The notes beneath the pieces were generated by a model, which was not told where the DNA came from, made no database searches, and saw nothing but the letters and a program-made list of their open reading frames with translations. From Parvibaculaceae bacterium Mf 1.05b.01 (GTDB taxonomy: Bacteria > Pseudomonadota > Alphaproteobacteria > Parvibaculales > Parvibaculaceae), in NCBI GenBank assembly GCA_000509225.1, contig BAOK01000001.1:186001-250000 (forward strand): a stretch of DNA of 64,000 nt, written 5' to 3'. How positions within the stretch are numbered: position 1 is the first letter of the stretch; each line of letters opens with the position of its first letter. The translations under genes and the position numbers were made by a program. Shown in pieces: positions 1-64,000 of this stretch.

Positions 1-19
1 GAAACATAAGCTGATTTGG

Positions 20-33
20 TTAACAAAGGTTAA
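20..33. promoter_or_regulatory. CtrA-like double TTAA box upstream of fliI
   Basis: Two TTAA half-sites lie 6 bases apart, and read on the - strand they form two TTAACC elements. The CtrA consensus is TTAA-N7-TTAA, so this is one base short. It lies about 200 bases upstream of fliI and could serve fliI or a divergent gene outside the window. Known: CtrA controls early flagellar operons in Caulobacter. Inference: CtrA or a relative binds here. The rest of 34-215 shows no gene. Confidence 0.35.
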
Positions 34-230
34 TCAGATCGAAAAAAATACACAAAATTTTCGAATACCGGTTCATATTCCGGTTAGCCTAATAAATAAC
101 GCCCTAAGATGGAGATCGTCTTATCCCCAATAGTTGTGCCCAAGGTTTACTGCGTCTTAAAGCCTTCCGGCACATTATGCCTACCTGAGTTGTTTCAGCC
201 GGGTTTTCGGCTTGATTGGGGATAGGTTCT

Positions 231-1577
231 TTGCGCGCTCTGCTGGCAGAAATCCAGGAAATTCAAGAGGTTACCTATTATGGTCGCGTCGTGAGCGTAC
301 AAGGGCTCATGGTGGAGATCGCAGGTCCCTTGCATGCCATGAGTGTCGGAAGTCGGGTGGAAATCACAGCGCGTGGGGGCCGTCAGATCCTCGCAGAGGT
401 TGTTGGGTTTCGCTCTGACCGCGCTTTATGCCTTCCATTTGGCTCTCTTGAGGGTATAGGCGTCGGCGCACATGCGGCCATTCATGAAAATGTTCCAGCT
501 GTTCATCCTTCACCAGCCTGGCTTGGACGCGTCATTAACGCGATGGGTGAGCCGATAGATGGCAAAGGGCCACTCCCGCAGGGGCCTCATCCCTATCACC
601 TGAGGAATTCGCCACCACCTGCTCATTTGCGAAGCCGCGTGGGTGGGCCGATTGATCTGGGTGTTCGCGCTCTTAACACGTTCGCGACCTGTTGTGCCGG
701 GCAGCGCATGGGTATCTTTGCTGGTTCAGGCGTTGGTAAGTCGGTCCTTATGTCCATGATGGCCCGCAATACGGCCTGCGATGTCGCCGTTGTCGGGTTG
801 ATCGGTGAACGTGGCCGTGAGGTTCAGGAATTTATTGAAGATGATCTGGGACCCGAAGGGCTTGCCCGATCTGTCGTGGTGGTTGCCACCTCTGACGAAA
901 CAGCGCTTATGCGCCGCCAGGCTGCTCTTCTGACGATGGCGCTCGCCGAGTATTTTCGAGATCAGGACTCTCAGGTCCTATGCATGATGGACAGTGTGAC
1001 GCGTTTTGCAATGGCGCAGCGGGAAATTGGTCTTTCCTGTGGAGAGCCGCCGGCGAGTAAGGGATACACCCCGACTGTCTTCTCTGAGCTTCCGAAACTT
1101 CTGGAGCGTGCAGGACCTGGTACAGGGTCTGGATCAATTACCGGCCTGTTCACAGTTCTGGTGGATGGGGATGACCATGATGAGCCCGTTGCCGACAGCG
1201 TGCGCGGCATTCTTGACGGGCACATTGTCATGGAACGCTCCATCGCAGAGCGTGGCCGGTATCCGGCAATAAACATTTTGAAATCTGTTTCACGGACAAT
1301 GCCGTCGTGTAACGAACCTGAGCAGCAGGAGCTGATCAGGGAAGCGCGGCAATTGCTCGCGACATATGACGACATGGAAGAATTAATCCGTCTGGGTGCG
1401 TACCGGCCTGGCTCTGACGGAAAAGTAGATGAGGCCATTTTTTATCAGCCTGCGTTGGAAGGATTCCTGTCGCAGGCGAAATCTGAGCAGACCGACAGAG
1501 CTGCTGGATTTGGTTTACTGGAAGAGATTTTGCGCGCTCGACCGGTGGACACTAGTGAGGCCCAGGAGGGTGAGTGA
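231..1577 (+). CDS. fliI: Flagellum-specific ATPase FliI
   Basis: FliI is the cytoplasmic ATPase of the flagellar type III export gate; it releases chaperones and unfolds substrates with FliH and FliJ. The protein resembles the F1 beta subunit: an N-terminal beta-barrel, then a Walker A loop (AGSGVGKS, about residue 165) and the conserved [10 protein letters not shown] and [12 protein letters not shown] segments of the ATPase core. About 448 residues is normal. I chose the TTG at 231 because GGGGATAGG sits at 218-226 in front of it; an in-frame TTG at 216 would add five residues. The stop overlaps the fliJ start in TGATG, so the two are translationally coupled. Confidence 0.95.
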
Positions 1578-2008
1578 TGAGAAACAAAGAGTCGCTAATT
1601 CGGTTGCATCGATTTCAGGTCGATGAACGCCGGCGCCAGGTGGCAGACCTGGAATCCATGTTGGATGAGTTCCATCGCCGTGAAGGGGATCTGAACAAAC
1701 AGGTTCAAGCTGAGCAAGATAAGGCGGGTATTTCGGATGTTGGGCATTTTGCCTATCCGATGTTTGCCAAATCGATGCTGGTTCGCCGTGAGAACCTTCT
1801 TCAGTCCATTGATGAGATCAGCAAACAGCTGGACGATGCCAAAGAACAATTGGCTGACAGCTATCGTGATCTCAAGAAATATGAACTGATGGAAGAAAAT
1901 CGCAAGCGACGTGCGAAGAAAGAGGCTGTCCGACTCGATCAAAAAGAGATGGACGAGATTTCTCTCAATATTCATCGTCAGAGCAATATCGAGGCGAGCA
2001 ACCAATAG
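1577..2008 (+). CDS. fliJ: Flagellar export chaperone FliJ
   Basis: This is a 143-residue, highly charged, almost wholly helical coiled-coil protein directly after fliI, which is the usual place and size for FliJ. FliJ is the central stalk of the export ATPase and escorts chaperones to FlhA. The ATG at 1577 overlaps the fliI stop and has GGAGGG at 1565-1570. Sequence identity in this family is low, so the call rests on position, length and predicted coiled coil. The 190 bases that follow contain no convincing gene. Confidence 0.85.
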   Translation: MRNKESLIRLHRFQVDERRRQVADLESMLDEFHRREGDLNKQVQAEQDKAGISDVGHFAYPMFAKSMLVRRENLLQSIDEISKQLDDAKEQLADSYRDLKKYELMEENRKRRAKKEAVRLDQKEMDEISLNIHRQSNIEASNQ

Positions 2009-2199
2009 AAGATGCGCTTTGCGTCAGTTTGCTCCTTTTCCTCATGCAATAGTTGGTTAGAATGCGCTTCTCGTCATCCTGGGCCTGGGCGCTTTCGGCT
2101 TTGATCGACTTCGAACTGGACTCTGGCTATTTGTTTCTGCGCATTCCCGGACGGTGAAGTGTTTTACTTCCCCGGGCAATGCATTGGGAGTGCATTGTC

Positions 2200-2685
2200 A
2201 TGCCATCATTTGATGTTGTCTCGAAAACTGATTTGGCTGAGGTTGATAATGCCCTCCAAAATGTCATGCGCGAGATTGGCCAGCGCTATGACTTTAAAGG
2301 GTCAAAAAGCTCGGTTGAGTTGGATGAAGCTGAAATTACCATCAACGCTGACGATGATTTGAAGCTGAAGCAGGTTCAGGAGCTTTTGCAGGGGCACCTA
2401 TCGCGGCGCGGTATTGAGCCCGGCATGCTTGATTATAAGTCGGTTGAACCTGCCGCTGGCCAGAGCGTGCGCCAGAAAGTCGAAATCAAGCAAGGGATTG
2501 CAAAAGATCTCGCTAAGAAGCTCGTGAAGGAAATCAAAGGGACCAAGATGAAGGTCCAGGTTGCCATTCAGGGCGATGAGCTGCGCATCACCGGAAAAAA
2601 ACGCGACGACCTACAGGAGGTCATCGCGTTCCTGAAAGAAAAGGGCGGTGAACAGCCGCTTCAGTTTGAAAACTTCCGCGACTGA
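2200..2685 (+). CDS. yajQ: YajQ family nucleotide-binding protein
   Basis: This is a 161-residue member of the YajQ (UPF0234) family, with the typical MPSFDVVSK start, the DFKG segment and the FLKEKG-QPLQFENFRD C-terminus. Each protein has two RNP-like alpha/beta domains. Some members bind cyclic di-GMP (Xanthomonas Clp-pathway work) and E. coli YajQ binds nucleotides; which applies here is not visible. The ATG at 2200 has GGGAG at 2186-2190; an upstream in-frame ATG at 2179 lacks a good site. It converges with a small membrane-protein gene and is probably transcribed alone. Confidence 0.93.
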   Translation: MPSFDVVSKTDLAEVDNALQNVMREIGQRYDFKGSKSSVELDEAEITINADDDLKLKQVQELLQGHLSRRGIEPGMLDYKSVEPAAGQSVRQKVEIKQGIAKDLAKKLVKEIKGTKMKVQVAIQGDELRITGKKRDDLQEVIAFLKEKGGEQPLQFENFRD

Positions 2686-2701
2686 GTTTTCCGCCGCTGG
2701 T

Positions 2702-3022
2702 TTATCGGTTCATCACAATGCGGCGCACGATGTAGAGAACTGCGATCGCAACCAGATATCCTAGGAATCGAATTCCGATAAGTTTCAGATCACCGTCCAC
2801 GTCTGTCAAATTTGGCAATGGGCTTGTGTCGCCGGCAAGATATCGTCGCCCGCCCGAAACAACCTCATGGATGATTGTGGCGGCAAATGTCCACGCAATG
2901 ATTTGCCCAAACCTGCGCATCAAAAATGCAGCGATCAACGCAATAATCAAACCCTGAATAGAGTTTACAGTGTCAAAGCCCTGTTGAAAGAGGGCGATGG
3001 CCTGGTTGAGAATATCGTTCAC
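2702..3022 (-). CDS. Small membrane protein of unknown function
   Basis: A 106-residue protein with two clear hydrophobic segments, around residues 22-50 (IQGLIIALIAAFLMRRFG) and 84-100 (FLGYLVAIAVLYIV), and a short polar stretch between. I do not recognise the family. It starts with GTG at 3022 behind GGGGGAAG at a good distance. It sits convergent with yajQ and downstream of the flhF end, separated by about 145 bases that hold nothing recognisable. An inner-membrane location is inferred from the hydrophobic segments only. Confidence 0.65.
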   Translation of the reverse strand: MNDILNQAIALFQQGFDTVNSIQGLIIALIAAFLMRRFGQIIAWTFAATIIHEVVSGGRRYLAGDTSPLPNLTDVDGDLKLIGIRFLGYLVAIAVLYIVRRIVMNR

Positions 3023-3167
3023 TATACTTCCCCCGAATTGTCATTCCGTCGCGCCCAGGTGCCACTCCCTGGGTGACTGGTTTCTAGGGTACATGAGGAA
3101 AGGGGCGTTATCCCAGATCTAATTTGGATGAGGTTAACCGCTCAAGGAATCCGCCAAATTTTGATCG

Positions 3168-4301
3168 TTAGTCCGCCAAATTGGGACTGGTATGTTCCGT
3201 AAGCGGTGCATTTACCGCTTGTCTCAAAAGCATCTGCGCCAGGCGCAGTGGGGTCGCAGCGGCCACGCCACGGGCGAGGTAGGGCGTGTCAGAGAATTGA
3301 GCAAATGAAAGTTCAGCGATTTCAGCTGCTGCGAGGATGCCACCAAAACGACGGGACGCATCCAACTGTGTCACGATGATGCGGCGGACGCCGAGGTTTG
3401 CAAAGTCCTGCGCGGTTTCAGCCATACTGCGCGCATCCCCGCTCGCGGCCAAAACCAGAATAGGTTCTGCGCCTGAGATCTGTTTTCCTGAGGCAATTTG
3501 AAGTTGAAGTGACTGACGTCCTTCTGGTGTTAGGAGGTTGGCTGCAGCAGTGTCGATGAAACAGGCTTCGCGCCGGTCGCCTGCCTCAATGGCCATGCGG
3601 TCAGTCCGCTGATCTAGCACCAACCCCATGGCGTCAATGGTTTCTGTGTGGTCGACAGGAATTTGCAGTAATTCGCCGTAAGCTTCTGCCTGGGCTCTTG
3701 CGCCGGTACGCTCTGCATCTGTTGAAATGATTTGAGCGCGTACATTCTCGACAGCGGCGCGCGCCGCCAGTTTGGCAATGGTCACTGTCTTGCCGTGACC
3801 TGGCAGTCCCACTGCCATAATGGGGTGGGGTGGCGCGATTGGCAGCGGCTCAAAGGAAAAGCGGTCAGCCAGTGCGGTCGCGAGGGCGTTTACTGGATCA
3901 TCAACGCCGGCGTTCATTGCTTCTGCCGTTAAGGCGCTTGCCAGAATGGCCGGAACACCTTGATCTTCCAGAGCCTTTAGCAAAATGCTTTCGGAAAGGA
4001 CCAGACTGGTCTCAGATTTTGCTACTTGCTCGTCGGCGCGCTCGCTTGGATGGGTGGGGCGCGCTTCTGCGGATTTGGGTGATGCGCTCAGATGTTCTTT
4101 CAGAATTTCCTCAAGGACGGTCTCTTCGGAGGGCGCTGCGGCCGGGTGGTCCTGGGCGCGCTGATCAAGTGTGGCGGTTACCTCGAACCCGCCATTCTCC
4201 CCTTCGATGCTCGACACTATGATGGCATCCACGCCCATGGCATCGCGGACCTGATCTACAGCCTCGGCCATGGACTCGGCGATGAAGGTTCGCATGCGCA
4301 T
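3168..4301 (-). CDS. flhF: FlhF-like SRP-family GTPase
   Basis: The 377-residue protein has the FlhF layout: a short basic N-terminus (MRMRTFIAES-AEAV), a variable middle part and a C-terminal SRP-type NG domain. FlhF sets the cell-pole position of the flagellum with FlhG. The P-loop GLPGHGKT (165-172) is present, but the G3 region reads IDTAAAN (249-255) where FlhF normally has DTxGR, and G4 reads TQLD (311-314) rather than TKLD. Nucleotide hydrolysis may therefore be altered. It is the last gene of the fliF operon, 19 bases after flhA. No flhG follows it in this window. Confidence 0.85.
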   Translation of the reverse strand: MRMRTFIAESMAEAVDQVRDAMGVDAIIVSSIEGENGGFEVTATLDQRAQDHPAAAPSEETVLEEILKEHLSASPKSAEARPTHPSERADEQVAKSETSLVLSESILLKALEDQGVPAILASALTAEAMNAGVDDPVNALATALADRFSFEPLPIAPPHPIMAVGLPGHGKTVTIAKLAARAAVENVRAQIISTDAERTGARAQAEAYGELLQIPVDHTETIDAMGLVLDQRTDRMAIEAGDRREACFIDTAAANLLTPEGRQSLQLQIASGKQISGAEPILVLAASGDARSMAETAQDFANLGVRRIIVTQLDASRRFGGILAAAEIAELSFAQFSDTPYLARGVAAATPLRLAQMLLRQAVNAPLTEHTSPNLAD

Positions 4302-4320
4302 CTACTCTGGGTTCCCGGTC

Positions 4321-6447
4321 TTATACAGTTGCGACTGTCTTGAGGCGCGCCTTTGGGTGCACTTCGTTCTGAGACATGACAATTGTCTGTGGTCGGAACC
4401 GTTCAATGATCGAGCGCACATAAGGGCGAACACCGGGGCTTGTAAGAAGGACAGGCATTTCGCCTTCTTCTGCGGCGCGTTCGAACTTGTCGCGAACAGC
4501 GGCGATGAACTGTTGCAGCTCACTTGGGGCCATCGCGAGTTGTTTTTCATCACCCTGACCGACCAGAGATTCAGCGAATGCCTGCTCCCATTGTGGAGAG
4601 AGGGTGATGAGACCCAGCGTTCCGTCAGGGGCGGCATAGGACGCGCAAAGCTGGCGGGCGAGACGCATGCGCACATGTTCCCCGATATGGGTGAGCTGCT
4701 TGGTATGGACAACAGCTTCTGCGATGCCTTCCATGATGGTGCCTAAGTCGCGGATGGAGATGCGTTCGGCCAGAAGTGTTTGAAGAACACGCTGTATGCC
4801 GGAAATGGTGATCTGGCTCGGCGCAATGTCTTCAAGCAGTTTCTTATGTTCATCACCCATTTCGTCGAGCAGTTTCTGAACTTCAGCGTAGGAGAGAAGT
4901 TCCTGCATGTTGTCGCGAATGACCTCGGTGAGGTGGGTGGTGATAACGGTGGGAGGATCGACAACAGTGTAGCCGCGGAAGGCCGCTTCTTCGCGGATGC
5001 CCGCATCAATCCATGTCGCTGGAAGGCCAAATGTGGGTTCTTTAGTGTGAAGGCCGGGGAGGTCGATTTGACCGCCATGAGGGTCCATGACCAATAGCTG
5101 GCCCACATAAACTTCACCAGCGCCCGCCTCGACCTCTTTCACGCGCACCATATAGTGACTTGCTTCAAGTTGCATATTGTCGAGGATCCGTACAGGCGGC
5201 ATGACAAAGCCCATATCTGCAGCGAACTGGCGACGCAGCGCTTTGATCTGGTCGGTGAGTTTTTGACCTTCTGAATCATTGATCAACGGCAAGAGGCCGT
5301 AGCCGATTTCGAGGCGCAGCTCGTCAATTTTCAATGTTTGCGAGATGGGCTCTTCTTTGGGTTCTGCCTCTACCGCTTCTGTTGAGGCAATGGCCGCTGC
5401 TGCTTCTGTCGCGGCCTCGTTCTTTCTCTTGGAAATAATCCGGTAGGCGAGAAATCCCGTTCCTGCGGAAAGCGCGACGAAAGGCAGCATTGGAATGCCT
5501 GGCAAAAGCGCCATGACACCGAGCACAAAAGAGGACATGCCGAGTGCCTGCGGGTACCCCGACAATTGTTCGAACAGAGCTTTGTCGGCGGCGCCTTCGA
5601 CCCCAGCTTTGGAGACGAGCAGACCTGCAGCCGTTGATACGATGAGCGCAGGGATCTGGCTGACAAGGCCGTCGCCAATGGTCAGCAGGGTGTAGCCTGC
5701 GCTTGCATCTGCGAAAGACATTTCCATCTGGCCGACGCCGACAATGATGCCGCCAATGATGTTGATGAAAGTGATCAGCAATCCTGCAATGGCATCTCCG
5801 CGAACGAATTTGGACGCGCCATCCATGGAACCAAAGAAGGCGGCTTCATTTTCCAGGTTTTTCCGGCGTTCGCGTGCCTGGTCTTCATCAATGAGGCCAG
5901 AGGACAGATCGGCATCGATCGCCATCTGCTTGCCGGGCATGGCGTCCAGGGTAAAGCGGGCTGCGACTTCTGCGATACGTCCGGAACCTTTGGTGATAAC
6001 AACAAAGTTCACGATCACCAGGATGGCGAAGACGATGATGCCGATGATGAAATTGCCCTGCATCACAAAGTTGCCGAAAGCTTCGATGACTTTGCCGGCC
6101 GCGCCGGTTCCTTCGTGTCCGTGGGAGAGAATGAGGCGTGTTGAGGCAAGGTTGAGCGCCAGCCGGATCATGGTGGCGATCAAGAGAACGGTCGGGAAAG
6201 CACTAAACTCAAGCGGCTTCTGAATGAAGAGGGCCGTCATGAGGACGAGAACGGAGAATGTGATCGAAATCGCCAGAGCAAAATCCAGCATAAATGCTGG
6301 CATAGGAAGGATGAGGACAACGATGATTGTCAGAACGCCAAGCGCTAGACCTAAGTCACTGCGCTTGCCAATCTCTGCAAAGATCCGTTGCGGCGTCAGG
6401 CTACCTAAGCCGCCGCCTCCGGTCTTTCTCGTCCCCACTTCACTCAT
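4321..6447 (-). CDS. flhA: Flagellar export gate protein FlhA
   Basis: FlhA is the inner-membrane export gate component of the flagellar type III machine. The 708-residue protein is normal in size: eight membrane segments in the N-terminal half with the conserved FHIPEP-family region (DAMPGKQMAIDADL, near residue 165) and a large cytoplasmic C-terminal domain that docks chaperones. It starts at ATG 6447 behind GGGGAA. It lies between flbD and flhF in a co-directional run, so it belongs to the long fliF operon. Confidence 0.97.
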   Translation of the reverse strand: MSEVGTRKTGGGGLGSLTPQRIFAEIGKRSDLGLALGVLTIIVVLILPMPAFMLDFALAISITFSVLVLMTALFIQKPLEFSAFPTVLLIATMIRLALNLASTRLILSHGHEGTGAAGKVIEAFGNFVMQGNFIIGIIVFAILVIVNFVVITKGSGRIAEVAARFTLDAMPGKQMAIDADLSSGLIDEDQARERRKNLENEAAFFGSMDGASKFVRGDAIAGLLITFINIIGGIIVGVGQMEMSFADASAGYTLLTIGDGLVSQIPALIVSTAAGLLVSKAGVEGAADKALFEQLSGYPQALGMSSFVLGVMALLPGIPMLPFVALSAGTGFLAYRIISKRKNEAATEAAAAIASTEAVEAEPKEEPISQTLKIDELRLEIGYGLLPLINDSEGQKLTDQIKALRRQFAADMGFVMPPVRILDNMQLEASHYMVRVKEVEAGAGEVYVGQLLVMDPHGGQIDLPGLHTKEPTFGLPATWIDAGIREEAAFRGYTVVDPPTVITTHLTEVIRDNMQELLSYAEVQKLLDEMGDEHKKLLEDIAPSQITISGIQRVLQTLLAERISIRDLGTIMEGIAEAVVHTKQLTHIGEHVRMRLARQLCASYAAPDGTLGLITLSPQWEQAFAESLVGQGDEKQLAMAPSELQQFIAAVRDKFERAAEEGEMPVLLTSPGVRPYVRSIIERFRPQTIVMSQNEVHPKARLKTVATV

Positions 6448-6493
6448 AACTGTTGTTCCCCAAATACTCTCAAAGACCTAAAGGCGTCGCTGG

Positions 6494-7864
6494 CTAGCCA
6501 GCCAATCGTGCTTCGCCAGGCTGTGGTACCTGGATGCCTTCGTCCGAATATTGCTTCAGCTTGTTGCGGAGCGTGCGGATTGAGATGCCAAGAATATTTG
6601 CGGCGTGCGTCCGGTTGCCAATGCAGTGGTCAAGTGTGTTCAGGATGAGCTCCTGCTCCACTGCAGCAACGGTCTGCCCGACATAGGTGCGCGACACCGC
6701 ATCTGCGGTCGCAGCAGCCTGAGCCGCCAGACCGTCAACTGGCGCCGGGCTTGCATCCAGGCGGGATCCGTCTGGCAAGCGAATGGCGGCTACATCGATT
6801 TCCGGGCCCATCGCGAGCAGGACGGCGCGGTGGATCGTGTTTTCGAGCTCTCGTACGTTGCCAGCCCAGCGATGTTTTGCCAGATGGCGGCGGGCTTCGA
6901 GCGAAATTGCTTTTCCTTCCAAGCCATTCACGGCTGCATATTTTTTTGCAAAATGTTCAGCCAGAGCCACAATGTCAGCTGGGCGCTCGCGCAGAGCGGG
7001 CAGGGCAAGGTTGACAACATTCAGACGATAGAAAAGGTCTTCACGGAAACTGCCTTCCCGAATGGACTCTTGCAGATCGCGGTTCGACGTGGCGATGATG
7101 CGAATGTCCACCTTGATCGGGCCTTTGCCGCCAACACGATCAATCTCTTTTTCCTGAATCGCGCGAAGCAGCTTGGATTGCAGGCGAATGTCCATCTCGC
7201 TGATTTCATCGAGAAGAAGGGTCCCACCATTTGCCTCTTCAAACTTACCGATCCGCCGTGCGACGGCGCCTGTGAAGGAGCCTTTCTCGTGTCCAAATAG
7301 CTCGGACTCCAGAAGGTTTTCGGGGATGGCTGCGCAGTTTACAGAGATGAATGGCTTGTCGGAGCGATTTGATTTGCGATGTACATACCGCGCCATGACT
7401 TCCTTGCCGGTCCCTGACTCGCCGGTGATGAAAATGCTGGCTTCTGATTTTGCCACCTGATCGGCGAAGGCGATCGCTTCTGCCATCTTCTCATCCTGGA
7501 AGATAAGCTGATGAGTGTCATCAGCAACTGCGGAGAGAACGGCGGCGATCAGTTCTGCATCTGGTGGAAGTGGGATGTATTCTTTTGCGCCAGCCTGAAT
7601 GGCGGCCACGGCTGCTTTGGCATCGGTACCGGTGCCGCAGGCAACGACGGGTAAGCAGATATGTTCGCTTTCTAGCTGGGCGATCAAGCGCGCAATATCG
7701 ATGCCGACATCTACCATCAGCAGATCTGCGCCGCGACCGGCGCGAAGAATTTCAACTGCCTGTTCGCCCCGTTCGGCGTGGGTCACTTTCGCCCCTTTTT
7801 CCATCGCCATCTTTGTGGCTGTGGAGAGCTGGCCGTTTAGTGTTCCTACGATCAGAAGTCTCAT
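6494..7864 (-). CDS. flbD: Sigma-54 activator FlbD
   Basis: FlbD turns on late flagellar genes through RNA polymerase carrying sigma-54 and represses early ones. Order: receiver-like domain (1-115), AAA+ domain with Walker A GESGTGKE (148-155) and the sigma-54 contact loop GSFTGA (195-200), then a Fis-type helix-turn-helix at about 425-445. The receiver keeps Asp52 (LLMVDVG) but lacks the acidic pair after beta-1 (LIVGTLNG) and the late Lys (IPLPPDAE). This matches my recollection of Caulobacter FlbD, which works with FliX and an unusual receiver. Its likely local target is the sigma-54 promoter of fliK-flgD at 15478-15494. Confidence 0.95.
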
Positions 7865-7882
7865 GGGAGCAGTTCCTTCTCT

Positions 7883-8650
7883 TCAACTAAATACGTTTAC
7901 CTGCTCCGACGGAGGGAGCATGGCATTTACAAGGGATTGGAGGTGGCGCGGATTTTCTTTGCGGCTGATCGCAGCAGCGCTCGCTGAATAAACAGCCAAG
8001 TGTACATTGCGCTCTTGGGTCAGGCGATCAAGCTTGGCGGCCAAGGGGGCAAGGATCATGTTGCCAAGAATGGCGCCATAGAATGTCGTGATAAGGGCAA
8101 CCGCCATAGCAGGCCCAATCTGAGCTGGGTCGTCCAGGACAGAGAGCATCTGAACCAGGCCGACCAACGTACCAATCAAACCCATTGCCGGTGCGATTTC
8201 TGCTGCCCGCCTAAGAACAGCGGACGATTTGATGGCACGATCCTGGGCCGCAGTTCTTTCAGTGTTCAGCAGGCGTTCAATGTCTTCTGGCGCTGCTCCG
8301 TCTACCACAAGGGAGAGGGCGCGCATTAGGAATGGATTTGAACGGAAGTCTTTCATGCGCCGTTCGAGCGTGTGCACGCCGTCTTTGCGGGAGCTTTCGG
8401 CCAGATGAATGAGCTTTTCGATGGATGCGCGGGTATTCGTCGGCGTACCTGTGAGGGTTCTTCCCGCAGCGCGTAAGGCGTCGAGCACTTCGCTGGCGCG
8501 GAAGGAGATTAGAGTGACTGCTACAGTGCCACCAAAAACAATCAGGAATGCGCGCGCATTGAGAAATGCGCTTGCGTCTCCACCCAAGGCAATGGCAAGG
8601 GCGACAAGACCTAATCCAGCAAAGAGTCCGATGAGTGTGGCGTTGTTCAT
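7883..8650 (-). CDS. MotA/PomA-like stator subunit
   Basis: A 255-residue MotA/TolQ/ExbB-family protein with four membrane segments. The stretch APAMGLIGTLVGLVQML followed by DDPAQIGPAMAVALITTFYGAILGN is typical of PomA, the A subunit of sodium-type stators, and is also common in alphaproteobacteria. It would surround a MotB/PomB partner and push on FliG. No motB-type gene is present in the window, so the partner must be elsewhere. ATG at 8650 follows GGAGT. It lies between fliN and flbD in the fliF operon. Ion specificity cannot be read here. Confidence 0.85.
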   Translation of the reverse strand: MNNATLIGLFAGLGLVALAIALGGDASAFLNARAFLIVFGGTVAVTLISFRASEVLDALRAAGRTLTGTPTNTRASIEKLIHLAESSRKDGVHTLERRMKDFRSNPFLMRALSLVVDGAAPEDIERLLNTERTAAQDRAIKSSAVLRRAAEIAPAMGLIGTLVGLVQMLSVLDDPAQIGPAMAVALITTFYGAILGNMILAPLAAKLDRLTQERNVHLAVYSASAAAISRKENPRHLQSLVNAMLPPSEQVNVFS

Positions 8651-8668
8651 GGGTTTACTCCGAGCGAC

Positions 8669-9031
8669 CTAATTGGCGCCGCCCTTAATGATCTCTGTCA
8701 TGGTGACACCGAGTTGTTCTTCAACGATGACGACCTCGCCGCGAGCGACCAGACGGTCGTTGACGTAGATATCGATGGCTTCTCCGACCTTGCGATCGAG
8801 TTCAACGGTCGTGCCAGAGTCCAGTTTCAGCAGGTCACTGATTTCGATGTCTGTTTTTCCGAGCACAGCGGAGACATTCACCGGAACATCAAAAACGGCT
8901 TCAAGGTCGGCGGCTGTTTTCTCTTCTCCGTCGTCCACAGCCGCTGCTGCGTCTTCGGCATCGCCTTCGACGGGCAAATTGGCTTCATCTGCGAGGTCTG
9001 GCAGGTCCATGCCTTCTTCTTGATCAGACAT
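8669..9031 (-). CDS. fliN: Flagellar switch protein FliN
   Basis: FliN forms the lower C-ring and binds FliH-FliI during export and CheY-P during switching. The 120-residue protein has a very acidic N-terminal tail (about 45 residues) and a C-terminal SpoA domain (VPVNVSAVLGKTDIEISDLL ... DIYVNDRLVARGEVV). Its start overlaps the end of fliH by eight bases, indicating coupled translation. Confidence 0.95.
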   Translation of the reverse strand: MSDQEEGMDLPDLADEANLPVEGDAEDAAAAVDDGEEKTAADLEAVFDVPVNVSAVLGKTDIEISDLLKLDSGTTVELDRKVGEAIDIYVNDRLVARGEVVIVEEQLGVTMTEIIKGGAN

Positions 9032-9698
9032 TGTGGGTCTCCATGTTTGCGGGCGTCTCTGGGCCGCGCGTCAAGGTTTCGATATATCTGTTGATGATCT
9101 CCGCAGCGCTGTCTTCCAGCTCAGCGCGGCTGCGCGTCACGCCGCCGTCAGACCACTCGATTTCACAGTCGCCAAGGGCAATGCCCGCGTCACCGACCAC
9201 CATCATTTTCTCTGCCATGCCGCGTTCGGCAGCGGCTTGTTGCATTGAGGATTGGATGTCGTCGACAAGAGCATCGTTGATGCGCACAACCAGCCGCGGT
9301 TCGCGGTTCAGGTGTTTCAGGCATTCGTGGATGACCGCTTCAATTTCTTTTTCGGGTTGAACCTCGAGAAGGGCATCGGCCAGTTTCCGGGCGACAGAAA
9401 ATGCGAGTTCTGCGGCCTCTGCCTGGACTTCACTTTTCACGTGGGCCAAATCAGAGAGAGCCGTGGAAGCGGCGGTGGCGATCTGTCCGAACGCTGCGGT
9501 ATTTGCCTCGAGCGTTTTGGCTTCAATAGATGCCAAGGCTTCCGCTGAGCCTTCCGCTCGTGCTTCTGCCTTCAATGCGTCGATTTCTTCGTCGGTCCAG
9601 CGTGATTTCCGCACAGCCTTTTGGGCGACGCCGGCGTCATCTGCTCCGGCATCGTCGTCGAACATTTCGTTGAATGTGAATTTGATGGCTTCAGTCAT
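9024..9698 (-). CDS. fliH: FliH-like export regulator (FlbE position)
   Basis: A 224-residue protein between fliG and fliN, the place held by fliH or, in Caulobacter, flbE. It has an acidic N-terminus, a central Ala/Glu-rich helical region with a coiled-coil look (60-130) and a C-terminal FliH/VPS-type domain (EIEAVIHECLKHL ... DCEIEWSDGGVTRSRAELE). FliH dimers hold FliI at the C-ring. Family identity is low, so the call relies on these C-terminal features and on position. Confidence 0.88.
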   Translation of the reverse strand: MTEAIKFTFNEMFDDDAGADDAGVAQKAVRKSRWTDEEIDALKAEARAEGSAEALASIEAKTLEANTAAFGQIATAASTALSDLAHVKSEVQAEAAELAFSVARKLADALLEVQPEKEIEAVIHECLKHLNREPRLVVRINDALVDDIQSSMQQAAAERGMAEKMMVVGDAGIALGDCEIEWSDGGVTRSRAELEDSAAEIINRYIETLTRGPETPANMETHNV

Positions 9699-9715
9699 AG
9701 GGTTCCGGGAGCCGT

Positions 9716-10747
9716 CTAGTAGACGAGCTCGTCCTCTCCCTTACTGTCTGCCAGCATGATCTCGCCCCGTGCGGCGAGGTCTTTGGCAATGTTGACCATC
9801 AGCATTTGCGCCTCATCGACGTCTCTGAGACGGACAGGACCCATTACTTCCATGTCTTCTTTGAGAATTTTTCCCGCGCGTTCCGACATGTTTGAGAAGA
9901 ACAGGTCACGCAAGCTGTCTGATGCACCTTTAAGCGCCAGACCCAACTTGTCCTTGTCAAAGGCTCGCAACAGGGTCTGGATGCTGCCCGGGTCGAGCTG
10001 GCTGAGGTCCTCAAAGGTGAACATCAGCGCCTTGATTTTTTCGGCCGCTTCGCGATTGCGTTCTTCCAGCGACGCCATGAAACGGCCTTCAGTCTGGCGG
10101 TCGAAATTGTTGAAGATGTCGGCCATCATTTCGTGGCTATCGCGGCGATTGGTGCGCGACAGGTTGGACATGAACTCGGCGCGGAGCGTCTGTTCTACCT
10201 TTTCCAGGATTTCTTTCTGGACAGCTTCCATGCGGAGCATACGGTTAATGACTTCCAAGGCGAAGTCTTCCGGCAAACAGCCGAGCACCCGAGCGGCGTG
10301 ATCAGACTTGATCTTTGAAAGGACAACAGCAACGGTTTGCGGGTACTCGTTCTTAAGGTAATTGGCGAGGACCTGCTCGTTCACATTGCCAAGCTTCTCC
10401 CACATGGTGCGGCCGGCTGGGCCACGGATCTCGTCCATCACCTGATTAACGCGGTCGTCGGGCAGGAAGCGATTTAGCAGGCGCTGGGTTGCCTCATAGG
10501 AACCGACAATTGCGCCAGATCCGGAAAGCTTCCCGGCGAATTCAACAAGCAGTTTTTCAACCAGGGATGAGCTGACTTGGCCCAGGTTGGACATGGTGAC
10601 CGAAATTTCTCTGATTTCGTCCTCGTCAAACAGATCCCAGATAGCGGCCGCATGATCATCGGTCAGCGACAGCATGAAGATTGCCGCCTTCTCAGCACCC
10701 GAGACGGACTTGATGTCGTCTCTAATTTTTTCGTCAGCCGCAGCCAT
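9716..10747 (-). CDS. fliG: Flagellar motor switch protein FliG
   Basis: FliG couples the stator to the MS ring and C-ring. The 343-residue protein shows the three FliG regions: N-terminal FliF-binding part ([13 protein letters not shown]), middle domain ([14 protein letters not shown], where FliG proteins carry the EHPQ motif; here Tyr replaces His) and C-terminal torque domain with charged residues ([13 protein letters not shown] ... [13 protein letters not shown]). It starts 15 bases after fliF with AGAGG upstream and is followed 17 bases later by fliH. Confidence 0.97.
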
Positions 10748-10762
10748 TGTCGATGACCTCTC

Positions 10763-12457
10763 TTACCCTTCGTGCAACCATGACCGAAGAATGGACATGG
10801 TTTCATCTGGGTGGTTTGCGACGAGTTCACCGACTTTGTTCACGGAGGACTCTTTTACTTTGCCTTCGACTTGAGCAATGTCGATCATCTGTTCGACAGC
10901 TGATTTCGGTTCACCGGTTTCTTCATTGACGGTTCCGTCGGGAGCAGGAAGTTGTGCCTGGCCTTCAGCGCCTGGAAGGGCAGCTGCACCGAGTTCGCCG
11001 CCACCAGCGGTGGCACCGGCGAGGGCCAACTGATCGCCCACAGGAGCTGGATTAATGATGCCGCGAATGAGAGGGCGGACAACGAACATCAAGACCAGCA
11101 AGGAGATGAGCGCGAGCACACCCGTTTCTCCCATCCGGAAATAGTCGGCTTTTGTGAGACCAAGAAACGGTTCTTCAATCGCTTCAAGGGGCTCGAGCGC
11201 TTCCTTGGCGGCGAATTGAATATTGACAACTTCCACAAGGTCACCGCGTCCCTGGTCGAACCCGATTGCAGAGCGGACAAGGGCGGAAATCTTGTTCACC
11301 TCATCCTCAGAGCGGGGCGAATAGGTCGTCGTGCCATCTTCGGCAACGCTGTAAATTCCATCAACAGCAACGGCGACTGACAGACGCTTCACAGAACCAG
11401 CTTCGATAATCTCTGTCTGCGTTGTTCGGGAGATTTCGTAGTTGACTGTCTCTTCCAGGCGATTTGACTGATCGAGCGAGCCATTTGCACCGGCGTCTGC
11501 GTCACCCGCTCCCGGAACAGCATTTCCGACCGTCACCGCATCATTTGGAAGCCCGTCTGAGCTTGAGTTGGATTCTTCTACGGTCTGTGTCGAGCGAACA
11601 ACCTGACCTTCTGGATCGAATGTATCGGAGGTCCGTGTAATGCGATTGAAATCAAGTTCAGCGCTTACCTGAATGCGCGCATTATCAGGCCCGACAATGC
11701 TCTCAACAATCGTCCGGATCTGAGACTGAAGGCGACGTTCATAGGCAATGTTGCGCTCATCAATAGATGAAGAGAGAAGCCCGTCTTCTTCGCCATCAGC
11801 GCCGCTTGCCAGCAAGGTCCCTTTTTCGTCAACAATAGAGACATTGCCAGGCGTCAAACCTTCAATGGCGGAGGCCGCAAGGTGTTGAATGGACCGAATT
11901 TGTGCGCGCGAGAGCGGCTCGCCGGCAATACGGACAACGATGGATGCGCTTGGATCCCGGCGTTCGCGGGAAAAGACTTCGCGCTCGGGAAGGACAAGAT
12001 GTACGCGGGCGGCTTTAACCCGGTCAATCGCTTTAATGGTGCGCGCCAACTCACCCTCGAGGGCCCGCAGATAATTGAGGTTCTGAACGAAACTCGTGGT
12101 ACCCAGCGCATCTGCATTATCGAAGATTTCATAGCCCACAGATCCGCCCGACGGCAGACCCTGTTCGGCCATTGCCATGCGCAAGCGCAGAGCGCGGTCG
12201 TTGGGGACAAAAATCTTTGTCCCGTCCCCTTTTAGTTCGTAGGGAATTTCTTGGGCATCTAGCTCTGAGATGATTTGAGCAGCGTCTTCCTGAGTGAGAT
12301 CGGCATAAAGCAAGGACATGGGGGATTCGCTGACACGCAGGCCTACAAAGGCAAAGAATGCGAACAAGCCAGCTGCAACGAGACCGAGAGAAATGATCCT
12401 TGCTGGTCCCAGCGTCTTTAAAAATTCAGTGAAGCTATCCACGCGCTCACCATCCAT
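10763..12457 (-). CDS. fliF: Flagellar MS-ring protein FliF
   Basis: FliF builds the MS ring around the export gate in the inner membrane. The 564-residue protein has an N-terminal membrane segment (about 20-42), the periplasmic ring-building region with the YscJ-like motif (SPMSLLYADLTQEDAAQI...), a Ser/Asn/Gly-rich insert near 300-345, a second membrane segment (about 440-460) and a cytoplasmic tail ending in the FliG-binding part (HPDETMSILRSWL). ATG 12457 follows AAGGG. It is the first gene of the eight-gene operon down to flhF. Confidence 0.97.
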   Translation of the reverse strand: MDGERVDSFTEFLKTLGPARIISLGLVAAGLFAFFAFVGLRVSESPMSLLYADLTQEDAAQIISELDAQEIPYELKGDGTKIFVPNDRALRLRMAMAEQGLPSGGSVGYEIFDNADALGTTSFVQNLNYLRALEGELARTIKAIDRVKAARVHLVLPEREVFSRERRDPSASIVVRIAGEPLSRAQIRSIQHLAASAIEGLTPGNVSIVDEKGTLLASGADGEEDGLLSSSIDERNIAYERRLQSQIRTIVESIVGPDNARIQVSAELDFNRITRTSDTFDPEGQVVRSTQTVEESNSSSDGLPNDAVTVGNAVPGAGDADAGANGSLDQSNRLEETVNYEISRTTQTEIIEAGSVKRLSVAVAVDGIYSVAEDGTTTYSPRSEDEVNKISALVRSAIGFDQGRGDLVEVVNIQFAAKEALEPLEAIEEPFLGLTKADYFRMGETGVLALISLLVLMFVVRPLIRGIINPAPVGDQLALAGATAGGGELGAAALPGAEGQAQLPAPDGTVNEETGEPKSAVEQMIDIAQVEGKVKESSVNKVGELVANHPDETMSILRSWLHEG

Positions 12458-12606
12458 TGTCGCCCTTGCGTGCCGGATCCTGTTCTTGGGCCGGACTTGC
12501 GTTTGGTCGACGGGGAGTGGCTACATCCTGTGGCTATCTCATTGGCAATTTGGTCCCGATATGGACCGTGCCCCCGTGTCAGTAGGCAAAATTTACCCCG
12601 TTAGCC

Positions 12607-12621
12607 TAAACAGAGGTTTAA
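12607..12621 (-). promoter_or_regulatory. CtrA-like box in the fliF promoter region
   Basis: On the - strand this reads TTAA-N7-TTTA, one mismatch from the CtrA consensus TTAA-N7-TTAA, and lies about 150 bases upstream of the fliF start. Known: fliF is a CtrA-controlled early flagellar operon in Caulobacter. The assignment is inferred from the motif and the regulatory setting; no clear -10 was identified. Confidence 0.45.
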
Positions 12622-12682
12622 CGCGCATGGATTCGGTGGAAAAAAGTGCCAGGCTTGTGGATAAGTCGCTTTAGATAGCAGA

Positions 12683-12715
12683 AAGGCGCCGGTGTCTTTT
12701 GGACACCAGCGCCTT
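12683..12715 (-). terminator. Hairpin terminator after sciP
   Basis: A 14-base stem with one mismatch (AAGGCGC...GACACC against its complement) and a five-base loop lies 32 bases beyond the sciP stop and in front of the fliF promoter region. The run of T on the - strand is short (TTTCTGCT), so it is a strong hairpin with a weak tail. It would separate sciP transcription from fliF. Confidence 0.6.
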
Positions 12716-12747
12716 GCGGCAGATAAGTACGCAGCTACTTTTCTATC

Positions 12748-13023
12748 TCACTGCCGGTATTGCTGAACTCGCGTCGCGCGAAGACCGGCAAGACCGTGTT
12801 TTTCAATGGAGCGCTGCCAACTGAGGAATTCCTCTACAGTCAGCGTATAGCGACTGCAGGCTTCCTCAAGGCTTAGAAGGCCACCGCGCACAGCGGCGAC
12901 GACTTCGGCCTTACGCCGAATAACCCACCGTTTTGTGTTTGGTGGTGGCAGGTCCGCTATGGTTAGGGGACTTCCGTCCGGTCCTATCACATAGTTGACC
13001 CGAGATGACTGGTGCTCGCTCAT
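12748..13023 (-). CDS. sciP: CtrA inhibitor SciP
   Basis: SciP is a small helix-turn-helix protein that binds CtrA and blocks its activation of target promoters in the swarmer cell (known from Caulobacter). The 91-residue product is full length for the family (DUF1153) and carries its conserved core: YVIGPDGSPLTIADLPPP, then KRWVIRRKAEVVAAVRGGL, the SLEEACSRY helix-turn-helix and the WQRSIEKHGLAGLRATR tail. ATG 13023 is preferred, with AAGGA at 10 bases; an in-frame GTG at 13047 would overlap that site. The - strand upstream region holds TTAACC, TTTACC and TTTAGCC elements that could be CtrA half-sites. Confidence 0.93.
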   Translation of the reverse strand: MSEHQSSRVNYVIGPDGSPLTIADLPPPNTKRWVIRRKAEVVAAVRGGLLSLEEACSRYTLTVEEFLSWQRSIEKHGLAGLRATRVQQYRQ

Positions 13024-13154
13024 TGCCGTCCCGATCCTTGTACTCACGACTGGGGTTAGACTATCGGAGCGACTTTAAAAAAGGGCTAAATGCCAGGGTA
13101 AATTTTCAATGAAATCAATGGGTTAAGTGTTTCAGAGTGGCACACTTTTATACA

Positions 13155-13850
13155 TTATGAGCCCTCATCTTTAGGTTCGGAGACTGATGTGACGCTTGTG
13201 AGGCTCACGGGCAGTCCGTCAACGAGCAAGATAGGCGGATTGGACGTGAAATCGACCGTATCAACGGTGCCGAATGTGCGGACGTCTGTGTTGACGGGTT
13301 CACCATCAGCGTCGAGAGCGGTAACGGACAGGAAGTAGGTGCCGTCCGCAGCAGTGCCACCCTCATCCAGCGAGCCGTTCCAACTGAAATCATGGGTGCC
13401 TGCGTCTTCAGAGAGCGTTTCTGAATAGACCGAGGCGCCAGATGAATCGACGATTGAGATCTTAATCTCAGGCGAGTCTTCGGCAATTGAGAAACGCCAA
13501 TCAGAAGTTCCGCCGTCTTTGAACTCTCTAGCCGTGGAGAGCGCTTCTACTTCTTTGCCGATATACTGAACGGCATTGTCAGATGACTGGGAGTTAGTGA
13601 GCGAGATCAACTCTTCGAGGTTTGAGTTTGTTGCAATGCTCTGTTCTACCGAGGAGAACTGAACAAGCTGGTTTGTCATTTCACCTGTATCCATTGGATC
13701 AAGCGGGTCCTGGTTCTGCAATTGAGTCGTGAGCAATGACAGAAACAGATTGAAATTTTCGTCCGCAGCTTCTTTGGCGGACTGAGAGGCAGATGTCTCC
13801 GTTGTCTGAGCCTGTGTTACAGGCTGGGTGTTTGAAACAGCTTCCAACAT
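13155..13850 (-). CDS. flgD: Flagellar hook-cap protein FlgD
   Basis: FlgD is the temporary cap on which hook subunits assemble. The 231-residue secreted protein has the conserved N-terminal export and assembly region (FLSLLTTQLQNQDPLDPMD, TNQLVQFSSVEQ) and C-terminal beta domains including the FlgD Ig-like part (HDFSWNGSLDEGGTAADGTY). It follows fliK by 16 bases in the same operon, under the sigma-54 promoter described at 15478-15494. Confidence 0.94.
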   Translation of the reverse strand: MLEAVSNTQPVTQAQTTETSASQSAKEAADENFNLFLSLLTTQLQNQDPLDPMDTGEMTNQLVQFSSVEQSIATNSNLEELISLTNSQSSDNAVQYIGKEVEALSTAREFKDGGTSDWRFSIAEDSPEIKISIVDSSGASVYSETLSEDAGTHDFSWNGSLDEGGTAADGTYFLSVTALDADGEPVNTDVRTFGTVDTVDFTSNPPILLVDGLPVSLTSVTSVSEPKDEGS

Positions 13851-13866
13851 CGGGTCGTTCCTAACT

Positions 13867-15435
13867 CTATATGCTTACGTCGATACCGCCACGTGCGGCC
13901 GCTTCGATCTGTCGGGCAGCAACAGCGTTCAACAGAATGTCTTCACCATCTTCGTCGCCATTTGGTTGGTCTTCGCCTGATGCAAGTGTTTCTGAGCCGT
14001 TGGCGTCTGCGTTTTCGTTGCCGTTCTTAAGGCTGAAGTTCAGTGTATCGGCGTCTGCATCAAGGCCTGCGTCTTTGAGGGCCTGTTCCAGCGCCTTGGC
14101 ATCTTTCTGCAGCAGGTCCAGCGTTTCTGCTTTTTCGACTGCCAGATGTGCCGTCACGCGGCCGTCCTGCGCAAGCTCAAGCTTAACGTCAATGCGACCC
14201 ATCTCAGCCGGATCCAAACGGATCTCAAAAGTTGATACGCCACGGGCGACGTGTTTGGAAATTTGGAGTGCAATGGCCGTGTTAGGCACTTGCGTTGCTT
14301 GCGCCTGCCCCGGGAGGGCACCAAATCGAACGAGAACCGGATTGCTGTTCTGTGGAGTACCCGTCGGCGAGGCTTGGTTGGGTGCGTTCAGATTGAGGAG
14401 ATCCAGATTCAGATCCGCGGGCAGAGAGCTCAGGTTTAAGCCAGCTGCGGCCATTGCCTGCAAAGGCGTAACTGCTGCCGCGGCGGCAGGAGTTGCCGCT
14501 GGTACGGCCTGCGGCGTGGAAGGGGGTTGTGCATTTGATGCGGACGACTTGGCTTTGCCGGCCATGGCTTCTGCTGCCTGATGGCCGAGACCCCTTTCGC
14601 CGTCTGCGTCGGCATCGACATCACTCTGGAGGCCAGAGTCAAGTGGGTTGGACAAACCGGATGACTGATCATCCGCGCCAGCTGCGGCCTGAGTTGCCTG
14701 TTGGGCTGTTTGTGTTGTTGGGTTTTGTGCGGGGCGGGCTGCTTGCTGCGCTGAGCTGCCAGCCGTTGCGTCAGCGTTGGCGGTTGCGCTGTTGTTCGAT
14801 GACTGAGCTGATTGGAGCGCAAGCTCGTCGGCTGTCAGTGTGTCGGTATCTTTGAGGTTCTTTGCCGCGTCTGTTGCCTCATCCAAATCGGTTGCCGCTG
14901 TTTGCGCGTCAGCGGTTTGAGCATCGGCTGCGGTGATTGCCGGCACACTGGCCTCGTTGGTCTCTTCAGAGGAACCTGTAGTCAGTTCGCCGTCATTTTC
15001 AGCGCCTATTGTTCCCTCTTCGGACTCAAGTGCGATCTCACCTTCCTCGGACAGGTTGCTGTCGTCATTCAAGGGAGTGTCGGTTTCTGCGGCAGCCAGA
15101 TTCACATCAGGAGTGGAGTCGTCACCAGCGGCATCTTGTTCATCACCGGTTTCAGCGTCGTCATCGCTGCGCGCGTCGGCATCTCGATCCCGTTGATCAG
15201 CTCTGCGTTCTTCTTCGGCTGCTGCGTCGGCTTTTTCTGCGTCGGCCTGGCGTTCGTCTGCACGGTGGCCGTCAGCGTCGGCCTTACGGTCATTTAGGCG
15301 GGCGTCGGCGTCGTCGGATGCAGAAGCGTCTGTTTCTGCCAAATGCGCGGAAAACGCGTCGGACGAGAATGTGTCCGAGGCAGTCTGACCGATCTTTGGC
15401 GCAAACTGATTGTTATTGGTGTTCGTGACTTCCAT
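13867..15435 (-). CDS. fliK: Hook-length control protein FliK
   Basis: FliK measures hook length and triggers the switch to filament export. About 522 residues. The C-terminal 130 residues form the Flg_hook domain (FEIRLDPAEMGRIDVKLEL, then AHLAVEKAETLDLLQKD). The N-terminal two thirds are low complexity, rich in Ala, Asp, Gln and Thr, as expected of an unfolded ruler. I set the start at ATG 15435, preceded by AGGG; an in-frame ATG at 15468 sits at the predicted transcription start of the sigma-54 promoter and so is unlikely to be used. Confidence 0.9.
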   Translation of the reverse strand: MEVTNTNNNQFAPKIGQTASDTFSSDAFSAHLAETDASASDDADARLNDRKADADGHRADERQADAEKADAAAEEERRADQRDRDADARSDDDAETGDEQDAAGDDSTPDVNLAAAETDTPLNDDSNLSEEGEIALESEEGTIGAENDGELTTGSSEETNEASVPAITAADAQTADAQTAATDLDEATDAAKNLKDTDTLTADELALQSAQSSNNSATANADATAGSSAQQAARPAQNPTTQTAQQATQAAAGADDQSSGLSNPLDSGLQSDVDADADGERGLGHQAAEAMAGKAKSSASNAQPPSTPQAVPAATPAAAAAVTPLQAMAAAGLNLSSLPADLNLDLLNLNAPNQASPTGTPQNSNPVLVRFGALPGQAQATQVPNTAIALQISKHVARGVSTFEIRLDPAEMGRIDVKLELAQDGRVTAHLAVEKAETLDLLQKDAKALEQALKDAGLDADADTLNFSLKNGNENADANGSETLASGEDQPNGDEDGEDILLNAVAARQIEAAARGGIDVSI

Positions 15436-15477
15436 GCCTATTACCCTGATCTTCGTACAATGGTGCATCCTCCATAA

Positions 15478-15494
15478 GCAATCGGCGCGCCAGG
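15478..15494 (-). promoter_or_regulatory. Sigma-54 promoter of fliK-flgD
   Basis: On the - strand the sequence CTGGCGCG-CCGA-TTGCT matches the sigma-54 consensus (YTGGCACGrNNNTTGCW) except for two bases, with the exact ten-base spacing between the -24 GG and the -12 GC. The start of transcription would fall near 15466, about 30 bases before the chosen fliK start. FlbD, the expected activator, is encoded in the neighbouring operon. Confidence 0.75.
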
Positions 15495-15666
15495 GTGGGT
15501 GGCCTGGATTAGTTCAATAAGTTCAGTGGCTTACCAAATTGCATCTTTTGAGTTTCGGCTGGACGACCTGATTTTCTCGGCAAGAACTGCCGGGGTCGGC
15601 GTGATTTGCCGAGCAAGTCGCAGCCTTTGGATTGCGCTTATGGCTTCAGCCCCTATATTGCGCTTC

Positions 15667-16884
15667 ATGTCAGCAGCATTTGATCCAGATACTGGCTTAA
15701 ACAGCCTGGACCTGCCCGGTCGCCCTGAAGATACCCGCGTGGTAGTCGCCATGTCGGGAGGCGTTGACTCGTCCGTGACGGCCGCGCTTCTGAAGGAGCA
15801 GGGCTATGACGTCGTCGGGATTACTCTGCAACTTTATGATCATGGAGAAGCTGTACGGCGCGTCGGTGCGTGCTGTGCAGGACAGGATATTCATGACGCG
15901 CGGCAGGTGGCCGACAAGCTCGGTATTCCGCATTATGTTCTGGACTATGAACACACGTTCCGCGAAAGCGTGATGGATGACTTCGCCGACAGCTATCTTG
16001 CCGGTGAAACGCCAATCCCTTGTGTCCGCTGCAATGAACGGGTGAAGTTTCGCGATATGCTGGCCACAGCTAAGGATCTGGGCGCTGCTGCTTTGGCGAC
16101 CGGACACTATGTCATCTCAAAGCCTGGCATTGCCGGCCGTGACCTCTATGGCGGGGCTGACCCTGACAAGGACCAGTCCTACTTCCTTTTTACGACCCGG
16201 CGCGACCAGCTGGATTACCTGCGCTTTCCGCTCGGGAGCCTCTCGAAGGCAGAGACGCGGGCGATTGCTGAGCGGCTAGAGCTCGGCGTGGCGAGCAAGC
16301 CAGACAGCCAAGACATCTGTTTTGTGCCGGACGGCAAATATACAGACGTTATCGAGCGGCTTCGGCCAGGGGCCGCAGCGCCGGGCGACATTGTCGATCT
16401 CGAGGGCAATGTTCTGGGCCGCCATGAGGGCATTATCCGCTACACGATAGGTCAGCGTCGCGGCCTTGGCATCGCCACCGGTGATCCCCTCTTTGTCGTG
16501 AAGCTGGACGCTGCAAAAAGCCAAGTTATCGTTGGACCACGGCCCGCCCTGCTGACGGAGCGTATTGAGCTGTCAGAAGTGAACTGGCTCGGGGATACAC
16601 CTTTCGATCAGGTACCTGCCGAGGGTCTGCCAATTCTGGCAAAAGTGCGCTCGACCCGGCCGCCCTTGCCGGCGCGGCTGATTGCTAAGCCAAACGGCTG
16701 CGCTGAAATTCAGCTGGAAGAGGGTGAGGATGGCGTAGCGCCCGGTCAGGCCTGTGTCTTTTACGCCCATGATGCCTCTGGTGCGCGCGTATTGGGGGGT
16801 GGCTGGATCCGAGCTGCCTATAATCTTTTGGGCAATGCTGTAAAAAGCAGCTCGACTGCTAATGCCGCGCAATATGCCGGTTAG
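15667..16884 (+). CDS. mnmA: tRNA-uridine 2-sulfurtransferase MnmA
   Basis: MnmA puts sulfur on U34 of tRNA-Lys, -Glu and -Gln, adenylating the base with ATP and taking persulfide sulfur from a relay. The 405-residue protein has the PP-loop SGGVDSS (30-36), the first catalytic Cys in PIPCVRCN (about 119) and the second in DSQDICF (about 218). The ORF is open upstream to 15499, but the family begins near here; ATG 15640 is an alternative. No good ribosome binding site is visible for either. It is divergent from fliK. Confidence 0.95.
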
Positions 16885-17097
16885 GCATGGGCTCGGGCGC
16901 CGCAATCCTGCCCTTTTTTGACTGTTTTGTGACTCATCGGTTTTCCGAAGGTGTTTTCTCGTCTAAAAAAGATGGGTTTTCGCCTTGCGCATGATCAATG
17001 CTTGGTAGGCGTTAATCGTGTGTGATGTGCGTGTGTTGGGTGAGGCGGCTCCTGGCATGTATCTGTTTCTCTTGTCCGTCTGACTGGGAGTTTTCCA

Positions 17098-17745
17098 TTG
17101 GCTGCATCTGCCCGTCTTGACAGAAGCTCGGTTCTCAAGGCCTATGCCCGCTGGGCGCCGGTTTATGACGTCACCTTTGGTGCCATTGCAGCGTTCGGTC
17201 GGAAAGCGGCTGTGAACGCGATCAATTCGCGCAAAGGCGCTCTGTTGGAAGTTGGTGTCGGCACGGGCATTACATTGCCAACCTATGGTCCACAACTCCG
17301 TATTACCGGTATCGACCTGTCGCCTGAAATGCTCGACAAGGCGCGGGACAAGGTTCGCAAACATCACCTCAGTAATGTGGACGGCATCTATGAGATGGAT
17401 GCGAGCGCCATGGAGTTTGATGACGGGAAGTTCGACACGGTTGTGGCGATGTATGTGATGACCGTGGTGCCTGATCCTCAGAAAGTGATGCAGGAATTAG
17501 AGCGCGTGTGCGCGCCGGGCGGGGAGGTGATGATCGTCAATCACTTCGCTCAGGACCATGGGCTCCGCGGGTCCGTTGAAAAATGGATGACACCCTTTGC
17601 GAAACTTCTGGGGTGGCACCCTGATTTCGTGATCGAGACGATTACGGGCATAACTGATCTGGAGCTTGTTGAGGCGCGTTCGATGCACCCGATGGGGCTT
17701 TTTACCCTTCTGCGGTTCAAGAAACCTGCCGAAAAAACGGCCTGA
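17098..17745 (+). CDS. pmtA: Phosphatidylethanolamine N-methyltransferase PmtA
   Basis: The 215-residue SAM-dependent methyltransferase resembles the Rhodobacter-type PmtA, which methylates phosphatidylethanolamine to phosphatidylcholine. It starts with the family's YARWAPVYD segment, then motif I LLEVGVGTGI (about 49-58), the acidic end of beta-2 (GIDLSPEML) and a VPDPQKVMQELERV segment after beta-4. It starts at TTG 17098 with GGGAG seven bases upstream. Substrate is inferred from family; some close relatives act on other small molecules. Confidence 0.8.
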   Translation: MAASARLDRSSVLKAYARWAPVYDVTFGAIAAFGRKAAVNAINSRKGALLEVGVGTGITLPTYGPQLRITGIDLSPEMLDKARDKVRKHHLSNVDGIYEMDASAMEFDDGKFDTVVAMYVMTVVPDPQKVMQELERVCAPGGEVMIVNHFAQDHGLRGSVEKWMTPFAKLLGWHPDFVIETITGITDLELVEARSMHPMGLFTLLRFKKPAEKTA

Positions 17746-17909
17746 TTTCGCCTGAAATAGCGGTCGGTACAGGCCGCCATCGTCTTCCTTGACAGGGAGG
17801 GCTCTCAGCCCTTATATCCCCTGACTTTCCGGGCGGTTTCGACCGTCGGTCAGCCTCAGGGGTGCTTTGGGGCGGCCTCCAGAATTTCTGGCGCGGAAGC
17901 CTCTTTTGG

Positions 17910-17986
17910 GGCGGAGTAGCTCAGCTGGTTAGAGCAGCGGAATCATAATCCGCGTGTCGGGAGTTCAAGTCTCTCCTCCGCTACCA
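17910..17986 (+). tRNA. tRNA-Met (CAT), elongator type
   Basis: The 77-base cloverleaf has a 7-base acceptor stem, D arm GCTC/GAGC, anticodon stem GCGGA/TCCGC around loop ATCATAA with anticodon CAT, T arm GGGAG/CTCTC with TTCAAGT, and an encoded ACCA end. The D-loop and stem look like elongator tRNA-Met rather than initiator, which would have a C1-A72 mismatch and three G-C pairs above the anticodon loop. A lysidine-modified tRNA-Ile2 cannot be wholly excluded. The first pair is G1-U72. No integrase lies nearby. Confidence 0.93.
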
Positions 17987-18193
17987 AATTTTCCTTAAAA
18001 GCGATGATCTGTCTGACGTCATTCCTGAATCCCAGTCGGCTGTCTTGACCGGACGCATGTCGGGCGCCTTGTTCTGCGTCCCCGCGAAAATCTGCCATTC
18101 CAAATCCTCCATCCGCTGATGTCGGGTCGGCCCGTCGGTGGTCTTTTTGCATTTTTTTTGCAATTAATATTGACTCTTAATAACAACAATGAA

Positions 18194-18237
18194 AGAACCC
18201 CTTTGTAACGGGGGAGACTGGACACCTTGAGGGTTCT
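18194..18237 (+). promoter_or_regulatory. Possible structured leader of the heme operon
   Basis: About 45 bases before hmuR there are two competing pairings: AGAACCC (18194-18200) with GGGTTCT (18231-18237), and CCCC (18198-18201) with GGGG (18210-18213). The AT-rich stretch before them (18150-18190) could hold the promoter. No consensus Fur, Irr or RirA box was recognised. The remaining sequence from 17987 to 18279 contains no gene that I can support. Confidence 0.25.
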
Positions 18238-18279
18238 AGATGTTGCAAATAGGTCTAAATAGCTACAGGGGTTTTTGGG

Positions 18280-20460
18280 GTGATGAACAAGGTTTTTGAG
18301 AGCACCGGACGTGCACAGCGTGCCCTGGCAGGCAGAACGAACCGGACGGCTCTTCTGGGTGGTGTCTCCGCGATCGCTATCAGTAGTGCCGCGGTATTGG
18401 TCTCAACCGGTGCGATGGCGGACGATGCGGGCGACAGAGTGGCGCCCATCAGTGTGACGGCGACACGGACACCCATGGAGGCATTTGCTGTTCCTGGAAT
18501 GGTGACTGTTAAAGGCGCTGACGAAATAGCCGAAGAAATTCCGTCTAACCTTGGCGATCTGTTCGACGATATTCCGGGTGTTACCGCTGTTGGTGGTCCC
18601 CGACGCACCGGTGAAGTGCCAACTATCCGAGGCTTCTCGGGCGCCGACATTATTGTGACGCTAGATGGTGCGCGTCAGAATTTTGTGTCAGGTCATGACG
18701 GGCGTGCCTTTATTGATCCGTCCTTCCTAAGCGAGCTTGAGGTCGTTCGAGGGTCAAGTTCAGCGCTTTATGGCTCGGGCGGAACGGGCGGTGTGATTGC
18801 GTTGCGGACGCTCACTGCGGATGACCTTCTGGGTGAAGGGGAGACGCATGGCACACGCTTTGGCCTGAGTTACCGCAGTGGCAATGACGAGTTTGCACAG
18901 CGATTGCAGGCCTATTCGAAGCCCATGGAAGGCGCGGACATTTTTGCCGGAATTGTCGCGCGTCAGTCTGACGATGTGCGTCTTGGCAACGGGACAGAGC
19001 TCGCCTCCGAAGACGACATTATTTCCGGTCTGGTGAAGGGAACATTCGACCTTGGCGACAACACGGCGCTTCGGCTGTCCTGGCAGCGGTTCTCAAATGA
19101 CGCCGTCGAACCGGGCAACGGGCAGGTGGCGACTGGCACACTCAACGATAAGGATATTGACAGCGAGACTTTTACGCTCGGCTTTACCTCCAAGCCAGTC
19201 GGTCAGGATCTCGTCGACTTCTCTGCTGTCATCTACAGCAATACCAACACTGTTGATGAAACACCTTTGACTGGGACGAGCGCTGGTGTTTTGAGTAAGC
19301 GCGAACTTGATACGGTTGGGTTGGAAATGTCTAACACCAGTCGGTTCATGTTCTCAGAGAATATTGGGCTTGCCGTTACCGCTGGTTTCGAGGTTGCCAA
19401 GGACAGTGCGGTTGGTGCGACGGGCGGCGGTGTTCGTGGTGGTGTCGTCACCGGGGATCAAGACCTCTTTGGTGCCTTTGTCCAGACCTCCTTCACCTGG
19501 TTTGCACCTTTTGGCTTAGCCGATGGTGAGTTCTCTTTGACCCCAGGCGTGCGCTTCGACACATATGACAGTCAGGATACGACCGGCGCGCAAACCAGTG
19601 ACAGTCAGGTATCGCCGAAAGTAACCGCACGGTTTGCGCCGACACCGTGGGCCTTTGCCTACGGGTCTTATGGCGATGCGTTCCGTGCGCCGCGTCTGGA
19701 CGAGATGTTTGCGATTGGCACGCACTTCCCCGTTTTTTCTCCAACATTTGCTCTGGTTGGTTTTAACACGTTCCTTCCCAACACTGCGTTGGAGGCGCAA
19801 AGCACCACCACATGGGAAGCAGGCCTCGGGTTCGAGTTTGAGGACCTGCTAAGCGATGGAGACATCTTCCAGGCCAAAGGCGGCTACTATTCAACAGATG
19901 GCGAGAATTTCATTTCGCTGGAAGTTATTCAAACTGCCGACACATCTATTCCAGGTGTGACCTGTATTCCGTTTGTTTCTATTGCGGCAAACCCGCTCGG
20001 GTGTGCGGGCACGACACAGTCTGTGAACATTGCCGATGCTGAACTGTCGGGCTTCGAGTTGGAAACCAGCTATGACTCAGATCGGTTTCGGTTCTCTCTT
20101 TCAGGCCAGACAATGGAAACGGAGAATACGGCGACCGGTCAGCCCGTCGGAGTAGAGCAGGCTGATCAAGTCACTGCGGACCTTCGTGTGAAACTGCCCG
20201 AATTCGCGTCCTATGTCGGCTGGCAGTCCACCTTTGCGGATGACTTTAGCGAGGGAACAGATACCAGCGAACATCGCGACAGTTACCAAATTCACGAAGT
20301 CTATGCCCGTTGGCGTCCGGTATCAGGTCCTTTGGACGGCTTTAGTTTTGGCGTGACGGCGGAAAATTTGTTCGACGCAGAATATCAGCGGGTGTCGTCT
20401 GACACGTTTGAAGAAGGCCGCTCTGTTCTTGTCGATGTTACCTACACACTCAACTGGTGA
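18280..20460 (+). CDS. hmuR: TonB-dependent heme/hemoglobin receptor
   Basis: An outer-membrane receptor of 726 residues. After a long basic N-region comes a signal peptide (hydrophobic core about 28-45, cleavage near GAMA-DDA), then a TonB-box-like PISVTATRTP, a plug domain (LGDLFDDIPGVTAVGG ... TIRGFSGADIIVTLDGARQN) and a 22-strand barrel ending in aromatic YTLNW. The FRAPRLDEMF motif and the NTALEAQSTTTWEAG segment match the FRAP/NPNL region of HmuR/ShuA-type heme receptors. It is the first gene of the heme operon; the ligand is inferred from that context. Confidence 0.92.
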   Translation: MMNKVFESTGRAQRALAGRTNRTALLGGVSAIAISSAAVLVSTGAMADDAGDRVAPISVTATRTPMEAFAVPGMVTVKGADEIAEEIPSNLGDLFDDIPGVTAVGGPRRTGEVPTIRGFSGADIIVTLDGARQNFVSGHDGRAFIDPSFLSELEVVRGSSSALYGSGGTGGVIALRTLTADDLLGEGETHGTRFGLSYRSGNDEFAQRLQAYSKPMEGADIFAGIVARQSDDVRLGNGTELASEDDIISGLVKGTFDLGDNTALRLSWQRFSNDAVEPGNGQVATGTLNDKDIDSETFTLGFTSKPVGQDLVDFSAVIYSNTNTVDETPLTGTSAGVLSKRELDTVGLEMSNTSRFMFSENIGLAVTAGFEVAKDSAVGATGGGVRGGVVTGDQDLFGAFVQTSFTWFAPFGLADGEFSLTPGVRFDTYDSQDTTGAQTSDSQVSPKVTARFAPTPWAFAYGSYGDAFRAPRLDEMFAIGTHFPVFSPTFALVGFNTFLPNTALEAQSTTTWEAGLGFEFEDLLSDGDIFQAKGGYYSTDGENFISLEVIQTADTSIPGVTCIPFVSIAANPLGCAGTTQSVNIADAELSGFELETSYDSDRFRFSLSGQTMETENTATGQPVGVEQADQVTADLRVKLPEFASYVGWQSTFADDFSEGTDTSEHRDSYQIHEVYARWRPVSGPLDGFSFGVTAENLFDAEYQRVSSDTFEEGRSVLVDVTYTLNW

Positions 20461-20476
20461 CCCGAAAGGAAGATAC

Positions 20477-21535
20477 ATGATCACGACATCCGTTGAAGAA
20501 CTGCACGCGAAGATCAGACAAGAACGGGAGGCCACGCCTAATGTGCGCGCCCGCGATCTGGCGGACCGCTTGGGTATTAGTGAAGGCGAGTTGGTTTGTG
20601 CTGGTCTCGGTCAGACTGCCACCCGTCTCACTGGACCCTGGTCTGAGGTGATTACGGCCTTTGGTGATCTGGGTGAAGTGATGGCCCTGACACGCAATCA
20701 CGGCGTCGTTCATGAGAAAGTCGGTGAGTACGCCAATATGTCTTTTGGCGCGCATGGCGGCATTGTGCTCAATCATGATATTGATCTTCGCTTGTTTTTG
20801 AAGAACTGGGCGTTTGGGTTTGCTGTTAGTGAAGACACGCGATCTGGACCCCGTCGCAGTCTGCAGTTCTTCGGGCCGGACGGCACTGCGGTTCACAAAG
20901 TCTATCTGCGGGCAGAAAGCCATGAAGCTGCCTACGAGGCACTCATTGCCCAGTTTGTTCATGAAAACCAGCAGTCGCTTATTGAGGTGGCTGCTCTGCC
21001 CGCTGATACGCCAGATCGTGCTGATGGCGAGATTGATGCAGAGGGGCTGCTTTCGCATTGGAGCGGATTGAAGGACACACACGATTTTTTCCCGCTGCTT
21101 CGGAAGTACAAAGTGGGCCGTCAGCAGGCGCTTCGCCTTGCGGAAGGGCGATTTGCAGAGCGCGCTCCGGTCGATGCTGCCGAGCGGGTGCTTCATGCGG
21201 CGTCAGCTAGCGGCGCACCCATCATGGCTTTTGTGGGCAACAAGGGCATCATCCAGATCCATACTGGGCCGGTTACCCGAATTGAACCAAAGGGTCCATG
21301 GATCAACGTGCTTGATGATGGCTTCAATCTTCATTTGCGGTCTGACCTCGTCACTGACGCCTGGGTTGTGCGCAAGCCGACTGACGACGGAGATGTGACC
21401 TCGGTTGAACTCTATGACAACGATGGCGCAATGCTCATTCAGTTTTTCGGCGAGCGGAAGCCCGGCCAGGTTGAACGCGATGACTGGCGGACCATTGTCT
21501 CAGAGAATGTCCTGGGCAAAGGAGTGGCCGCATGA
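20477..21535 (+). CDS. hmuS: Cytoplasmic heme-handling protein HmuS/HemS
   Basis: The 352-residue protein belongs to the HemS/HmuS/ShuS family, which takes heme from the importer and passes it to, or acts as, a heme-degrading enzyme. It has the two repeated halves of the fold (LGEVMALTRNHGVVHEKVG in the first, GAPIMAFVGNKGIIQIHTG in the second). ATG 20477 is set by AAAGGA a few bases before; the open frame extends upstream into hmuR but is not needed. Its stop overlaps the hmuT start in ATGA. Confidence 0.94.
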   Translation: MITTSVEELHAKIRQEREATPNVRARDLADRLGISEGELVCAGLGQTATRLTGPWSEVITAFGDLGEVMALTRNHGVVHEKVGEYANMSFGAHGGIVLNHDIDLRLFLKNWAFGFAVSEDTRSGPRRSLQFFGPDGTAVHKVYLRAESHEAAYEALIAQFVHENQQSLIEVAALPADTPDRADGEIDAEGLLSHWSGLKDTHDFFPLLRKYKVGRQQALRLAEGRFAERAPVDAAERVLHAASASGAPIMAFVGNKGIIQIHTGPVTRIEPKGPWINVLDDGFNLHLRSDLVTDAWVVRKPTDDGDVTSVELYDNDGAMLIQFFGERKPGQVERDDWRTIVSENVLGKGVAA

Positions 21536-22458
21536 CCTCCCGCCGGGCGGTGCTTGCTGGTCTTGGCGCGGGAACGGTGCTCTCAGCATCTCAACTGCGT
21601 TCGTTTGCACAAGCGGCCTCTTCTTCGGCGCAGATCGTGTCGGTAGGGGGCGCCATTACCGAGACACTCTTCGCGTTGGGGCTCGGCGCGCAATTGCGGG
21701 CCGCAGACACAACAAGCACGTTTCCAGCGGCTGCGAATGCGCTCCCTAAAGTTGGCTATCTCAGGCAGTTGTCAGCTGAAGGCATTCTGGCGATGAAGCC
21801 CGACCTTGTTCTTCTCTCTGGCGAAGCGGGCCCCGCAGCAGCTGTTGCGCATCTGAAAACAGCAGGCGTCGCGCTGGAGCAAATCGATATTGGACGGTCG
21901 CCAGCTGCGGTCACAAATATGGTTGAGGCTATCGGCGCTGCAACAGGTAAAGTAGAGGTCGCCAACACCCTTGCTGCCACAGTCACAGATCAGTTCAAAA
22001 GGTTGGATGCGGAGCTTCCGGATGGAGACCGAAAGAGTGTGCTCCTGCTCCTGGCTGCGGGAAATGGCCCTTTGCTGGGCGCAGGTGCGAACACGGCGGC
22101 ATCGGCAGCAATCAATCTTGCGGGCGGTGCGTTGGCCTTTCCTGATATGCAGGGATACAAGGCCGTCTCGCTGGAGCCGGTACTTGCTGCAGACCCTGAT
22201 TGGATCATATTGCCCAGCCATGTAGCTATGGCACTGGGAGGTCCAGAAGGGATTTCTGCACTCGACGTTGTCGCGCGTACGCGGGCCGGGCCCGAAGGGC
22301 GAGTGGCCATTATCGATAGCCATTATCTACTCGGCTTTGGCCCGCGCGCGCCTCAAGCCGCCGCAGACCTCGCCACGCTCCTCTATCCGGATGCCGATAT
22401 TCCGCTGTTGAACCGGGATGCGGCGCCATCCTCACTAGTATCGCTCGTGGCTGTGTGA
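21532..22458 (+). CDS. hmuT: Periplasmic heme-binding protein HmuT
   Basis: The substrate-binding protein of the heme ABC importer, 308 residues. It starts with SRRAVLAGLGAGTVL, a twin-arginine-like signal with cleavage near SFAQA. The mature part has the class III binding-protein fold of the TroA/BtuF group (IVSVGGAITETLFALGLG). The Tyr in KVGYLRQLSAEGI matches the heme-ligating Tyr of ShuT and PhuT. It is coupled by overlap to both hmuS and hmuU. Confidence 0.93.
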   Translation: MTSRRAVLAGLGAGTVLSASQLRSFAQAASSSAQIVSVGGAITETLFALGLGAQLRAADTTSTFPAAANALPKVGYLRQLSAEGILAMKPDLVLLSGEAGPAAAVAHLKTAGVALEQIDIGRSPAAVTNMVEAIGAATGKVEVANTLAATVTDQFKRLDAELPDGDRKSVLLLLAAGNGPLLGAGANTAASAAINLAGGALAFPDMQGYKAVSLEPVLAADPDWIILPSHVAMALGGPEGISALDVVARTRAGPEGRVAIIDSHYLLGFGPRAPQAAADLATLLYPDADIPLLNRDAAPSSLVSLVAV

Positions 22459-23537
22459 TGAGCATCCTCACGCTTCGTGCCCGCCAATACGTCGACCTTT
22501 CAGAGGTTGTTCGCGCGTTGGCGTTGCCGGGGCTTGGGCTGCTGCTTGTCGCGGCAATATTAACTGGCCTAATAAGCGGCGCTGCTGATATGGCCACTTG
22601 GGATGTCGTCTCGGTGCTTTGGGACGTTGTGTCCGGGCGTGGCGATGTAGACGCGATTTCGCGTGCCATCATCATGGAAATAAGAATGCCGCGGGTTCTC
22701 CTCGGCGGCATGGTCGGGGCCACGTTGGCGGTATCAGGTGCGGTCCTACAAGCGTTGTTCCGCAATCCTCTCGCAGAGCCGAGCATTATCGGTGTGTCCG
22801 CAGGCGCCGGGGCAGCGGCGGTCACGACGATTGTGCTCGGCACGGCATTTGGTGCCATGGGAGCCATCATTCTCTATGCGCTTCCCGTCGCGGCCTTCGC
22901 TGGAGGGTTTGTTGCGACCCTAATCGTCGTGGCGATTGCCCGTGTGAATGGCCAAACGCCGATGACCACCATTCTTTTGAGCGGTATCGCTGTGGCTGCG
23001 CTTGGTGGCGCCATTATGGGGCTCATGATGTTTATCAGCAATGACGAGCAGCTGAGGTCGATCACATTCTGGATGCTTGGAAGTCTAGGCGGTGCGACGT
23101 GGACCACGATACTCCCGGCAATCACGATCATGAGTGTCATTCTGTTCGCGATGCCGATGCTGATGCACAAGCTCAACCTGATGTTGCTGGGAGAGCGTGA
23201 AGCGGCCTCTCTCGGACTGAATGTTGACCGGTTCAAATACCTCTGCGTGGCTCTGGTCGCTGCCGGTGTTGGCGCTGCGGTTGCGGTGTCCGGCACGATT
23301 GGATTCGTCGGAATTGTGGTTCCGCATCTGCTGCGCATGGTGGTTGGTCCCGACCATCGTATCCTCCTGCCCGCTTCCGCACTTGGTGGCGCCGCGTTAC
23401 TGCTATGGGCCGATGTGGTGGCCAGAACACTTGCGCCGCCTGCGGAGCTCCCGATTGGTGTTTTGACAGCACTGCTAGGTGCGCCCTTTTTCCTATGGCT
23501 GTTGCGCAGGGCGTCGCGGGAGGGAACGTCATGGTGA
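22458..23537 (+). CDS. hmuU: Heme ABC transporter permease HmuU
   Basis: A 359-residue FecCD-family inner-membrane permease with about ten membrane segments, the signature MPRVLLGGMVGATLAVSGA, the helical coupling region around GEREAASLG and the conserved GFVGIVVPHLLRMVVGPDHR. ATG 22458 overlaps the hmuT stop (TGATG). It would form a dimer served by HmuV and receive heme from HmuT. Confidence 0.94.
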   Translation: MSILTLRARQYVDLSEVVRALALPGLGLLLVAAILTGLISGAADMATWDVVSVLWDVVSGRGDVDAISRAIIMEIRMPRVLLGGMVGATLAVSGAVLQALFRNPLAEPSIIGVSAGAGAAAVTTIVLGTAFGAMGAIILYALPVAAFAGGFVATLIVVAIARVNGQTPMTTILLSGIAVAALGGAIMGLMMFISNDEQLRSITFWMLGSLGGATWTTILPAITIMSVILFAMPMLMHKLNLMLLGEREAASLGLNVDRFKYLCVALVAAGVGAAVAVSGTIGFVGIVVPHLLRMVVGPDHRILLPASALGGAALLLWADVVARTLAPPAELPIGVLTALLGAPFFLWLLRRASREGTSW

Positions 23538-24364
23538 GCCTTGCGGTGCGCGGTGTGGATGTAGTCCTGGGTTCGCGTCAGGTGCTCACGGGTGCGTCCA
23601 TGGAGGTGTCCCCAGGCGAGCTTGTCGCGGTGTTGGGGCCAAACGGGGCGGGCAAATCAACCTTACTTAATGTCTTGAGCGGCGAACAGAAGGTGCTAAC
23701 CGGCGATGTGCGGATCGGTGATGAAAAGCTTCACCATCTATCGTCGGCGTCTCTTGCCTGCAAACGGGCATTGATGCCGCAGAAAGCATCGCTGAGTTTT
23801 CCCTTCAAAGTGAAGGACGTGGTGGCGATGGGGCGTGACCCGTTTCGCGCATCTGTTGAGGTGTCGTCGAACAGGCTTGCTGTCGACTGGGCACTGCAAG
23901 AAACCGACATAGGCCATCTTGCTCGGCGGGTTTACACCCAGCTATCCGGTGGGGAGCAGCAGCGTGTTCAGCTCGCGCGAGTGTTGGCACAGGTTTGGCG
24001 AGAGGCCGATGAGGACGCCCGCTTCCTCCTGCTTGATGAGCCAACCTCTAGCCTGGACCTCGCACATCAACACTCTGTTTTGCATTTGGCCAGCAGGCTT
24101 GCAGAGAGAGGCGTTGGCGTGGTCGCAGTTGTTCATGATCTTAATCTTGCGGCGCTTTATGCGACGCAGGTTGTCGTTCTTTCTAAAGGCAATGTGGTGG
24201 CAACTGGAGCGCCTGAGGCGGTATTGCAGCCCTCGTTGATTGCTGATGTGTTTGACCTTTCTGTCCACCGGGTCGAGGACCCTGACAGTGGTCGGAAACT
24301 GATTGTGCCAACAGGCAATCATCGGCGGAGCGCCTCAGTGATTGATATTCGGCGTGCCCTATGA
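23531..24364 (+). CDS. hmuV: Heme ABC transporter ATPase HmuV
   Basis: A 277-residue ABC ATPase: Walker A GPNGAGKST (about residue 36-44), Q-loop at MPQKASLSFPF, signature LSGGEQQRVQLARVL, Walker B FLLLDEPTSSLDL and H-loop VVHDLNL. The ATG at 23531 overlaps the last codons of hmuU, as usual in this operon type; the open frame extends upstream inside hmuU. The protein drives heme import through HmuU. Confidence 0.94.
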   Translation: MVSLAVRGVDVVLGSRQVLTGASMEVSPGELVAVLGPNGAGKSTLLNVLSGEQKVLTGDVRIGDEKLHHLSSASLACKRALMPQKASLSFPFKVKDVVAMGRDPFRASVEVSSNRLAVDWALQETDIGHLARRVYTQLSGGEQQRVQLARVLAQVWREADEDARFLLLDEPTSSLDLAHQHSVLHLASRLAERGVGVVAVVHDLNLAALYATQVVVLSKGNVVATGAPEAVLQPSLIADVFDLSVHRVEDPDSGRKLIVPTGNHRRSASVIDIRRAL

Positions 24365-24380
24365 GCATGGAGATTTGACA

Positions 24381-25028
24381 ATGGAAGAAACTGTTCTGAG
24401 CTCTGAGCGGCCTGAAACATCAATCGTTGATCCAGAAACAATCGACCTTTTGTCGACGGCTCTCAACTTTGTTGATGCTGGAGGGCCCGTTCTCTACCTG
24501 CTCGCAGCGCTATCGTTTCTTACCCTCGTGCTCATCGTGGCCAAAGCGATGCAGTTCTCTTCTGCACGTCTGGGCGAACGGGCGCAGAAGGGGGCTTTGG
24601 CGCGGGTCCGCAAGGCAACGCAGGATGCTGTCGATGTGCTCAAGGAAGAGGCACAAATCGAGAAGGCTGGGCTTCGTGCCGCTCGCCGTGAGCTGAGACC
24701 TTTGGAGGGCGGCCTTGGCATGCTGGGGCTGATCGCCATGTTGAGCCCCCTCATAGGCCTTTTGGGTACCGTGGTTGGCATGATCGACGCTTTCCGTGCG
24801 TTGTCTGAGGCCGGCGGGGCAGTTGATCCAAGTCTTTTGTCGGCTGGTATCTGGGTGGCTCTTCTGACGACAGCGGCTGGGCTCATCGTGGCTATACCGG
24901 CAGCCCTAGCGCATGGCTGGTTCGAAGGCCGTCTGGCGCTGTTTGCTGATTTGGCGGAACAGACGATCGGAGAAGTGGCAGATGTTCGCAGAGACCATCC
25001 GCACCATTTTGGTGTGGCTGCAGACTAG
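24381..25028 (+). CDS. exbB: ExbB-type proton channel subunit
   Basis: A 215-residue MotA/TolQ/ExbB-family inner-membrane protein with three membrane segments (about 35-52, 112-135 and 155-178), including LSPLIGLLGTVVGMIDAF. With ExbD and TonB it uses the proton gradient to power outer-membrane transport. ATG 24381 follows GGAG at eight bases; it begins 16 bases after hmuV ends. Its place in the operon suggests it serves HmuR. Confidence 0.9.
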   Translation: MEETVLSSERPETSIVDPETIDLLSTALNFVDAGGPVLYLLAALSFLTLVLIVAKAMQFSSARLGERAQKGALARVRKATQDAVDVLKEEAQIEKAGLRAARRELRPLEGGLGMLGLIAMLSPLIGLLGTVVGMIDAFRALSEAGGAVDPSLLSAGIWVALLTTAAGLIVAIPAALAHGWFEGRLALFADLAEQTIGEVADVRRDHPHHFGVAAD

Positions 25029-25039
25029 GGAGCGATATT

Positions 25040-25441
25040 GTGGTTTTGCGGCAACCTAGACCAAAACTGGTATTGAGCCTCACACCTCTTATTGATGTCG
25101 TTTTCATTCTGCTTATCTTTTTCATGCTGGCGTCTCAGTTTGTAGATTGGCGGCAGATTGAGCTGATGCCTCAGGCACAGGTCTCCGGGGACGTGGTTGA
25201 TGATCAAACCTCGTCGTTACAACTGCGCAACGATGGATCGTTTCTGGTAAATGGCCAAACTGTTGATGAGCTGGGCATGGCCGTCGGTCGGCTCAAGTCC
25301 ACAGGCAGTGATAGAGCTGTGTTTCTATCGCCAGAAGATACCGTCCAAATTCAATACGTAGTGGATGTGGTCGAGGCATTAAACGAAGCCGGCCTTACCA
25401 AGGTACAGCTCTCGTTAGTAGAGGCAGGTGGCCAGCCATGA
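25040..25441 (+). CDS. exbD: ExbD-type subunit (catalytic Asp present)
   Basis: A 133-residue ExbD/TolR-family protein: short cytoplasmic start, one membrane helix (residues 13-35) and a periplasmic domain. The helix has the family motif LTPLIDVVFILLIFF with Asp19, the residue that carries protons through the ExbB pore. It starts at GTG 25040 behind GGGAG and overlaps the next exbD by four bases (ATGA). Confidence 0.92.
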   Translation: MVLRQPRPKLVLSLTPLIDVVFILLIFFMLASQFVDWRQIELMPQAQVSGDVVDDQTSSLQLRNDGSFLVNGQTVDELGMAVGRLKSTGSDRAVFLSPEDTVQIQYVVDVVEALNEAGLTKVQLSLVEAGGQP

Positions 25442-25842
25442 ATACTCTGCAAATAAGAAAAACTGGCTACAAACCGGATGGCACCTTGCCGTTGATCAAC
25501 ATCGTCCTGTTGCTGGTGCTAGCTTTCATGATGGCGGGGACGTTTACGGAACCATTGCCGCCTGATTTTGACCCCCTCCGATCAGAAGCCGCCGTCCCCA
25601 ACGAAGAAGCAAAGCAGTCCATTGTTCTGACGATGGACACAGAAGGCGTTTTGTCGCTTGAGGGCCGTGGTCTGGCCGCCGGAAAACTGGAACCTCTGTT
25701 GAATAGTCTTGGTCAGAGTGAGCATGCCCTGGAAGTGAGAACCGATGCACGCACCCCGGCTGTGCTGGTTATTGCGCTTCTGCAATCGGCGGAAGGCTTG
25801 GGCATTGAGAATGTGCAGATCGTAACGCTGGGGCGGACGTGA
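25438..25842 (+). CDS. exbD: Second ExbD-like subunit, Asp replaced by Asn
   Basis: A 134-residue ExbD/TolR-like protein with one membrane helix (about 17-37) and a periplasmic domain (LSLEGRGLAAGKLEPLLNSL...). At the place of the conserved proton-carrying Asp, the sequence is LPLINIVLLLVL, giving Asn21 (codon AAC). All else is intact and the reading frame overlaps both neighbours, so it is not a decayed gene. ExbD acts as a pair inside an ExbB pentamer, so a mixed pair with the preceding ExbD is plausible; this is inference. Confidence 0.85.
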   Translation: MNTLQIRKTGYKPDGTLPLINIVLLLVLAFMMAGTFTEPLPPDFDPLRSEAAVPNEEAKQSIVLTMDTEGVLSLEGRGLAAGKLEPLLNSLGQSEHALEVRTDARTPAVLVIALLQSAEGLGIENVQIVTLGRT

Positions 25843-26627
25843 CTTTGGTCTCTGGTAAGGCGGCACCGTCACTCGGACGGTTCGTTCCACGTGCGATACT
25901 GGTCGCCATAGTGATGCACTTGGTGGCTTTTACATACATTCTTTTTTCATCGCCATCAGATGGCGGCGGAGGCGGAAAGGTGGTGGGCCAGTTGAGCGTT
26001 CATCTGGGAGGTTCGGGCGCAGCCGGTCCTTCTGAAGTTCTGCTGACTGAAACTGTTGTCGAGCCGACGGTTCAGCCACCGGCACCTCGTGTTGAAGAGC
26101 AACAAGCTCCCGAGGTAGAGGCAGTTGCGCCAAAGCAACGGGTGGTTCAGGCCAAGCCTGTCCTTCGACGGCCTGCCGAGATTCTGCGGGTCAGTGAGCT
26201 CACAGAGCCAGCAGCGCCGGTTCGGCAGGAGGTTGGGGAGCGCGGTGATGGCAACCCGGTTGGGTCTGCGAGCGCTGGGGCGCCAAGCCTTGGAGAGGGC
26301 GCAGCGTCGCAGACTGCGGGTATTGGGTCATCCGAAGCAAGTGCCGGGGACCAACGGGATGCCTACCTTGCCTTGATCCGCGCGCGTATTGAAAAGAACC
26401 GAACGTATCCGTCGGCGGCGCGTCGCAAACGTGAAGAAGGCATGGCGACGATCACAATCACGATTGATGCACGGGGGGATTTGACCCAGGTGCAGCTCGT
26501 AGCCGGATCAGGCTCGTTTCATCTGGACCGTGCGGCAAAACGGATGGCTGAAAAGTCAGCGCCTTTTCCCCCACCGCCTGTCACGCCTTTTTCAACACAA
26601 ATCCCCATCGTTTTTACCCTGAGATGA
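25839..26627 (+). CDS. tonB: TonB protein of the heme operon
   Basis: TonB spans the periplasm and transmits energy to outer-membrane receptors. The 262-residue protein has an N-terminal membrane anchor (about 18-35), a Pro/Glu/Val-rich linker (PTVQPPAPRVEEQQAPEVEA), a Gly/Ser-rich section and the C-terminal TonB domain (YPSAARRKREEGMATITITI ... SFHLDRAAKRM). The GTG at 25839 overlaps the exbD stop. It ends the operon; the 287 bases after it (26628-26914) hold no supported gene and no clear terminator. Confidence 0.92.
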   Translation: MTLVSGKAAPSLGRFVPRAILVAIVMHLVAFTYILFSSPSDGGGGGKVVGQLSVHLGGSGAAGPSEVLLTETVVEPTVQPPAPRVEEQQAPEVEAVAPKQRVVQAKPVLRRPAEILRVSELTEPAAPVRQEVGERGDGNPVGSASAGAPSLGEGAASQTAGIGSSEASAGDQRDAYLALIRARIEKNRTYPSAARRKREEGMATITITIDARGDLTQVQLVAGSGSFHLDRAAKRMAEKSAPFPPPPVTPFSTQIPIVFTLR

Positions 26628-26914
26628 TTTGAGCGCCGAGGCCCGCTCGCGGTAACAGGCTGATTCATAATTTGTCTTGCTCAGGTGTGATTTCGTCTTC
26701 TGTTGTACTGCTGACCTCTCTAGCGAAATGTCGGATGAATCACCGTGAACTGACTGAGGTTGATTGTCCGCTGCCGTTTTCGTGGCGAAATGGTATGAAT
26801 TTGTGGCGTATTTGTGAGCGGTTAGTTGACGGGCGCGCAGATGGGTAAGACGGTCACGGATAGTGACGGTTTGACCTTATTATCTGGAGGCATCATGTTG
26901 CGGCAGGATGGTGT

Positions 26915-28729
26915 TTGTCGCAGGCCACAGATGGGGACGCTTTGGCTCAGGATACTGATACTGAATTGACGTTGCTAGATAGTGCGACGCTGGAGCGTCA
27001 GCAGGCTCGACTGCTCTATGAGCGCGCGCGTTCATCTGCCATCGCAGTTTTCATGATTGTGTCCGTCTACTGCGCCATGCTGACATTCACGGTTCCTTTG
27101 TCTGGCGTCGCGATGTGGTTTTGTGCCTCGGTGGTTATGATTGCCGTAACGCTGATACAGCCAGCCTGCTTCCGAGCCACCGGCATCACGCTTGAGAATG
27201 CGCGCGATTACCTTTGGTGGCATACGCTTATCTCGAGTGTCACCGGCGTCACGTGGGGTCTGGGCAGTGTTTTTCTAACCAATGTAGATGATGTGCTCAG
27301 TGTCTTTACGACAAGCATGATGGTGCTCGGTATCACGTTGGGGGGCGTCTCGCCTCAATCTGCCTACCGTCGTTCTTATGTCGGCCTCGCAACTTTTGTG
27401 ATGCTGCCTTACGGCTTCTACATTTTGCTCACTGCGCCATGGCCCGTGTCGGCGACCGGAGCCGGTGTACTGTTGGGCTATGCCTTTTTCATGTCGTCCA
27501 GCGCGCGGGTTGAACTTGCGACGCGTGACGCAATTGCTGTCCGCCAGAACAAATCTCTTTTAGAACAGCTGCGTGTTCAGCGTGATGAGTTCCAAAAGGT
27601 CAGTGATGATAAGACAAGGTTTTTGGCGGCTACCAGTCATGATCTGGCACAACCACTACACGCTCAAGGCTTCTTTCTGGCGGCGCTCAAAGACAAACTA
27701 ACAGAGCCGGCTCAATTTGAGTTGCTGGCAAAAATCGAAGATAGCTGGCGCGGTCTTGGCAATCTTCTTGACGGGTTGGTTGACGTCTCGCGCCTAGATG
27801 CCGGAGCAATCGTTGCCGATCAGCGAACCCTTGACCTTGGTCTGTTTGCGGGGCGGATTGCTGGCGAGTTCACGGCTGTTGCCGATGAAAAAGGAGTCGA
27901 TCTCATAATTGATTGCGGATCAGTCTTCGCTCAGACCGACCCCATCTTGTTTGCACGAATTATTCGAAACCTTTTGTCGAACGCTATCAAGTTCACAGAC
28001 CCCGGCGGTCGTGTCGAAGTGTCTGTCAACGCGCAACCTGAAATGATTGAGGTGCGGATCTCTGACACAGGTTGTGGCATCCCTTTGGACAAGCAGGACC
28101 TCGTTTTTGATGAGTATGTGCAACTTGGGAATAGGGAGCGGAACCGGGAGAAGGGGCTCGGCCTGGGGTTGTCAATTGTTCGCAGACTGGCAAGTCTACT
28201 GAAGATAGATCTGTCTCTTGTTTCAAGTTTGGGTGAGGGGACAGATTTTCGCCTGGGAGTCCCTGTAGCAAATCTGGTTCAGTGTGGGGAGGTCGGCCGC
28301 GAAGAGCAACGGAGAGACCGGGTTCTTGTGGCAAGTGATCTTTGTATTCTGATTGTTGATGATGAAGATGCTATTCGATCAGGCATGACGACGCTCCTCT
28401 CTAGCTGGGGATGCCAGGTGCTCTCAGCAGGCAGTGGCGAGGATGCGATTGGTCTCTTGACTCATGATCAGGCAACGCCCGATGTTCTTCTTATTGATCG
28501 TCGTCTGGGCGGCACAGAAACCGGCATGGATGTTGTCGAACGCGTTCGCGATGAACTTAACGAAGACATTCCTGTTGTTCTTATGACCGGCGACATTGCT
28601 GCTGCACCGGAAGACTTTGCGATACCGGGTCTCAAGCTGCTCCATAAGCCAGTTGAACCGTCCATGGTTCAGAGCCTCCTGGCTGAGATTGCTGAACGCA
28701 AAACGTACGCTAACCGCGACGCTTTTTAA
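26915..28729 (+). CDS. Hybrid histidine kinase with C-terminal receiver
   Basis: A 604-residue sensor: about six membrane segments in residues 40-195 with little periplasmic sequence, a coiled linker, HisKA with the phospho-accepting His in FLAATSHDLAQPLHA (His242), an ATPase domain (RNLLSNAIKF, DTGCGI, GLGLGLSIV) and a receiver near 470-585 (CILIVDDEDA, LLIDRRLGG). The stimulus is unknown. The TTG start at 26915 has AGGA before it, but the best ribosome site (GGAGG, 26886-26890) serves another frame, so the start is uncertain. It converges with a NarL-type regulator, a likely but unproven partner. Confidence 0.88.
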   Translation: MSQATDGDALAQDTDTELTLLDSATLERQQARLLYERARSSAIAVFMIVSVYCAMLTFTVPLSGVAMWFCASVVMIAVTLIQPACFRATGITLENARDYLWWHTLISSVTGVTWGLGSVFLTNVDDVLSVFTTSMMVLGITLGGVSPQSAYRRSYVGLATFVMLPYGFYILLTAPWPVSATGAGVLLGYAFFMSSSARVELATRDAIAVRQNKSLLEQLRVQRDEFQKVSDDKTRFLAATSHDLAQPLHAQGFFLAALKDKLTEPAQFELLAKIEDSWRGLGNLLDGLVDVSRLDAGAIVADQRTLDLGLFAGRIAGEFTAVADEKGVDLIIDCGSVFAQTDPILFARIIRNLLSNAIKFTDPGGRVEVSVNAQPEMIEVRISDTGCGIPLDKQDLVFDEYVQLGNRERNREKGLGLGLSIVRRLASLLKIDLSLVSSLGEGTDFRLGVPVANLVQCGEVGREEQRRDRVLVASDLCILIVDDEDAIRSGMTTLLSSWGCQVLSAGSGEDAIGLLTHDQATPDVLLIDRRLGGTETGMDVVERVRDELNEDIPVVLMTGDIAAAPEDFAIPGLKLLHKPVEPSMVQSLLAEIAERKTYANRDAF

Positions 28730-28742
28730 CTATAAAGATCGT

Positions 28743-29405
28743 CTATTCCAGGAGTCCAAGTGTTTGTGCTTTGCTGACACAGGCGGTGCGCCGCGTCACA
28801 TTCAGCTGTCGGAATATCTGTTTAACGTGAGTCTTGACGGTATTCTCACTGATGGCGAGCACATCTGAGATGCGTTTGTTCGAGTATCCCTCAGCGACGA
28901 GCTTGAGCACTTCCATCTGACGAGGCCCAATCAGGGGCTCGCCTTCGGGAGGCAGTTGCGCATTCACCGCTTGTGGTGACGTTGAGCTTGCTTCCATCAC
29001 GGTCCACAATTCCGGTGGTAAAAATACCTCGCCTTTCAGTGCTGTCGAAATTCCCTGGCCAAGAACTTTAGTCGGTGCAGACTTTGGAACAAAACCCATC
29101 GCGCCGTTTTGCAGAACCTTTTCAACAGGTGGCAATGTGTCAATTCCAGACACAATCAGAACAGGAATCTGACATTGGCGCGCCTTCAATGCGAGGATGA
29201 GCGCGATCCCATTCATTTCCTCCATGACAAAATCAGAAACGATGAGGTCGAAGGTTCGGCCATTCTCAATCTCAGAAATTGTCTCACGCGGAGACGCATA
29301 GCTCTCACAGACATAGTCCGGACTAAGGGAGTTGATGACTTCTCTCAGACCGTCCAAGAACATGCGATGGTCGTCGATGAGCGCTATGTTGATTTTTTTT
29401 GACAT
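28743..29405 (-). CDS. NarL/LuxR-family response regulator
   Basis: A 220-residue regulator: receiver domain with DD at 11-12, phospho-acceptor Asp58 (LIVSDFVMEEMNG) and late Lys (FVPKSA), then a LuxR-type helix-turn-helix near 155-215 (GPRQMEVLKLVAEGYSNKRISDVLAISENTVKTHV). Its start codon overlaps the stop of the oxygenase-like gene by one base, so it is the third gene of an operon with that gene and the lipoprotein hydrolase. It ends 13 bases from the end of the hybrid kinase gene on the other strand, which may signal to it. Confidence 0.92.
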   Translation of the reverse strand: MSKKINIALIDDHRMFLDGLREVINSLSPDYVCESYASPRETISEIENGRTFDLIVSDFVMEEMNGIALILALKARQCQIPVLIVSGIDTLPPVEKVLQNGAMGFVPKSAPTKVLGQGISTALKGEVFLPPELWTVMEASSTSPQAVNAQLPPEGEPLIGPRQMEVLKLVAEGYSNKRISDVLAISENTVKTHVKQIFRQLNVTRRTACVSKAQTLGLLE

Positions 29406-30049
29406 TAACTGGCGGCAGGTTTTTCTGAAGATGTTTTTTCGACGAACATGTTGAAGCTTATCGAGATTCTATCTGAGCTGCTATTGTTTGCGCCAACAGC
29501 ATGTTGAAGCCATGCAGGAAAAATGACCAAGCTTCCTTCTTCGCATTCATATTCAACGCTCTGGCTGTTCAGAAGGGTTCTGCTCTTCAGCGGAAGCGCC
29601 TGCATTGCGCGCTCCCGTACCGGGTCGTAGAACTCTATGTCTCCGGCGCCCGGGGGCAGCGTGACGTAATATGCGCCTGAAAGAAATGCATTTGGATGAA
29701 TATGTGCGCGGTTGTAGTCGCCGGGACCGTTTCGGTTCGCCCACATCTCCGCAAACTTCAGGTGGTGCCCGTTAAAGTCAAAACCCAGTGACTCGGCGCA
29801 CTGAGCGCAAGCGGTGCCGATGATGCGTCTGATTTCCGCAAAGTCTTCGTTGAAGTGTAGATCAGCGGCGCTGTGCCACCCACCTACATTGGACCGCTTG
29901 ATTGAAGACCCGCCTGTCTCGAGGGCTGCGATTTGCGTCCGAAGATTTTCGTTTATTCGCTCATGGTCGACCACGGTGCGCAACCAGATAGGCACGGAGA
30001 AAAGCATCTCCGGTACAAAAGTGTTTTGGGGTTCGCTTGAGCCAGTCAC
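29405..30049 (-). CDS. Putative 2OG-Fe(II) oxygenase (TIGR02466-like)
   Basis: The 214-residue protein resembles the TIGR02466 group of putative 2-oxoglutarate/iron oxygenases: HIHPNAFLSGAYYV (116-129), DIEFYDP (137-143), and EGSLVIFPAWLQHAVGANN with His183, followed by RISISFN (Arg194), which fits the distal His and the 2OG-binding Arg. No substrate is known for the group. It has no signal peptide and is probably cytoplasmic. It overlaps the hydrolase gene before it by four bases (ATGA) and the regulator after it by one. Confidence 0.8.
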   Translation of the reverse strand: MTGSSEPQNTFVPEMLFSVPIWLRTVVDHERINENLRTQIAALETGGSSIKRSNVGGWHSAADLHFNEDFAEIRRIIGTACAQCAESLGFDFNGHHLKFAEMWANRNGPGDYNRAHIHPNAFLSGAYYVTLPPGAGDIEFYDPVRERAMQALPLKSRTLLNSQSVEYECEEGSLVIFPAWLQHAVGANNSSSDRISISFNMFVEKTSSEKPAAS

Positions 30050-30903
30050 TGTCCGTATGCCTTGCAGGTTGGGGTGATGTCAGCTGGATTGGGGACAATG
30101 TCGGTCCAGCCCGACCAATGATCCGCCGACGCTTTTATGATCATGGTGCACTGGTCGTGTGCCAGGGCATGTTGGTATGCCAGAACCAGCTGGAGCGGGA
30201 CGACTTGATCATTGTCGCCTGCAAAATGGGTTTGCGGAACGCCGGAGAGAATGTGGGCTTGGTCTATTGGGTTCAGCGAGCCCGTCATCGGAGAGACATT
30301 GTGGAACTCAGAGAATGCGGCAATATCCAGGGGTGCTGCTAGTGTCACAAATCCCGACACATCTGATCTTCTTGCGGCGAGCAGGGCGGCGAGGGTACCG
30401 CCGCCTGAATACCCAATAAGCACAAGGCGGTTGGCCTTATATTCGGTCTTCAGATGGTCAATCGCCTGATTGAGCGAGGACACAACCGCTTCGCTATATC
30501 TCTCGTTCGTCCAGAGGCTCTCCTGGCAATTGCGGCTTCTCGCGCCGACAAATTGGCATGGGCGGGCCAAATAGATCAGGTTGAGTTGTTTGCTGGCCGC
30601 GACGAGCGACAAAACTGTTTGTGTGATGGGTGTTGGATCAGACGATGGCCTGTCTCTTCTCTCCCATGCAAATCCGTCCCCTTCGATAAAGACACGGAGC
30701 TCTTGCCTCGGTGTTTTGTCTCGGGGGGCGTAGCTGCGCAGGTCGAAGGACTGTGTTGCAAGCGTCCGTTCTTCGTAGGTTGCAGGAACGATTGATGTTG
30801 CTCCCAATTGACGCGCTTTCAGGTCAGGCGTACTGCAGCCATTAACGCTCAGCGTGATGAGTGCTGCCAAAGGCCAGAAAAACGTTGCTAACTTCAGTTT
30901 CAT
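30046..30903 (-). CDS. Alpha/beta-hydrolase lipoprotein
   Basis: A 285-residue protein with a lipoprotein signal (hydrophobic 5-20, lipobox LSVNGCS, Cys23). The mature part looks like an alpha/beta hydrolase: LRVFIEGDGFAWERRD near 70-85, the nucleophile elbow GYSGGG near 165, an acid in FAGDNDQVVPL and a likely catalytic His in ASADHWSG. Natural substrate unknown; esterase activity on a cell-envelope or external substrate is inferred. It is the first gene of the operon with the oxygenase-like and regulator genes. Confidence 0.8.
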   Translation of the reverse strand: MKLKLATFFWPLAALITLSVNGCSTPDLKARQLGATSIVPATYEERTLATQSFDLRSYAPRDKTPRQELRVFIEGDGFAWERRDRPSSDPTPITQTVLSLVAASKQLNLIYLARPCQFVGARSRNCQESLWTNERYSEAVVSSLNQAIDHLKTEYKANRLVLIGYSGGGTLAALLAARRSDVSGFVTLAAPLDIAAFSEFHNVSPMTGSLNPIDQAHILSGVPQTHFAGDNDQVVPLQLVLAYQHALAHDQCTMIIKASADHWSGWTDIVPNPADITPTCKAYGQ

Positions 30904-31050
30904 TTTGTTTAGTCATTCTCCGTTGAGGCAATGATGATGACTGTCTTTCCGGAATTTTCCAAATGCTGATAAATGCAGTGAGACTGCACCTCAAAGGTGT
31001 ATAGAGTTTTTCGGCCACGGTAAGAAGCAATAGGGACAGCGACAATACAG

Positions 31051-32145
31051 ATGGAAGACCAACAGGAAGCACCACCCGCTGAGGCACCTCAAGAGCAGCC
31101 GGGCACACAGATTTCGTGTTCAGGAGGTTTCGCCGACTGGTTGAGAGACCAGAATGTAAGTTTCGGTCTGACCTCCTATCAGTCGGGGCGTCTTTACCTT
31201 GTGGGACATCAGCCAGGCGGTGTTTTGAGCTTTCACGAAAGACATTTTACGCGTGCGATGGGCGTCGCGGCGAGCCGCGACCGTCTGCTGTTGGCCAATC
31301 AGTTTCAGATTTGGCGTTTGGAGAACATTCTGGCGCCCGGCCAGGAGGTGGATGGGTTTGACGCGAATTACGTGCCGCGAAATGCGCAGACGACCGGCGA
31401 TCTTGATGCACACGATGTTGGCGTTGAAGCGTCTGGCCGCGTCATTTTCGTCAATACAAAATATTCCTGCCTCGCAACACCAAGTGTCACGCATAGCTTC
31501 AAACCAATCTGGAAGCCGCACTTTATTTCTCGTCTTGCGCCTGAAGACCGTTGTCATCTGAATGGACTGGCGATGCATGAGGGCGAAGCCCGCTACGTGA
31601 CAGCCGTGTGCAAGAGCGACGTGGTGAGTGGCTGGCGCGACCGGCGCGCCGAAGGCGGGTGTATCATCGACGTGAAGTCGAATGAATTTGTTACTCAGAA
31701 GCTTTCCATGCCGCACTCACCGCGCATGCATGACGGGCGGTTGTGGGTCCTCGATTCCGGGCGCGGGCGGCTGTGTGTCGTGAACGAGGAGGATGGTTCG
31801 ACAGAAACCGTCGCCTTCCTACCTGGCTTCCTGCGCGGGCTTGCGTTCCATGGACCATTTGCCTTTGTCGGCATGTCGTTGCCTCGAGACGGAAGTTTCT
31901 CCGGTCTGGAGCTGGACGGTGAACTGGAAAAGCGGGATGCCGATCCCTGGTGTGGTGTGCAGGTTATCGATACGAGAAGCGGCGATGTTGTGCATTGGGT
32001 GCGTCTTGTGGGCGAAATCCGCGAGCTGTTTGATGTGTTTGCCTTGCCAGGCGTGAAAACCCCTATGGCACTGGGGCTTATGGACCCCAATCTTCAATCC
32101 ATGATCACAATTGAGGATTGGGACGAGGCGGACCGTCCATCTTAA
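31051..32145 (+). CDS. TIGR03032-like beta-propeller protein
   Basis: The 364-residue protein resembles the TIGR03032 family of unknown function: GLTSYQSGRLYLVG near 40, LDAHDVGVEASGRVIFVNTKYSCLA, WKPHFISRLAPEDRCHLNGLAM and PHSPRMHDGRLWVLDSGRG. Repeated strand patterns suggest a beta-propeller. There is no signal peptide, and the first 25 residues are Pro/Glu rich. It is divergent from the hydrolase operon across 147 bases with no recognised element. No reaction is known to me. Confidence 0.75.
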   Translation: MEDQQEAPPAEAPQEQPGTQISCSGGFADWLRDQNVSFGLTSYQSGRLYLVGHQPGGVLSFHERHFTRAMGVAASRDRLLLANQFQIWRLENILAPGQEVDGFDANYVPRNAQTTGDLDAHDVGVEASGRVIFVNTKYSCLATPSVTHSFKPIWKPHFISRLAPEDRCHLNGLAMHEGEARYVTAVCKSDVVSGWRDRRAEGGCIIDVKSNEFVTQKLSMPHSPRMHDGRLWVLDSGRGRLCVVNEEDGSTETVAFLPGFLRGLAFHGPFAFVGMSLPRDGSFSGLELDGELEKRDADPWCGVQVIDTRSGDVVHWVRLVGEIRELFDVFALPGVKTPMALGLMDPNLQSMITIEDWDEADRPS

Positions 32146-32209
32146 CCATCTTCATGATGATCTTCTGATTTTCTAGATCTCGAAAACCCCATAAGTCTGC
32201 CGTTTTTGG

Positions 32210-32243
32210 GGTCGCTCACCCTTTTGGGTGAGTGACCGTTTTG
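32210..32243 (+). terminator. Rho-independent terminator after the TIGR03032-like gene
   Basis: A 12-base stem (GGTCGCTCACCC with GGGTGAGTGACC, one G-T pair) and a TTTT loop are followed by GTTTT. It lies 65 bases beyond the stop at 32145 and 100 bases before the autotransporter gene. Confidence 0.75.
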
Positions 32244-32346
32244 CCGAAACTCCTTACTCATTTCTTAATGCGACGCGTGGGAGCAGATCCTGCGGTTAGC
32301 GCCGAGTTTTGTATCGCCAGTTGGCGAAAAGGGTGGGGCGAAGACG

Positions 32347-35300
32347 ATGGTTTCGAAGAAAACAGACGGTTCGACTGAAGCGCGCACGATTTCGGAGAGG
32401 CTCAATCAGAGCGCTTACAGCTATTACAGCGCGACGACAATTGTGCCGTCAGGGGATCGATCAACCACGACGGGTCTGAAGCGCTTCTTCGCTGCAGCTT
32501 TGCTCTCTTCGAGCTCCATCATGGTGCTTTCGTCGCCAGCTTCGGCGGCATGTACGCCGGCCATGCCTGCGAACGGTACGACGGTAAATTGTACCGGGAT
32601 GACGACCGCCTCTCAGCGGTTCGCTGGGGATGACCTCACCATCATTGCCGATGAGAATTTCAATCAGGACACGTCGGGAAACACAATCGGTGTGCAGCGC
32701 GTTAATGCTGGTATTTATATCAGTGGCAGCGGCGGCACGATCCAGCATAGCGGTACGATCCGCACGGGTGAAATCCCTGAAGGGATGGGGACGTATGGTC
32801 GCCATAACGGTCTCTACATTATCGGCGGGACGGGCGATGTCTCGGCGGAAAACACAGCGACCGGGTCCATCACCACGACGGCGGTGAATAGTGCGGGTAT
32901 TCAGGTGTCGGCCACAACCGGCACATCGACGGCCATCAACCGTGGGACAGTTCAGACCGGCGCAACAGGCAGCTATGGTGTTGCGGCGTCCAACGCGAAT
33001 GCAGCGGTGAGCCGCAACTATGGGACTGTGACGACGACTGCCAATCAGTCCCACGGTGTTTACTCATTCTCCAATACGACGAGTGGGTCTGCCACATCCT
33101 CCAATGCCTCGGGTGCAACGATTAATGTTGGCGGCGACCTGACCGCCGGTGTGATCTCGATCGGCAAGATTGGCAATGCTGCCAGCAATGCCTCTAATGC
33201 CGGCACGATCAACGTCACTGGCGATAACGCGGCTGCTGGCGTTGCGGCGCTTGGCACTGACGGCGCTGCGACGGCGGGCAATACGGGGCAGATCACCCTG
33301 CAGTCGAACGTCGCAGATGGGGGAATGTTTGGCGGTTACACTCAAGACATCGGCGTGTTTGCCAGCTCCAATGGAACCGCGTCCGCGACAAATGGTATGG
33401 GCGGCACGATTACGGATAGCGGCCAGGGCAAGTCTTATGGCGTCTTCGCTACTGGGGCAGCCGTTGACCCATTCTACGGCGGTATGGCGATGCTGGTCGG
33501 AGCTGGTGGTGATGCCAACGCCACGAATGACGGGACGATTACGCTTACAGGAGATCGCAGCATTGGTATGGGCGCGACAGCCTTTGGAGGCACGTCCACC
33601 GCTACGAATAATGGCTCGATCACCGTTGCCGGGGATTATGCTTTTGGTATCACGACGCGTGCTAACACGACTAATGTGAACAATACAGGTACCGTGTCGG
33701 TTACTGGCATGAGCACCTATGGTGTCTTCGCGGCCTCCACCACTGTACGGACCACCAATGTCACTAATTCCGGCACCATTACGCAGTCTGGTGCTTCCAA
33801 CGCTTGGCCAAGATATGGCACTGCCGGGGTGCTCGCCTCTGGTCCGACGATCAATATCACCAATACATCGACGGGGACGATTACCGGCACCGAGGCGTCA
33901 ATTCGCATTGGCAGCGCGGGTTCGGTCACCATCGTGAATGATGGAACACTGAATGGCGGTATTCTCAGTGGTGGACGACGGATGGCGCCTGTGACAGGGA
34001 TTCCGTTTTCGCTAACAAATACAGGAACGATCAACGGGGTCGTCAAGCCAGGCAGCAGCTTCTCAACGACCATTACGAACAATGGCGGCACCATCGGGGA
34101 TGGGACCTATGCAGCCCATACAGGAACGCGGGATGATGTCGTTACGATCACCGGGAGTGGTAATGTAATCAACGGGGCCTTCCGCGATGATGGCGGTACA
34201 GGTGTTGGCAATAACGTCATCAATTTCAATCAAAGCGATACACTCACGCTCAACGGAGCAAGCCGTGGCTATGCTTTCTTTGGGTTTGAAACAGCGAACT
34301 TTAACAGCGGCACAACGGTCATCGCGCAGGAGCGCGGTATTGGGACGAGCCGATATATGGGGACGTCCCAAGTCAACATCAACGCAGGTGCAACGCTCAG
34401 CACGACATCGCGCGTACTCGGCATAAACACCAATCAGCTGACGATATCTGGCCGGGGGGTTACGCGAGGAACACTACATGCGCCCGCCGGATCAAAAATC
34501 GAAGTGACGAATGGTAACACCACATTTAACGCCGGTGGCCGCTTCCGGGTTGGTGTGGCATCGGACACGAGTGCGGGTTATCTCGATGGCCGTCAGGGTA
34601 CGATCACATTTAACGCAGGCTCCGAGATCTATGCGGATGTGACACGGGGTGTTGAGCTCACCGATGGTGGCGCCATCAAGATCGCAGGTGTGGTCAGTGG
34701 TGAAGGCAGCATTGTCGATAATAATGTCGGTGGGACGTCCGTCTATGACAATACGGTGCTCTTCAGCTTTACCTCTGAAGTGCGCACCAATAGCAAGCTC
34801 TTCCTGATCACGAAGCGGGAGCTTCGCGCACGCACGGCAACCGAGAACCAGGGTGGCCGCACCAATGCTGAAGTCATTGCGGACGCCATTGATGAGTTCA
34901 TCGACAACGCGCCGTCAGACAATCCGATTGTGACCTTCCTCGCGCAGTTCCCGGTAGAGCAGCAGGAAGCTCAGCTGGCCAAGCTGGTGGAAGACAGTCT
35001 GCCGTCTGAGAGCGGGGCGACAGGCTCCAGCACGGTTGTGTCAACGGATATGGTGCTCGATCTCATCATGGACCGCCTGAGTGGCGGCGGCTTCACGGTT
35101 GTGGATAGTGGCGAACGCCGGACCGGCGTGGCTGCTGGTGAGCAGTTCCTCGGCGGTGCCGGGAACTGGGCGCTCTGGGGCCGGGCAGGGGCAAGCTTTG
35201 CTGAGTTTGAACCCTCGGGTGTGAACGGTTTTGAGTCAGACACCTATGCCGTCTCTCTGGGGATGGACGGGGATGTGGCTGAGAACCTGCGCATGGGTCT

Positions 35301-35976
35301 TGCGGTCTTCTACTCCGATACCAAGGTCGATGAGATCGGCACAGGTGCCAACAGCAATCAGGACATTGAAGGCTATGGGGTGCTGCTCTACGGCACGTAC
35401 CGCCCGGAAGACTTCTATGTAAATGCGACCCTTGGCTATGGCATGAACGAGTATGACAGCAGGCGCTCCGCGGCTGGTGGCATCAACACGGCCAATTATG
35501 ACGGCACCCAGTTCATGGCGCGCGCTGAAGTCGGCAAGGTCTTTACGGAAGGGGCCTGGGACCTCAGCCCTCATGTGGGTCTTCGCTTCAATAAGGTGGA
35601 CATTGATGGCTACACGGAGACAGGCATCCTGCCGACGACTGTAGGAAGCCAGAGCCTGACGTCTATGCGAGGTGTGCTGGGTCTCAGCGGTCGTTACACC
35701 CATACGCTTGAAGATGGCGCGAAGCTCATTCCTGAAGCCTATGTGCGCGGTCTGCAGGAGCTTGCCGATCCAAATGAAGCGATTACCGGCACGGTTGTGG
35801 GCGGGGGCACCTTTGTCAGCCAGACGGCGGAGCGGGACAAGTTCTCCTATGCGGCAGGCGCCGGGGTGACTTACGAGATGGATGACCAGTTCTCGGTTCG
35901 CTTCCTCTATGACGGGGAATTCCAGACCGACTATCAGGAGCACTCCATCACCGCTGCGATCAGATATCAGTTCTAA
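32347..35976 (+). CDS. Autotransporter (type Va) with repetitive passenger
   Basis: A 1209-residue surface protein. The signal peptide is preceded by an unusually long N-region: hydrophobic core at about 46-62, cleavage after SPASA, residue 67. The passenger (70 to about 850) is a run of short imperfect repeats rich in Gly, Thr, Asn and Ser (NTGTINV-, NNGTITL-, NSGTITQ-type), as expected of a beta-helix. The last 280 residues form the autotransporter barrel (NWALWGRAGASFAEFEP ... ITAAIRYQF) ending in Phe. Adhesion is the common role but the ligand cannot be told. It lies in its own transcription unit. Confidence 0.9.
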   Translation: MVSKKTDGSTEARTISERLNQSAYSYYSATTIVPSGDRSTTTGLKRFFAAALLSSSSIMVLSSPASAACTPAMPANGTTVNCTGMTTASQRFAGDDLTIIADENFNQDTSGNTIGVQRVNAGIYISGSGGTIQHSGTIRTGEIPEGMGTYGRHNGLYIIGGTGDVSAENTATGSITTTAVNSAGIQVSATTGTSTAINRGTVQTGATGSYGVAASNANAAVSRNYGTVTTTANQSHGVYSFSNTTSGSATSSNASGATINVGGDLTAGVISIGKIGNAASNASNAGTINVTGDNAAAGVAALGTDGAATAGNTGQITLQSNVADGGMFGGYTQDIGVFASSNGTASATNGMGGTITDSGQGKSYGVFATGAAVDPFYGGMAMLVGAGGDANATNDGTITLTGDRSIGMGATAFGGTSTATNNGSITVAGDYAFGITTRANTTNVNNTGTVSVTGMSTYGVFAASTTVRTTNVTNSGTITQSGASNAWPRYGTAGVLASGPTINITNTSTGTITGTEASIRIGSAGSVTIVNDGTLNGGILSGGRRMAPVTGIPFSLTNTGTINGVVKPGSSFSTTITNNGGTIGDGTYAAHTGTRDDVVTITGSGNVINGAFRDDGGTGVGNNVINFNQSDTLTLNGASRGYAFFGFETANFNSGTTVIAQERGIGTSRYMGTSQVNINAGATLSTTSRVLGINTNQLTISGRGVTRGTLHAPAGSKIEVTNGNTTFNAGGRFRVGVASDTSAGYLDGRQGTITFNAGSEIYADVTRGVELTDGGAIKIAGVVSGEGSIVDNNVGGTSVYDNTVLFSFTSEVRTNSKLFLITKRELRARTATENQGGRTNAEVIADAIDEFIDNAPSDNPIVTFLAQFPVEQQEAQLAKLVEDSLPSESGATGSSTVVSTDMVLDLIMDRLSGGGFTVVDSGERRTGVAAGEQFLGGAGNWALWGRAGASFAEFEPSGVNGFESDTYAVSLGMDGDVAENLRMGLAVFYSDTKVDEIGTGANSNQDIEGYGVLLYGTYRPEDFYVNATLGYGMNEYDSRRSAAGGINTANYDGTQFMARAEVGKVFTEGAWDLSPHVGLRFNKVDIDGYTETGILPTTVGSQSLTSMRGVLGLSGRYTHTLEDGAKLIPEAYVRGLQELADPNEAITGTVVGGGTFVSQTAERDKFSYAAGAGVTYEMDDQFSVRFLYDGEFQTDYQEHSITAAIRYQF

Positions 35977-36006
35977 GAGCGCAGTCCCTGCACCAGTCTG
36001 ATTGGC

Positions 36007-37461
36007 TTAGTCAGCCAACCCCAAATGGTCGGTCATGATGTCAAACAGGTCCGGCTGCGTCAGCATGGTTGGAAAAGGCCCCGTGCTGTTGGTCAGGACG
36101 GGAACGCTCACGCCGGTGTGCTCTTCAGATAGGAAACTGTTTGTTGCGTAGTTGACGGTCATAAGGGCTCCTTCAGGCGTGCGAATGCGCATGACCTGGC
36201 CGGGAGTGTAGACTGGAAGCCCAAAGGCATCGAACAGGCTTTCTGTTGGGACGAGCTGTGCCGCCTGACCGTGGTCCGCCGTTACAATGATAAGCGTTTC
36301 AGGATTTTTGTTGGCGAAACCCAGTGCGCTCTGAAGCGCTTCCTCCAATTGAGCGACTTCACCAATGCTGCCGCAGGCATTGCGGAGATGTGACTGCTTG
36401 TCGATGGACGCAGATTCAATCATCAGGAAAAAGCCATTGGTGTTGTTATGGCTGAGCTGATCAAGCGCTCGGTCGGTCATCAATTTCAAACTCGGGGTGC
36501 CCGCGAATTCTGGATTTTCTTCGCATGTTGTCGGCTCAGGCAAGGTGACGTCACCCTGGCTCCAATGAACACGGTTCATAAAGGACGGCAAAGGGCTTTC
36601 TGCAGAACGTCCGCCTTCTCCCTGTAGTCTGATGGGCATGGTGCTGGGAGCGAAGAGACCCAGCCACCGGGTTTCTAGCGACGCTGAATTCAGGTCTTCT
36701 ATGGTGCGGAGAACTTGGAAGCCTGCGGCCTCAGCACCTACGGCGACTGATACGTCCTTACCTTCCATGATAGGGGAAAAGTGTTTCGTGCCGCCGCCTA
36801 GGGCAAGGTTGAGGTTTGAGCTCACCAATTGTTCAGAGATAGAGCCAAGGCCGCCATTCTCTTTCATGTCTGGGGAGCAGTCGATCGGGATGCGATCAAA
36901 CAGCAAGGCATCGCGCATCATGCTTGGGTTTTCGCAGACGCGCAGGCTGATATGGGCGTAGAAGGCAGCGACAGTTGCATCAGTGACGCTGGCAGTGCTC
37001 ACCAATCCTGTCTTTATTCCAGCTTCGCTCGCCATTTCAACAATGGTTCGGAGATCTTCGTCCGACCCTGCTGTCGTAGAGATGCGTCCGCGGCTGGTCA
37101 CCGTTCCGGTCGCGATGGAGGTAGCGCTGTTTGCCGAGTCAGCTACGTAAACAGGCATGTCAGGTTCCATATTGGAAACGGTCAAGACCTGCGCAATGCT
37201 TCTGCGTGCCATTGTGTCCAGGGACAGTCGCCCGTTGACCCCTGCCAGGTAGTTGCGGGCAATGGTGATCTGATGATCGTCCATGCCATCGCCAATAATC
37301 AGAATGACATTTTTCGCAGACGTCGCTTCGGATGCGATCGTTGTTGTTTCTTGAGGCGTTGTCGATTCCGTTTCGGCGGAAACAATTGAGCTGAAGAAAC
37401 TCCCCCAAACAAGGCAAATGGAGCTGGCCAGAATGCGAGGTTTGGTGAATAGATTTTGCAT
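36007..37461 (-). CDS. PhoA-type alkaline phosphatase
   Basis: A secreted 484-residue alkaline phosphatase that releases phosphate from monoesters. Start ATG 37461 gives a signal peptide (LASSICLVWGSFFSSIVSA); the open frame extends upstream but would bury it. Metal and active-site motifs are present: IIGDGMDDHQI (family GDGMG), ADSANSATSIATG with the nucleophile Ser, and TADHGQ for a second zinc site. It lies on the - strand converging with the autotransporter. No Pho box was recognised upstream. Confidence 0.92.
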   Translation of the reverse strand: MQNLFTKPRILASSICLVWGSFFSSIVSAETESTTPQETTTIASEATSAKNVILIIGDGMDDHQITIARNYLAGVNGRLSLDTMARRSIAQVLTVSNMEPDMPVYVADSANSATSIATGTVTSRGRISTTAGSDEDLRTIVEMASEAGIKTGLVSTASVTDATVAAFYAHISLRVCENPSMMRDALLFDRIPIDCSPDMKENGGLGSISEQLVSSNLNLALGGGTKHFSPIMEGKDVSVAVGAEAAGFQVLRTIEDLNSASLETRWLGLFAPSTMPIRLQGEGGRSAESPLPSFMNRVHWSQGDVTLPEPTTCEENPEFAGTPSLKLMTDRALDQLSHNNTNGFFLMIESASIDKQSHLRNACGSIGEVAQLEEALQSALGFANKNPETLIIVTADHGQAAQLVPTESLFDAFGLPVYTPGQVMRIRTPEGALMTVNYATNSFLSEEHTGVSVPVLTNSTGPFPTMLTQPDLFDIMTDHLGLAD

Positions 37462-37611
37462 GATGGATAGACAGCCTGTTTGCTCAGACACAAGAAGGGA
37501 ACAGCTTTTGTCTGTTGGGGATTGGAAGCCACACATTAAGGGTAGTTTGGAAATGCTCCTTTTTCCAGGCATTTCGGTCCGCTCTGCGGCGCTTCCGCAA
37601 GAGTGGGCTCT

Positions 37612-38295
37612 CTAATCAGCACGTTCGGGGAACTGAATCAGGACTCCGTCCGGTGTTTGTTTGACCGAGATTATTTGCCAATAGCCGTCATCCAGGACAT
37701 AGGCATTTCCCTGTTCGTCCTCTTCGATCTTGGGCAGGCGGCTCATGTGTTCGGAGTCAATGCCATCCTGATTGACGATGGACCGGGCGAGGAGAAAACC
37801 TTGAGCAACCGTGATGTTTGAAACGAGGAGGTTCTGATCCTCAAAGTCGCCGTAGGGCGTATGAAATGTCCGGGTGCTGAGTGTGACGCCATGGTCGTAA
37901 TGTTGGGTCAATGTGGTGACATCTTCTTGCCGCTCGGATTTCGCGGGGCCCACTTCCTGTAGATGGTTGGTCAGTGACTGAAAACCGCTCAGTGCAAGAT
38001 CGGGTGCTGGGAGCGGGAGGAGTGCGTCAGCCCGGATGTATCCCACGATACATGCGGCATCCACTTCAATTTTCCCCTTAAGCCATTCGCTGGGTTTTGG
38101 TGAGACGGCCTCATCTGCAACCGTTACCTGGTCGCCGTAGGAAAGCGTGTGAAGGGCGTTTTGAGCAGAGTTCGGGTTTTCATGGACTGGTATTGTCGCG
38201 CCATAAACGTACAAACTGCCTGAATGGGCATGCGCGGTGGGAGACAGGAGAGCCCCCAGCAAGATCAGTATACCTGCTATGTGGCTCCTATCCAT
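37612..38295 (-). CDS. Secreted protein with SH3-like N-terminal region
   Basis: A 227-residue protein with a signal peptide (about 1-23, cleavage near THAHA/HAHS). Residues 28-95 (LYVYGATIPVHENPNSAQNALHTLSYGDQVTV) look like a bacterial SH3 domain, often found in wall-associated proteins. The C-terminal half is not recognised. It lies 150 bases upstream of the alkaline phosphatase on the same strand and may be co-transcribed. ATG 38295 follows GGGAG. Confidence 0.65.
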   Translation of the reverse strand: MDRSHIAGILILLGALLSPTAHAHSGSLYVYGATIPVHENPNSAQNALHTLSYGDQVTVADEAVSPKPSEWLKGKIEVDAACIVGYIRADALLPLPAPDLALSGFQSLTNHLQEVGPAKSERQEDVTTLTQHYDHGVTLSTRTFHTPYGDFEDQNLLVSNITVAQGFLLARSIVNQDGIDSEHMSRLPKIEEDEQGNAYVLDDGYWQIISVKQTPDGVLIQFPERAD

Positions 38296-38385
38296 TGTTT
38301 TCTCCCGATAGCGCTTCCGACTATTGTCTGGATAGAGCGGAGTGTCTGAGGGCGTAAGATGCGCAGGCGTTGAAATGCAGCCGGT

Positions 38386-39405
38386 TTAGGCCGCCCTGAG
38401 TGCTGAGAAGGGAACCAAACGCTGTTGTTGTTCATCCCAAAGGCGAAGCTTCAGGCAGGCGAAGCTCTGTCGGAATGTAAGACGTCTTACATTCGCTAGC
38501 TCCGGATAGTCGCGCAGCACGGCTGGCAGACGGTAGTAAGGAATACGGCTGCTGAAATGATGCACATGATGCATGCCAATATTAGCGGTGATCCAGCGGA
38601 AGCCTGGCGGAAGATCGAAATGCGAACTGCCGGTCAGCGCAGCGTCATTGAGCGACCAATCATCCGTCTCAGCCCAGAACGTATCTTCGAACTGGTGTTG
38701 AACATAGAATAGCCAAATGCCGACCGAGGCCGCCAAGAGAGTGGTAGGCAGGTAGACAAGTAGGAATGGACCAAGGCCAACTGCATAGACTGCAAGCGCA
38801 ACAAACAATGCTGTGACCACGTTGGTGCCCATGGCACTTATCCAATATCGAGGTCCCGAACGCATAAAACCAAGCGGCAAGCGGTTGCGGACATAGTAGA
38901 TGTAGGCTGGGCCCACTCCGAACATGACCAGAGGGTGTCTGTAAAGGCGATACAAAATCTGTCGCCACTTCGGGAGTGCCAGGAATTCGCGTACGGTCAG
39001 TGTGTCGATGTCACCTGTGCCGCGTTTGGAAAGATTGCCCGATGTTCCGTGATGGATGGTGTGGCTGCGTGCCCAAACGTCGTAAGGCGTGAGTGTGAGG
39101 ACACCAAGTGCCCGTCCGACCCAGTCATTGGCCCACTTCGTTCGGAAGAAGGCCCCGTGACCGCAATCATGTTGGATCAAGAAGAGTCTGAGGAGGAAAA
39201 GGCCCGCAGCAATGCTGAGCCCAAACGCCAGCCAATAGCTTACAGATAGAGCCCACCATGCAGCTCCCCATAGGGCGACGAAGGGAAGAGCCGTGACGCC
39301 AAGTTCAAAAAGGCTACGTCTGTGACTGGGCACGCGGTACTTGGCGAGGGTTTTGAGCCAATCATTCTTGATGAGCTCGCTCGCTTCAGGAACTGATTTC
39401 TGCAA
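38386..39405 (-). CDS. Membrane fatty-acid desaturase
   Basis: A 339-residue membrane-bound diiron desaturase with four membrane segments and the three histidine boxes: HDCGHG (near 114), HTIHHG (near 150) and HHVHHF (near 273). It introduces a double bond into an acyl chain using oxygen and an electron donor; position specificity cannot be read from the boxes. It starts at TTG 39405 behind AGGGA. The 160 bases upstream, before the MAPEG gene, contain nothing recognised. Confidence 0.9.
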   Translation of the reverse strand: MQKSVPEASELIKNDWLKTLAKYRVPSHRRSLFELGVTALPFVALWGAAWWALSVSYWLAFGLSIAAGLFLLRLFLIQHDCGHGAFFRTKWANDWVGRALGVLTLTPYDVWARSHTIHHGTSGNLSKRGTGDIDTLTVREFLALPKWRQILYRLYRHPLVMFGVGPAYIYYVRNRLPLGFMRSGPRYWISAMGTNVVTALFVALAVYAVGLGPFLLVYLPTTLLAASVGIWLFYVQHQFEDTFWAETDDWSLNDAALTGSSHFDLPPGFRWITANIGMHHVHHFSSRIPYYRLPAVLRDYPELANVRRLTFRQSFACLKLRLWDEQQQRLVPFSALRAA

Positions 39406-39565
39406 CAGGGTCCCTAACTTTTCTGAGGGGGTTTCACATAGGCAGTCACGGCAAGCCTACCCGTGGTTTGTAACAAATATGTCTGAACAAATCTGGCAAA
39501 CTACATATCGAGATTGATCGCTCCGGAAATCTCTTAGTTTCTGCCAATTGTTGTATTTTTGGCGA

Positions 39566-39973
39566 CTATAGGTACAGCGTCAGGGCGGAGAGGACAAACC
39601 CGATCAGGCTGCCAATCAGGAGGATAGCCGTGGAAATAAGGCCGATCATAAAACCACGGCTTCGTTTGTCTGCCGCCTGGTAATAGCCTTGCGCATAAAT
39701 GATACGACCGAGCGGGTAGAATAGGCCGATCAGGCCGGCCCACAGGTCGCCAAAGATCAATGCAAACATCCAGAGCGCTGGCAGAAACAGGAGGAGCCCT
39801 TCTACGGTGTTCTCGTGAACGCGGAGCGCGCGGAGAAACTCGTCAGGTCCGGTGTTCTGAGGGGCGGGAACATCATGTTTTCCGCGGGATTTTCCGACTT
39901 GCACCGCCATCCACATGTAAATGAACAGGGTAATTACTGTTACGATGCCTGCGAGCGGGTAGGTGAAGTCCAT
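39566..39973 (-). CDS. MAPEG-family membrane protein
   Basis: A 135-residue protein with four membrane segments and the MAPEG pattern: ENTVEGLLLFLPALWMFALIFGD around 52-75 and LGRIIYAQGYYQ near 88-99. The family includes glutathione S-transferases and peroxidases acting on lipids; bacterial members mostly lack a known substrate. It starts at ATG 39973. Confidence 0.85.
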   Translation of the reverse strand: MDFTYPLAGIVTVITLFIYMWMAVQVGKSRGKHDVPAPQNTGPDEFLRALRVHENTVEGLLLFLPALWMFALIFGDLWAGLIGLFYPLGRIIYAQGYYQAADKRSRGFMIGLISTAILLIGSLIGFVLSALTLYL

Positions 39974-40334
39974 GCTGAAACAGCCTTTGATTATGTGAGT
40001 CGATACTCATCATATTTCGGCTTATTGGAATGGAAAACAACTGATCTTGAGGTATCGGCAATTTGAGGCAGTTTGTTGTATTGCCAAATTCACCTTGACT
40101 TTAGGCAGCTTGGTGCGCCATTTGCACCCAGCGACACTTGCTATTTGGCCGAACTTGTCGGTCTCCAGCCCAGCGCTTTGCGTGTTGGCCACGTTTCTTT
40201 CATCACATGTGGGCGTTTCGTTAGATAGGTGAAGTCAATACGGCAATCGCCTTGATCGTTGTGCCTTTAATAAAGTTCGCCCCCCTGGTGTGATGTAAAA
40301 AAGGGGGAGTGCGCATACGTGTGAGACCACTTCT
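39974..40334. other. Intergenic region without a gene
   Basis: These 361 bases lie between the divergent MAPEG and helicase genes and contain no coding frame I can support. Near the helicase there is a CCCCCC (40280-40285) and GGGGG (40303-40307) pair with a long loop, a weak possible leader hairpin. Both promoters presumably lie here, but no box was recognised. Confidence 0.5.
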
Positions 40335-41675
40335 ATGACCGATTTTAAAGATCTAAAACTCGCTGAACCATTGCTACGCGCGCTTGGTGAGGAAGGGTAT
40401 GCAACGCCAACTCCAATACAGGGAAAATCCATTCCTGCGCTGCTTGAACAGCGTGACCTGTTAGGGGTTGCGCAAACTGGAACGGGAAAAACGGCATCCT
40501 TTGCTCTGCCTCTTCTCCACCGTTTGTCTCTGTCAAACAGAAAAGCTGTCAGCAACAAACCCCGGGCTCTTATCCTTGCGCCAACACGTGAACTTGCAAC
40601 TCAGATTTCAGAAAATCTGTTTGCCTATGGCCGCCATCTGCATCTTCGTACAGCTGTGGTATTTGGTGGGACCTCGATCCGTGCCCAAATTCAGGCCATG
40701 GCGCGCGGGGTGCACATTCTTGTCGCGACACCCGGCCGATTTATGGACCTCATGGCACAAGGCCATATTCTCCTTGATAATGTTGAAGTGTTTGTTCTTG
40801 ATGAAGCAGATCGCATGCTTGATATGGGATTTGTGCGGGATGTCAAAAAAATTGCCGCTGCGCTGCCCCGTGAACGCCAGACAGTTCTTTTCTCAGCGAC
40901 AATGCCCAAGGTCGTGCAAGGGTTGGCGAACGGTTTGCTAACAGACCCCGTTCGCGTTGAAGTGGCTCCAGCTGCGACAATCGCCGAAAAAATTGCACAA
41001 AAAATTCTCTTTGTTCCAAAGGAAAAAAAGAGGGAGTTGATGTGTGAGCTGTTGAAGGACGAGGCCATCAAGCGGGTTTTGGTGTTTACGCGGACCAAAC
41101 GCGGTGCCGACCGGGTCGCCAAATTTCTTCAAAATAGCGGTGTCCGTGCCGACGCGATCCACGGCAATAAGGCGCAGAACGCTCGGCAACGCGCATTGAC
41201 TGGTTTTAAGTCGGGACGCATTCGGGCATTGGTTGCCACTGACATTGCAGCACGTGGCATTGATGTTGATGGCGTAACTCACGTTATTAATTTTGAGCTG
41301 CCAGATGATCCTGAGAATTATGTCCACAGAATTGGGCGGACAGCGAGGGCCGGATCCTCCGGTATTGCACTCTCATTCTGTGACCTTGAGGAGCGGGCGG
41401 TATTGCGGGATATCGAGAAAACCATTCGTCAAACAATACCGGTCATGGAAGACCAGCCTTACCATTCCCCGGAGATCGCGAGCGCTACCGGCACAGCGAA
41501 GCGCAAATCACAGGGCCAAAAAAGACCTCAAGGTCAGAAAAAATCACCGGGTCAGAAAAAATCACCGGGTCAGAAAAAATCACCGGGTCAGAAAAAGCCA
41601 CAAGGTCAGAGCAAGAATGGAAAGCGCAAACCTGCATTGCGGCGTTCGCGTCCACCAGCTGCGAAGGCTGCATGA
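40335..41675 (+). CDS. DEAD-box RNA helicase, RhlE-like
   Basis: A 446-residue ATP-dependent RNA helicase: Q motif (PTPIQGKSIP), motif I AQTGTGKT (about 50-57), PTREL, DEAD, SAT, and HRIGRTARAG in the second RecA domain. After about residue 380 comes a basic low-complexity tail with six copies of a GQKK-type hexapeptide and an Arg/Lys-rich end, likely for non-specific RNA contact. Such helicases act in ribosome assembly and RNA decay, often in the cold. The gene is more A-rich than its neighbours. Confidence 0.93.
   Translation: MTDFKDLKLAEPLLRALGEEGYATPTPIQGKSIPALLEQRDLLGVAQTGTGKTASFALPLLHRLSLSNRKAVSNKPRALILAPTRELATQISENLFAYGRHLHLRTAVVFGGTSIRAQIQAMARGVHILVATPGRFMDLMAQGHILLDNVEVFVLDEADRMLDMGFVRDVKKIAAALPRERQTVLFSATMPKVVQGLANGLLTDPVRVEVAPAATIAEKIAQKILFVPKEKKRELMCELLKDEAIKRVLVFTRTKRGADRVAKFLQNSGVRADAIHGNKAQNARQRALTGFKSGRIRALVATDIAARGIDVDGVTHVINFELPDDPENYVHRIGRTARAGSSGIALSFCDLEERAVLRDIEKTIRQTIPVMEDQPYHSPEIASATGTAKRKSQGQKRPQGQKKSPGQKKSPGQKKSPGQKKPQGQSKNGKRKPALRRSRPPAAKAA
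41508..41615 (+). repeat. Six-unit 18-base tandem repeat in the helicase tail
   Basis: Six units of 18 bases encode SQGQKR, PQGQKK, SPGQKK, SPGQKK, SPGQKK and PQGQSK. Units three to five (from 41544) differ in only one base, which points to recent copying by slippage. Length is a multiple of three, so changes in copy number keep the frame. Confidence 0.9.
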
Positions 41676-41678
41676 CTT

Positions 41679-42302
41679 CTATGATGGGACTGTTTCGTCG
41701 ATCAAAGTTTTAAGATCAGGCCATTGGAGGTCTGGTGAGGGAGCGTCGACACCCATGATCTTTTCGGCTAGCGCAGGCGGGGTGCCAAAGCCTAAGTCCA
41801 AATACTCAAACGACTTGAACGGCCTGCTGAGGAAGGATGACGAGGTTGCAGTGTCACCCGCCTCCGCCAAGGTGTTTGGAGGAACCACCGTAACGAGATA
41901 GGCGCCATGAGTGTCGTCGGCGGCGTAGGGCACGACAGTTAGATAGGCAGCGCCGAGTTCTCCGTTTGTCATTTCTTCTTCTATTTCAATCCTGGCGCCG
42001 CACTTGTGTTGCAACATCGCCTGAACCCGCATCATTGTCGCATATCTGCGTTCAGCAGGGATCGTGTCGAGGTAGGAATGTCCCATGGGATTGACTTCTA
42101 ATCGTCCATCGTGCCCGGGGCCTATAAGGCCCAGTTTCACATCACCATCCACGATTTCAAGTATGAGGAGGTACGGCAGCACGGGTTTTAGGCTCGCATC
42201 GGGCCTAAATTTCCCCGCAGCTGGGAGGCACTCGCATGTGAGCAGCGATCGCCAATGAGCGACCAAAATATCGCCCAACTCAATCTGCTGATCTTTATTC
42301 AT
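41679..42302 (-). CDS. PAS-like domain protein of unknown function
   Basis: A 207-residue protein without signal or membrane segments. It resembles alphaproteobacterial single PAS-like proteins: LLILEIVDGDVKLGLIGPGHDGRLEVNPMGHSYLDTIPAERRYATMMRVQAML. No output domain is present. It converges with the helicase gene (three bases apart) and is divergent from the MFS gene. Confidence 0.6.
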   Translation of the reverse strand: MNKDQQIELGDILVAHWRSLLTCECLPAAGKFRPDASLKPVLPYLLILEIVDGDVKLGLIGPGHDGRLEVNPMGHSYLDTIPAERRYATMMRVQAMLQHKCGARIEIEEEMTNGELGAAYLTVVPYAADDTHGAYLVTVVPPNTLAEAGDTATSSSFLSRPFKSFEYLDLGFGTPPALAEKIMGVDAPSPDLQWPDLKTLIDETVPS

Positions 42303-42408
42303 GACCGGCTCCTAGGCTTCGTATCTGCAACCTTGGGTAAACTTTACAGTTTTCTGATTGCCGAATGTTTAATGCTTTTGCGGCTGGTGCGATCAGAATG
42401 ATTATGTA

Positions 42409-42430
42409 AAACAGGGCGTTAAGCCTGTTT
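42409..42430. promoter_or_regulatory. Inverted repeat upstream of the MFS gene
   Basis: AAACAGG and CCTGTTT are separated by eight bases and lie 60 bases before the MFS start, in the region shared with the divergent PAS-like gene. It could be an operator. No regulator gene lies beside it, so the role is guesswork. Confidence 0.3.
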
Positions 42431-42489
42431 CTGTGTTGGTAGTGTTTGGGGAATCTGACCCTAATTTCTAAGAGTGAGAAAAATCTGTT

Positions 42490-43623
42490 GTGTCTGGTCC
42501 CTTGAAAGTATTGACGCTAGGCACCGGCTTTTTTGCCTTTTCCCTAATTGGCGTCGCACAGGCACTGTTTGGCCCCTCTCTCCCTGCCTTTGAACGGGAG
42601 TTTGAGTTAGGGCCGGGGGCTGCTGGGCTCATATTAAGCGCACATTGGATTGGAGCATTTATCGGCGTTTCTGCGCTGGCGCTCCGGCTGCCTGCCTATG
42701 TGCTGCGCTGGCGCCCGGCTGCCGGAATTGTAAGTATTCTTATCGGGACGTCTGCGATTTCATCTACCACCTCCTGGGAGATCGCGCTCATAGGTGCAGC
42801 CTTCAACGGGTGCGGATATGGCTTTCTGACGGTTGGGTTCAACGGTTTCGCGGCGGCATCCTTTGGGGGTCGCTCCCCGGTCGTTCTCAATGTGCTGAAC
42901 GCCGTGTTTGGGGTGGGGGCAATCGGCACGCCGCTGCTTCTGGTGTGGTTCACCGGTCGCCCTGATGCTGCGTTTTTTGCGATCTTTCTGTTTGCCCTGG
43001 CGATCCTACCGTTCGCGCTTCTGAGTGATGACAGGGGACCTGACATCACAGACCGGGGCGAGGACCTTTCTGTGTTGTTTCTGCGCTATCGTTGGATTCT
43101 GTTTCTGATGGCGCTCGGTGTAGGGATTGAGATATCTGCTGTGGGATGGGGAGCGACCGTTCTCGTCGCTCAAGGGCTGAGCGAGGCTGACGCAGCCGTT
43201 TTTACTTCCCTTTTCTATGTCGCCTTTACCTGCATGCGGTCGGCCGCGGTGGGGATCAGTCTTTTTGTACGTCCAGGGCGACTGGTGTTCGCCGGCCTCT
43301 TTTTTGGCACCGTTTGCCTGTTCCTGACCTTCGACAAGCAAGCAGCGCCTTATGCGTTTGTGTTGTCGGGCGCAGCCATCTCGTTGCTTTTTCCGAACAT
43401 GTTTGCCTGGCTGGCGCAACCAATGGTGGCGTCGCCCAGGCTGTCAAGCCTGCTCGTTGGTATGGGCATGTGCGGGGGCATCGCCATTCCAGCGATTGCG
43501 GGAATTGCTGTTTCCTTTGGTGGCGAGCAGAGCGCTTTCCTCTTCCTCGGGGCGCTTGCTCTCTTAGGGGCAGGTTTAGCTGCTTTGATGATCAGAGCGC
43601 ATGGCCCCGAAATATCTGAATGA
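42490..43623 (+). CDS. MFS transporter
   Basis: A 377-residue major-facilitator protein with about twelve membrane segments (first ones at 10-30, 45-65, 75-95). It starts at GTG 42490. The two six-helix halves are separated by a short loop near 180-195 (SDDRGPDITDRGEDLS). Substrate unknown; sugar or small-molecule export are both possible. It converges with the pseudouridine synthase gene 18 bases away. Confidence 0.8.
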   Translation: MSGPLKVLTLGTGFFAFSLIGVAQALFGPSLPAFEREFELGPGAAGLILSAHWIGAFIGVSALALRLPAYVLRWRPAAGIVSILIGTSAISSTTSWEIALIGAAFNGCGYGFLTVGFNGFAAASFGGRSPVVLNVLNAVFGVGAIGTPLLLVWFTGRPDAAFFAIFLFALAILPFALLSDDRGPDITDRGEDLSVLFLRYRWILFLMALGVGIEISAVGWGATVLVAQGLSEADAAVFTSLFYVAFTCMRSAAVGISLFVRPGRLVFAGLFFGTVCLFLTFDKQAAPYAFVLSGAAISLLFPNMFAWLAQPMVASPRLSSLLVGMGMCGGIAIPAIAGIAVSFGGEQSAFLFLGALALLGAGLAALMIRAHGPEISE

Positions 43624-43641
43624 ACTGAGTCAGGTCAGGCT

Positions 43642-44310
43642 CTAGAACGGGCAGGGATCGGAAAAAGTTGTGCGTTGCCCACCATCCGGGTGGTGCAGGG
43701 TAAGAGATGTGCTGTGGAGCTGGAGTCTATCTGCCGCGTTGAACGCATCGTCAGGGGCGTAAATGTTGTCGCCCAGGATTGGATGTCCAAGGCTTAACAT
43801 GTGTACGCGCAGTTGGTGCGAGCGCCCAGTGTGGGGATAAAGCGCCAGCCGTGTAACGCCTGCTTCCCGATCAAGCACCTGCCAGCGGGTTTCAGCTGAT
43901 CGGCCTTTCTCAAAATCAATCATCTGTCTTGGCCGGTTGGGCCAGTCGGTGATTATAGGGGCGACAATCGTGCCGTCCTTTTCTGCCATATTGCCCCATA
44001 CGCGGGCGGTATAGGTTTTTTCCGTCTTTCGTTTTTCAAACTGAAGACCCAGGTGTCGATGGGCCTCCCGGGTCATTGCCATGACCAGAATCCCGGACGT
44101 GTCCATATCCAGTCGGTGAACGGTCGTTGCTGTTGGGAACTCCGCGCGTGCCCTGGTTTCAAGGCAGTCTGCGTGAGCCGCGGGCTTGCCTGGCACTGTC
44201 AATAATCCTGACGGTTTTGACAAGACGAGAATATGTGCGTCTTGATGCATCACTTGTAGCGGATCGTCTGGCGGATTGTATGTGATGGGACGAGGGGCGT
44301 CTTGGCTCAT
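43642..44310 (-). CDS. rluA: RluA-family pseudouridine synthase
   Basis: A 222-residue enzyme that turns uridine into pseudouridine in RNA. The catalytic Asp lies in HRLDMDTSG (near 68), followed by the family's KTYTARVWG and YPHTGRSHQLRVHM. There is no S4 domain, and the length matches RluA, which acts on 23S rRNA U746 and tRNA U32; the exact target is inferred from this size and layout. Confidence 0.88.
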   Translation of the reverse strand: MSQDAPRPITYNPPDDPLQVMHQDAHILVLSKPSGLLTVPGKPAAHADCLETRARAEFPTATTVHRLDMDTSGILVMAMTREAHRHLGLQFEKRKTEKTYTARVWGNMAEKDGTIVAPIITDWPNRPRQMIDFEKGRSAETRWQVLDREAGVTRLALYPHTGRSHQLRVHMLSLGHPILGDNIYAPDDAFNAADRLQLHSTSLTLHHPDGGQRTTFSDPCPF

Positions 44311-44359
44311 TTCTCACCTATAAGCCGTCCCGGTACTAAGAGCAAAACCAACCACAGGC

Positions 44360-44581
44360 TTAATAATGAGGCGGTGGCGGTTCTTCGCCTGGCATCCCTT
44401 TTTTGCTGGTGGCTTCAATGTTTAGCACCCGGTCGGCAAGCAAGGTTACAGATCGTGTGAGCTTGTCGATCTCCGTCCATTGGGCGCGGACCGTTTCGTT
44501 TAGGTCATCCAGGAGATTCGTTTGATGCGCAACCTGAACCTCCAGGTCGCCTATTTTTTCTGGTTCGTCGGATGAGGTCAT
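44360..44581 (-). CDS. slyX: SlyX family protein
   Basis: A 73-residue coiled-coil protein with the SlyX pattern: LEVQVAHQTNLLDDLNETV, then a middle heptad region and a Pro-rich end (GEEPPPPHY). Its role is unknown. It lies downstream of the GIY-YIG gene and upstream of rluA, all on the - strand, so the three may be one operon. Confidence 0.85.
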   Translation of the reverse strand: MTSSDEPEKIGDLEVQVAHQTNLLDDLNETVRAQWTEIDKLTRSVTLLADRVLNIEATSKKGMPGEEPPPPHY

Positions 44582-44598
44582 AAGAGGTGTGTTCCGAT

Positions 44599-44856
44599 TT
44601 AGGTGTTGGTTTGCACGAAGTGCCGTTTTTCTGTGGCAGACAGTTTCTTGATGTCAGATTCCGCGCGGCTCGCGGCCGCTTTGTCCGGAAATTCCGCCTG
44701 GAACAGGATCTGCTGAGGCGGGAAGCTTTTGGTGAACTTGGCACCTTTTCCGCTGGCGTGTGCAGCGAACCGGGCGTCAACATCTACCGTAATGCCGGTA
44801 TATAGCCGGTTCCCCGCGCATTCCAGAATATAGAGATACCAGGATTGTTCTTTCAT
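44599..44856 (-). CDS. GIY-YIG domain protein
   Basis: An 85-residue single GIY-YIG domain: WYLYILECAGNRLYTGIT supplies the two Tyr/Gly blocks (YIL ... YTG) and the conserved Arg lies in ARFAAHASGKGAKFT. It belongs to the small YhbQ-like group, with weak or unknown nuclease activity. ATG 44868 is an alternative start, four codons upstream. Confidence 0.85.
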   Translation of the reverse strand: MKEQSWYLYILECAGNRLYTGITVDVDARFAAHASGKGAKFTKSFPPQQILFQAEFPDKAAASRAESDIKKLSATEKRHFVQTNT

Positions 44857-45004
44857 TCTGCGCTGCATGCCTATTGGTGATGGTCAGTGAGCTCAAATTT
44901 CTGATCACAAATTACCATATCTTTTGTCATTCAAAAATGACTGGTGCTGCACCTGATACCATCCTTCCCCATTTAGCGGGATGAACTGAAAAGGGTGGGT
45001 GGCG

Positions 45005-46027
45005 ATGACCGGGATATCGAGAAATGTGGTGCTGTTGATAATGCTGGCCATGATTGGCCTCATGCCCTCATTGGTATTGGCGGAGGGGCCTCTTGCGCCG
45101 ACTGAGGCCGGCAATGAAATGACCGCGAAGCTGATTGCCAATGCGGGCGATAATGACCATCGCATGGCATATCAGGCAGATAGCATTGCCGGTGTGGTGA
45201 TACTGGCCGTCGTGCTGTTTGCTGCTGCTTGGTTAAACCACGCTTCTCCTAGCCGCCGGATTGTAGGGACGTTCCTCACGGCGGCAATGACATTGGGTAT
45301 AGGTTTGATGATTGGGTGGCTCCATCTGCTTGGCTCGCTGGACAATGTTCGTCCACCGCTCCTCCCCACAGATGAACTAAAGCCTCTACTCATGAAGCTT
45401 TTGGGGATTGCCTTCACCATTAGTGGGTTATTTTTGCTGCTGGTGACCTATTGGCAAACCAAGCGAAGCGATGTGTTGGCATTGCAAACCGTAAATGAGT
45501 CGGGGCGATATGGTCGTGTGACCCGGATCATTCATTGGACCACGGCAATTCTGTTTGTCGCGTTGATCCCCATGGGGATCTTCACATCAATGATCCCGGA
45601 GGATGTTTGGTATCGGCAGGGATATTATGTCGTGCACAAGTCCCTCGGCCTGACAGTGTTGTTGCTGGTCGTCCTTCGGCTTTTCTGGCACCGGGTCAGT
45701 CCAACCCCTGGATTGGATGCTGGTCTAAAGCCTTGGGAGCGTAGGTCTGCCCATACAGCTCATGTGTTGCTCTATATCTTGATGATTGGATTTCCGATCA
45801 CTGGGTTTGTGATGTCGACTTTTGGTGGCAAATATTCCCACTTCTTCTTTTGGGATACACCGCTTTTCTGGGCGCCCGATGCCGACCTTATTGTGCCCTG
45901 GGCGGTTCTCCACAAACTGGCGCTGCCGCTCATGTTTTATGTGACTTTTGCGGCCCATATTGCCGGTTCCTTAAAACACCAATTCGTTGATAAGCACGAT
46001 GACGCTTTCAAACGCATGGTGACCTAA
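45005..46027 (+). CDS. Cytochrome b561 fused to an extra membrane region
   Basis: A 340-residue inner-membrane protein. The C-terminal 185 residues are a di-heme cytochrome b561: RIIHWTTAILFVALIPMG, YVVHKSLGL, HTAHVLLYILMIGFPITGF and FAAHIAGSLKHQF with heme-binding His. The first 150 residues contain a signal-like segment and three further membrane helices that I do not recognise. It may carry electrons from quinol to a periplasmic acceptor. ATG 45005 has AAGGG nine bases upstream; the GTG at 44999 is too close to it. Confidence 0.82.
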   Translation: MTGISRNVVLLIMLAMIGLMPSLVLAEGPLAPTEAGNEMTAKLIANAGDNDHRMAYQADSIAGVVILAVVLFAAAWLNHASPSRRIVGTFLTAAMTLGIGLMIGWLHLLGSLDNVRPPLLPTDELKPLLMKLLGIAFTISGLFLLLVTYWQTKRSDVLALQTVNESGRYGRVTRIIHWTTAILFVALIPMGIFTSMIPEDVWYRQGYYVVHKSLGLTVLLLVVLRLFWHRVSPTPGLDAGLKPWERRSAHTAHVLLYILMIGFPITGFVMSTFGGKYSHFFFWDTPLFWAPDADLIVPWAVLHKLALPLMFYVTFAAHIAGSLKHQFVDKHDDAFKRMVT

Positions 46028-46092
46028 CAGAGCGCTACCCTCGTTTGGCGCAATATGGTATTTCCGTCCGGAACAGTGGTTTCGGGCGGTAA

Positions 46093-46695
46093 ATGGCTAA
46101 GAAAAGAAGCGATGCGATCCGCGGGTTGGCGGGCCTTGGGGCCCGAAATGGCCCAGAGGGCAGCACATTGGGAGACGTCCTGGATGGGCTAGGCGACCGC
46201 AGTTTTGGTTGGGCGCTGCTTCTTGTCGGGCTCCTTAATATGCTGCCTCTGCCTTACGGGTCCAATCTGATTTTTGGTGTCCCCGCATTGTTTATTTCAG
46301 TTCAGATGGTGATGGGACGTCCCGAGCTTTGGCTGCCAAAATTTCTGCTCAACCGTCATCTGAAGCGGGAAAAATGGCGTAATGCGGCGTTGAAAGCTCT
46401 GCCAGTTGCGCGGCCTGTGGCGCGCCTGACCAAAGTCCGTCTGTCGTTTCTGTTTGAAGGACGTGCTGAACGTCTGTTGGGCGGCTTGCTGCTCGCGTCA
46501 GCAGTCAATCTCTGTCTGCCGATCCCTTTGAGCGCCTGGTTGCCCGCGATTTCATTCGCGGTGCTGGGCATCGGCCTGATCGAACATGATGGCGCCATCG
46601 TCGCTTTGGGGGCGACGCTTGCGACGGTGTCGATCCTGATCTCAATCGCGATCATCGTCGCATTCTATTTTGGGATCGGATATTTCGCCGCCTAG
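46093..46695 (+). CDS. ExoD family membrane protein
   Basis: A 200-residue protein of the ExoD (exopolysaccharide synthesis) family: LGDVLDGLGDRSFGWALLLVGLLNMLPLPYG near the start, GVPALFISVQMVMGRPELWLP, and PIPLSAWLPAISFAVLGIGL. It has four to five membrane helices. Rhizobial exoD mutants show altered exopolysaccharide and alkali sensitivity; the molecular role is not known. It converges with the acyltransferase gene. Confidence 0.85.
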   Translation: MAKKRSDAIRGLAGLGARNGPEGSTLGDVLDGLGDRSFGWALLLVGLLNMLPLPYGSNLIFGVPALFISVQMVMGRPELWLPKFLLNRHLKREKWRNAALKALPVARPVARLTKVRLSFLFEGRAERLLGGLLLASAVNLCLPIPLSAWLPAISFAVLGIGLIEHDGAIVALGATLATVSILISIAIIVAFYFGIGYFAA

Positions 46696-46698
46696 GTT

Positions 46699-47574
46699 TC
46701 AGGCTGTCGCCAGCTCTTCGGCATATCTCCGGGTGTTGGGAGATGTTGGATGGGAGATCTCATTGCGCAGTGCGTCGGTTGTCTCCTGAAGGTGGTCTGC
46801 TAATGCCTGACCATTGTCGAAATGATCCAGTTGTGTAAAGGGCAGGACAGCTCCTATCGCTATGTTGATCTGCTGTCCCATTCGCCGCCGTACCTCGCGA
46901 AACAAAAGTGACAGCCTCAGAGCCTCATGTAGATGGCTCGCTATCTGAAACAGAACGCTGTTCTGGCCGTCGAAATAGATGGGCAAAACAGGTGATTTGG
47001 TCCGGGTGATCAATTGCGCGGTAAACGAGCCCCAGCGCCGGTCTGAGGCGTTCAGATGATTGCCCATAAGATTCTTTGAGGTGGCGACCATTCCTGCCGG
47101 AAAAACCAGAAGAACACCGCCGTTCGCAAGATGGCTGCGTGCTTGTTGACGTGAGGTTAGTGTGGTTTTGAGCGCGTCGCGTGTTTCAGCAAAATCGATG
47201 GGGAGAATGTGCTCTCGCAGTTCCTCAGCGCGCCAAAGAACCGCATTCGCGAGAATGCGAAAGTCTGGGCGCACGCGTGAGATCAGATCGCAGAGAATAA
47301 TACCGTCCAGCACGCCGTAGGGATGGTTTGCGACGACGACCAGTGGGCCTGACTTCGGGATGGCCGTCAGCCGGTCAGTGCTGAAATTCAACTTGAGGTC
47401 TAGGCTCTGAACTGACGACGAAAAGAATGGTGGCCGAGGTTCAGGAAGGGCGCGGTATCCCTGATAGAGTTTTTCCAGGTGCTGCCGTCCCGTCAGAACT
47501 TCAATCAGCTGAATGGCTCTGCGTCGGACAAAGCCATCTTCCGGTGCCGCATAAGAAAATTCACTCTCAAGCAT
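46699..47574 (-). CDS. PlsC-like lysophospholipid acyltransferase
   Basis: A 291-residue acyltransferase: the NHPYGVLDG block (near 86-94, variant of NHxxxxD), a FPAGM segment as the glycerophosphate-contact motif and PIYFDGQNS. This form with NHPYG is typical of hemolysin-like members involved in phospholipid or ornithine-lipid synthesis. No membrane helix is obvious. It may start its own unit; the 64 bases before the SDR gene end hold nothing recognised. Confidence 0.8.
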   Translation of the reverse strand: MLESEFSYAAPEDGFVRRRAIQLIEVLTGRQHLEKLYQGYRALPEPRPPFFSSSVQSLDLKLNFSTDRLTAIPKSGPLVVVANHPYGVLDGIILCDLISRVRPDFRILANAVLWRAEELREHILPIDFAETRDALKTTLTSRQQARSHLANGGVLLVFPAGMVATSKNLMGNHLNASDRRWGSFTAQLITRTKSPVLPIYFDGQNSVLFQIASHLHEALRLSLLFREVRRRMGQQINIAIGAVLPFTQLDHFDNGQALADHLQETTDALRNEISHPTSPNTRRYAEELATA

Positions 47575-47638
47575 GAGCTAGGTTTAAGACCCAAGTGAGA
47601 CAGTCTTATGACGCGCGCTCTGGGAAATATGGGCCGGA

Positions 47639-48601
47639 TTAGAGGCCGAACGTTTCGCCGAGCATTTCTTCTGATGCCGTCCAGAGCTTCTGCGCTGCTT
47701 CCGCGTCTTGGGCGTGTGCCTGCACGCCTGCAAAGGGCACATCCTCTCTGGCAGGCTCGGCAATATGGCAGTCTTCGCAATATTCGCCGCCTCGGTTGTT
47801 CAGGCTGGCGCTGGTTGCGGCCCAGACTGCTGTGGCGGCACCGCCCGCGGGTGTTTTAAATCCTTCTCGAACGTTGCCATCATCATCGACCCAGCCCATG
47901 CCTTTGATTTCTGCGTCGGACATGTCTCGCTGCAGGTTCGTCATAATGCCGCCGGGGTGAACAGAAAAGGCATTCACCCCTTTACTTGAAAGGCGACGGT
48001 TCAGCTCAACAGCGAAAAGGGCATTGGCTGTTTTTGCCTGCCCGTAGGCGACCCACTTGTCATAGTCGGTGGTTTCAAAATTGATGTCGTCAAACCGGAT
48101 GGGTGAAAGACGGTGTCCGATGGAGCTTAGGCACACAACGCGGGCAGGGGCTGCCTTGATCAGGGCAGGGGCCAGTTTGCAGGTGAGCAACATGTGGCCC
48201 AAATGATTGGTGGCGAACTGACTTTCATACCCTTCAGGTGATCGGGCCAGCGGGCAGGCCATGATGCCGGCATTGTTGATGAGAATGTCCAACCGGTCAT
48301 GGTCCGCCAGAAAACCGTCGGCGAAAGCCCGTACGCTTGCATAGTCGATGAGATCCATCTGAGCGACGGAGATGGTTGGATTGCCCGTGTCCTCAGAAAG
48401 ATTTTTGGCGACCTCATTTCCTCTGTCGAGGGATCGCACGGGCAGAGTTACAGCTGCACCAGCTTGCAAGAGGGCGCGCGCCGTTTCGACGCCGAGGCCT
48501 GAGGCCCCGCCGGTCACGATGGCTGTTTTTCCGGCAAGACTTACACCTTTGACAACTTCACCGGCTTGCGTGCCGTGTCCAAAATTTTCCTGTGCGCTCA
48601 T
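47639..48601 (-). CDS. Short-chain dehydrogenase/reductase
   Basis: A 320-residue SDR of the retinol-dehydrogenase-like group: TGGASGLGVE (cofactor loop near 31), NNAG (near 111), and the active-site YGQAK with an upstream Ser in CLSSIGH. NADP or NAD use and the alcohol or ketone substrate cannot be told. ATG 48601 is set by GGGAGG at six bases. Confidence 0.9.
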   Translation of the reverse strand: MSAQENFGHGTQAGEVVKGVSLAGKTAIVTGGASGLGVETARALLQAGAAVTLPVRSLDRGNEVAKNLSEDTGNPTISVAQMDLIDYASVRAFADGFLADHDRLDILINNAGIMACPLARSPEGYESQFATNHLGHMLLTCKLAPALIKAAPARVVCLSSIGHRLSPIRFDDINFETTDYDKWVAYGQAKTANALFAVELNRRLSSKGVNAFSVHPGGIMTNLQRDMSDAEIKGMGWVDDDGNVREGFKTPAGGAATAVWAATSASLNNRGGEYCEDCHIAEPAREDVPFAGVQAHAQDAEAAQKLWTASEEMLGETFGL

Positions 48602-48707
48602 TGTGACCTCCCCAGATCTATCTGTTGGTTTCATGATGCATGGACGGCAGAGCGGGGCCAGCAAAAAGCTGTGGTGTCAAAAAGTGCGGTCTGTTCGCGG
48701 CAGAATT

Positions 48708-49199
48708 CTAGGGTTTTTTGGTGTTAAGACCTTTGTTGACGGCGTCCAGTGCGCGATCAACAGCGTCTTTGGCATTCTGGGTCAGGCCGCCTTTTTCGTA
48801 TTGGCGGCGAGCGACCGTCTCCAGGCGGTCGACCAGTGCGTCGACGCTTTCACCGTCTTCTTTGTCGAAGCTTGGTGGTGAGACGTGGGAAGCAGCACCG
48901 AACAGATTGATCCATTTTTCGGAGCGCTTGCCCAGGTAGAGGAGATCGTAGAATTGCCGTCCGGGTCTGTCTCCACCCCCTATGATGCCTATCAGCGCAG
49001 CGGCGATGGAAATGGGGCTCAGGAGCAGGTCACGGAGACCGTCCAGAATGAGCTTTCCCTGAAACACGGTGACGTCGCGCATCAGGGTCCAGCGATCAAC
49101 GCCATCGGGCATGACCACCTCAGCCATACTCGTGTCACTTTCTGCCTCATGAGTGTCATGAGGAGGTTGTGGGTCTTCCGGATTGTTTTGCTCGGCCAT
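48708..49199 (-). CDS. Conserved-looking protein of unknown function
   Basis: A 163-residue protein, acidic N-terminus (1-30), then a core RWTLMRDVTVFQGKLILDG and one hydrophobic segment (LLLSPISIAAALIGIIGGG, about 61-78) and a helical C-terminus. I do not recognise it. AGAGG lies before ATG 49199. It may be co-transcribed with the 78-residue gene just upstream (20 bases apart). Confidence 0.65.
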   Translation of the reverse strand: MAEQNNPEDPQPPHDTHEAESDTSMAEVVMPDGVDRWTLMRDVTVFQGKLILDGLRDLLLSPISIAAALIGIIGGGDRPGRQFYDLLYLGKRSEKWINLFGAASHVSPPSFDKEDGESVDALVDRLETVARRQYEKGGLTQNAKDAVDRALDAVNKGLNTKKP

Positions 49200-49218
49200 A
49201 CGACCTCTTACAGGCTAT

Positions 49219-49455
49219 CTATTCCTGTTCGGATTTCCGGACAAAAGTCACAGCGTAGAAACGCTCGCCCTCAAAGAGGTCAGCTGGCTCGCCCATACCT
49301 TCAATCATCTGGAATTTACGCGGCACGATCTGGCCTTCCATGCGATACCCCTTCGCGCTCATGTTGCGGCGATGAAATTCCATCGCTGCGGGCGTGAAGT
49401 CCTTTGCCAAAACAGTGATGCGCTCAGGCTGGGTGTCGTCGTTTTCATCGGCCAT
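49219..49455 (-). CDS. Small protein of unknown function
   Basis: A 78-residue soluble protein, start ATG 49455, with the pattern DFTPAAMEFHRRNMSAKGYRMEG and FYAVTFVRK at the end. The ribosome site is weak. Family not recognised; the amino-acid make-up is normal and it shares strand and spacing with the following gene. Confidence 0.55.
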   Translation of the reverse strand: MADENDDTQPERITVLAKDFTPAAMEFHRRNMSAKGYRMEGQIVPRKFQMIEGMGEPADLFEGERFYAVTFVRKSEQE

Positions 49456-49601
49456 AGCTTTGCTGAAATCCTGTCATTTAGGGTCATGGGGCTAGGCCGA
49501 TGGGCCCGGCCCGCTTCATTTGCTGGCGCTAGTATGATGTGCGCCGCTGCCTCTGTCGATAGAAGGTTCGCTGCTCAAATGCAAGAAAGGCTTCGCATAG
49601 A

Positions 49602-49634
49602 AAAAGGGCCTCGAGGTGGCCTCGAAGCCCTTTA
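49602..49634 (-). terminator. Terminator after the acyl-CoA dehydrogenase
   Basis: An 11-base stem with one mismatch (GGGCCTCGAGG with CCTCGAAGCCC) and a three-base loop, followed on the - strand by TTTTT. It lies just beyond the dehydrogenase stop at 49658. Confidence 0.8.
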
Positions 49635-49657
49635 AATACAGTGCGAATCAGTTGTTT

Positions 49658-50800
49658 TCAGAAACCGTCGAGACCGGCATAGCGATCCCGATGAAAACCG
49701 GCATTGCCAAAGGTTGCGGCCGCAACACGGGCGCGCTTCATGAAAAGGCCGACATCATATTCGTCGGTCATTCCGACCCCGCCATGCATCTGAAGGCATT
49801 CATTCGTGATGTGCTTGGATGACTCAGACAGGCGTGCTTTTGCCAGGCTTGCAAGGCTCGGGACGTCATTCCGGCGCTCTTCCAATGCACTGAGTGCGTC
49901 CAGTACGACGGACCGGCAAACTTCCAGTTCCGCGAACATTTCTGCTGCACGGTGCTGGAGCGCTTGAAACGACCCAATCGGCTCCCCAAACTGGGTGCGT
50001 TCTTTGAGATAGACCAGCGTCTGATCAAAGGCTTCCTGAATAAGGCCCATCAATTCTGCAGAGACTCCGATGCGGCCGGCATCAAGGACAGGTTCCAAAA
50101 CGTCCCAGCCACCATCGACTCCACCGAGAACCGCTGATGCGGGCACTGTCACATCTTTCAATGTCACGTTTGCCGCATTGCGGCTGTCTGCCATGATGGT
50201 CCGCGTAATCTCCAGGCCATCTGTTCCGTTGGTATTGACCAGGAACAGGGTCAAACCATTCGAATCATTCACTTCGCCTGATGTGCGTGCGACGACAATC
50301 AGTGTGTCAGCCACGTGGCCATCAATCACGAAGGTTTTTGACCCGGACAGTTTAAAATTGTCACCGTCAGCCGTCGCCGTTGTCGCAATCTGCGTCGGGT
50401 TGTGATGAGGGCCTTCTTCAACCGCCAGCGCCATAATGGTCTCGCCAGCTGCTATGGCGGGCAGAATATCCTGGCGTTGTGTCTGAGACCCGCCCAGCTG
50501 AACAGCTGTTGTGCCCAGGAGAACAGTCGACAGAAGTGGTGTTGACGCGATGGTCCTTCCGGCTTGTTCCAGAATGACACCTAGGCCAACTGGGCCGAAT
50601 TCCGTGCCGCCATAGCTTTCCGGCACGAGCACACCGGCAAAGCCTAGGTCTGCCATTTCTTTCCATGTGCCGCGGTCAAAACCGTCGGCGTTTTTCTCGT
50701 CCCGCAATTTTCGCAGGTTCGCAACGGGCAGCTTTTCCTGAAAAAACTGCGATGCTGTTTCTTTAAGGAGTGTTTGCTCCTCGGTCAGTACCAACCCCAT
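49658..50800 (-). CDS. Acyl-CoA dehydrogenase (first of pair)
   Basis: A 380-residue FAD-dependent acyl-CoA dehydrogenase that oxidises an acyl-CoA to the 2-enoyl-CoA. The three-domain layout is clear: N-terminal helices, beta domain (GSKTFVIDG, ADTLIVVARTSG) and C-terminal helices (YLKERTQFGEPIGSFQALQHRAAEM, QMHGGVGMTDEYDVGLFMKRA). It lies 53 bases downstream of a second dehydrogenase, and such pairs often form mixed complexes in steroid or fatty-acid breakdown (known for ChsE/FadE pairs). Whether that applies here is inference. Confidence 0.92.
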   Translation of the reverse strand: MGLVLTEEQTLLKETASQFFQEKLPVANLRKLRDEKNADGFDRGTWKEMADLGFAGVLVPESYGGTEFGPVGLGVILEQAGRTIASTPLLSTVLLGTTAVQLGGSQTQRQDILPAIAAGETIMALAVEEGPHHNPTQIATTATADGDNFKLSGSKTFVIDGHVADTLIVVARTSGEVNDSNGLTLFLVNTNGTDGLEITRTIMADSRNAANVTLKDVTVPASAVLGGVDGGWDVLEPVLDAGRIGVSAELMGLIQEAFDQTLVYLKERTQFGEPIGSFQALQHRAAEMFAELEVCRSVVLDALSALEERRNDVPSLASLAKARLSESSKHITNECLQMHGGVGMTDEYDVGLFMKRARVAAATFGNAGFHRDRYAGLDGF

Positions 50801-50853
50801 GGGTATCCCTGTCTTTATCTAGTCGTTTCTATTTTATGTCGTGAACGCGCGTG

Positions 50854-52038
50854 TTAGCTCGGCAGGCCGAGAACACGTTTAGAGATCACGTTAAGCTGAA
50901 CTTCTGTGGTGCCACCTTCGATGGAGTTCCCCTTCGAGCGCAACCAACTGCGTGGCGCCGACAGCTCTTCTGCGGAGAAGCTGTCACCTTCCCACCCAAG
51001 GCCCTGCGTTCCCATCAGTTCGATGATGAGTTCGTTGCGGCGCTTGTTCAGTTCCGTTCCGTAATATTTGAAGATAGACGATGCCGCGCCGGTTCCCTGG
51101 CCTGCTTTCGCTTCTTCTGTTGTACGCTTAAGTGTCAGGCCAAATGCGTGAGAGTCCATTTTTTGACGGGCAACGGAATCGCGAACGGTTGCGTCGGAAA
51201 TTTTTCCATCTGCCTGGCCGACATAGTCCTTTGCCAGGTCTGCGAGGCCCGTGCCGCCGCCACCGCTTCCCATGCCCATGCCTGAGATCATTTCGCGCTC
51301 ATGCTGGAGCAGGCGCTTGGCAATGGTCCACCCTTTGTTGAGCTCACCGACAAGGTTGCCCTTAGGGGCTGTCGCGTCTGTGAAGAATGTTTCACAGAAG
51401 GGCGATGCGCCGGAGATCATGGTGATAGGGCGGGCTTCAACGCCGTCCTGTTCCATATCGATCAGCAGGAAACTGATGCCATCATGTTTGACGCTTGTGT
51501 CGGTGCGCACGAGGGCAAAGATCCAGTCGGCTTTGTCTGCGTAAGATGTCCAGATTTTCTGGCCATTGACGAGGTAGTGATCGCCCTTGTCTTCACACTT
51601 GGTTTGAAGGCCTGCAAGGTCAGAGCCAGCACCTGGCTCAGAATATCCCTGACACCAGCGGATTTCGCCTCGCACGATCTTCGGCAAGTGCTCTTTTTTC
51701 TGTTCTTCGTTGGCGAATTCAAGGAGCGCAGGGCCAAGCATCCAGATGCCGAAGCTCATGAGAGCAGGGCGGGCTTTGATGCGCCGAAGTTCCTGTTGCA
51801 GGATTTTATTTTCATCTTTGGAAAGGCCACCGCCGCCATAGGCAGCAGGCCACTGAGGCGCGGTCCAGCCTTTGCTGGCCATGGCATCGAGCCATTGCTT
51901 TGACTCAGGGTTCTTCCACACCGCACGTTTGCCGCCCCATGGACTTTCGTCCTCTGGCATGGGAGTTCGCATTGAAGGGGGGCAGTTTTCTTCCAGCCAG
52001 GCGCGGGTATCGGCCCGGAATTGCTCTAGAGCGTCCAT
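50854..52038 (-). CDS. Acyl-CoA dehydrogenase (second of pair)
   Basis: A 394-residue acyl-CoA dehydrogenase: WCQGYSEPGAGSDLAGLQT binds FAD, KIWTSYADKADWIFALVRT forms the beta domain and IEGGTTEVQLNVISKRVLG the C-terminal helix. It starts at ATG 52038 behind AGGAAG and is followed by the other dehydrogenase gene. The substrate is not readable. The 164 bases upstream (52039-52202) show nothing recognised. Confidence 0.92.
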   Translation of the reverse strand: MDALEQFRADTRAWLEENCPPSMRTPMPEDESPWGGKRAVWKNPESKQWLDAMASKGWTAPQWPAAYGGGGLSKDENKILQQELRRIKARPALMSFGIWMLGPALLEFANEEQKKEHLPKIVRGEIRWCQGYSEPGAGSDLAGLQTKCEDKGDHYLVNGQKIWTSYADKADWIFALVRTDTSVKHDGISFLLIDMEQDGVEARPITMISGASPFCETFFTDATAPKGNLVGELNKGWTIAKRLLQHEREMISGMGMGSGGGGTGLADLAKDYVGQADGKISDATVRDSVARQKMDSHAFGLTLKRTTEEAKAGQGTGAASSIFKYYGTELNKRRNELIIELMGTQGLGWEGDSFSAEELSAPRSWLRSKGNSIEGGTTEVQLNVISKRVLGLPS

Positions 52039-52202
52039 AAGCGTGTCTTCCTGATTTTTCGTCAGTTACGTTGCTAGAAGAATAGCGCTGATGGGCTGTC
52101 AGGCAAGCGGACAATGGGTGTAAGCGGTTGTATTTCGCGCGATTTCCGCAGGGGCGGTGGTTGTCAAGCGAAGGAAACTTGAGACAGTCAGCCGGGTCGG
52201 GC

Positions 52203-53165
52203 TCACCAACTCCCCGTCTTTGAGAGGAAGGGTGAATAGTCACCAAACTCAAATCGCAAGGGTAGCGTGTTTTGGGTGGCGGTGATCTTGGTTGGCGTGA
52301 CTTTCATCAGGCGTTTGGCTCCCTCAAATCGATCAAGATCAGGGCCGTCCCAAATGATCTCTGCTTTCCCGGTCATATAGATGAGCCCATTTTTTTCAAA
52401 GTCGATGAAGAGCAGGCCCGCCTGCGGGTTCATCTCAATGTTGCCAAGCGTGTTGAAGTGATTATTGCCAACAAAGTCCGGGAAGAGGATGGAGTTTTTG
52501 TCCGCAATTCTTACAAAACCGGGCTTGCCCCCTCTGTGGGAGACATCTGCGCCCATGGCAGCTGAGCTGCTGCCGTCTGAATAGGCGGAGGCGATGAAGA
52601 ATGTGTCAGCGGTGATGATTGTGCGAAGCACATCGCTGTCTGACAGCGAGATGTTCCGCACCGTGGGCTTGGACGCGCTTCCCGATGGGGCAACATATGT
52701 GACGTCGCGGGTCTGGATGAATTTGGGGCAGTTGCCGAAGGATTGATCCACGACGATGTCAAATGTTCCATCGAGCACCTGTGACGCTTTACCATTGAAA
52801 CGGTTGCGTCGCCTGGTGGACGGTTCAATCCCCAAGACACCGAGATGCGTGTCTGTCTGCAATGTCTCGTTGAGAGGGTCACCTGGGAGCGCGGTCGTAT
52901 TTAGGTGGATGCGCGCTGCATCAGGGCTTTGAATGAAGCCTGTGGGGCCTGCAACCAAGGACGCCCAGGGTCTCCCTTCCTTGTCGACAGAGCCCAGCAG
53001 GAGGAAGGGAAGGTTTTCGTAGAACTCCCGATGTTGATCGGGCAGGTGATCGCGGATGACACGCAGACCTTGCATCTCTGCTCTCTCGCGGACACCGGTC
53101 CGATCCTGAATGCGCATTTCGCCTTCGTGAAATGGTGATGTGTCCAATGTCCAACCTTGGGGCAT
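52203..53165 (-). CDS. PNPOx-fold (split-barrel) protein
   Basis: A 320-residue protein of the pyridoxamine-5'-phosphate-oxidase-like family, with two such domains: FLLLGSVDKEGRPWASLVAG (near 53-72) and FFIASAYSDG-SSAAMGADVSHRGG-PGFVRI (near 190-220). Members bind flavin or F420 but many have no known reaction. ATG 53165 has GGAGGAAG upstream. It follows the VOC gene by 23 bases and should share its transcript. Confidence 0.82.
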   Translation of the reverse strand: MPQGWTLDTSPFHEGEMRIQDRTGVRERAEMQGLRVIRDHLPDQHREFYENLPFLLLGSVDKEGRPWASLVAGPTGFIQSPDAARIHLNTTALPGDPLNETLQTDTHLGVLGIEPSTRRRNRFNGKASQVLDGTFDIVVDQSFGNCPKFIQTRDVTYVAPSGSASKPTVRNISLSDSDVLRTIITADTFFIASAYSDGSSSAAMGADVSHRGGKPGFVRIADKNSILFPDFVGNNHFNTLGNIEMNPQAGLLFIDFEKNGLIYMTGKAEIIWDGPDLDRFEGAKRLMKVTPTKITATQNTLPLRFEFGDYSPFLSKTGSW

Positions 53166-53188
53166 CTCACTTCCTCCTGCTGACTTGC

Positions 53189-53626
53189 TCAAGCCGTGGG
53201 TGCGATGAACTCGACACGGACACCGCCTGGGATGGTGCACATGAGGTGGTGGATATCGCCGCCGCCCAAGGATTCCGGGGAGAACTCAATCTCGCATCCT
53301 GGTGCTGCTTTGATCCTGTCATGAAGCGTTGCAAGGGCAGCTCTGTCAGCCACCTTCAAAGCCACGTGGTGGAGACCGATGACGTTCTTCCGATCAAATG
53401 CGGTTGCCGTGGCTGGATTGTTCGCCTGCCACAGGGTGATCATGGTCGTGCCGTCAGACAGGAAGGCTGCGGGATAGTCAGGCACTTCGCCAACCTGGGA
53501 GTAGCCGAGTGTGTCGAGAAAGAAGGCCTTTGTGTCTGCAAGGCTCGGGATCGTGAGGCCGATATGGTGGGCACCCTGGGTTAAGGGTTGGGGGGTCAGC
53601 GCCTGGGTGTCAGTTGCTTGGGTCAT
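53189..53626 (-). CDS. VOC/glyoxalase-family protein
   Basis: A 145-residue protein of the vicinal-oxygen-chelate family: HHIGLTIPSLADTKAFFLDTLGYSQVG and LHHVALKVADRAALATLHDRI, with a final VRVEF that would supply a metal-binding Glu. Substrates of the family range from methylglyoxal to catechols. ATG 53626 is preceded by GAGGAA. It is divergent from the LysR gene, its likely regulator. Confidence 0.85.
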   Translation of the reverse strand: MTQATDTQALTPQPLTQGAHHIGLTIPSLADTKAFFLDTLGYSQVGEVPDYPAAFLSDGTTMITLWQANNPATATAFDRKNVIGLHHVALKVADRAALATLHDRIKAAPGCEIEFSPESLGGGDIHHLMCTIPGGVRVEFIAPTA

Positions 53627-53743
53627 GAATTCCTCCATTGAGTAGATGGACGTGTGGGGTCGATGGGGGAAATCTGGGTCTTTTCTCTATATGAATGAAT
53701 ATGCTAGTTTCGAACTTTATTATTTTGAAATATGGAATAATTG

Positions 53744-54646
53744 ATGGACCGGTTTCGCGCAATGCAGGCTTTTGTGGCTGTCGCAGAAGAGGAAGGGTTT
53801 GCCTCTGCTGGGCGCACGCTGCGGCTTTCTGCACCGTCTGTGACGCGTCTCGTCTCTGAGCTGGAAGAAACCCTTGGAGCCAGATTGTTTCATCGAACCA
53901 CGCGCTCTGTGGGTCTCACCGATGCCGGGACGCGGTATCTAGAGGATTGTCGTCGTATCCTGGCTGATCTTGAAGACGCCGACGCCCATGCCGGTGGTCG
54001 GCACGGGCAGCCTGAAGGGTGGGTGTCTGTCACAGGATCAGCGCTGTTTGGACGCCTCGCGCTCACCCCCATTCTGTTCGGCCTGATGGATCGGTATCCG
54101 GGACTCTCTGTGTCCACACTCTTTGTCGACCGGGTGGTTCATATGATGGATGAGGGCATTGATGTGGCTGTGCGGATTGCGGATCTGCCGGATTCGACTC
54201 TGGTCGCTGCCCGGGTTGGCTCTGTGCGCCGGGTTCTCTGCGCAGCACCCTCCTATTTTGCGAAGCATGGGGCGCTAACAAGTGTTGCCGATCTCGATCA
54301 GCACCAGCTGATTGATTTTTCACAGAGCCGGTCCGGCAGTCAGTGGGGACTGGTGTCAGGCAGCAAAACGGTCACGCACCGACCGGAAACGCGATTCCTC
54401 GTGAACACAGCTGACGCCGCGATCGCCGCCGCAGTCGCAGGGCGGGGTGTGACCCGTGTTCTTTCCTATCAGGTCGCCGCAGAAGTGGCCGACGGCAAAT
54501 TGCAGGTTGTGTTGCCAGAGGCGGAAGGGGCACCGCTTCCGGTGCATGTGGTGCATAAGGAAGCGGGCCAAACGTCTGCCCGCGTGCGCGCCGTGGTCGA
54601 CCATCTGGTGGAGGAATTGCGGGCGTCTTCCTGGCTTGAGCACTGA
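53744..54646 (+). CDS. LysR-family transcriptional regulator
   Basis: A 300-residue LysR-type regulator: N-terminal helix-turn-helix (AFVAVAEEEGFASAGRTLRLSAPSVTRLVSELE) and a co-inducer domain (VSVTGSALFGRLALTPILFGLMDRYPGL). It starts at ATG 53744 and is divergent from the VOC-PNPOx genes across 117 AT-rich bases, the usual arrangement for LysR control. The inducer is unknown. It shares a two-way terminator with the acyl-CoA synthetase gene. Confidence 0.9.
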   Translation: MDRFRAMQAFVAVAEEEGFASAGRTLRLSAPSVTRLVSELEETLGARLFHRTTRSVGLTDAGTRYLEDCRRILADLEDADAHAGGRHGQPEGWVSVTGSALFGRLALTPILFGLMDRYPGLSVSTLFVDRVVHMMDEGIDVAVRIADLPDSTLVAARVGSVRRVLCAAPSYFAKHGALTSVADLDQHQLIDFSQSRSGSQWGLVSGSKTVTHRPETRFLVNTADAAIAAAVAGRGVTRVLSYQVAAEVADGKLQVVLPEAEGAPLPVHVVHKEAGQTSARVRAVVDHLVEELRASSWLEH

Positions 54647-54697
54647 AAAAAGGCGGTCCGAGATGTTTGTTCCGGACCGCCCTGTCTTTGTTTTTTG
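54647..54697. terminator. Two-way terminator
   Basis: A perfect nine-base stem (GGCGGTCCG with CGGACCGCC) and a 12-base loop, with AAAAAA before and a T run (CTTTGTTTTTT) after. It can end both the LysR gene (+) and the convergent acyl-CoA synthetase gene (-). Confidence 0.85.
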
Positions 54698-54706
54698 CTC
54701 GATCTG

Positions 54707-56323
54707 TTAAGCGGGAATGCCCAGCTCGTTCAGTGCAAAAGCGGTAACGGCCTTGTAGTCCGCTTTCCCGTTTGAGGCGCGGAAGGGGACCGCGTCACCA
54801 ACCAGAATGCGTTTTGGCGTTTTGTATCCGGCGAGGGCACCGCGGACATGTTGGCGGAGATCTTCCTCGTTAAAATCACCGTCGCCGCTGAGTTTCACAA
54901 TGCCGGTTACGGACTGGCCCCACTTCTCATCGGGTACGCCAACCACCAGGGCGTCGTCAATGGCAGGGTGGGTTTTGAGTACTTCTTCGATCTCTTCCGG
55001 ATAGACCTTTTCGCCTGCAGTGTTGATGCAGACCGATCCACGACCCAACAGGGTAAGCGTGCCGTCTTGTTCGACAGTGCAGAAGTCGCCAGGGATTGAA
55101 TAGCGAACACCATCAATGGTTTTGAATGTCTTCGCTGTTTTTGCTTCGTCTTTGTAGTAACCGACCGGAATAGGACCTGTCAGGGCTATAAAGCCAGGTT
55201 TGTCAGAGCCCGGTTCGATGAGATTGTCTTCTTCGTCAAAAACCTTACACCGATCACCGATCTGGAACTTTGCGGTGCTGATGACGCCATCTGCTGTTGT
55301 GAGGGATGAGCCAAAGCCGAGACCTTCCGACGATCCAAAGCTGTCTGTCATGATGGCCGTCGGCATATGTTTCAGAAGGCCTTGCTTCACTTCCATGGAC
55401 CACATCACGCCTGAGGAGATGAGTGTTTCCATGCTGGAGAGATCATACTTGCCAGGGTTTTCATCAAGCGTCTTCAGAAGCGGCTTTGCGAAGGCATCCC
55501 CGACAATGGCGGCACTTGCTACCTTGTGCTTGTCTATGGCGACAAGCATTTCTTCCGGACTGAACGACGGATGGCTGAGTGTGACCACACATCCACCGTT
55601 CATCTGATTGCCAAGGGCAGTAAGCAACCCTGTGCCGTGCATGAGCGGGCAGGCAGGGATCATCTTGCCTGCAGGGCCTACCTCTTTGATGGCCGCTTGC
55701 AATTCTTCCAGTGACTCCGGCACGGGCCCCAACCGACGAAGCGCATTCAATTGTGCTTCGCGCATATCACCATGACGCCACATGACGCCTTTGGGCATGC
55801 CGGTTGTGCCGCCGGTATAGATGAAGAGCTGATCGTCCGGCGAGCGCTTGATATCGAGCTGTGATCCGTCGCCGTTGGTGGCGAGGGTTTCAAAATCTTC
55901 TGCAAATGCGGCGGTCGTTCCGTCTTCTGTCACCTCGACAAAGGTGGCGACCTTTGTTAGCCGATCTTTCAACTCTTCAATGATATGGCGAAACTCAGAA
56001 CCATAGACAACGGTTTGCGCATCAGAATTGTCGAAGATGTAGAAGACCTCGTCAGCAGTGTAGCGGTAATTGACGTTTACGTGCGTCATACGCGCCTTAA
56101 AGCTGGTAGCCAGAGTCTCCATATATTCAGGTCGATTGCGCATATAGAAGGCGAGCTTGTCGCCAGGCTTGGCGCCGCGCTCAATCAGGCCCCGTGCGAT
56201 ATTGTTTGTGCGCTTGGTTGTTTCGCCCCAGGTGATCATGCGATCGCCATGGATCATTGCCGGTGCATCAGCCGGCAGCATGGGCGCAATCGTGTCGAGT
56301 ATATCGCCATAGTTCCAGGCCAT
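54707..56323 (-). CDS. Acyl-CoA synthetase (AMP-forming)
   Basis: A 538-residue ANL-superfamily enzyme that makes acyl-AMP and then acyl-CoA. AMP-binding P-loop: FIYTGGTTGMPKGVMW (near 172-187); further motifs DSFGSSEG, GDFCTVEQDGTLTLLGR and the late Lys region (SNGKADYK). ATG 56323 follows GGGGAGGAA. The chain-length or aromatic preference is unknown; with the nearby dehydrogenases it suggests acyl or ring-side-chain breakdown. Confidence 0.93.
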   Translation of the reverse strand: MAWNYGDILDTIAPMLPADAPAMIHGDRMITWGETTKRTNNIARGLIERGAKPGDKLAFYMRNRPEYMETLATSFKARMTHVNVNYRYTADEVFYIFDNSDAQTVVYGSEFRHIIEELKDRLTKVATFVEVTEDGTTAAFAEDFETLATNGDGSQLDIKRSPDDQLFIYTGGTTGMPKGVMWRHGDMREAQLNALRRLGPVPESLEELQAAIKEVGPAGKMIPACPLMHGTGLLTALGNQMNGGCVVTLSHPSFSPEEMLVAIDKHKVASAAIVGDAFAKPLLKTLDENPGKYDLSSMETLISSGVMWSMEVKQGLLKHMPTAIMTDSFGSSEGLGFGSSLTTADGVISTAKFQIGDRCKVFDEEDNLIEPGSDKPGFIALTGPIPVGYYKDEAKTAKTFKTIDGVRYSIPGDFCTVEQDGTLTLLGRGSVCINTAGEKVYPEEIEEVLKTHPAIDDALVVGVPDEKWGQSVTGIVKLSGDGDFNEEDLRQHVRGALAGYKTPKRILVGDAVPFRASNGKADYKAVTAFALNELGIPA

Positions 56324-56415
56324 ATGTTCCTCCCCGTTTTTTATGTGTTCGGGCGTTGTTCGCCCTTTGGGGCAAATATACCGCGCCACACGGCAAGGTC
56401 ACGCGAAACCGTCAG

Positions 56416-57039
56416 TTATGCATGGGCTGCGCGCTGACGCCGCTTCAAGAAGGCTATGAGGCGGACGAGAAGGGCGCCGAAGACCAAGGCGGACCCGACG
56501 ACACCCACGACAAATAGGTTTTCAGGTCTGTCGCCTGTCTCGCCATCTGACAGGCGCCCCAAATAGGTGATCAGGAAGATGAGCCAGAGATAGTGCAGTC
56601 CGACTGAGTGCAATCTCCGCCAGTTGGGGCCGAGCTTTCTGACGCTCCAATCGTTCGATGTTGCGGCCATGGCAAACATGAGGACATAGGCCAGACCGCC
56701 ACCGATCAATGTCGCTGCGTCGGGTGATGCGCCCAAAAAGACGAAATAGCCGGTCAGGGCACCCAGATGAATTGTGTGGGCAATGGCGAAGTTCAGACCA
56801 AGATAACGCCTGTTCTTCTGCAACCAGCGGGTAAGGTTTGATCGCCAGAGGGTGACAAGCGGCCCGGCCAGGTAAGCCAGGAGGAAGAGGGGGAAGCTCA
56901 CGCGGACCGTGTAGCGCGCTGCCAGCTGCAGGCCGCGGTCGCTCACACCGAAAAGCACCAAAGGCCCAAAAACCGTTGCGATGGAGGCGACCAGCGTTAC
57001 GGCAAAAAGCCATGAAGGGATTATTCTCGTCGTGCCCAT
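56416..57039 (-). CDS. Ferric-reductase-like membrane protein
   Basis: A 207-residue protein with six membrane segments of the ferric-reductase transmembrane family, related to the YedZ/MsrQ type. Conserved His in NFAIAHTIHLGAL and WRRLHSVGLHYLW fit heme b binding. No flavin or NAD domain is present. It is divergent from a TetR regulator, and two matching palindromes lie between them, so TetR control is likely. Confidence 0.75.
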   Translation of the reverse strand: MGTTRIIPSWLFAVTLVASIATVFGPLVLFGVSDRGLQLAARYTVRVSFPLFLLAYLAGPLVTLWRSNLTRWLQKNRRYLGLNFAIAHTIHLGALTGYFVFLGASPDAATLIGGGLAYVLMFAMAATSNDWSVRKLGPNWRRLHSVGLHYLWLIFLITYLGRLSDGETGDRPENLFVVGVVGSALVFGALLVRLIAFLKRRQRAAHA

Positions 57040-57052
57040 TCTTGATCTCCCA

Positions 57053-57085
57053 GATCCAATTCATACAATCTGTATGAATTGGATC
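57053..57085. promoter_or_regulatory. TetR operator 1, perfect 33-base palindrome
   Basis: Two perfect 15-base arms (GATCCAATTCATACA and its complement) flank three bases. It lies 14 bases before the ferric-reductase-like start. The core TCATACA-N3-TGTATGA recurs at 57108. The likely protein is the divergent TetR regulator. A terminator is less likely, as no gene ends here. Confidence 0.8.
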
Positions 57086-57107
57086 GTGTATAGTTGCTTT
57101 GAAATTT

Positions 57108-57124
57108 TCATACAAGCTGTATTT
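57108..57124. promoter_or_regulatory. TetR operator 2, partial copy
   Basis: TCATACA-AGC-TGTATTT repeats the core of operator 1 with two mismatches at one end, 47 bases from it centre to centre, and ends two bases before the tetR start codon. This position would give self-repression. Confidence 0.65.
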
Positions 57125-57126
57125 TT

Positions 57127-57720
57127 ATGAACGCCCCCGCGAAAAAACCCTCACGCAATCACACAAAACTGCTGAAGGCCGCGCGTGCTCTGTTTGTGTC
57201 TCGGGGATATGCGGAGACGGGGACTGAGGAGATCGTCGCCCGCGCGGGTGTGACCCGTGGCGCGCTCTATCACCAGTTTTCAGACAAAAAGGACCTCTTC
57301 CGGGCGCTTTTTCTCGACATGCTGAATGACGTTGCCATGGAACTGTTTGAGAAAACCATGGATGAGATCGCCCACGACCGGGAGGATCTGGTCGTGGGGA
57401 CGCGCATCCTTCTTGATCTCTACAGCAGGAAAGACATCAAACAGGTGATCCTGCTGGACGGGCCCGCTGTGCTGGGCTGGGAAGAGTGGCGTGAGCTCCA
57501 AGAACCGCTCAACAAAGCGCTGGTGACCCATTCTCTGGAACACCTCGTAGACGAAGGGATCTTGCCGAAGCAGCCCTTGGAGCCGTTGGCTGATCTCATT
57601 GGTGGCTCGCTGATGCAGGCGGGGCTCGCGATTGCGAATGCGAAAGACCCTGATGCCGCGCGAAAGATCTACGCAAAAAGCCTGGAAGCTCTGCTCGCGC
57701 CGATTGCGACCCCAAAATAA
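57127..57720 (+). CDS. TetR-family transcriptional regulator
   Basis: A 197-residue TetR-type regulator: N-terminal helix-turn-helix (LLKAARALFVSRGYAETGTEEIVARAGVTRGALYHQFSDKKDL, split here across residues 13-55) and a variable ligand domain. It is divergent from the ferric-reductase-like gene and should bind the palindromes at 57053 and 57108. The ligand is unknown. Its end is five bases from the convergent protease gene. Confidence 0.92.
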   Translation: MNAPAKKPSRNHTKLLKAARALFVSRGYAETGTEEIVARAGVTRGALYHQFSDKKDLFRALFLDMLNDVAMELFEKTMDEIAHDREDLVVGTRILLDLYSRKDIKQVILLDGPAVLGWEEWRELQEPLNKALVTHSLEHLVDEGILPKQPLEPLADLIGGSLMQAGLAIANAKDPDAARKIYAKSLEALLAPIATPK

Positions 57721-57725
57721 GACAG

Positions 57726-58628
57726 TTAGCAGTCGATCTGGTCGCCTGCGTTGCAAATTGATGCGGTGTTTGCCAGTTGGATGGGCGCGCCTTCAACTGT
57801 CAGGCGCTTTATCACGGCCAGAAAATCATTGTCCACGCGGATTGCCGTGTTCGGATTGAACCGGTCGTCAAACGGAAAGCCAGTTTGATGCACCACCGGA
57901 TTGAACCGCGTCGAGTTGACGGCGATTGTGAAGACATCTGTTGGTGTCCGAAGGAGCAGGGGCCCGCCTGACCAACCAGAAATCATGTCGCAGTCATGGT
58001 TGAAAACGCGGGCGTCTCCAAAATTGTGACTGCCGCTTCTTTTGTGTCTTGGGCCACAGTTTTCGGACATGAGCATGGGTAGGCGTTCGCCATTGTGTCC
58101 GGCGAGTTGAATGAGGCCTCCCGCCGCGCGGTGGTCTTCGATTGCAGCCAGATCAACTGACAGGGGCATGGGCATGTCAATTGGGACGCGGCCCTGTACT
58201 ACTGCAACAGCCCAGTCATCATTCCATCCTTTGCCGGGAGTTGAGGTTCCGGTCATCACATAAGTGATCGGAAGGGCGCGTGTGGCGTCGCCTTCGGGTA
58301 AAAAGGAACAGTCTTGCCAGCGGTCCCCTTCTTTTGTGTAGAAGGCGTGGGCAACTGTGGTGATCACCTCATGGCGTCGGGCTGGATTCGCGTCTGGTGT
58401 TGTGATGAGACTGGCCGTTGGAATGCGCTTCGTATCAGCACAGGCGATGACACCGACAAATCCCATTTGATCATCCGGCGTGATAAGGCGTCGATCATCT
58501 ATTTCAAAGACATTTGCGAATGAGGGGATTGCTGGAAGAAGCAGTGCTGCTGCCGCAGCTGACAGACCAATGGCAAGGCGTTTGTGCCATTGAAAAGCCC
58601 GTTCAATAAAAGCCTGTTCCACACTCAT
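57726..58628 (-). CDS. Secreted trypsin-like serine protease
   Basis: A 300-residue protein with a signal or anchor segment (residues 18-38) and a trypsin fold. Catalytic residues: His in VITTVAHAFY, Asp in NDDWAVAVV and Ser in MISGWSGGPLLL, where GWSGG replaces the common GDSGG. A periplasmic or secreted place is inferred. ATG 58628 (AGG seven bases ahead) is preferred over GTG 58646. Confidence 0.8.
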   Translation of the reverse strand: MSVEQAFIERAFQWHKRLAIGLSAAAAALLLPAIPSFANVFEIDDRRLITPDDQMGFVGVIACADTKRIPTASLITTPDANPARRHEVITTVAHAFYTKEGDRWQDCSFLPEGDATRALPITYVMTGTSTPGKGWNDDWAVAVVQGRVPIDMPMPLSVDLAAIEDHRAAGGLIQLAGHNGERLPMLMSENCGPRHKRSGSHNFGDARVFNHDCDMISGWSGGPLLLRTPTDVFTIAVNSTRFNPVVHQTGFPFDDRFNPNTAIRVDNDFLAVIKRLTVEGAPIQLANTASICNAGDQIDC

Positions 58629-58684
58629 GGAATGACCTAGCCCCACGGTGACGTTGGGGAAAGTTTAGCACGGGAATGGTAAAT

Positions 58685-58713
58685 AAAAAGGGCGATACCC
58701 GCAGGTATCGCCC
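58685..58713 (-). terminator. Terminator after the diiron gene
   Basis: A perfect ten-base stem (GGGCGATACC with GGTATCGCCC) with a four-base loop CGCA, followed on the - strand by TTTTTATTT. It lies 37 bases beyond the stop of the ferritin-like gene. Confidence 0.85.
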
Positions 58714-58749
58714 CATTTTACGAAATTGTGATCAGTTCTTCAGCCGCTG

Positions 58750-59883
58750 TCATTCAGCTGCTGTCATAGTATCAAGCGACATGTATTTGTTGGTGTTTCC
58801 GTTCAGTTCGCGGAGATATTTGATGCCTTCCTCGGCAATATCATCACCAACCATCCGATCACCTTCTTGGTGAAGCTCTTTCATATCGATGAAGGCGGCA
58901 TAGTTCGCTGAGGTGCGGTCCGTGATCACGCCTGCTTTCAGAAGTGTTTTGATGAGAACACGGAAGATATTGGTGGCTTCCATCATGTCTTCGCGAACGG
59001 CAGAGTCTGTCATCGCCTCCATGAAGGCACTTTGAACCCATTCCCAATCGAGCCCTACGGCTGCATAAATGTGCTTCTTCTGCTCCGGACTGCCCAGATT
59101 GTAGAGGAGAACCTGGAAGACCTCCCAGGCCCAATCCTCGATCTGATTGCGTTCATGCTCGGAGAGTTTGGGAATGGTGCGATCTGCCCAGATTTTTCCA
59201 AACTTATGGTGGAACGCCTCGTCGGTCATGGTGAGCTGCATCAGCTTGGTCATGACAGGGTCGTTGGACTGTTTATAGAAAGTCGCGAAGGCACCCATGG
59301 CGAGCCCTTCTACCAGCATCTGCATGCCGACAATCTTTTTCCACACAAGAGGCGATAGAACGAGTTCTGTCAGAAGGTCCCCAAGAGCAGGACCCACGGC
59401 AACAGGTTTGCCCCACCTGGCTTTGATGTAGTTTGAAAAGCCAGCAACGTGGCGGGCTTCTTCGCGTGTCTGGTTTGCTGCGTATTCCTGTGCGCCTGGG
59501 TCTTTGAGAATGTGGCAGAGGCTCGCAGATAGAGCTAAGGCACCTTGCTCACCATGCAGGATCGAAGAGAGTGACCATTGCACGTCCAGATTGACGAGTT
59601 TGATGCGTTGCTTTTCATCAATCTTGTCATTGATCGCGGTTTGCAGTTCTGCAAGGCCGAGCGGATCGACCAGGTATTCGTTTTCCATATCGAAGGGTTG
59701 GCTGAAGTCCACAAACTTCGGGTCCTGCGGGTCCCAGAAGTGGTCGTGGGTCGCTGAGATGATCTTGTCGAAGGCTGTCGAGCGATTGCCGTATCTCTCA
59801 ACCTCCATCATGGCCGGAAAATCATCCGGTGCGACGGCTTCATACGCACTATCAACTGTGATGTTGGTCTGTTCGGTAGACAT
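58750..59883 (-). CDS. Ferritin-like diiron protein
   Basis: A 377-residue soluble protein with two matched iron-ligand pairs: Glu112 (HGEQGAL) with Glu142-x-x-His145 (REEARH), and Glu192 (LVEGLAMG) with Glu222-x-x-His225 (TDEAFHH), each 30 residues apart. This is the carboxylate-bridged diiron four-helix pattern of ferritin-like oxygenases and R2-type proteins. The reaction is unknown; oxygenation of an acyl or aromatic substrate is possible. Strong GGAGGAG before ATG 59883. It is a single-gene unit with its own terminator. Confidence 0.8.
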   Translation of the reverse strand: MSTEQTNITVDSAYEAVAPDDFPAMMEVERYGNRSTAFDKIISATHDHFWDPQDPKFVDFSQPFDMENEYLVDPLGLAELQTAINDKIDEKQRIKLVNLDVQWSLSSILHGEQGALALSASLCHILKDPGAQEYAANQTREEARHVAGFSNYIKARWGKPVAVGPALGDLLTELVLSPLVWKKIVGMQMLVEGLAMGAFATFYKQSNDPVMTKLMQLTMTDEAFHHKFGKIWADRTIPKLSEHERNQIEDWAWEVFQVLLYNLGSPEQKKHIYAAVGLDWEWVQSAFMEAMTDSAVREDMMEATNIFRVLIKTLLKAGVITDRTSANYAAFIDMKELHQEGDRMVGDDIAEEGIKYLRELNGNTNKYMSLDTMTAAE

Positions 59884-59994
59884 GGCTCTCCTCCAAGGCG
59901 ATCTACAAGACTGGCTTGGTTGATAGCCTAGCCGGAAATCGCAATCGAACGCAAAAAAATGACGGGTCAGTCACCTTCCTTTTGCCGTGGTGAT

Positions 59995-60558
59995 CTACTT
60001 GGTTCGGATTAGGCTTGGTCGGCGGATGGCGTCCAGGGGCAGGATTTCTGCGGTGGTTTTTGGCTGTGGCGCATTGTGTTTTTCAAGCGGACCTTGATAT
60101 AGCTCGTCAGTTTCCCGGCGCCGGTCCGGCCCCAGATAGGTTGGTGTGCGGATAAAAAAGCTCGGATTGCTGACGATTGAGACCAGTCGTTCATAGAGGG
60201 TCTGCCAGGAAACAGGCTTTGCGAGATATTCTGTCACGCCACTTGCCCGTGCCTTTTCGACATGTTCCTTCTCAAGGTGGCCAGACAACATGATGATGGG
60301 TACATAAGGATTGGGATTGTCTGGAGCTGTGCGAATATGATTTGTCAGCTCATACCCGTCCATGGGGGCCATGGCGCCATCTGTTATGACAATGTCGGGC
60401 GCTGTTTCCATGTAAAGCGCCAAGCCCTTTTCGCCATCCTCCGCGATGAGAATGTCGGTGATGCTCATGGCTTCGAGGAGGGCTTCAAGCAAGGTCCGCA
60501 TTTGCTCGCTATCTTCGACGATCAAAATTCTTAGGGGAGCAAGGCTTGCTTCAGTCAT
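59995..60558 (-). CDS. Single-receiver response regulator (CheY-like)
   Basis: A 187-residue protein: receiver domain 7-125 (LRILIVEDSEQMRTLLEAL, VITDGAMAPMDG with the phospho-acceptor Asp, TEYLAKPVSW) and a 60-residue tail (YLGPDRRRE) with no DNA-binding domain. The GPDRR tail motif is common in alphaproteobacterial receiver proteins. ATG 60558 follows GGAGG. It lies four bases after the HPt gene, so the two proteins probably exchange phosphate. Confidence 0.88.
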   Translation of the reverse strand: MTEASLAPLRILIVEDSEQMRTLLEALLEAMSITDILIAEDGEKGLALYMETAPDIVITDGAMAPMDGYELTNHIRTAPDNPNPYVPIIMLSGHLEKEHVEKARASGVTEYLAKPVSWQTLYERLVSIVSNPSFFIRTPTYLGPDRRRETDELYQGPLEKHNAPQPKTTAEILPLDAIRRPSLIRTK

Positions 60559-60562
60559 GGTG

Positions 60563-61090
60563 TTACCCTCCAGCCTTTGCTTCGCCTGCGGGATCAGGTC
60601 GGACATCAGACAGTTCGTCCAATCTTTTTAGAACCAGATCTGCGAAAGCGCCTTCGGGTTCTGGCGAAAGACTGGCGACATGATTGAGGGCATCAATATG
60701 ATCCTCAATTGCCGGAATGACTTTGGGTGCCTGGTCGAAGCGCGCACAAATTCTGGTTGCTATTTGTCCAGACAGGGGGCGACCAAATGTGCCGGCAACG
60801 CCACGGATGTCATGGGCGATTTCATAGATTTTCGCCCGCGTATCCTCGGTGCCAGATTTCCAGCCAATATAGGCGCGTTCCATATCCGAAATATGCGACT
60901 GCAGGACTTTTGTGTAATCCTGTTCCAGAACTGAAACGACATCGCTTATGCGGGTCAGTATCCGCGGGTCCATGCGCATGTGGGCGCCTTCGGTGGCGAG
61001 ACCTTTGGTCTCTGCAATGGACGGAACGGGAACCACTTCTGGTGGTCCACCCAGAAGCGACCGCATCGCTACATCTGGCTTGTGTTGCAT
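60563..61090 (-). CDS. HPt-domain phosphotransfer protein
   Basis: A 175-residue protein whose middle and C-terminal parts look like a histidine phosphotransfer domain: IYEIAHDIRGVAGTFGRPL holds the candidate phospho-His in the AHxxxG setting, followed by helices (ATRICARFDQ, IDALNHVASL). ATG 61090 has AAGGG upstream. It is followed immediately by the receiver gene. The kinase is not in this window, unless the hybrid kinase at 26.9 kb serves it. Confidence 0.78.
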   Translation of the reverse strand: MQHKPDVAMRSLLGGPPEVVPVPSIAETKGLATEGAHMRMDPRILTRISDVVSVLEQDYTKVLQSHISDMERAYIGWKSGTEDTRAKIYEIAHDIRGVAGTFGRPLSGQIATRICARFDQAPKVIPAIEDHIDALNHVASLSPEPEGAFADLVLKRLDELSDVRPDPAGEAKAGG

Positions 61091-61178
61091 ACTAGCACCC
61101 TTGCCCAGAGCCGAAAGCATCCCCTGATCTTCCGTTGGACGTCTGCAAAGACTAGTCGTTCAAGGTTAAGAATATGTC

Positions 61179-61195
61179 GGTCAACGTGGTTGACC
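61179..61195. promoter_or_regulatory. Palindrome between the flagellin-like and HPt genes
   Basis: GGTCAAC-GTG-GTTGACC is a perfect seven-base inverted repeat. Read on the - strand the region also gives TTAA-N7-TCAA (61190-61204), one mismatch from a CtrA box. It lies about 90 bases before the HPt start. The binding factor is unknown; there is no T run, so it is not a good terminator. Confidence 0.35.
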
Positions 61196-61214
61196 AGTCG
61201 TTAAGACGGTGCGG

Positions 61215-61880
61215 TCAGTGGCCCGCGCCGGTGGGTTTTGTCGCCTGAGCCGCGTCCGGACCAAAGTCCTGGTCCAGGCGGGCGAGACGTTCTGCAAGGA
61301 CTGCGGAGCTGTCGGCAAAAAGATCAGCGACACGAGAGGCTGTGCGTCGTGCGGCATCGATTTCAGCGATGGTGCGCTCAATCTCCATTTGGCTGGCAAA
61401 TTCTTCACGTGGTGATCTGAGGTCAAGGCCCTCAGGCTCAATTGTCAGGTTTGCCACATGGAGCGCAATGGAGGCACGTTCTTCTGAGTCGAGCTTGATT
61501 TCGTAGGTGCTTCTGGCGCCATCAAGCAGATTCATGCCGTTGTGCTCGGCCCGCTCAACAGTGTCTGAAATGGTCTGGAGCAGTGTGATGTACCGGTTTG
61601 CGATCAGGGCCCTGCGTCCGACGCTTTCCGTCTCTCGGGCAGTCGCGGTAAGGAGTTCAGCTTCCACAAGCAGGTCAGCAACGATGTCGACCGCCAGGAT
61701 GGCAGTTTCAACGGTGTTGAGTGCCGTGGCAATCTCAGCGCCAGCCTTGGCAACCTTCGCGGGTGCGCCGGTTGCGAGACTTTTCATCACTCGGGTGACT
61801 GCTTCGCCAGTGGGTACAGGAGGTACGGCTGCCTCGGCAGGATTGCCCTGCTTGCCGACAAGTTTGCTGATAAGTCCCAT
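61215..61880 (-). CDS. Flagellin-like helical protein
   Basis: A 221-residue protein, Ala/Glu rich and largely helical. Residues near 106-125 (RAEHNGMNLLDGARSTYEI) resemble the flagellin D1 signature (xxFNGxNLLDG), and the C-terminal helix (EIDAARRTASRVADLFADSS...) resembles the flagellin C-terminal region. The usual flagellin N-terminal sequence is absent, so it is unlikely to be a filament subunit as such. ATG 61880 has AAAGGA at eight bases; the ATG at 61919 has none. It lies upstream of the HPt and receiver genes on the same strand. Confidence 0.6.
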   Translation of the reverse strand: MGLISKLVGKQGNPAEAAVPPVPTGEAVTRVMKSLATGAPAKVAKAGAEIATALNTVETAILAVDIVADLLVEAELLTATARETESVGRRALIANRYITLLQTISDTVERAEHNGMNLLDGARSTYEIKLDSEERASIALHVANLTIEPEGLDLRSPREEFASQMEIERTIAEIDAARRTASRVADLFADSSAVLAERLARLDQDFGPDAAQATKPTGAGH

Positions 61881-62001
61881 ATCCGTCGTTCCTTTGCCGC
61901 CAGTCTCGGTTTCCGACATTTGGCGATTTGCGCTGGATAGACGGTAATTGCAGTAGAGTTTACAGTTTATGAATAAATCATCCCAATAAGGCCCAGACTG
62001 A

Positions 62002-62478
62002 ATGCGACTCCTGATCCGCCTCTATCCGTTTGCAAAGTTCTTTTTGCGGCTTTACTGGCGTTTTACCCGGCCGCTGACGGCAGGGGCGCGTGTGTTGGTG
62101 ATAGACGAAAAGGACAGGGTTTTGCTGGTTCGCCACACCTATATGCCAGGTTGGTACCTGCCTGGAGGCGGCGTGGACGGCGGCGAGACCATGCGCAGAG
62201 CGGCGGAGCGGGAACTCTGGGAAGAGGTTGGGGTGACCCCAAAAGGGGAACTGGCGTTTTTCGGCCTCTATGCCAATTTCGCAGAATTCAAGTCAGATCA
62301 TGTTTCTTTGTTTGTGTTGCGGGCCTTCAACATCGAGGCGCGTCCCAATAGAGAGATCGCTGAGTTTGGCTTTTATAGCCGCGACGCTTTGCCTGCGGAG
62401 ACAAGTAAGGCGACGCGTGTCCGGATTCGTGAAGTGATGGATGGTTTGACGCCACCGGATCATTGGGCTGTCGACTGA
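62002..62478 (+). CDS. NUDIX hydrolase
   Basis: A 158-residue enzyme with a complete NUDIX box, GGGVDGGETMRRAAEREL followed by WEEVGV (near 53-76). It cleaves a nucleoside diphosphate linked to another group; the substrate is not known. The N-terminus is rich in hydrophobic and basic residues (LIRLYPFAKFFLRLYWRF) and may bind membrane. It is divergent from the flagellin-like gene and convergent with the amidase. Confidence 0.88.
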   Translation: MRLLIRLYPFAKFFLRLYWRFTRPLTAGARVLVIDEKDRVLLVRHTYMPGWYLPGGGVDGGETMRRAAERELWEEVGVTPKGELAFFGLYANFAEFKSDHVSLFVLRAFNIEARPNREIAEFGFYSRDALPAETSKATRVRIREVMDGLTPPDHWAVD

Positions 62479-62505
62479 GCTGGTGGGCGCTCCAACTAGT
62501 CGCGT

Positions 62506-63933
62506 TTACACCTGTGGTTTGCTGTCCCGCCAGGGCTTTGCTTCTTCCAGCTGCGAGGCCAGCCTGATCAAAGTAGCGTCTTCGCCAAATCGTCCAGTGA
62601 ACATGACGCCAACGGGCAGGCCGTCTTCAGTCCAATGAAGAGGGACGGACATGGAAGGTTGGCCGGTCATGTTGAAGAGGCCAGCGTATGGCATGATCTT
62701 TCCCAGGTTAGCAAGATAGGTGCCCACATCGTCCGTCATCATGTCGAGAACACCGAGCTTTGGCGGCGGTGTCCCGAGGACGGGGCAGAGATAAATGTCG
62801 TGGCTCTGCATGAAGCTTCCCATCATCCGCCCCATCTGGTGAATGAAGAGGGTGGCGGCGGCATAGTCTGTGCTGGTGTGACCTTTGGCGGCGTTGGCCA
62901 TCAACCAGGTGATGTGTTCCACATCATTTTCCGTGAGGTTCCGTCCCAGCGCTTCGCCCCGTTGATCCAGGGTCAGTGCGACATTGGCGCCGATGATCGT
63001 GGCTTGCGCATTGCCCATGGCAACAGGGTCAATGGTTGGTGCCGCCTCTACGACTTCATGGCCGAGAGTCTCGCAAAGCTTGGCTGCGTCCAGAATGGAC
63101 TTTTCGACTTCAGGGTCTGGTTTGGTGCCGTCGCTTCGTTTGGTGTTAAACGCGATGCGTAGTTTGCCTGTTGGTGCGCCGACTTCCTGCAAGAAGGGCC
63201 GGTCGGGTTCGGGTGGTAGATAGGGGTCGCCCGCCGCCATGCCTGTTGTGGCGTCAAGCAGGGCGGCGCTGTCGCGCACGGATTTGGACACGCAATGGCT
63301 GATGGACATGCCTGCCCAACCTTCACCCCGGTCGGGGCCAGCTGGTGTGCGTCCTCTTGTTGGCTTTAGTCCGAACAGACCGCAGGCGGAGGCTGGAATG
63401 CGAATGGAGCCACCGCCATCTGATGCATTCGCCAATGGCAGGATGCCTGCGGCAACAGCTGCTGCCGCGCCGCCTGACGAGCCGCCCGGCGAATGCTCCA
63501 GGTTCCACGGATTGTGTGTGGGGCCATAGAGGCGTGGTTCGGTTGTGCCGGTGAGACCTAGTTCTGGAGAGTTGGTTTTGCCGAACAGGACCAGCCCGGC
63601 GTCGAGATAGCGGTCGGTCAGGGTTGTGTTGTGATCAGCCACATAACCTTCAAAGGCACCTGATCCGTAGGTTGTGACGGTTCCCTCCCAAAGCAGGTGG
63701 AGGTCTTTCAGGAGGAAAGGTACGCCTTTGAAGGGGCCGTCTGGCAGGCCGTCGGATATGAGCTTGCGGGCTTCGTCATAGTGCTTCAAGACCACCGCGT
63801 TGATTTTCGGATTGATTGCTTCGGTGCGTTCAATTGCTTCGTCCAGCAATTCTGTTGCAGTCACGTCTCCCTTGGCGACACGCTCCGCCAGCCCCAGCGC
63901 ATCATGATCCTCATATTCTTTGAAACTACCCAC
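62506..63933 (-). CDS. Amidase-signature enzyme, NylA-like
   Basis: A 475-residue amidase-signature hydrolase with the Lys-Ser-Ser triad: Lys76 (FLLKDL), Ser153 (GGSSGGAAAA) and Ser176 (DGGGSIRIPAS). Segments such as GKTNSPELG-TTEP and GLKPTRGRTPAGP, and LTENDVEHITW, recall 6-aminohexanoate cyclic-dimer hydrolase (NylA), but natural substrates of such enzymes are mostly other amides. I chose GTG 63933 because GGGAG lies eight bases before it; in-frame ATG 63957 and GTG 63987 are alternatives. The last 13 bases of the window hold nothing. Confidence 0.88.
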   Translation of the reverse strand: MGSFKEYEDHDALGLAERVAKGDVTATELLDEAIERTEAINPKINAVVLKHYDEARKLISDGLPDGPFKGVPFLLKDLHLLWEGTVTTYGSGAFEGYVADHNTTLTDRYLDAGLVLFGKTNSPELGLTGTTEPRLYGPTHNPWNLEHSPGGSSGGAAAAVAAGILPLANASDGGGSIRIPASACGLFGLKPTRGRTPAGPDRGEGWAGMSISHCVSKSVRDSAALLDATTGMAAGDPYLPPEPDRPFLQEVGAPTGKLRIAFNTKRSDGTKPDPEVEKSILDAAKLCETLGHEVVEAAPTIDPVAMGNAQATIIGANVALTLDQRGEALGRNLTENDVEHITWLMANAAKGHTSTDYAAATLFIHQMGRMMGSFMQSHDIYLCPVLGTPPPKLGVLDMMTDDVGTYLANLGKIMPYAGLFNMTGQPSMSVPLHWTEDGLPVGVMFTGRFGEDATLIRLASQLEEAKPWRDSKPQV

Positions 63934-64000
63934 GGCTCTCGCTCCCTTGTTTTTCATGAGTTTAGTCGCCGAGTTTCTAGCTGTCACACTGTCTCAGTGG

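Follow-up and report, generated by a model that had tools for sequence, protein, structure and literature searches.

Two exbD genes lie in tandem in a heme-uptake operon of Parvibaculaceae bacterium Mf 1.05b.01, and only the first encodes the membrane aspartate that carries protons in Ton motors. Is the second gene, with asparagine at that place, an error, a drifting copy, or a working part of the motor? The locus was analyzed within a 64,000-nucleotide stretch of DNA, called here the window. Pfam and NCBIfam models identified a single operon-like run, hmuR-hmuS-hmuT-hmuU-hmuV-exbB-exbD1-exbD2-tonB (Table 1), which bears out the sequence-only reading of this DNA, in which hmuRSTUV, exbB and tonB had been placed in one operon with the exbD pair. 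All members of a Ton system, exbB, exbD, tonB and a TonB-dependent receptor, were found. Both exbD genes had also been said to overlap their neighbors. This holds for exbD1 with exbD2 (4 nt, 25438-25441, the exbD2 start lying on the exbD1 stop as ATGA) and for exbD2 with tonB (4 nt, 25839-25842), but not for exbB, which ends at 25028, 11 nt upstream of exbD1.

Table 1. Genes and key codons of the heme and Ton operon in the window
Feature	Positions	Strand	Basis
hmuR, TonB-dependent heme receptor	18280..20460	+	Pfam Plug and TonB_dep_Rec; NCBIfam TIGR01785, 385.5 bits (cut-off 316.85)
hmuS, HemS/ChuX-type heme protein	20477..21535	+	PF05171, PF06228
hmuT, periplasmic binding protein	21532..22458	+	PF01497
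hmuU, FecCD permease	22455..23537	+	PF01032
hmuV, heme ABC ATPase	23528..24364	+	NF010068, 314.7 bits (cut-off 261)
exbB, GIW type, TT motif present, Val at the Glu176-like place	24381..25028	+	PF01618; motif AGIWVALLTTAAGL
exbD1, proton-carrying form, Asp19 and Thr15	25040..25441	+	PF02472, 80.3 bits; sequence
exbD1 Asp19 codon, GAT	25094..25096	+	sequence
exbD2, Asn form, Asn21 and Leu17	25438..25842	+	PF02472, 45.3 bits; alignment to E. coli Asp25; ExbD-like model
exbD2 Asn21 codon, AAC, at the place of the proton-carrying Asp	25498..25500	+	sequence
tonB, 4-nt overlap with exbD2	25839..26627	+	PF03544

The product of exbD1 (GTG start, 133 aa) reads SLTPLID19VVF, and that of exbD2 (ATG start, 134 aa) reads TLPLIN21IVL. 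Both matched the ExbD/TolR family PF02472 above its cut-off of 25.4 bits, and a profile alignment set Asn21 of exbD2 against Asp25 of the solved E. coli ExbD (6tyi). The membrane aspartate of a proton carrier, Asp25 in E. coli, is present in exbD1, and exbD2 has Asn21 at this place. The initial observation of Asp in the first copy and Asn in the second was correct, being confirmed by the sequence itself, by Pfam and by the alignment to 6tyi. The pair is Asp/Asn and not of the Sphingobium type, in which both copies have Asp.

The same genome (two contigs, 100% complete) was searched for PF02472, Plug, TonB_C and MotA/ExbB. The five PF02472 matches were TolR (PLVD), the window pair, and a second tandem exbD pair, which lies behind another ExbB and also reads PLID then PLIN. 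There were five Plug-domain matches for TonB-dependent receptors, two TonB_C matches, and six MotA/ExbB matches, including TolQ, two ExbB and a weak sixth. MotA-like genes occurred in the window (7883-8650) and near the second pair, the latter with a MotB-like neighbor. TolR aside, no Asp-bearing ExbD was detected with PF02472 in this genome outside the two pairs, so TonB-dependent uptake must draw on the products of the Asp/Asn pairs unless TolQR helps; TolQR could energize some receptors by cross-talk. A plasmid search with ExbD2 gave no match.

The second Asp/Asn system (L301:8484-11024, G000:C2) is followed by a protein of 303 aa whose N-terminal helix (SVGLH) resembles that of TonB and which also has a proline-rich stretch. 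It had no TonB_C match, and it carries C-terminal Cys-containing motifs that are also found in L055. Judged by these features, it may be an undescribed force transducer.

The arrangement was followed in 255 loci, taken from profile and sequence searches of five genome sets and from 80 fetched regions. The searches covered the genome itself; 61 genomes searched with ExbD2; named genomes searched with the Asp form, from which the best 80 of at least 527 confirmed places were used; 397 Pseudomonadota genomes searched with an Asn profile (180 matched, 50 loci read at residue level); and 288 genomes of the class searched with an Asp profile (113 matched, 90 loci read at residue level). Gene starts were set by script at the first ATG, GTG or TTG after a stop, and tandem pairs that agreed in the last 90 residues of each gene were taken as one.

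These loci contained 152 distinct tandem exbD pairs: 137 Asp/Asn, 13 Asp/Asp, one Asp/Ser, and one in which the first gene was cut by a contig end and the second was Asn; the sample consists of related sequences, and the locus counts are not independent events. The order was fixed, with no reversed (Asn/Asp) and no Asn/Asn pair among the 152. A search that starts from the Asp form does not constrain the residue of the second gene, and the 105 pairs yielded by such searches were 91 Asp/Asn, 12 Asp/Asp, one Asp/Ser and one cut. By class label, 25 of the 137 Asp/Asn pairs were alphaproteobacterial and 16 gammaproteobacterial, and 96 had no label. The homologs of exbD2, which the sequence-only reading had named as the check on its observation, thus conserved Asn and did not show the Asp or random residues that it would have taken as counting against it.

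The two genes were closely spaced and their linkage was near-obligate. A 4-nt overlap of the ATGA type was found in 80 of the 137 Asp/Asn pairs, and in 51 more the two genes overlapped by at most 60 nt or were at most 30 nt apart. Only two Asn copies stood outside the tandem list. One, L242, is truly tandem, its overlap having been missed by the script through an over-extended start. In the other, L046 (5941-12280), the Asn gene lies about 5.5 kb downstream of the Asp gene with other long reading frames between, which may be a genuine separation or an artefact of the draft assembly. What looked like a fusion of an Asp and an Asn gene in L171 was set aside as a probable frameshift in a draft genome, since, in our judgement, the N-terminus of the second chain would face the wrong side of the membrane. 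A single contig carries two divergently oriented Asp/Asn exbB-exbD-exbD sets in L092:866-6819, with about 2.7 kb between the two exbB genes.

Of the 13 Asp/Asp pairs, nine come from a different lineage, which has two ExbB-like genes and reads PMLD in each copy, and the remaining four (L093, L105, L126, L174) share the ExbB type of the Asp/Asn systems; Asn is therefore not indispensable in every lineage. The PMLD/PMLD loci (L193, L194, L202, L208, L211, L212, L215, L216, L232) have ExbB-like genes upstream; in most of them there are two, of which only one has a GGIS motif that could be read. The Asp/Ser pair (L181, G680), whose second ExbD reads PLIS, would be a natural variant of the one-Asp axle; its ExbB reads GGIWEALFATQVGL, in which Ala replaces the first Thr of the usual TT motif.

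Outside the Pseudomonadota, a loose match to the Asn profile was obtained in 67 of 112 genomes from the phylum to which a 'Deltaproteobacteria' record (L103) belongs. Two of the 25 best loci that were read were Asp/Asn pairs (L268, L269), and Asn was seen in none of the other 23, of which three had unread motifs. Two further tandem pairs (L262, L263), found in the L103 genome and that of a Planctomycetaceae record, were Asp/Asp, and in the phylum of a Flexibacter record (L114) two of 99 genomes exceeded the cut-off, both with Asp.

Column conservation was calculated for 142 pairs, after removal of the nine Asp/Asp pairs with split ExbB and of the pair whose first gene is cut. Asp was present in 100% of the first copies. 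In the second copies, whose median pairwise identity was 28%, Asn reached 96.5% and its column ranked fourth among 133 in conservation. The second-copy codons at the site were AAT (70), AAC (68), GAC (9), GAT (4) and AGC (1). The near-equal use of AAT and AAC indicates that the residue is held and not the codon, synonymous change being free and amino-acid change rare. For ExbD2 in four members of the genus, dN was 0.22-0.28 and dS 1.07-2.10, a comparison that is rough because dS is high. Conservation, codons and relatives rule out sequencing error or drift as the source of the asparagine, and its presence in relatives and in the second tandem pair of the same genome shows that Asn21 is not due to chance. 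It might still be supposed that the second Asp of an ancient Asp/Asp pair was lost under relaxed selection and that Asn is tolerated without a role, which would agree with the finding of Asp in four and Ser in one of the 142 second copies. We consider this very improbable, since a single transition would restore an Asp codon and yet Asn has been kept at such low overall identity, and dN in the genus is well below dS.

A quick tree of 118 ExbD rows was inferred with the column of the site removed. The 137 Asp/Asn pairs were thinned for diversity to 103, and the first 34 of these were included, together with every Asp/Asp and Asp/Ser pair (14 in all) and with 22 singles out of a diverse set of 57. 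All 34 Asn copies fell with five other second copies in one group (SH-aLRT 93, below the 95 mark), while 33 of the 34 Asp/Asn first copies grouped with five other first copies and two singles (SH-aLRT 87), L028 being the lone Asp/Asn first copy outside. Within this first-copy cluster of 40 rows, only L087, cut by a contig end, and L046, with its 5.5 kb separation, were without a neighboring Asn form. The site needs three state changes on this tree. As 57 of its 115 inner branches were open, a single origin is favored but not proven.

A second difference accompanied the first. The residue four places before the site was equated by alignment with E. coli Thr21. Thr was found there in 124 of 137 first copies and in 73 of 79 ExbD outside pairs, while the Asn second copies had Leu, Val or Ile in 136 of 137 cases and Thr in one. 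In the second copies of the Asp/Asp pairs with the same ExbB type, it was Thr in L105 and Val or Ile in L126, L093 and L174. Neither polar residue of this stretch is thus left in the Asn subunit, which suits a chain not meant to take protons. This also bears on the idea that Asn21 is deamidated after translation, making the motor an ordinary Asp/Asp one. Such a change is chemically possible, but no support for it was found, the Thr one turn earlier is lost too, and an Asp codon is only one base away; we regard deamidation as scarcely credible.

An AlphaFold2 model of ExbD2, built from a 12-row alignment (mean pLDDT 75, pTM 0.49), has a helix at 19-35 followed by an alpha/beta domain. Its best seven PDB matches were ExbD or TolR (top E 3.3e-05), and the model thus combines the transmembrane helix and the periplasmic fold of the family. 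The Asn form is therefore seemingly a whole ExbD and not a remnant.

The ExbB proteins of the Asp/Asn systems are of a common type, reading GIW-ALLTT or nearly so. Trp beside the place of E. coli Glu176 was found in all 132 readable Asp/Asn systems, in four of 11 Asp/Asp systems, in the one Asp/Ser system, and in two of 54 ExbB from loci without a pair; the TT motif was retained in the same 132 of 132 Asp/Asn systems. The GIW type was rejected as a marker exclusive to the pair, as it also occurs with a single Asp ExbD in L106, L109, L267 and L293, and in eight of the 25 loci from the phylum of L103. A column contrast of ExbB against a set chosen by its non-Trp motifs was circular for Trp and was discarded. 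Of the 132 Asp/Asn systems, 54 have Glu at the Glu176 place, which was set through an alignment to TolQ and not on E. coli ExbB itself, and 57 have Val, Leu, Ile or Ala. Among the 54 ExbB from loci without a pair, 51 have Glu, Gln or Lys there. Loss of Glu176 is a tendency only and was rejected as a clean marker. Glu176 of E. coli ExbB has been called essential (PMC8599685), and the window ExbB has Val at the place that matches it by motif.

We propose, with a probability of about 0.7, that exbB-exbD1-exbD2 encodes an ExbB5 motor whose ExbD axle is a heterodimer with a single proton site. One helix each of ExbD(Asp) and ExbD(Asn) would stand inside a ring of five ExbB, and only the Asp subunit would take up and release protons, its Asp19 and the ExbB threonines being assumed to work as in E. 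coli. The site of the Asn subunit would be uncharged and not protonatable, so that this subunit would serve as a constant neutral partner, a fixed second half of the axle that keeps its geometry, probably with a periplasmic domain for docking to TonB or peptidoglycan. With such a half the two sides of the axle would never be equivalent. The motor would drive TonB, here for heme uptake through HmuR. The published rotary scheme has two alternating Asp and a turn of 36 degrees per proton (PMC9022066, PMC12905483), and the Asp of ExbD, TolR and MotB is described as absolutely required (PMC12905483). The 10-fold symmetry of 5:2 motors has been called almost certainly universal, and an asymmetric contact with the flagellar C-ring has been suggested as a possible source of 72-degree steps (PMC9389320). 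The gene content of the Asp/Asn systems allows one Asp per heterodimer, as against two equivalent axle subunits in the 5:2 motor. If ExbD1 and ExbD2 share one pore and one Asp is enough, we would expect one productive event per ExbB subunit, each proton then corresponding to 72 degrees and not 36.

The Asn form might instead act outside the pore, as an assembly, stability or docking factor (an adaptor to TonB or peptidoglycan) beside an ordinary ExbB5-ExbD1 homodimer motor. Its ExbD-like predicted periplasmic fold would suit such a task, and so would the distribution of the PsiXPsiXLP stretch. In its strict form this stretch occurred in four of 137 first copies, 29 of 137 second copies and 62 of 79 singles, and its near-loss in first copies and retention in some second copies hint that periplasmic duties are divided within the pair. 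The same residues have been tied to TonB activity (PMC11658791). However, the transmembrane helix (PLIN, FF) contains most of the columns that are best conserved in the Asn form, which a factor acting outside the pore would have no need of, and all but two rows of the first-copy cluster have an adjoining Asn form. We consider a role outside the pore unlikely.

A heterodimer in one pore also agrees with what is described for the mutated E. coli protein: ExbD(D25N) is called inactive (PMC11658791), and an axle of two Asn chains would lack any proton site, which counts for pairing of the two forms. The same inactivity could make the Asn form a dose-dependent brake in a mixture of Asp/Asp, Asp/Asn and Asn/Asn axles. 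But a brake would need neither close coupling in a fixed order nor the second, coordinated loss of Thr, and we hold it to be more doubtful still. The heterodimeric axle has a wider form, to which we give even odds. In this form, the Asp/Asn systems would represent a widespread natural 5:1:1 class of motor with one proton site, 5-fold and not 10-fold symmetry, and one proton per 72 degrees, in which Asn permanently mimics the protonated state and fixes the TonB side.

The sequence-only reading had suggested that an active/inactive ExbD pair could give an asymmetric motor for heme uptake. The idea of an asymmetric motor is strengthened by the conserved Asn, but the specificity for heme is not. 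Tandem pairs of 44 named loci (42 Asp/Asn and two Asp/Asp) were inspected with flanks of up to about 6 kb, and the hmuRSTUV order of the window was found in one (L036). HmuR-like genes were near the pair in four of the 44 and HmuV-like ATPases in 12, and a TonB was recognizable with that of the window in 26. From these neighborhoods, the Asp/Asn pair does not look like a heme speciality.

Several described systems resemble parts of this one. The ExbB5-ExbD2 Ton motors of E. coli, Serratia and Pseudomonas share with the window exbB, exbD and tonB, the families PF01618 and PF02472, the TT motif and the periplasmic fold. These motors are described as having two identical ExbD that alternate, each with Asp25 (PMC9022066, PMC12905483), whereas one of the two ExbD in the window is the Asn form, which also lacks the preceding Thr. 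In tonB1-exbB1-exbD1-exbD2 of Sphingobium SYK-6 a single exbB is likewise followed by two exbD genes, and there, unlike in the window, Asp-25 is stated to be conserved in both ExbD (PMC8599685), and S. maltophilia has a tandem exbD1a/exbD1b (PMC11002078). The heme cluster of Ruegeria sp. TM1040 contains hmuTUV, hmuS, hmuR, exbB, two exbD (exbD1 and its duplicate exbD1a) and tonB, and mutation confirmed that its hmuR takes part in heme uptake (PMC5225302). The comparison is by description and not by genes, and the accessible text of that paper does not mention an Asp-to-Asn change. Asp/Asn pairs were read in other Rhodobacterales loci, such as L075 (Sulfitobacter) and L104 (Falsiphaeobacter).

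Two further machines combine a pentamer-type protein with unlike partners. The AglRQS gliding motor of Myxococcus has one MotA/ExbB-like and two different MotB/ExbD-like proteins; the conserved Asp is described for both AglQ and AglS, and whether they form a heterodimer is stated to be not known (PMC9389320). For TPH-vWA pairs with TolQ-like pentamers, two different partners per pentamer have been proposed; these have a conserved Asp pair, one per monomer, and no tolR or exbD gene (PMC12204202). In the accessible part of the open-access literature, no description of a natural Asn-bearing ExbD partner or of a conserved Asp/Asn pair was found, which is weak evidence of absence. As far as could be seen, then, the family, the gene order and the tandem exbD are known, and the proposed conserved one-Asp axle is new.

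A lopsided Asp/Asn pair that is kept across many bacteria questions the view that both ExbD subunits carry protons in turn, and if the 5:1:1 class is real, the rule that both Asp must alternate would not be universal. With the natural pair one can ask directly if a single proton site suffices, through what angle the motor turns per proton, and whether asymmetry of the axle sets the TonB site. An Asp/Asn motor would also offer laboratories an axle of two distinguishable chains.
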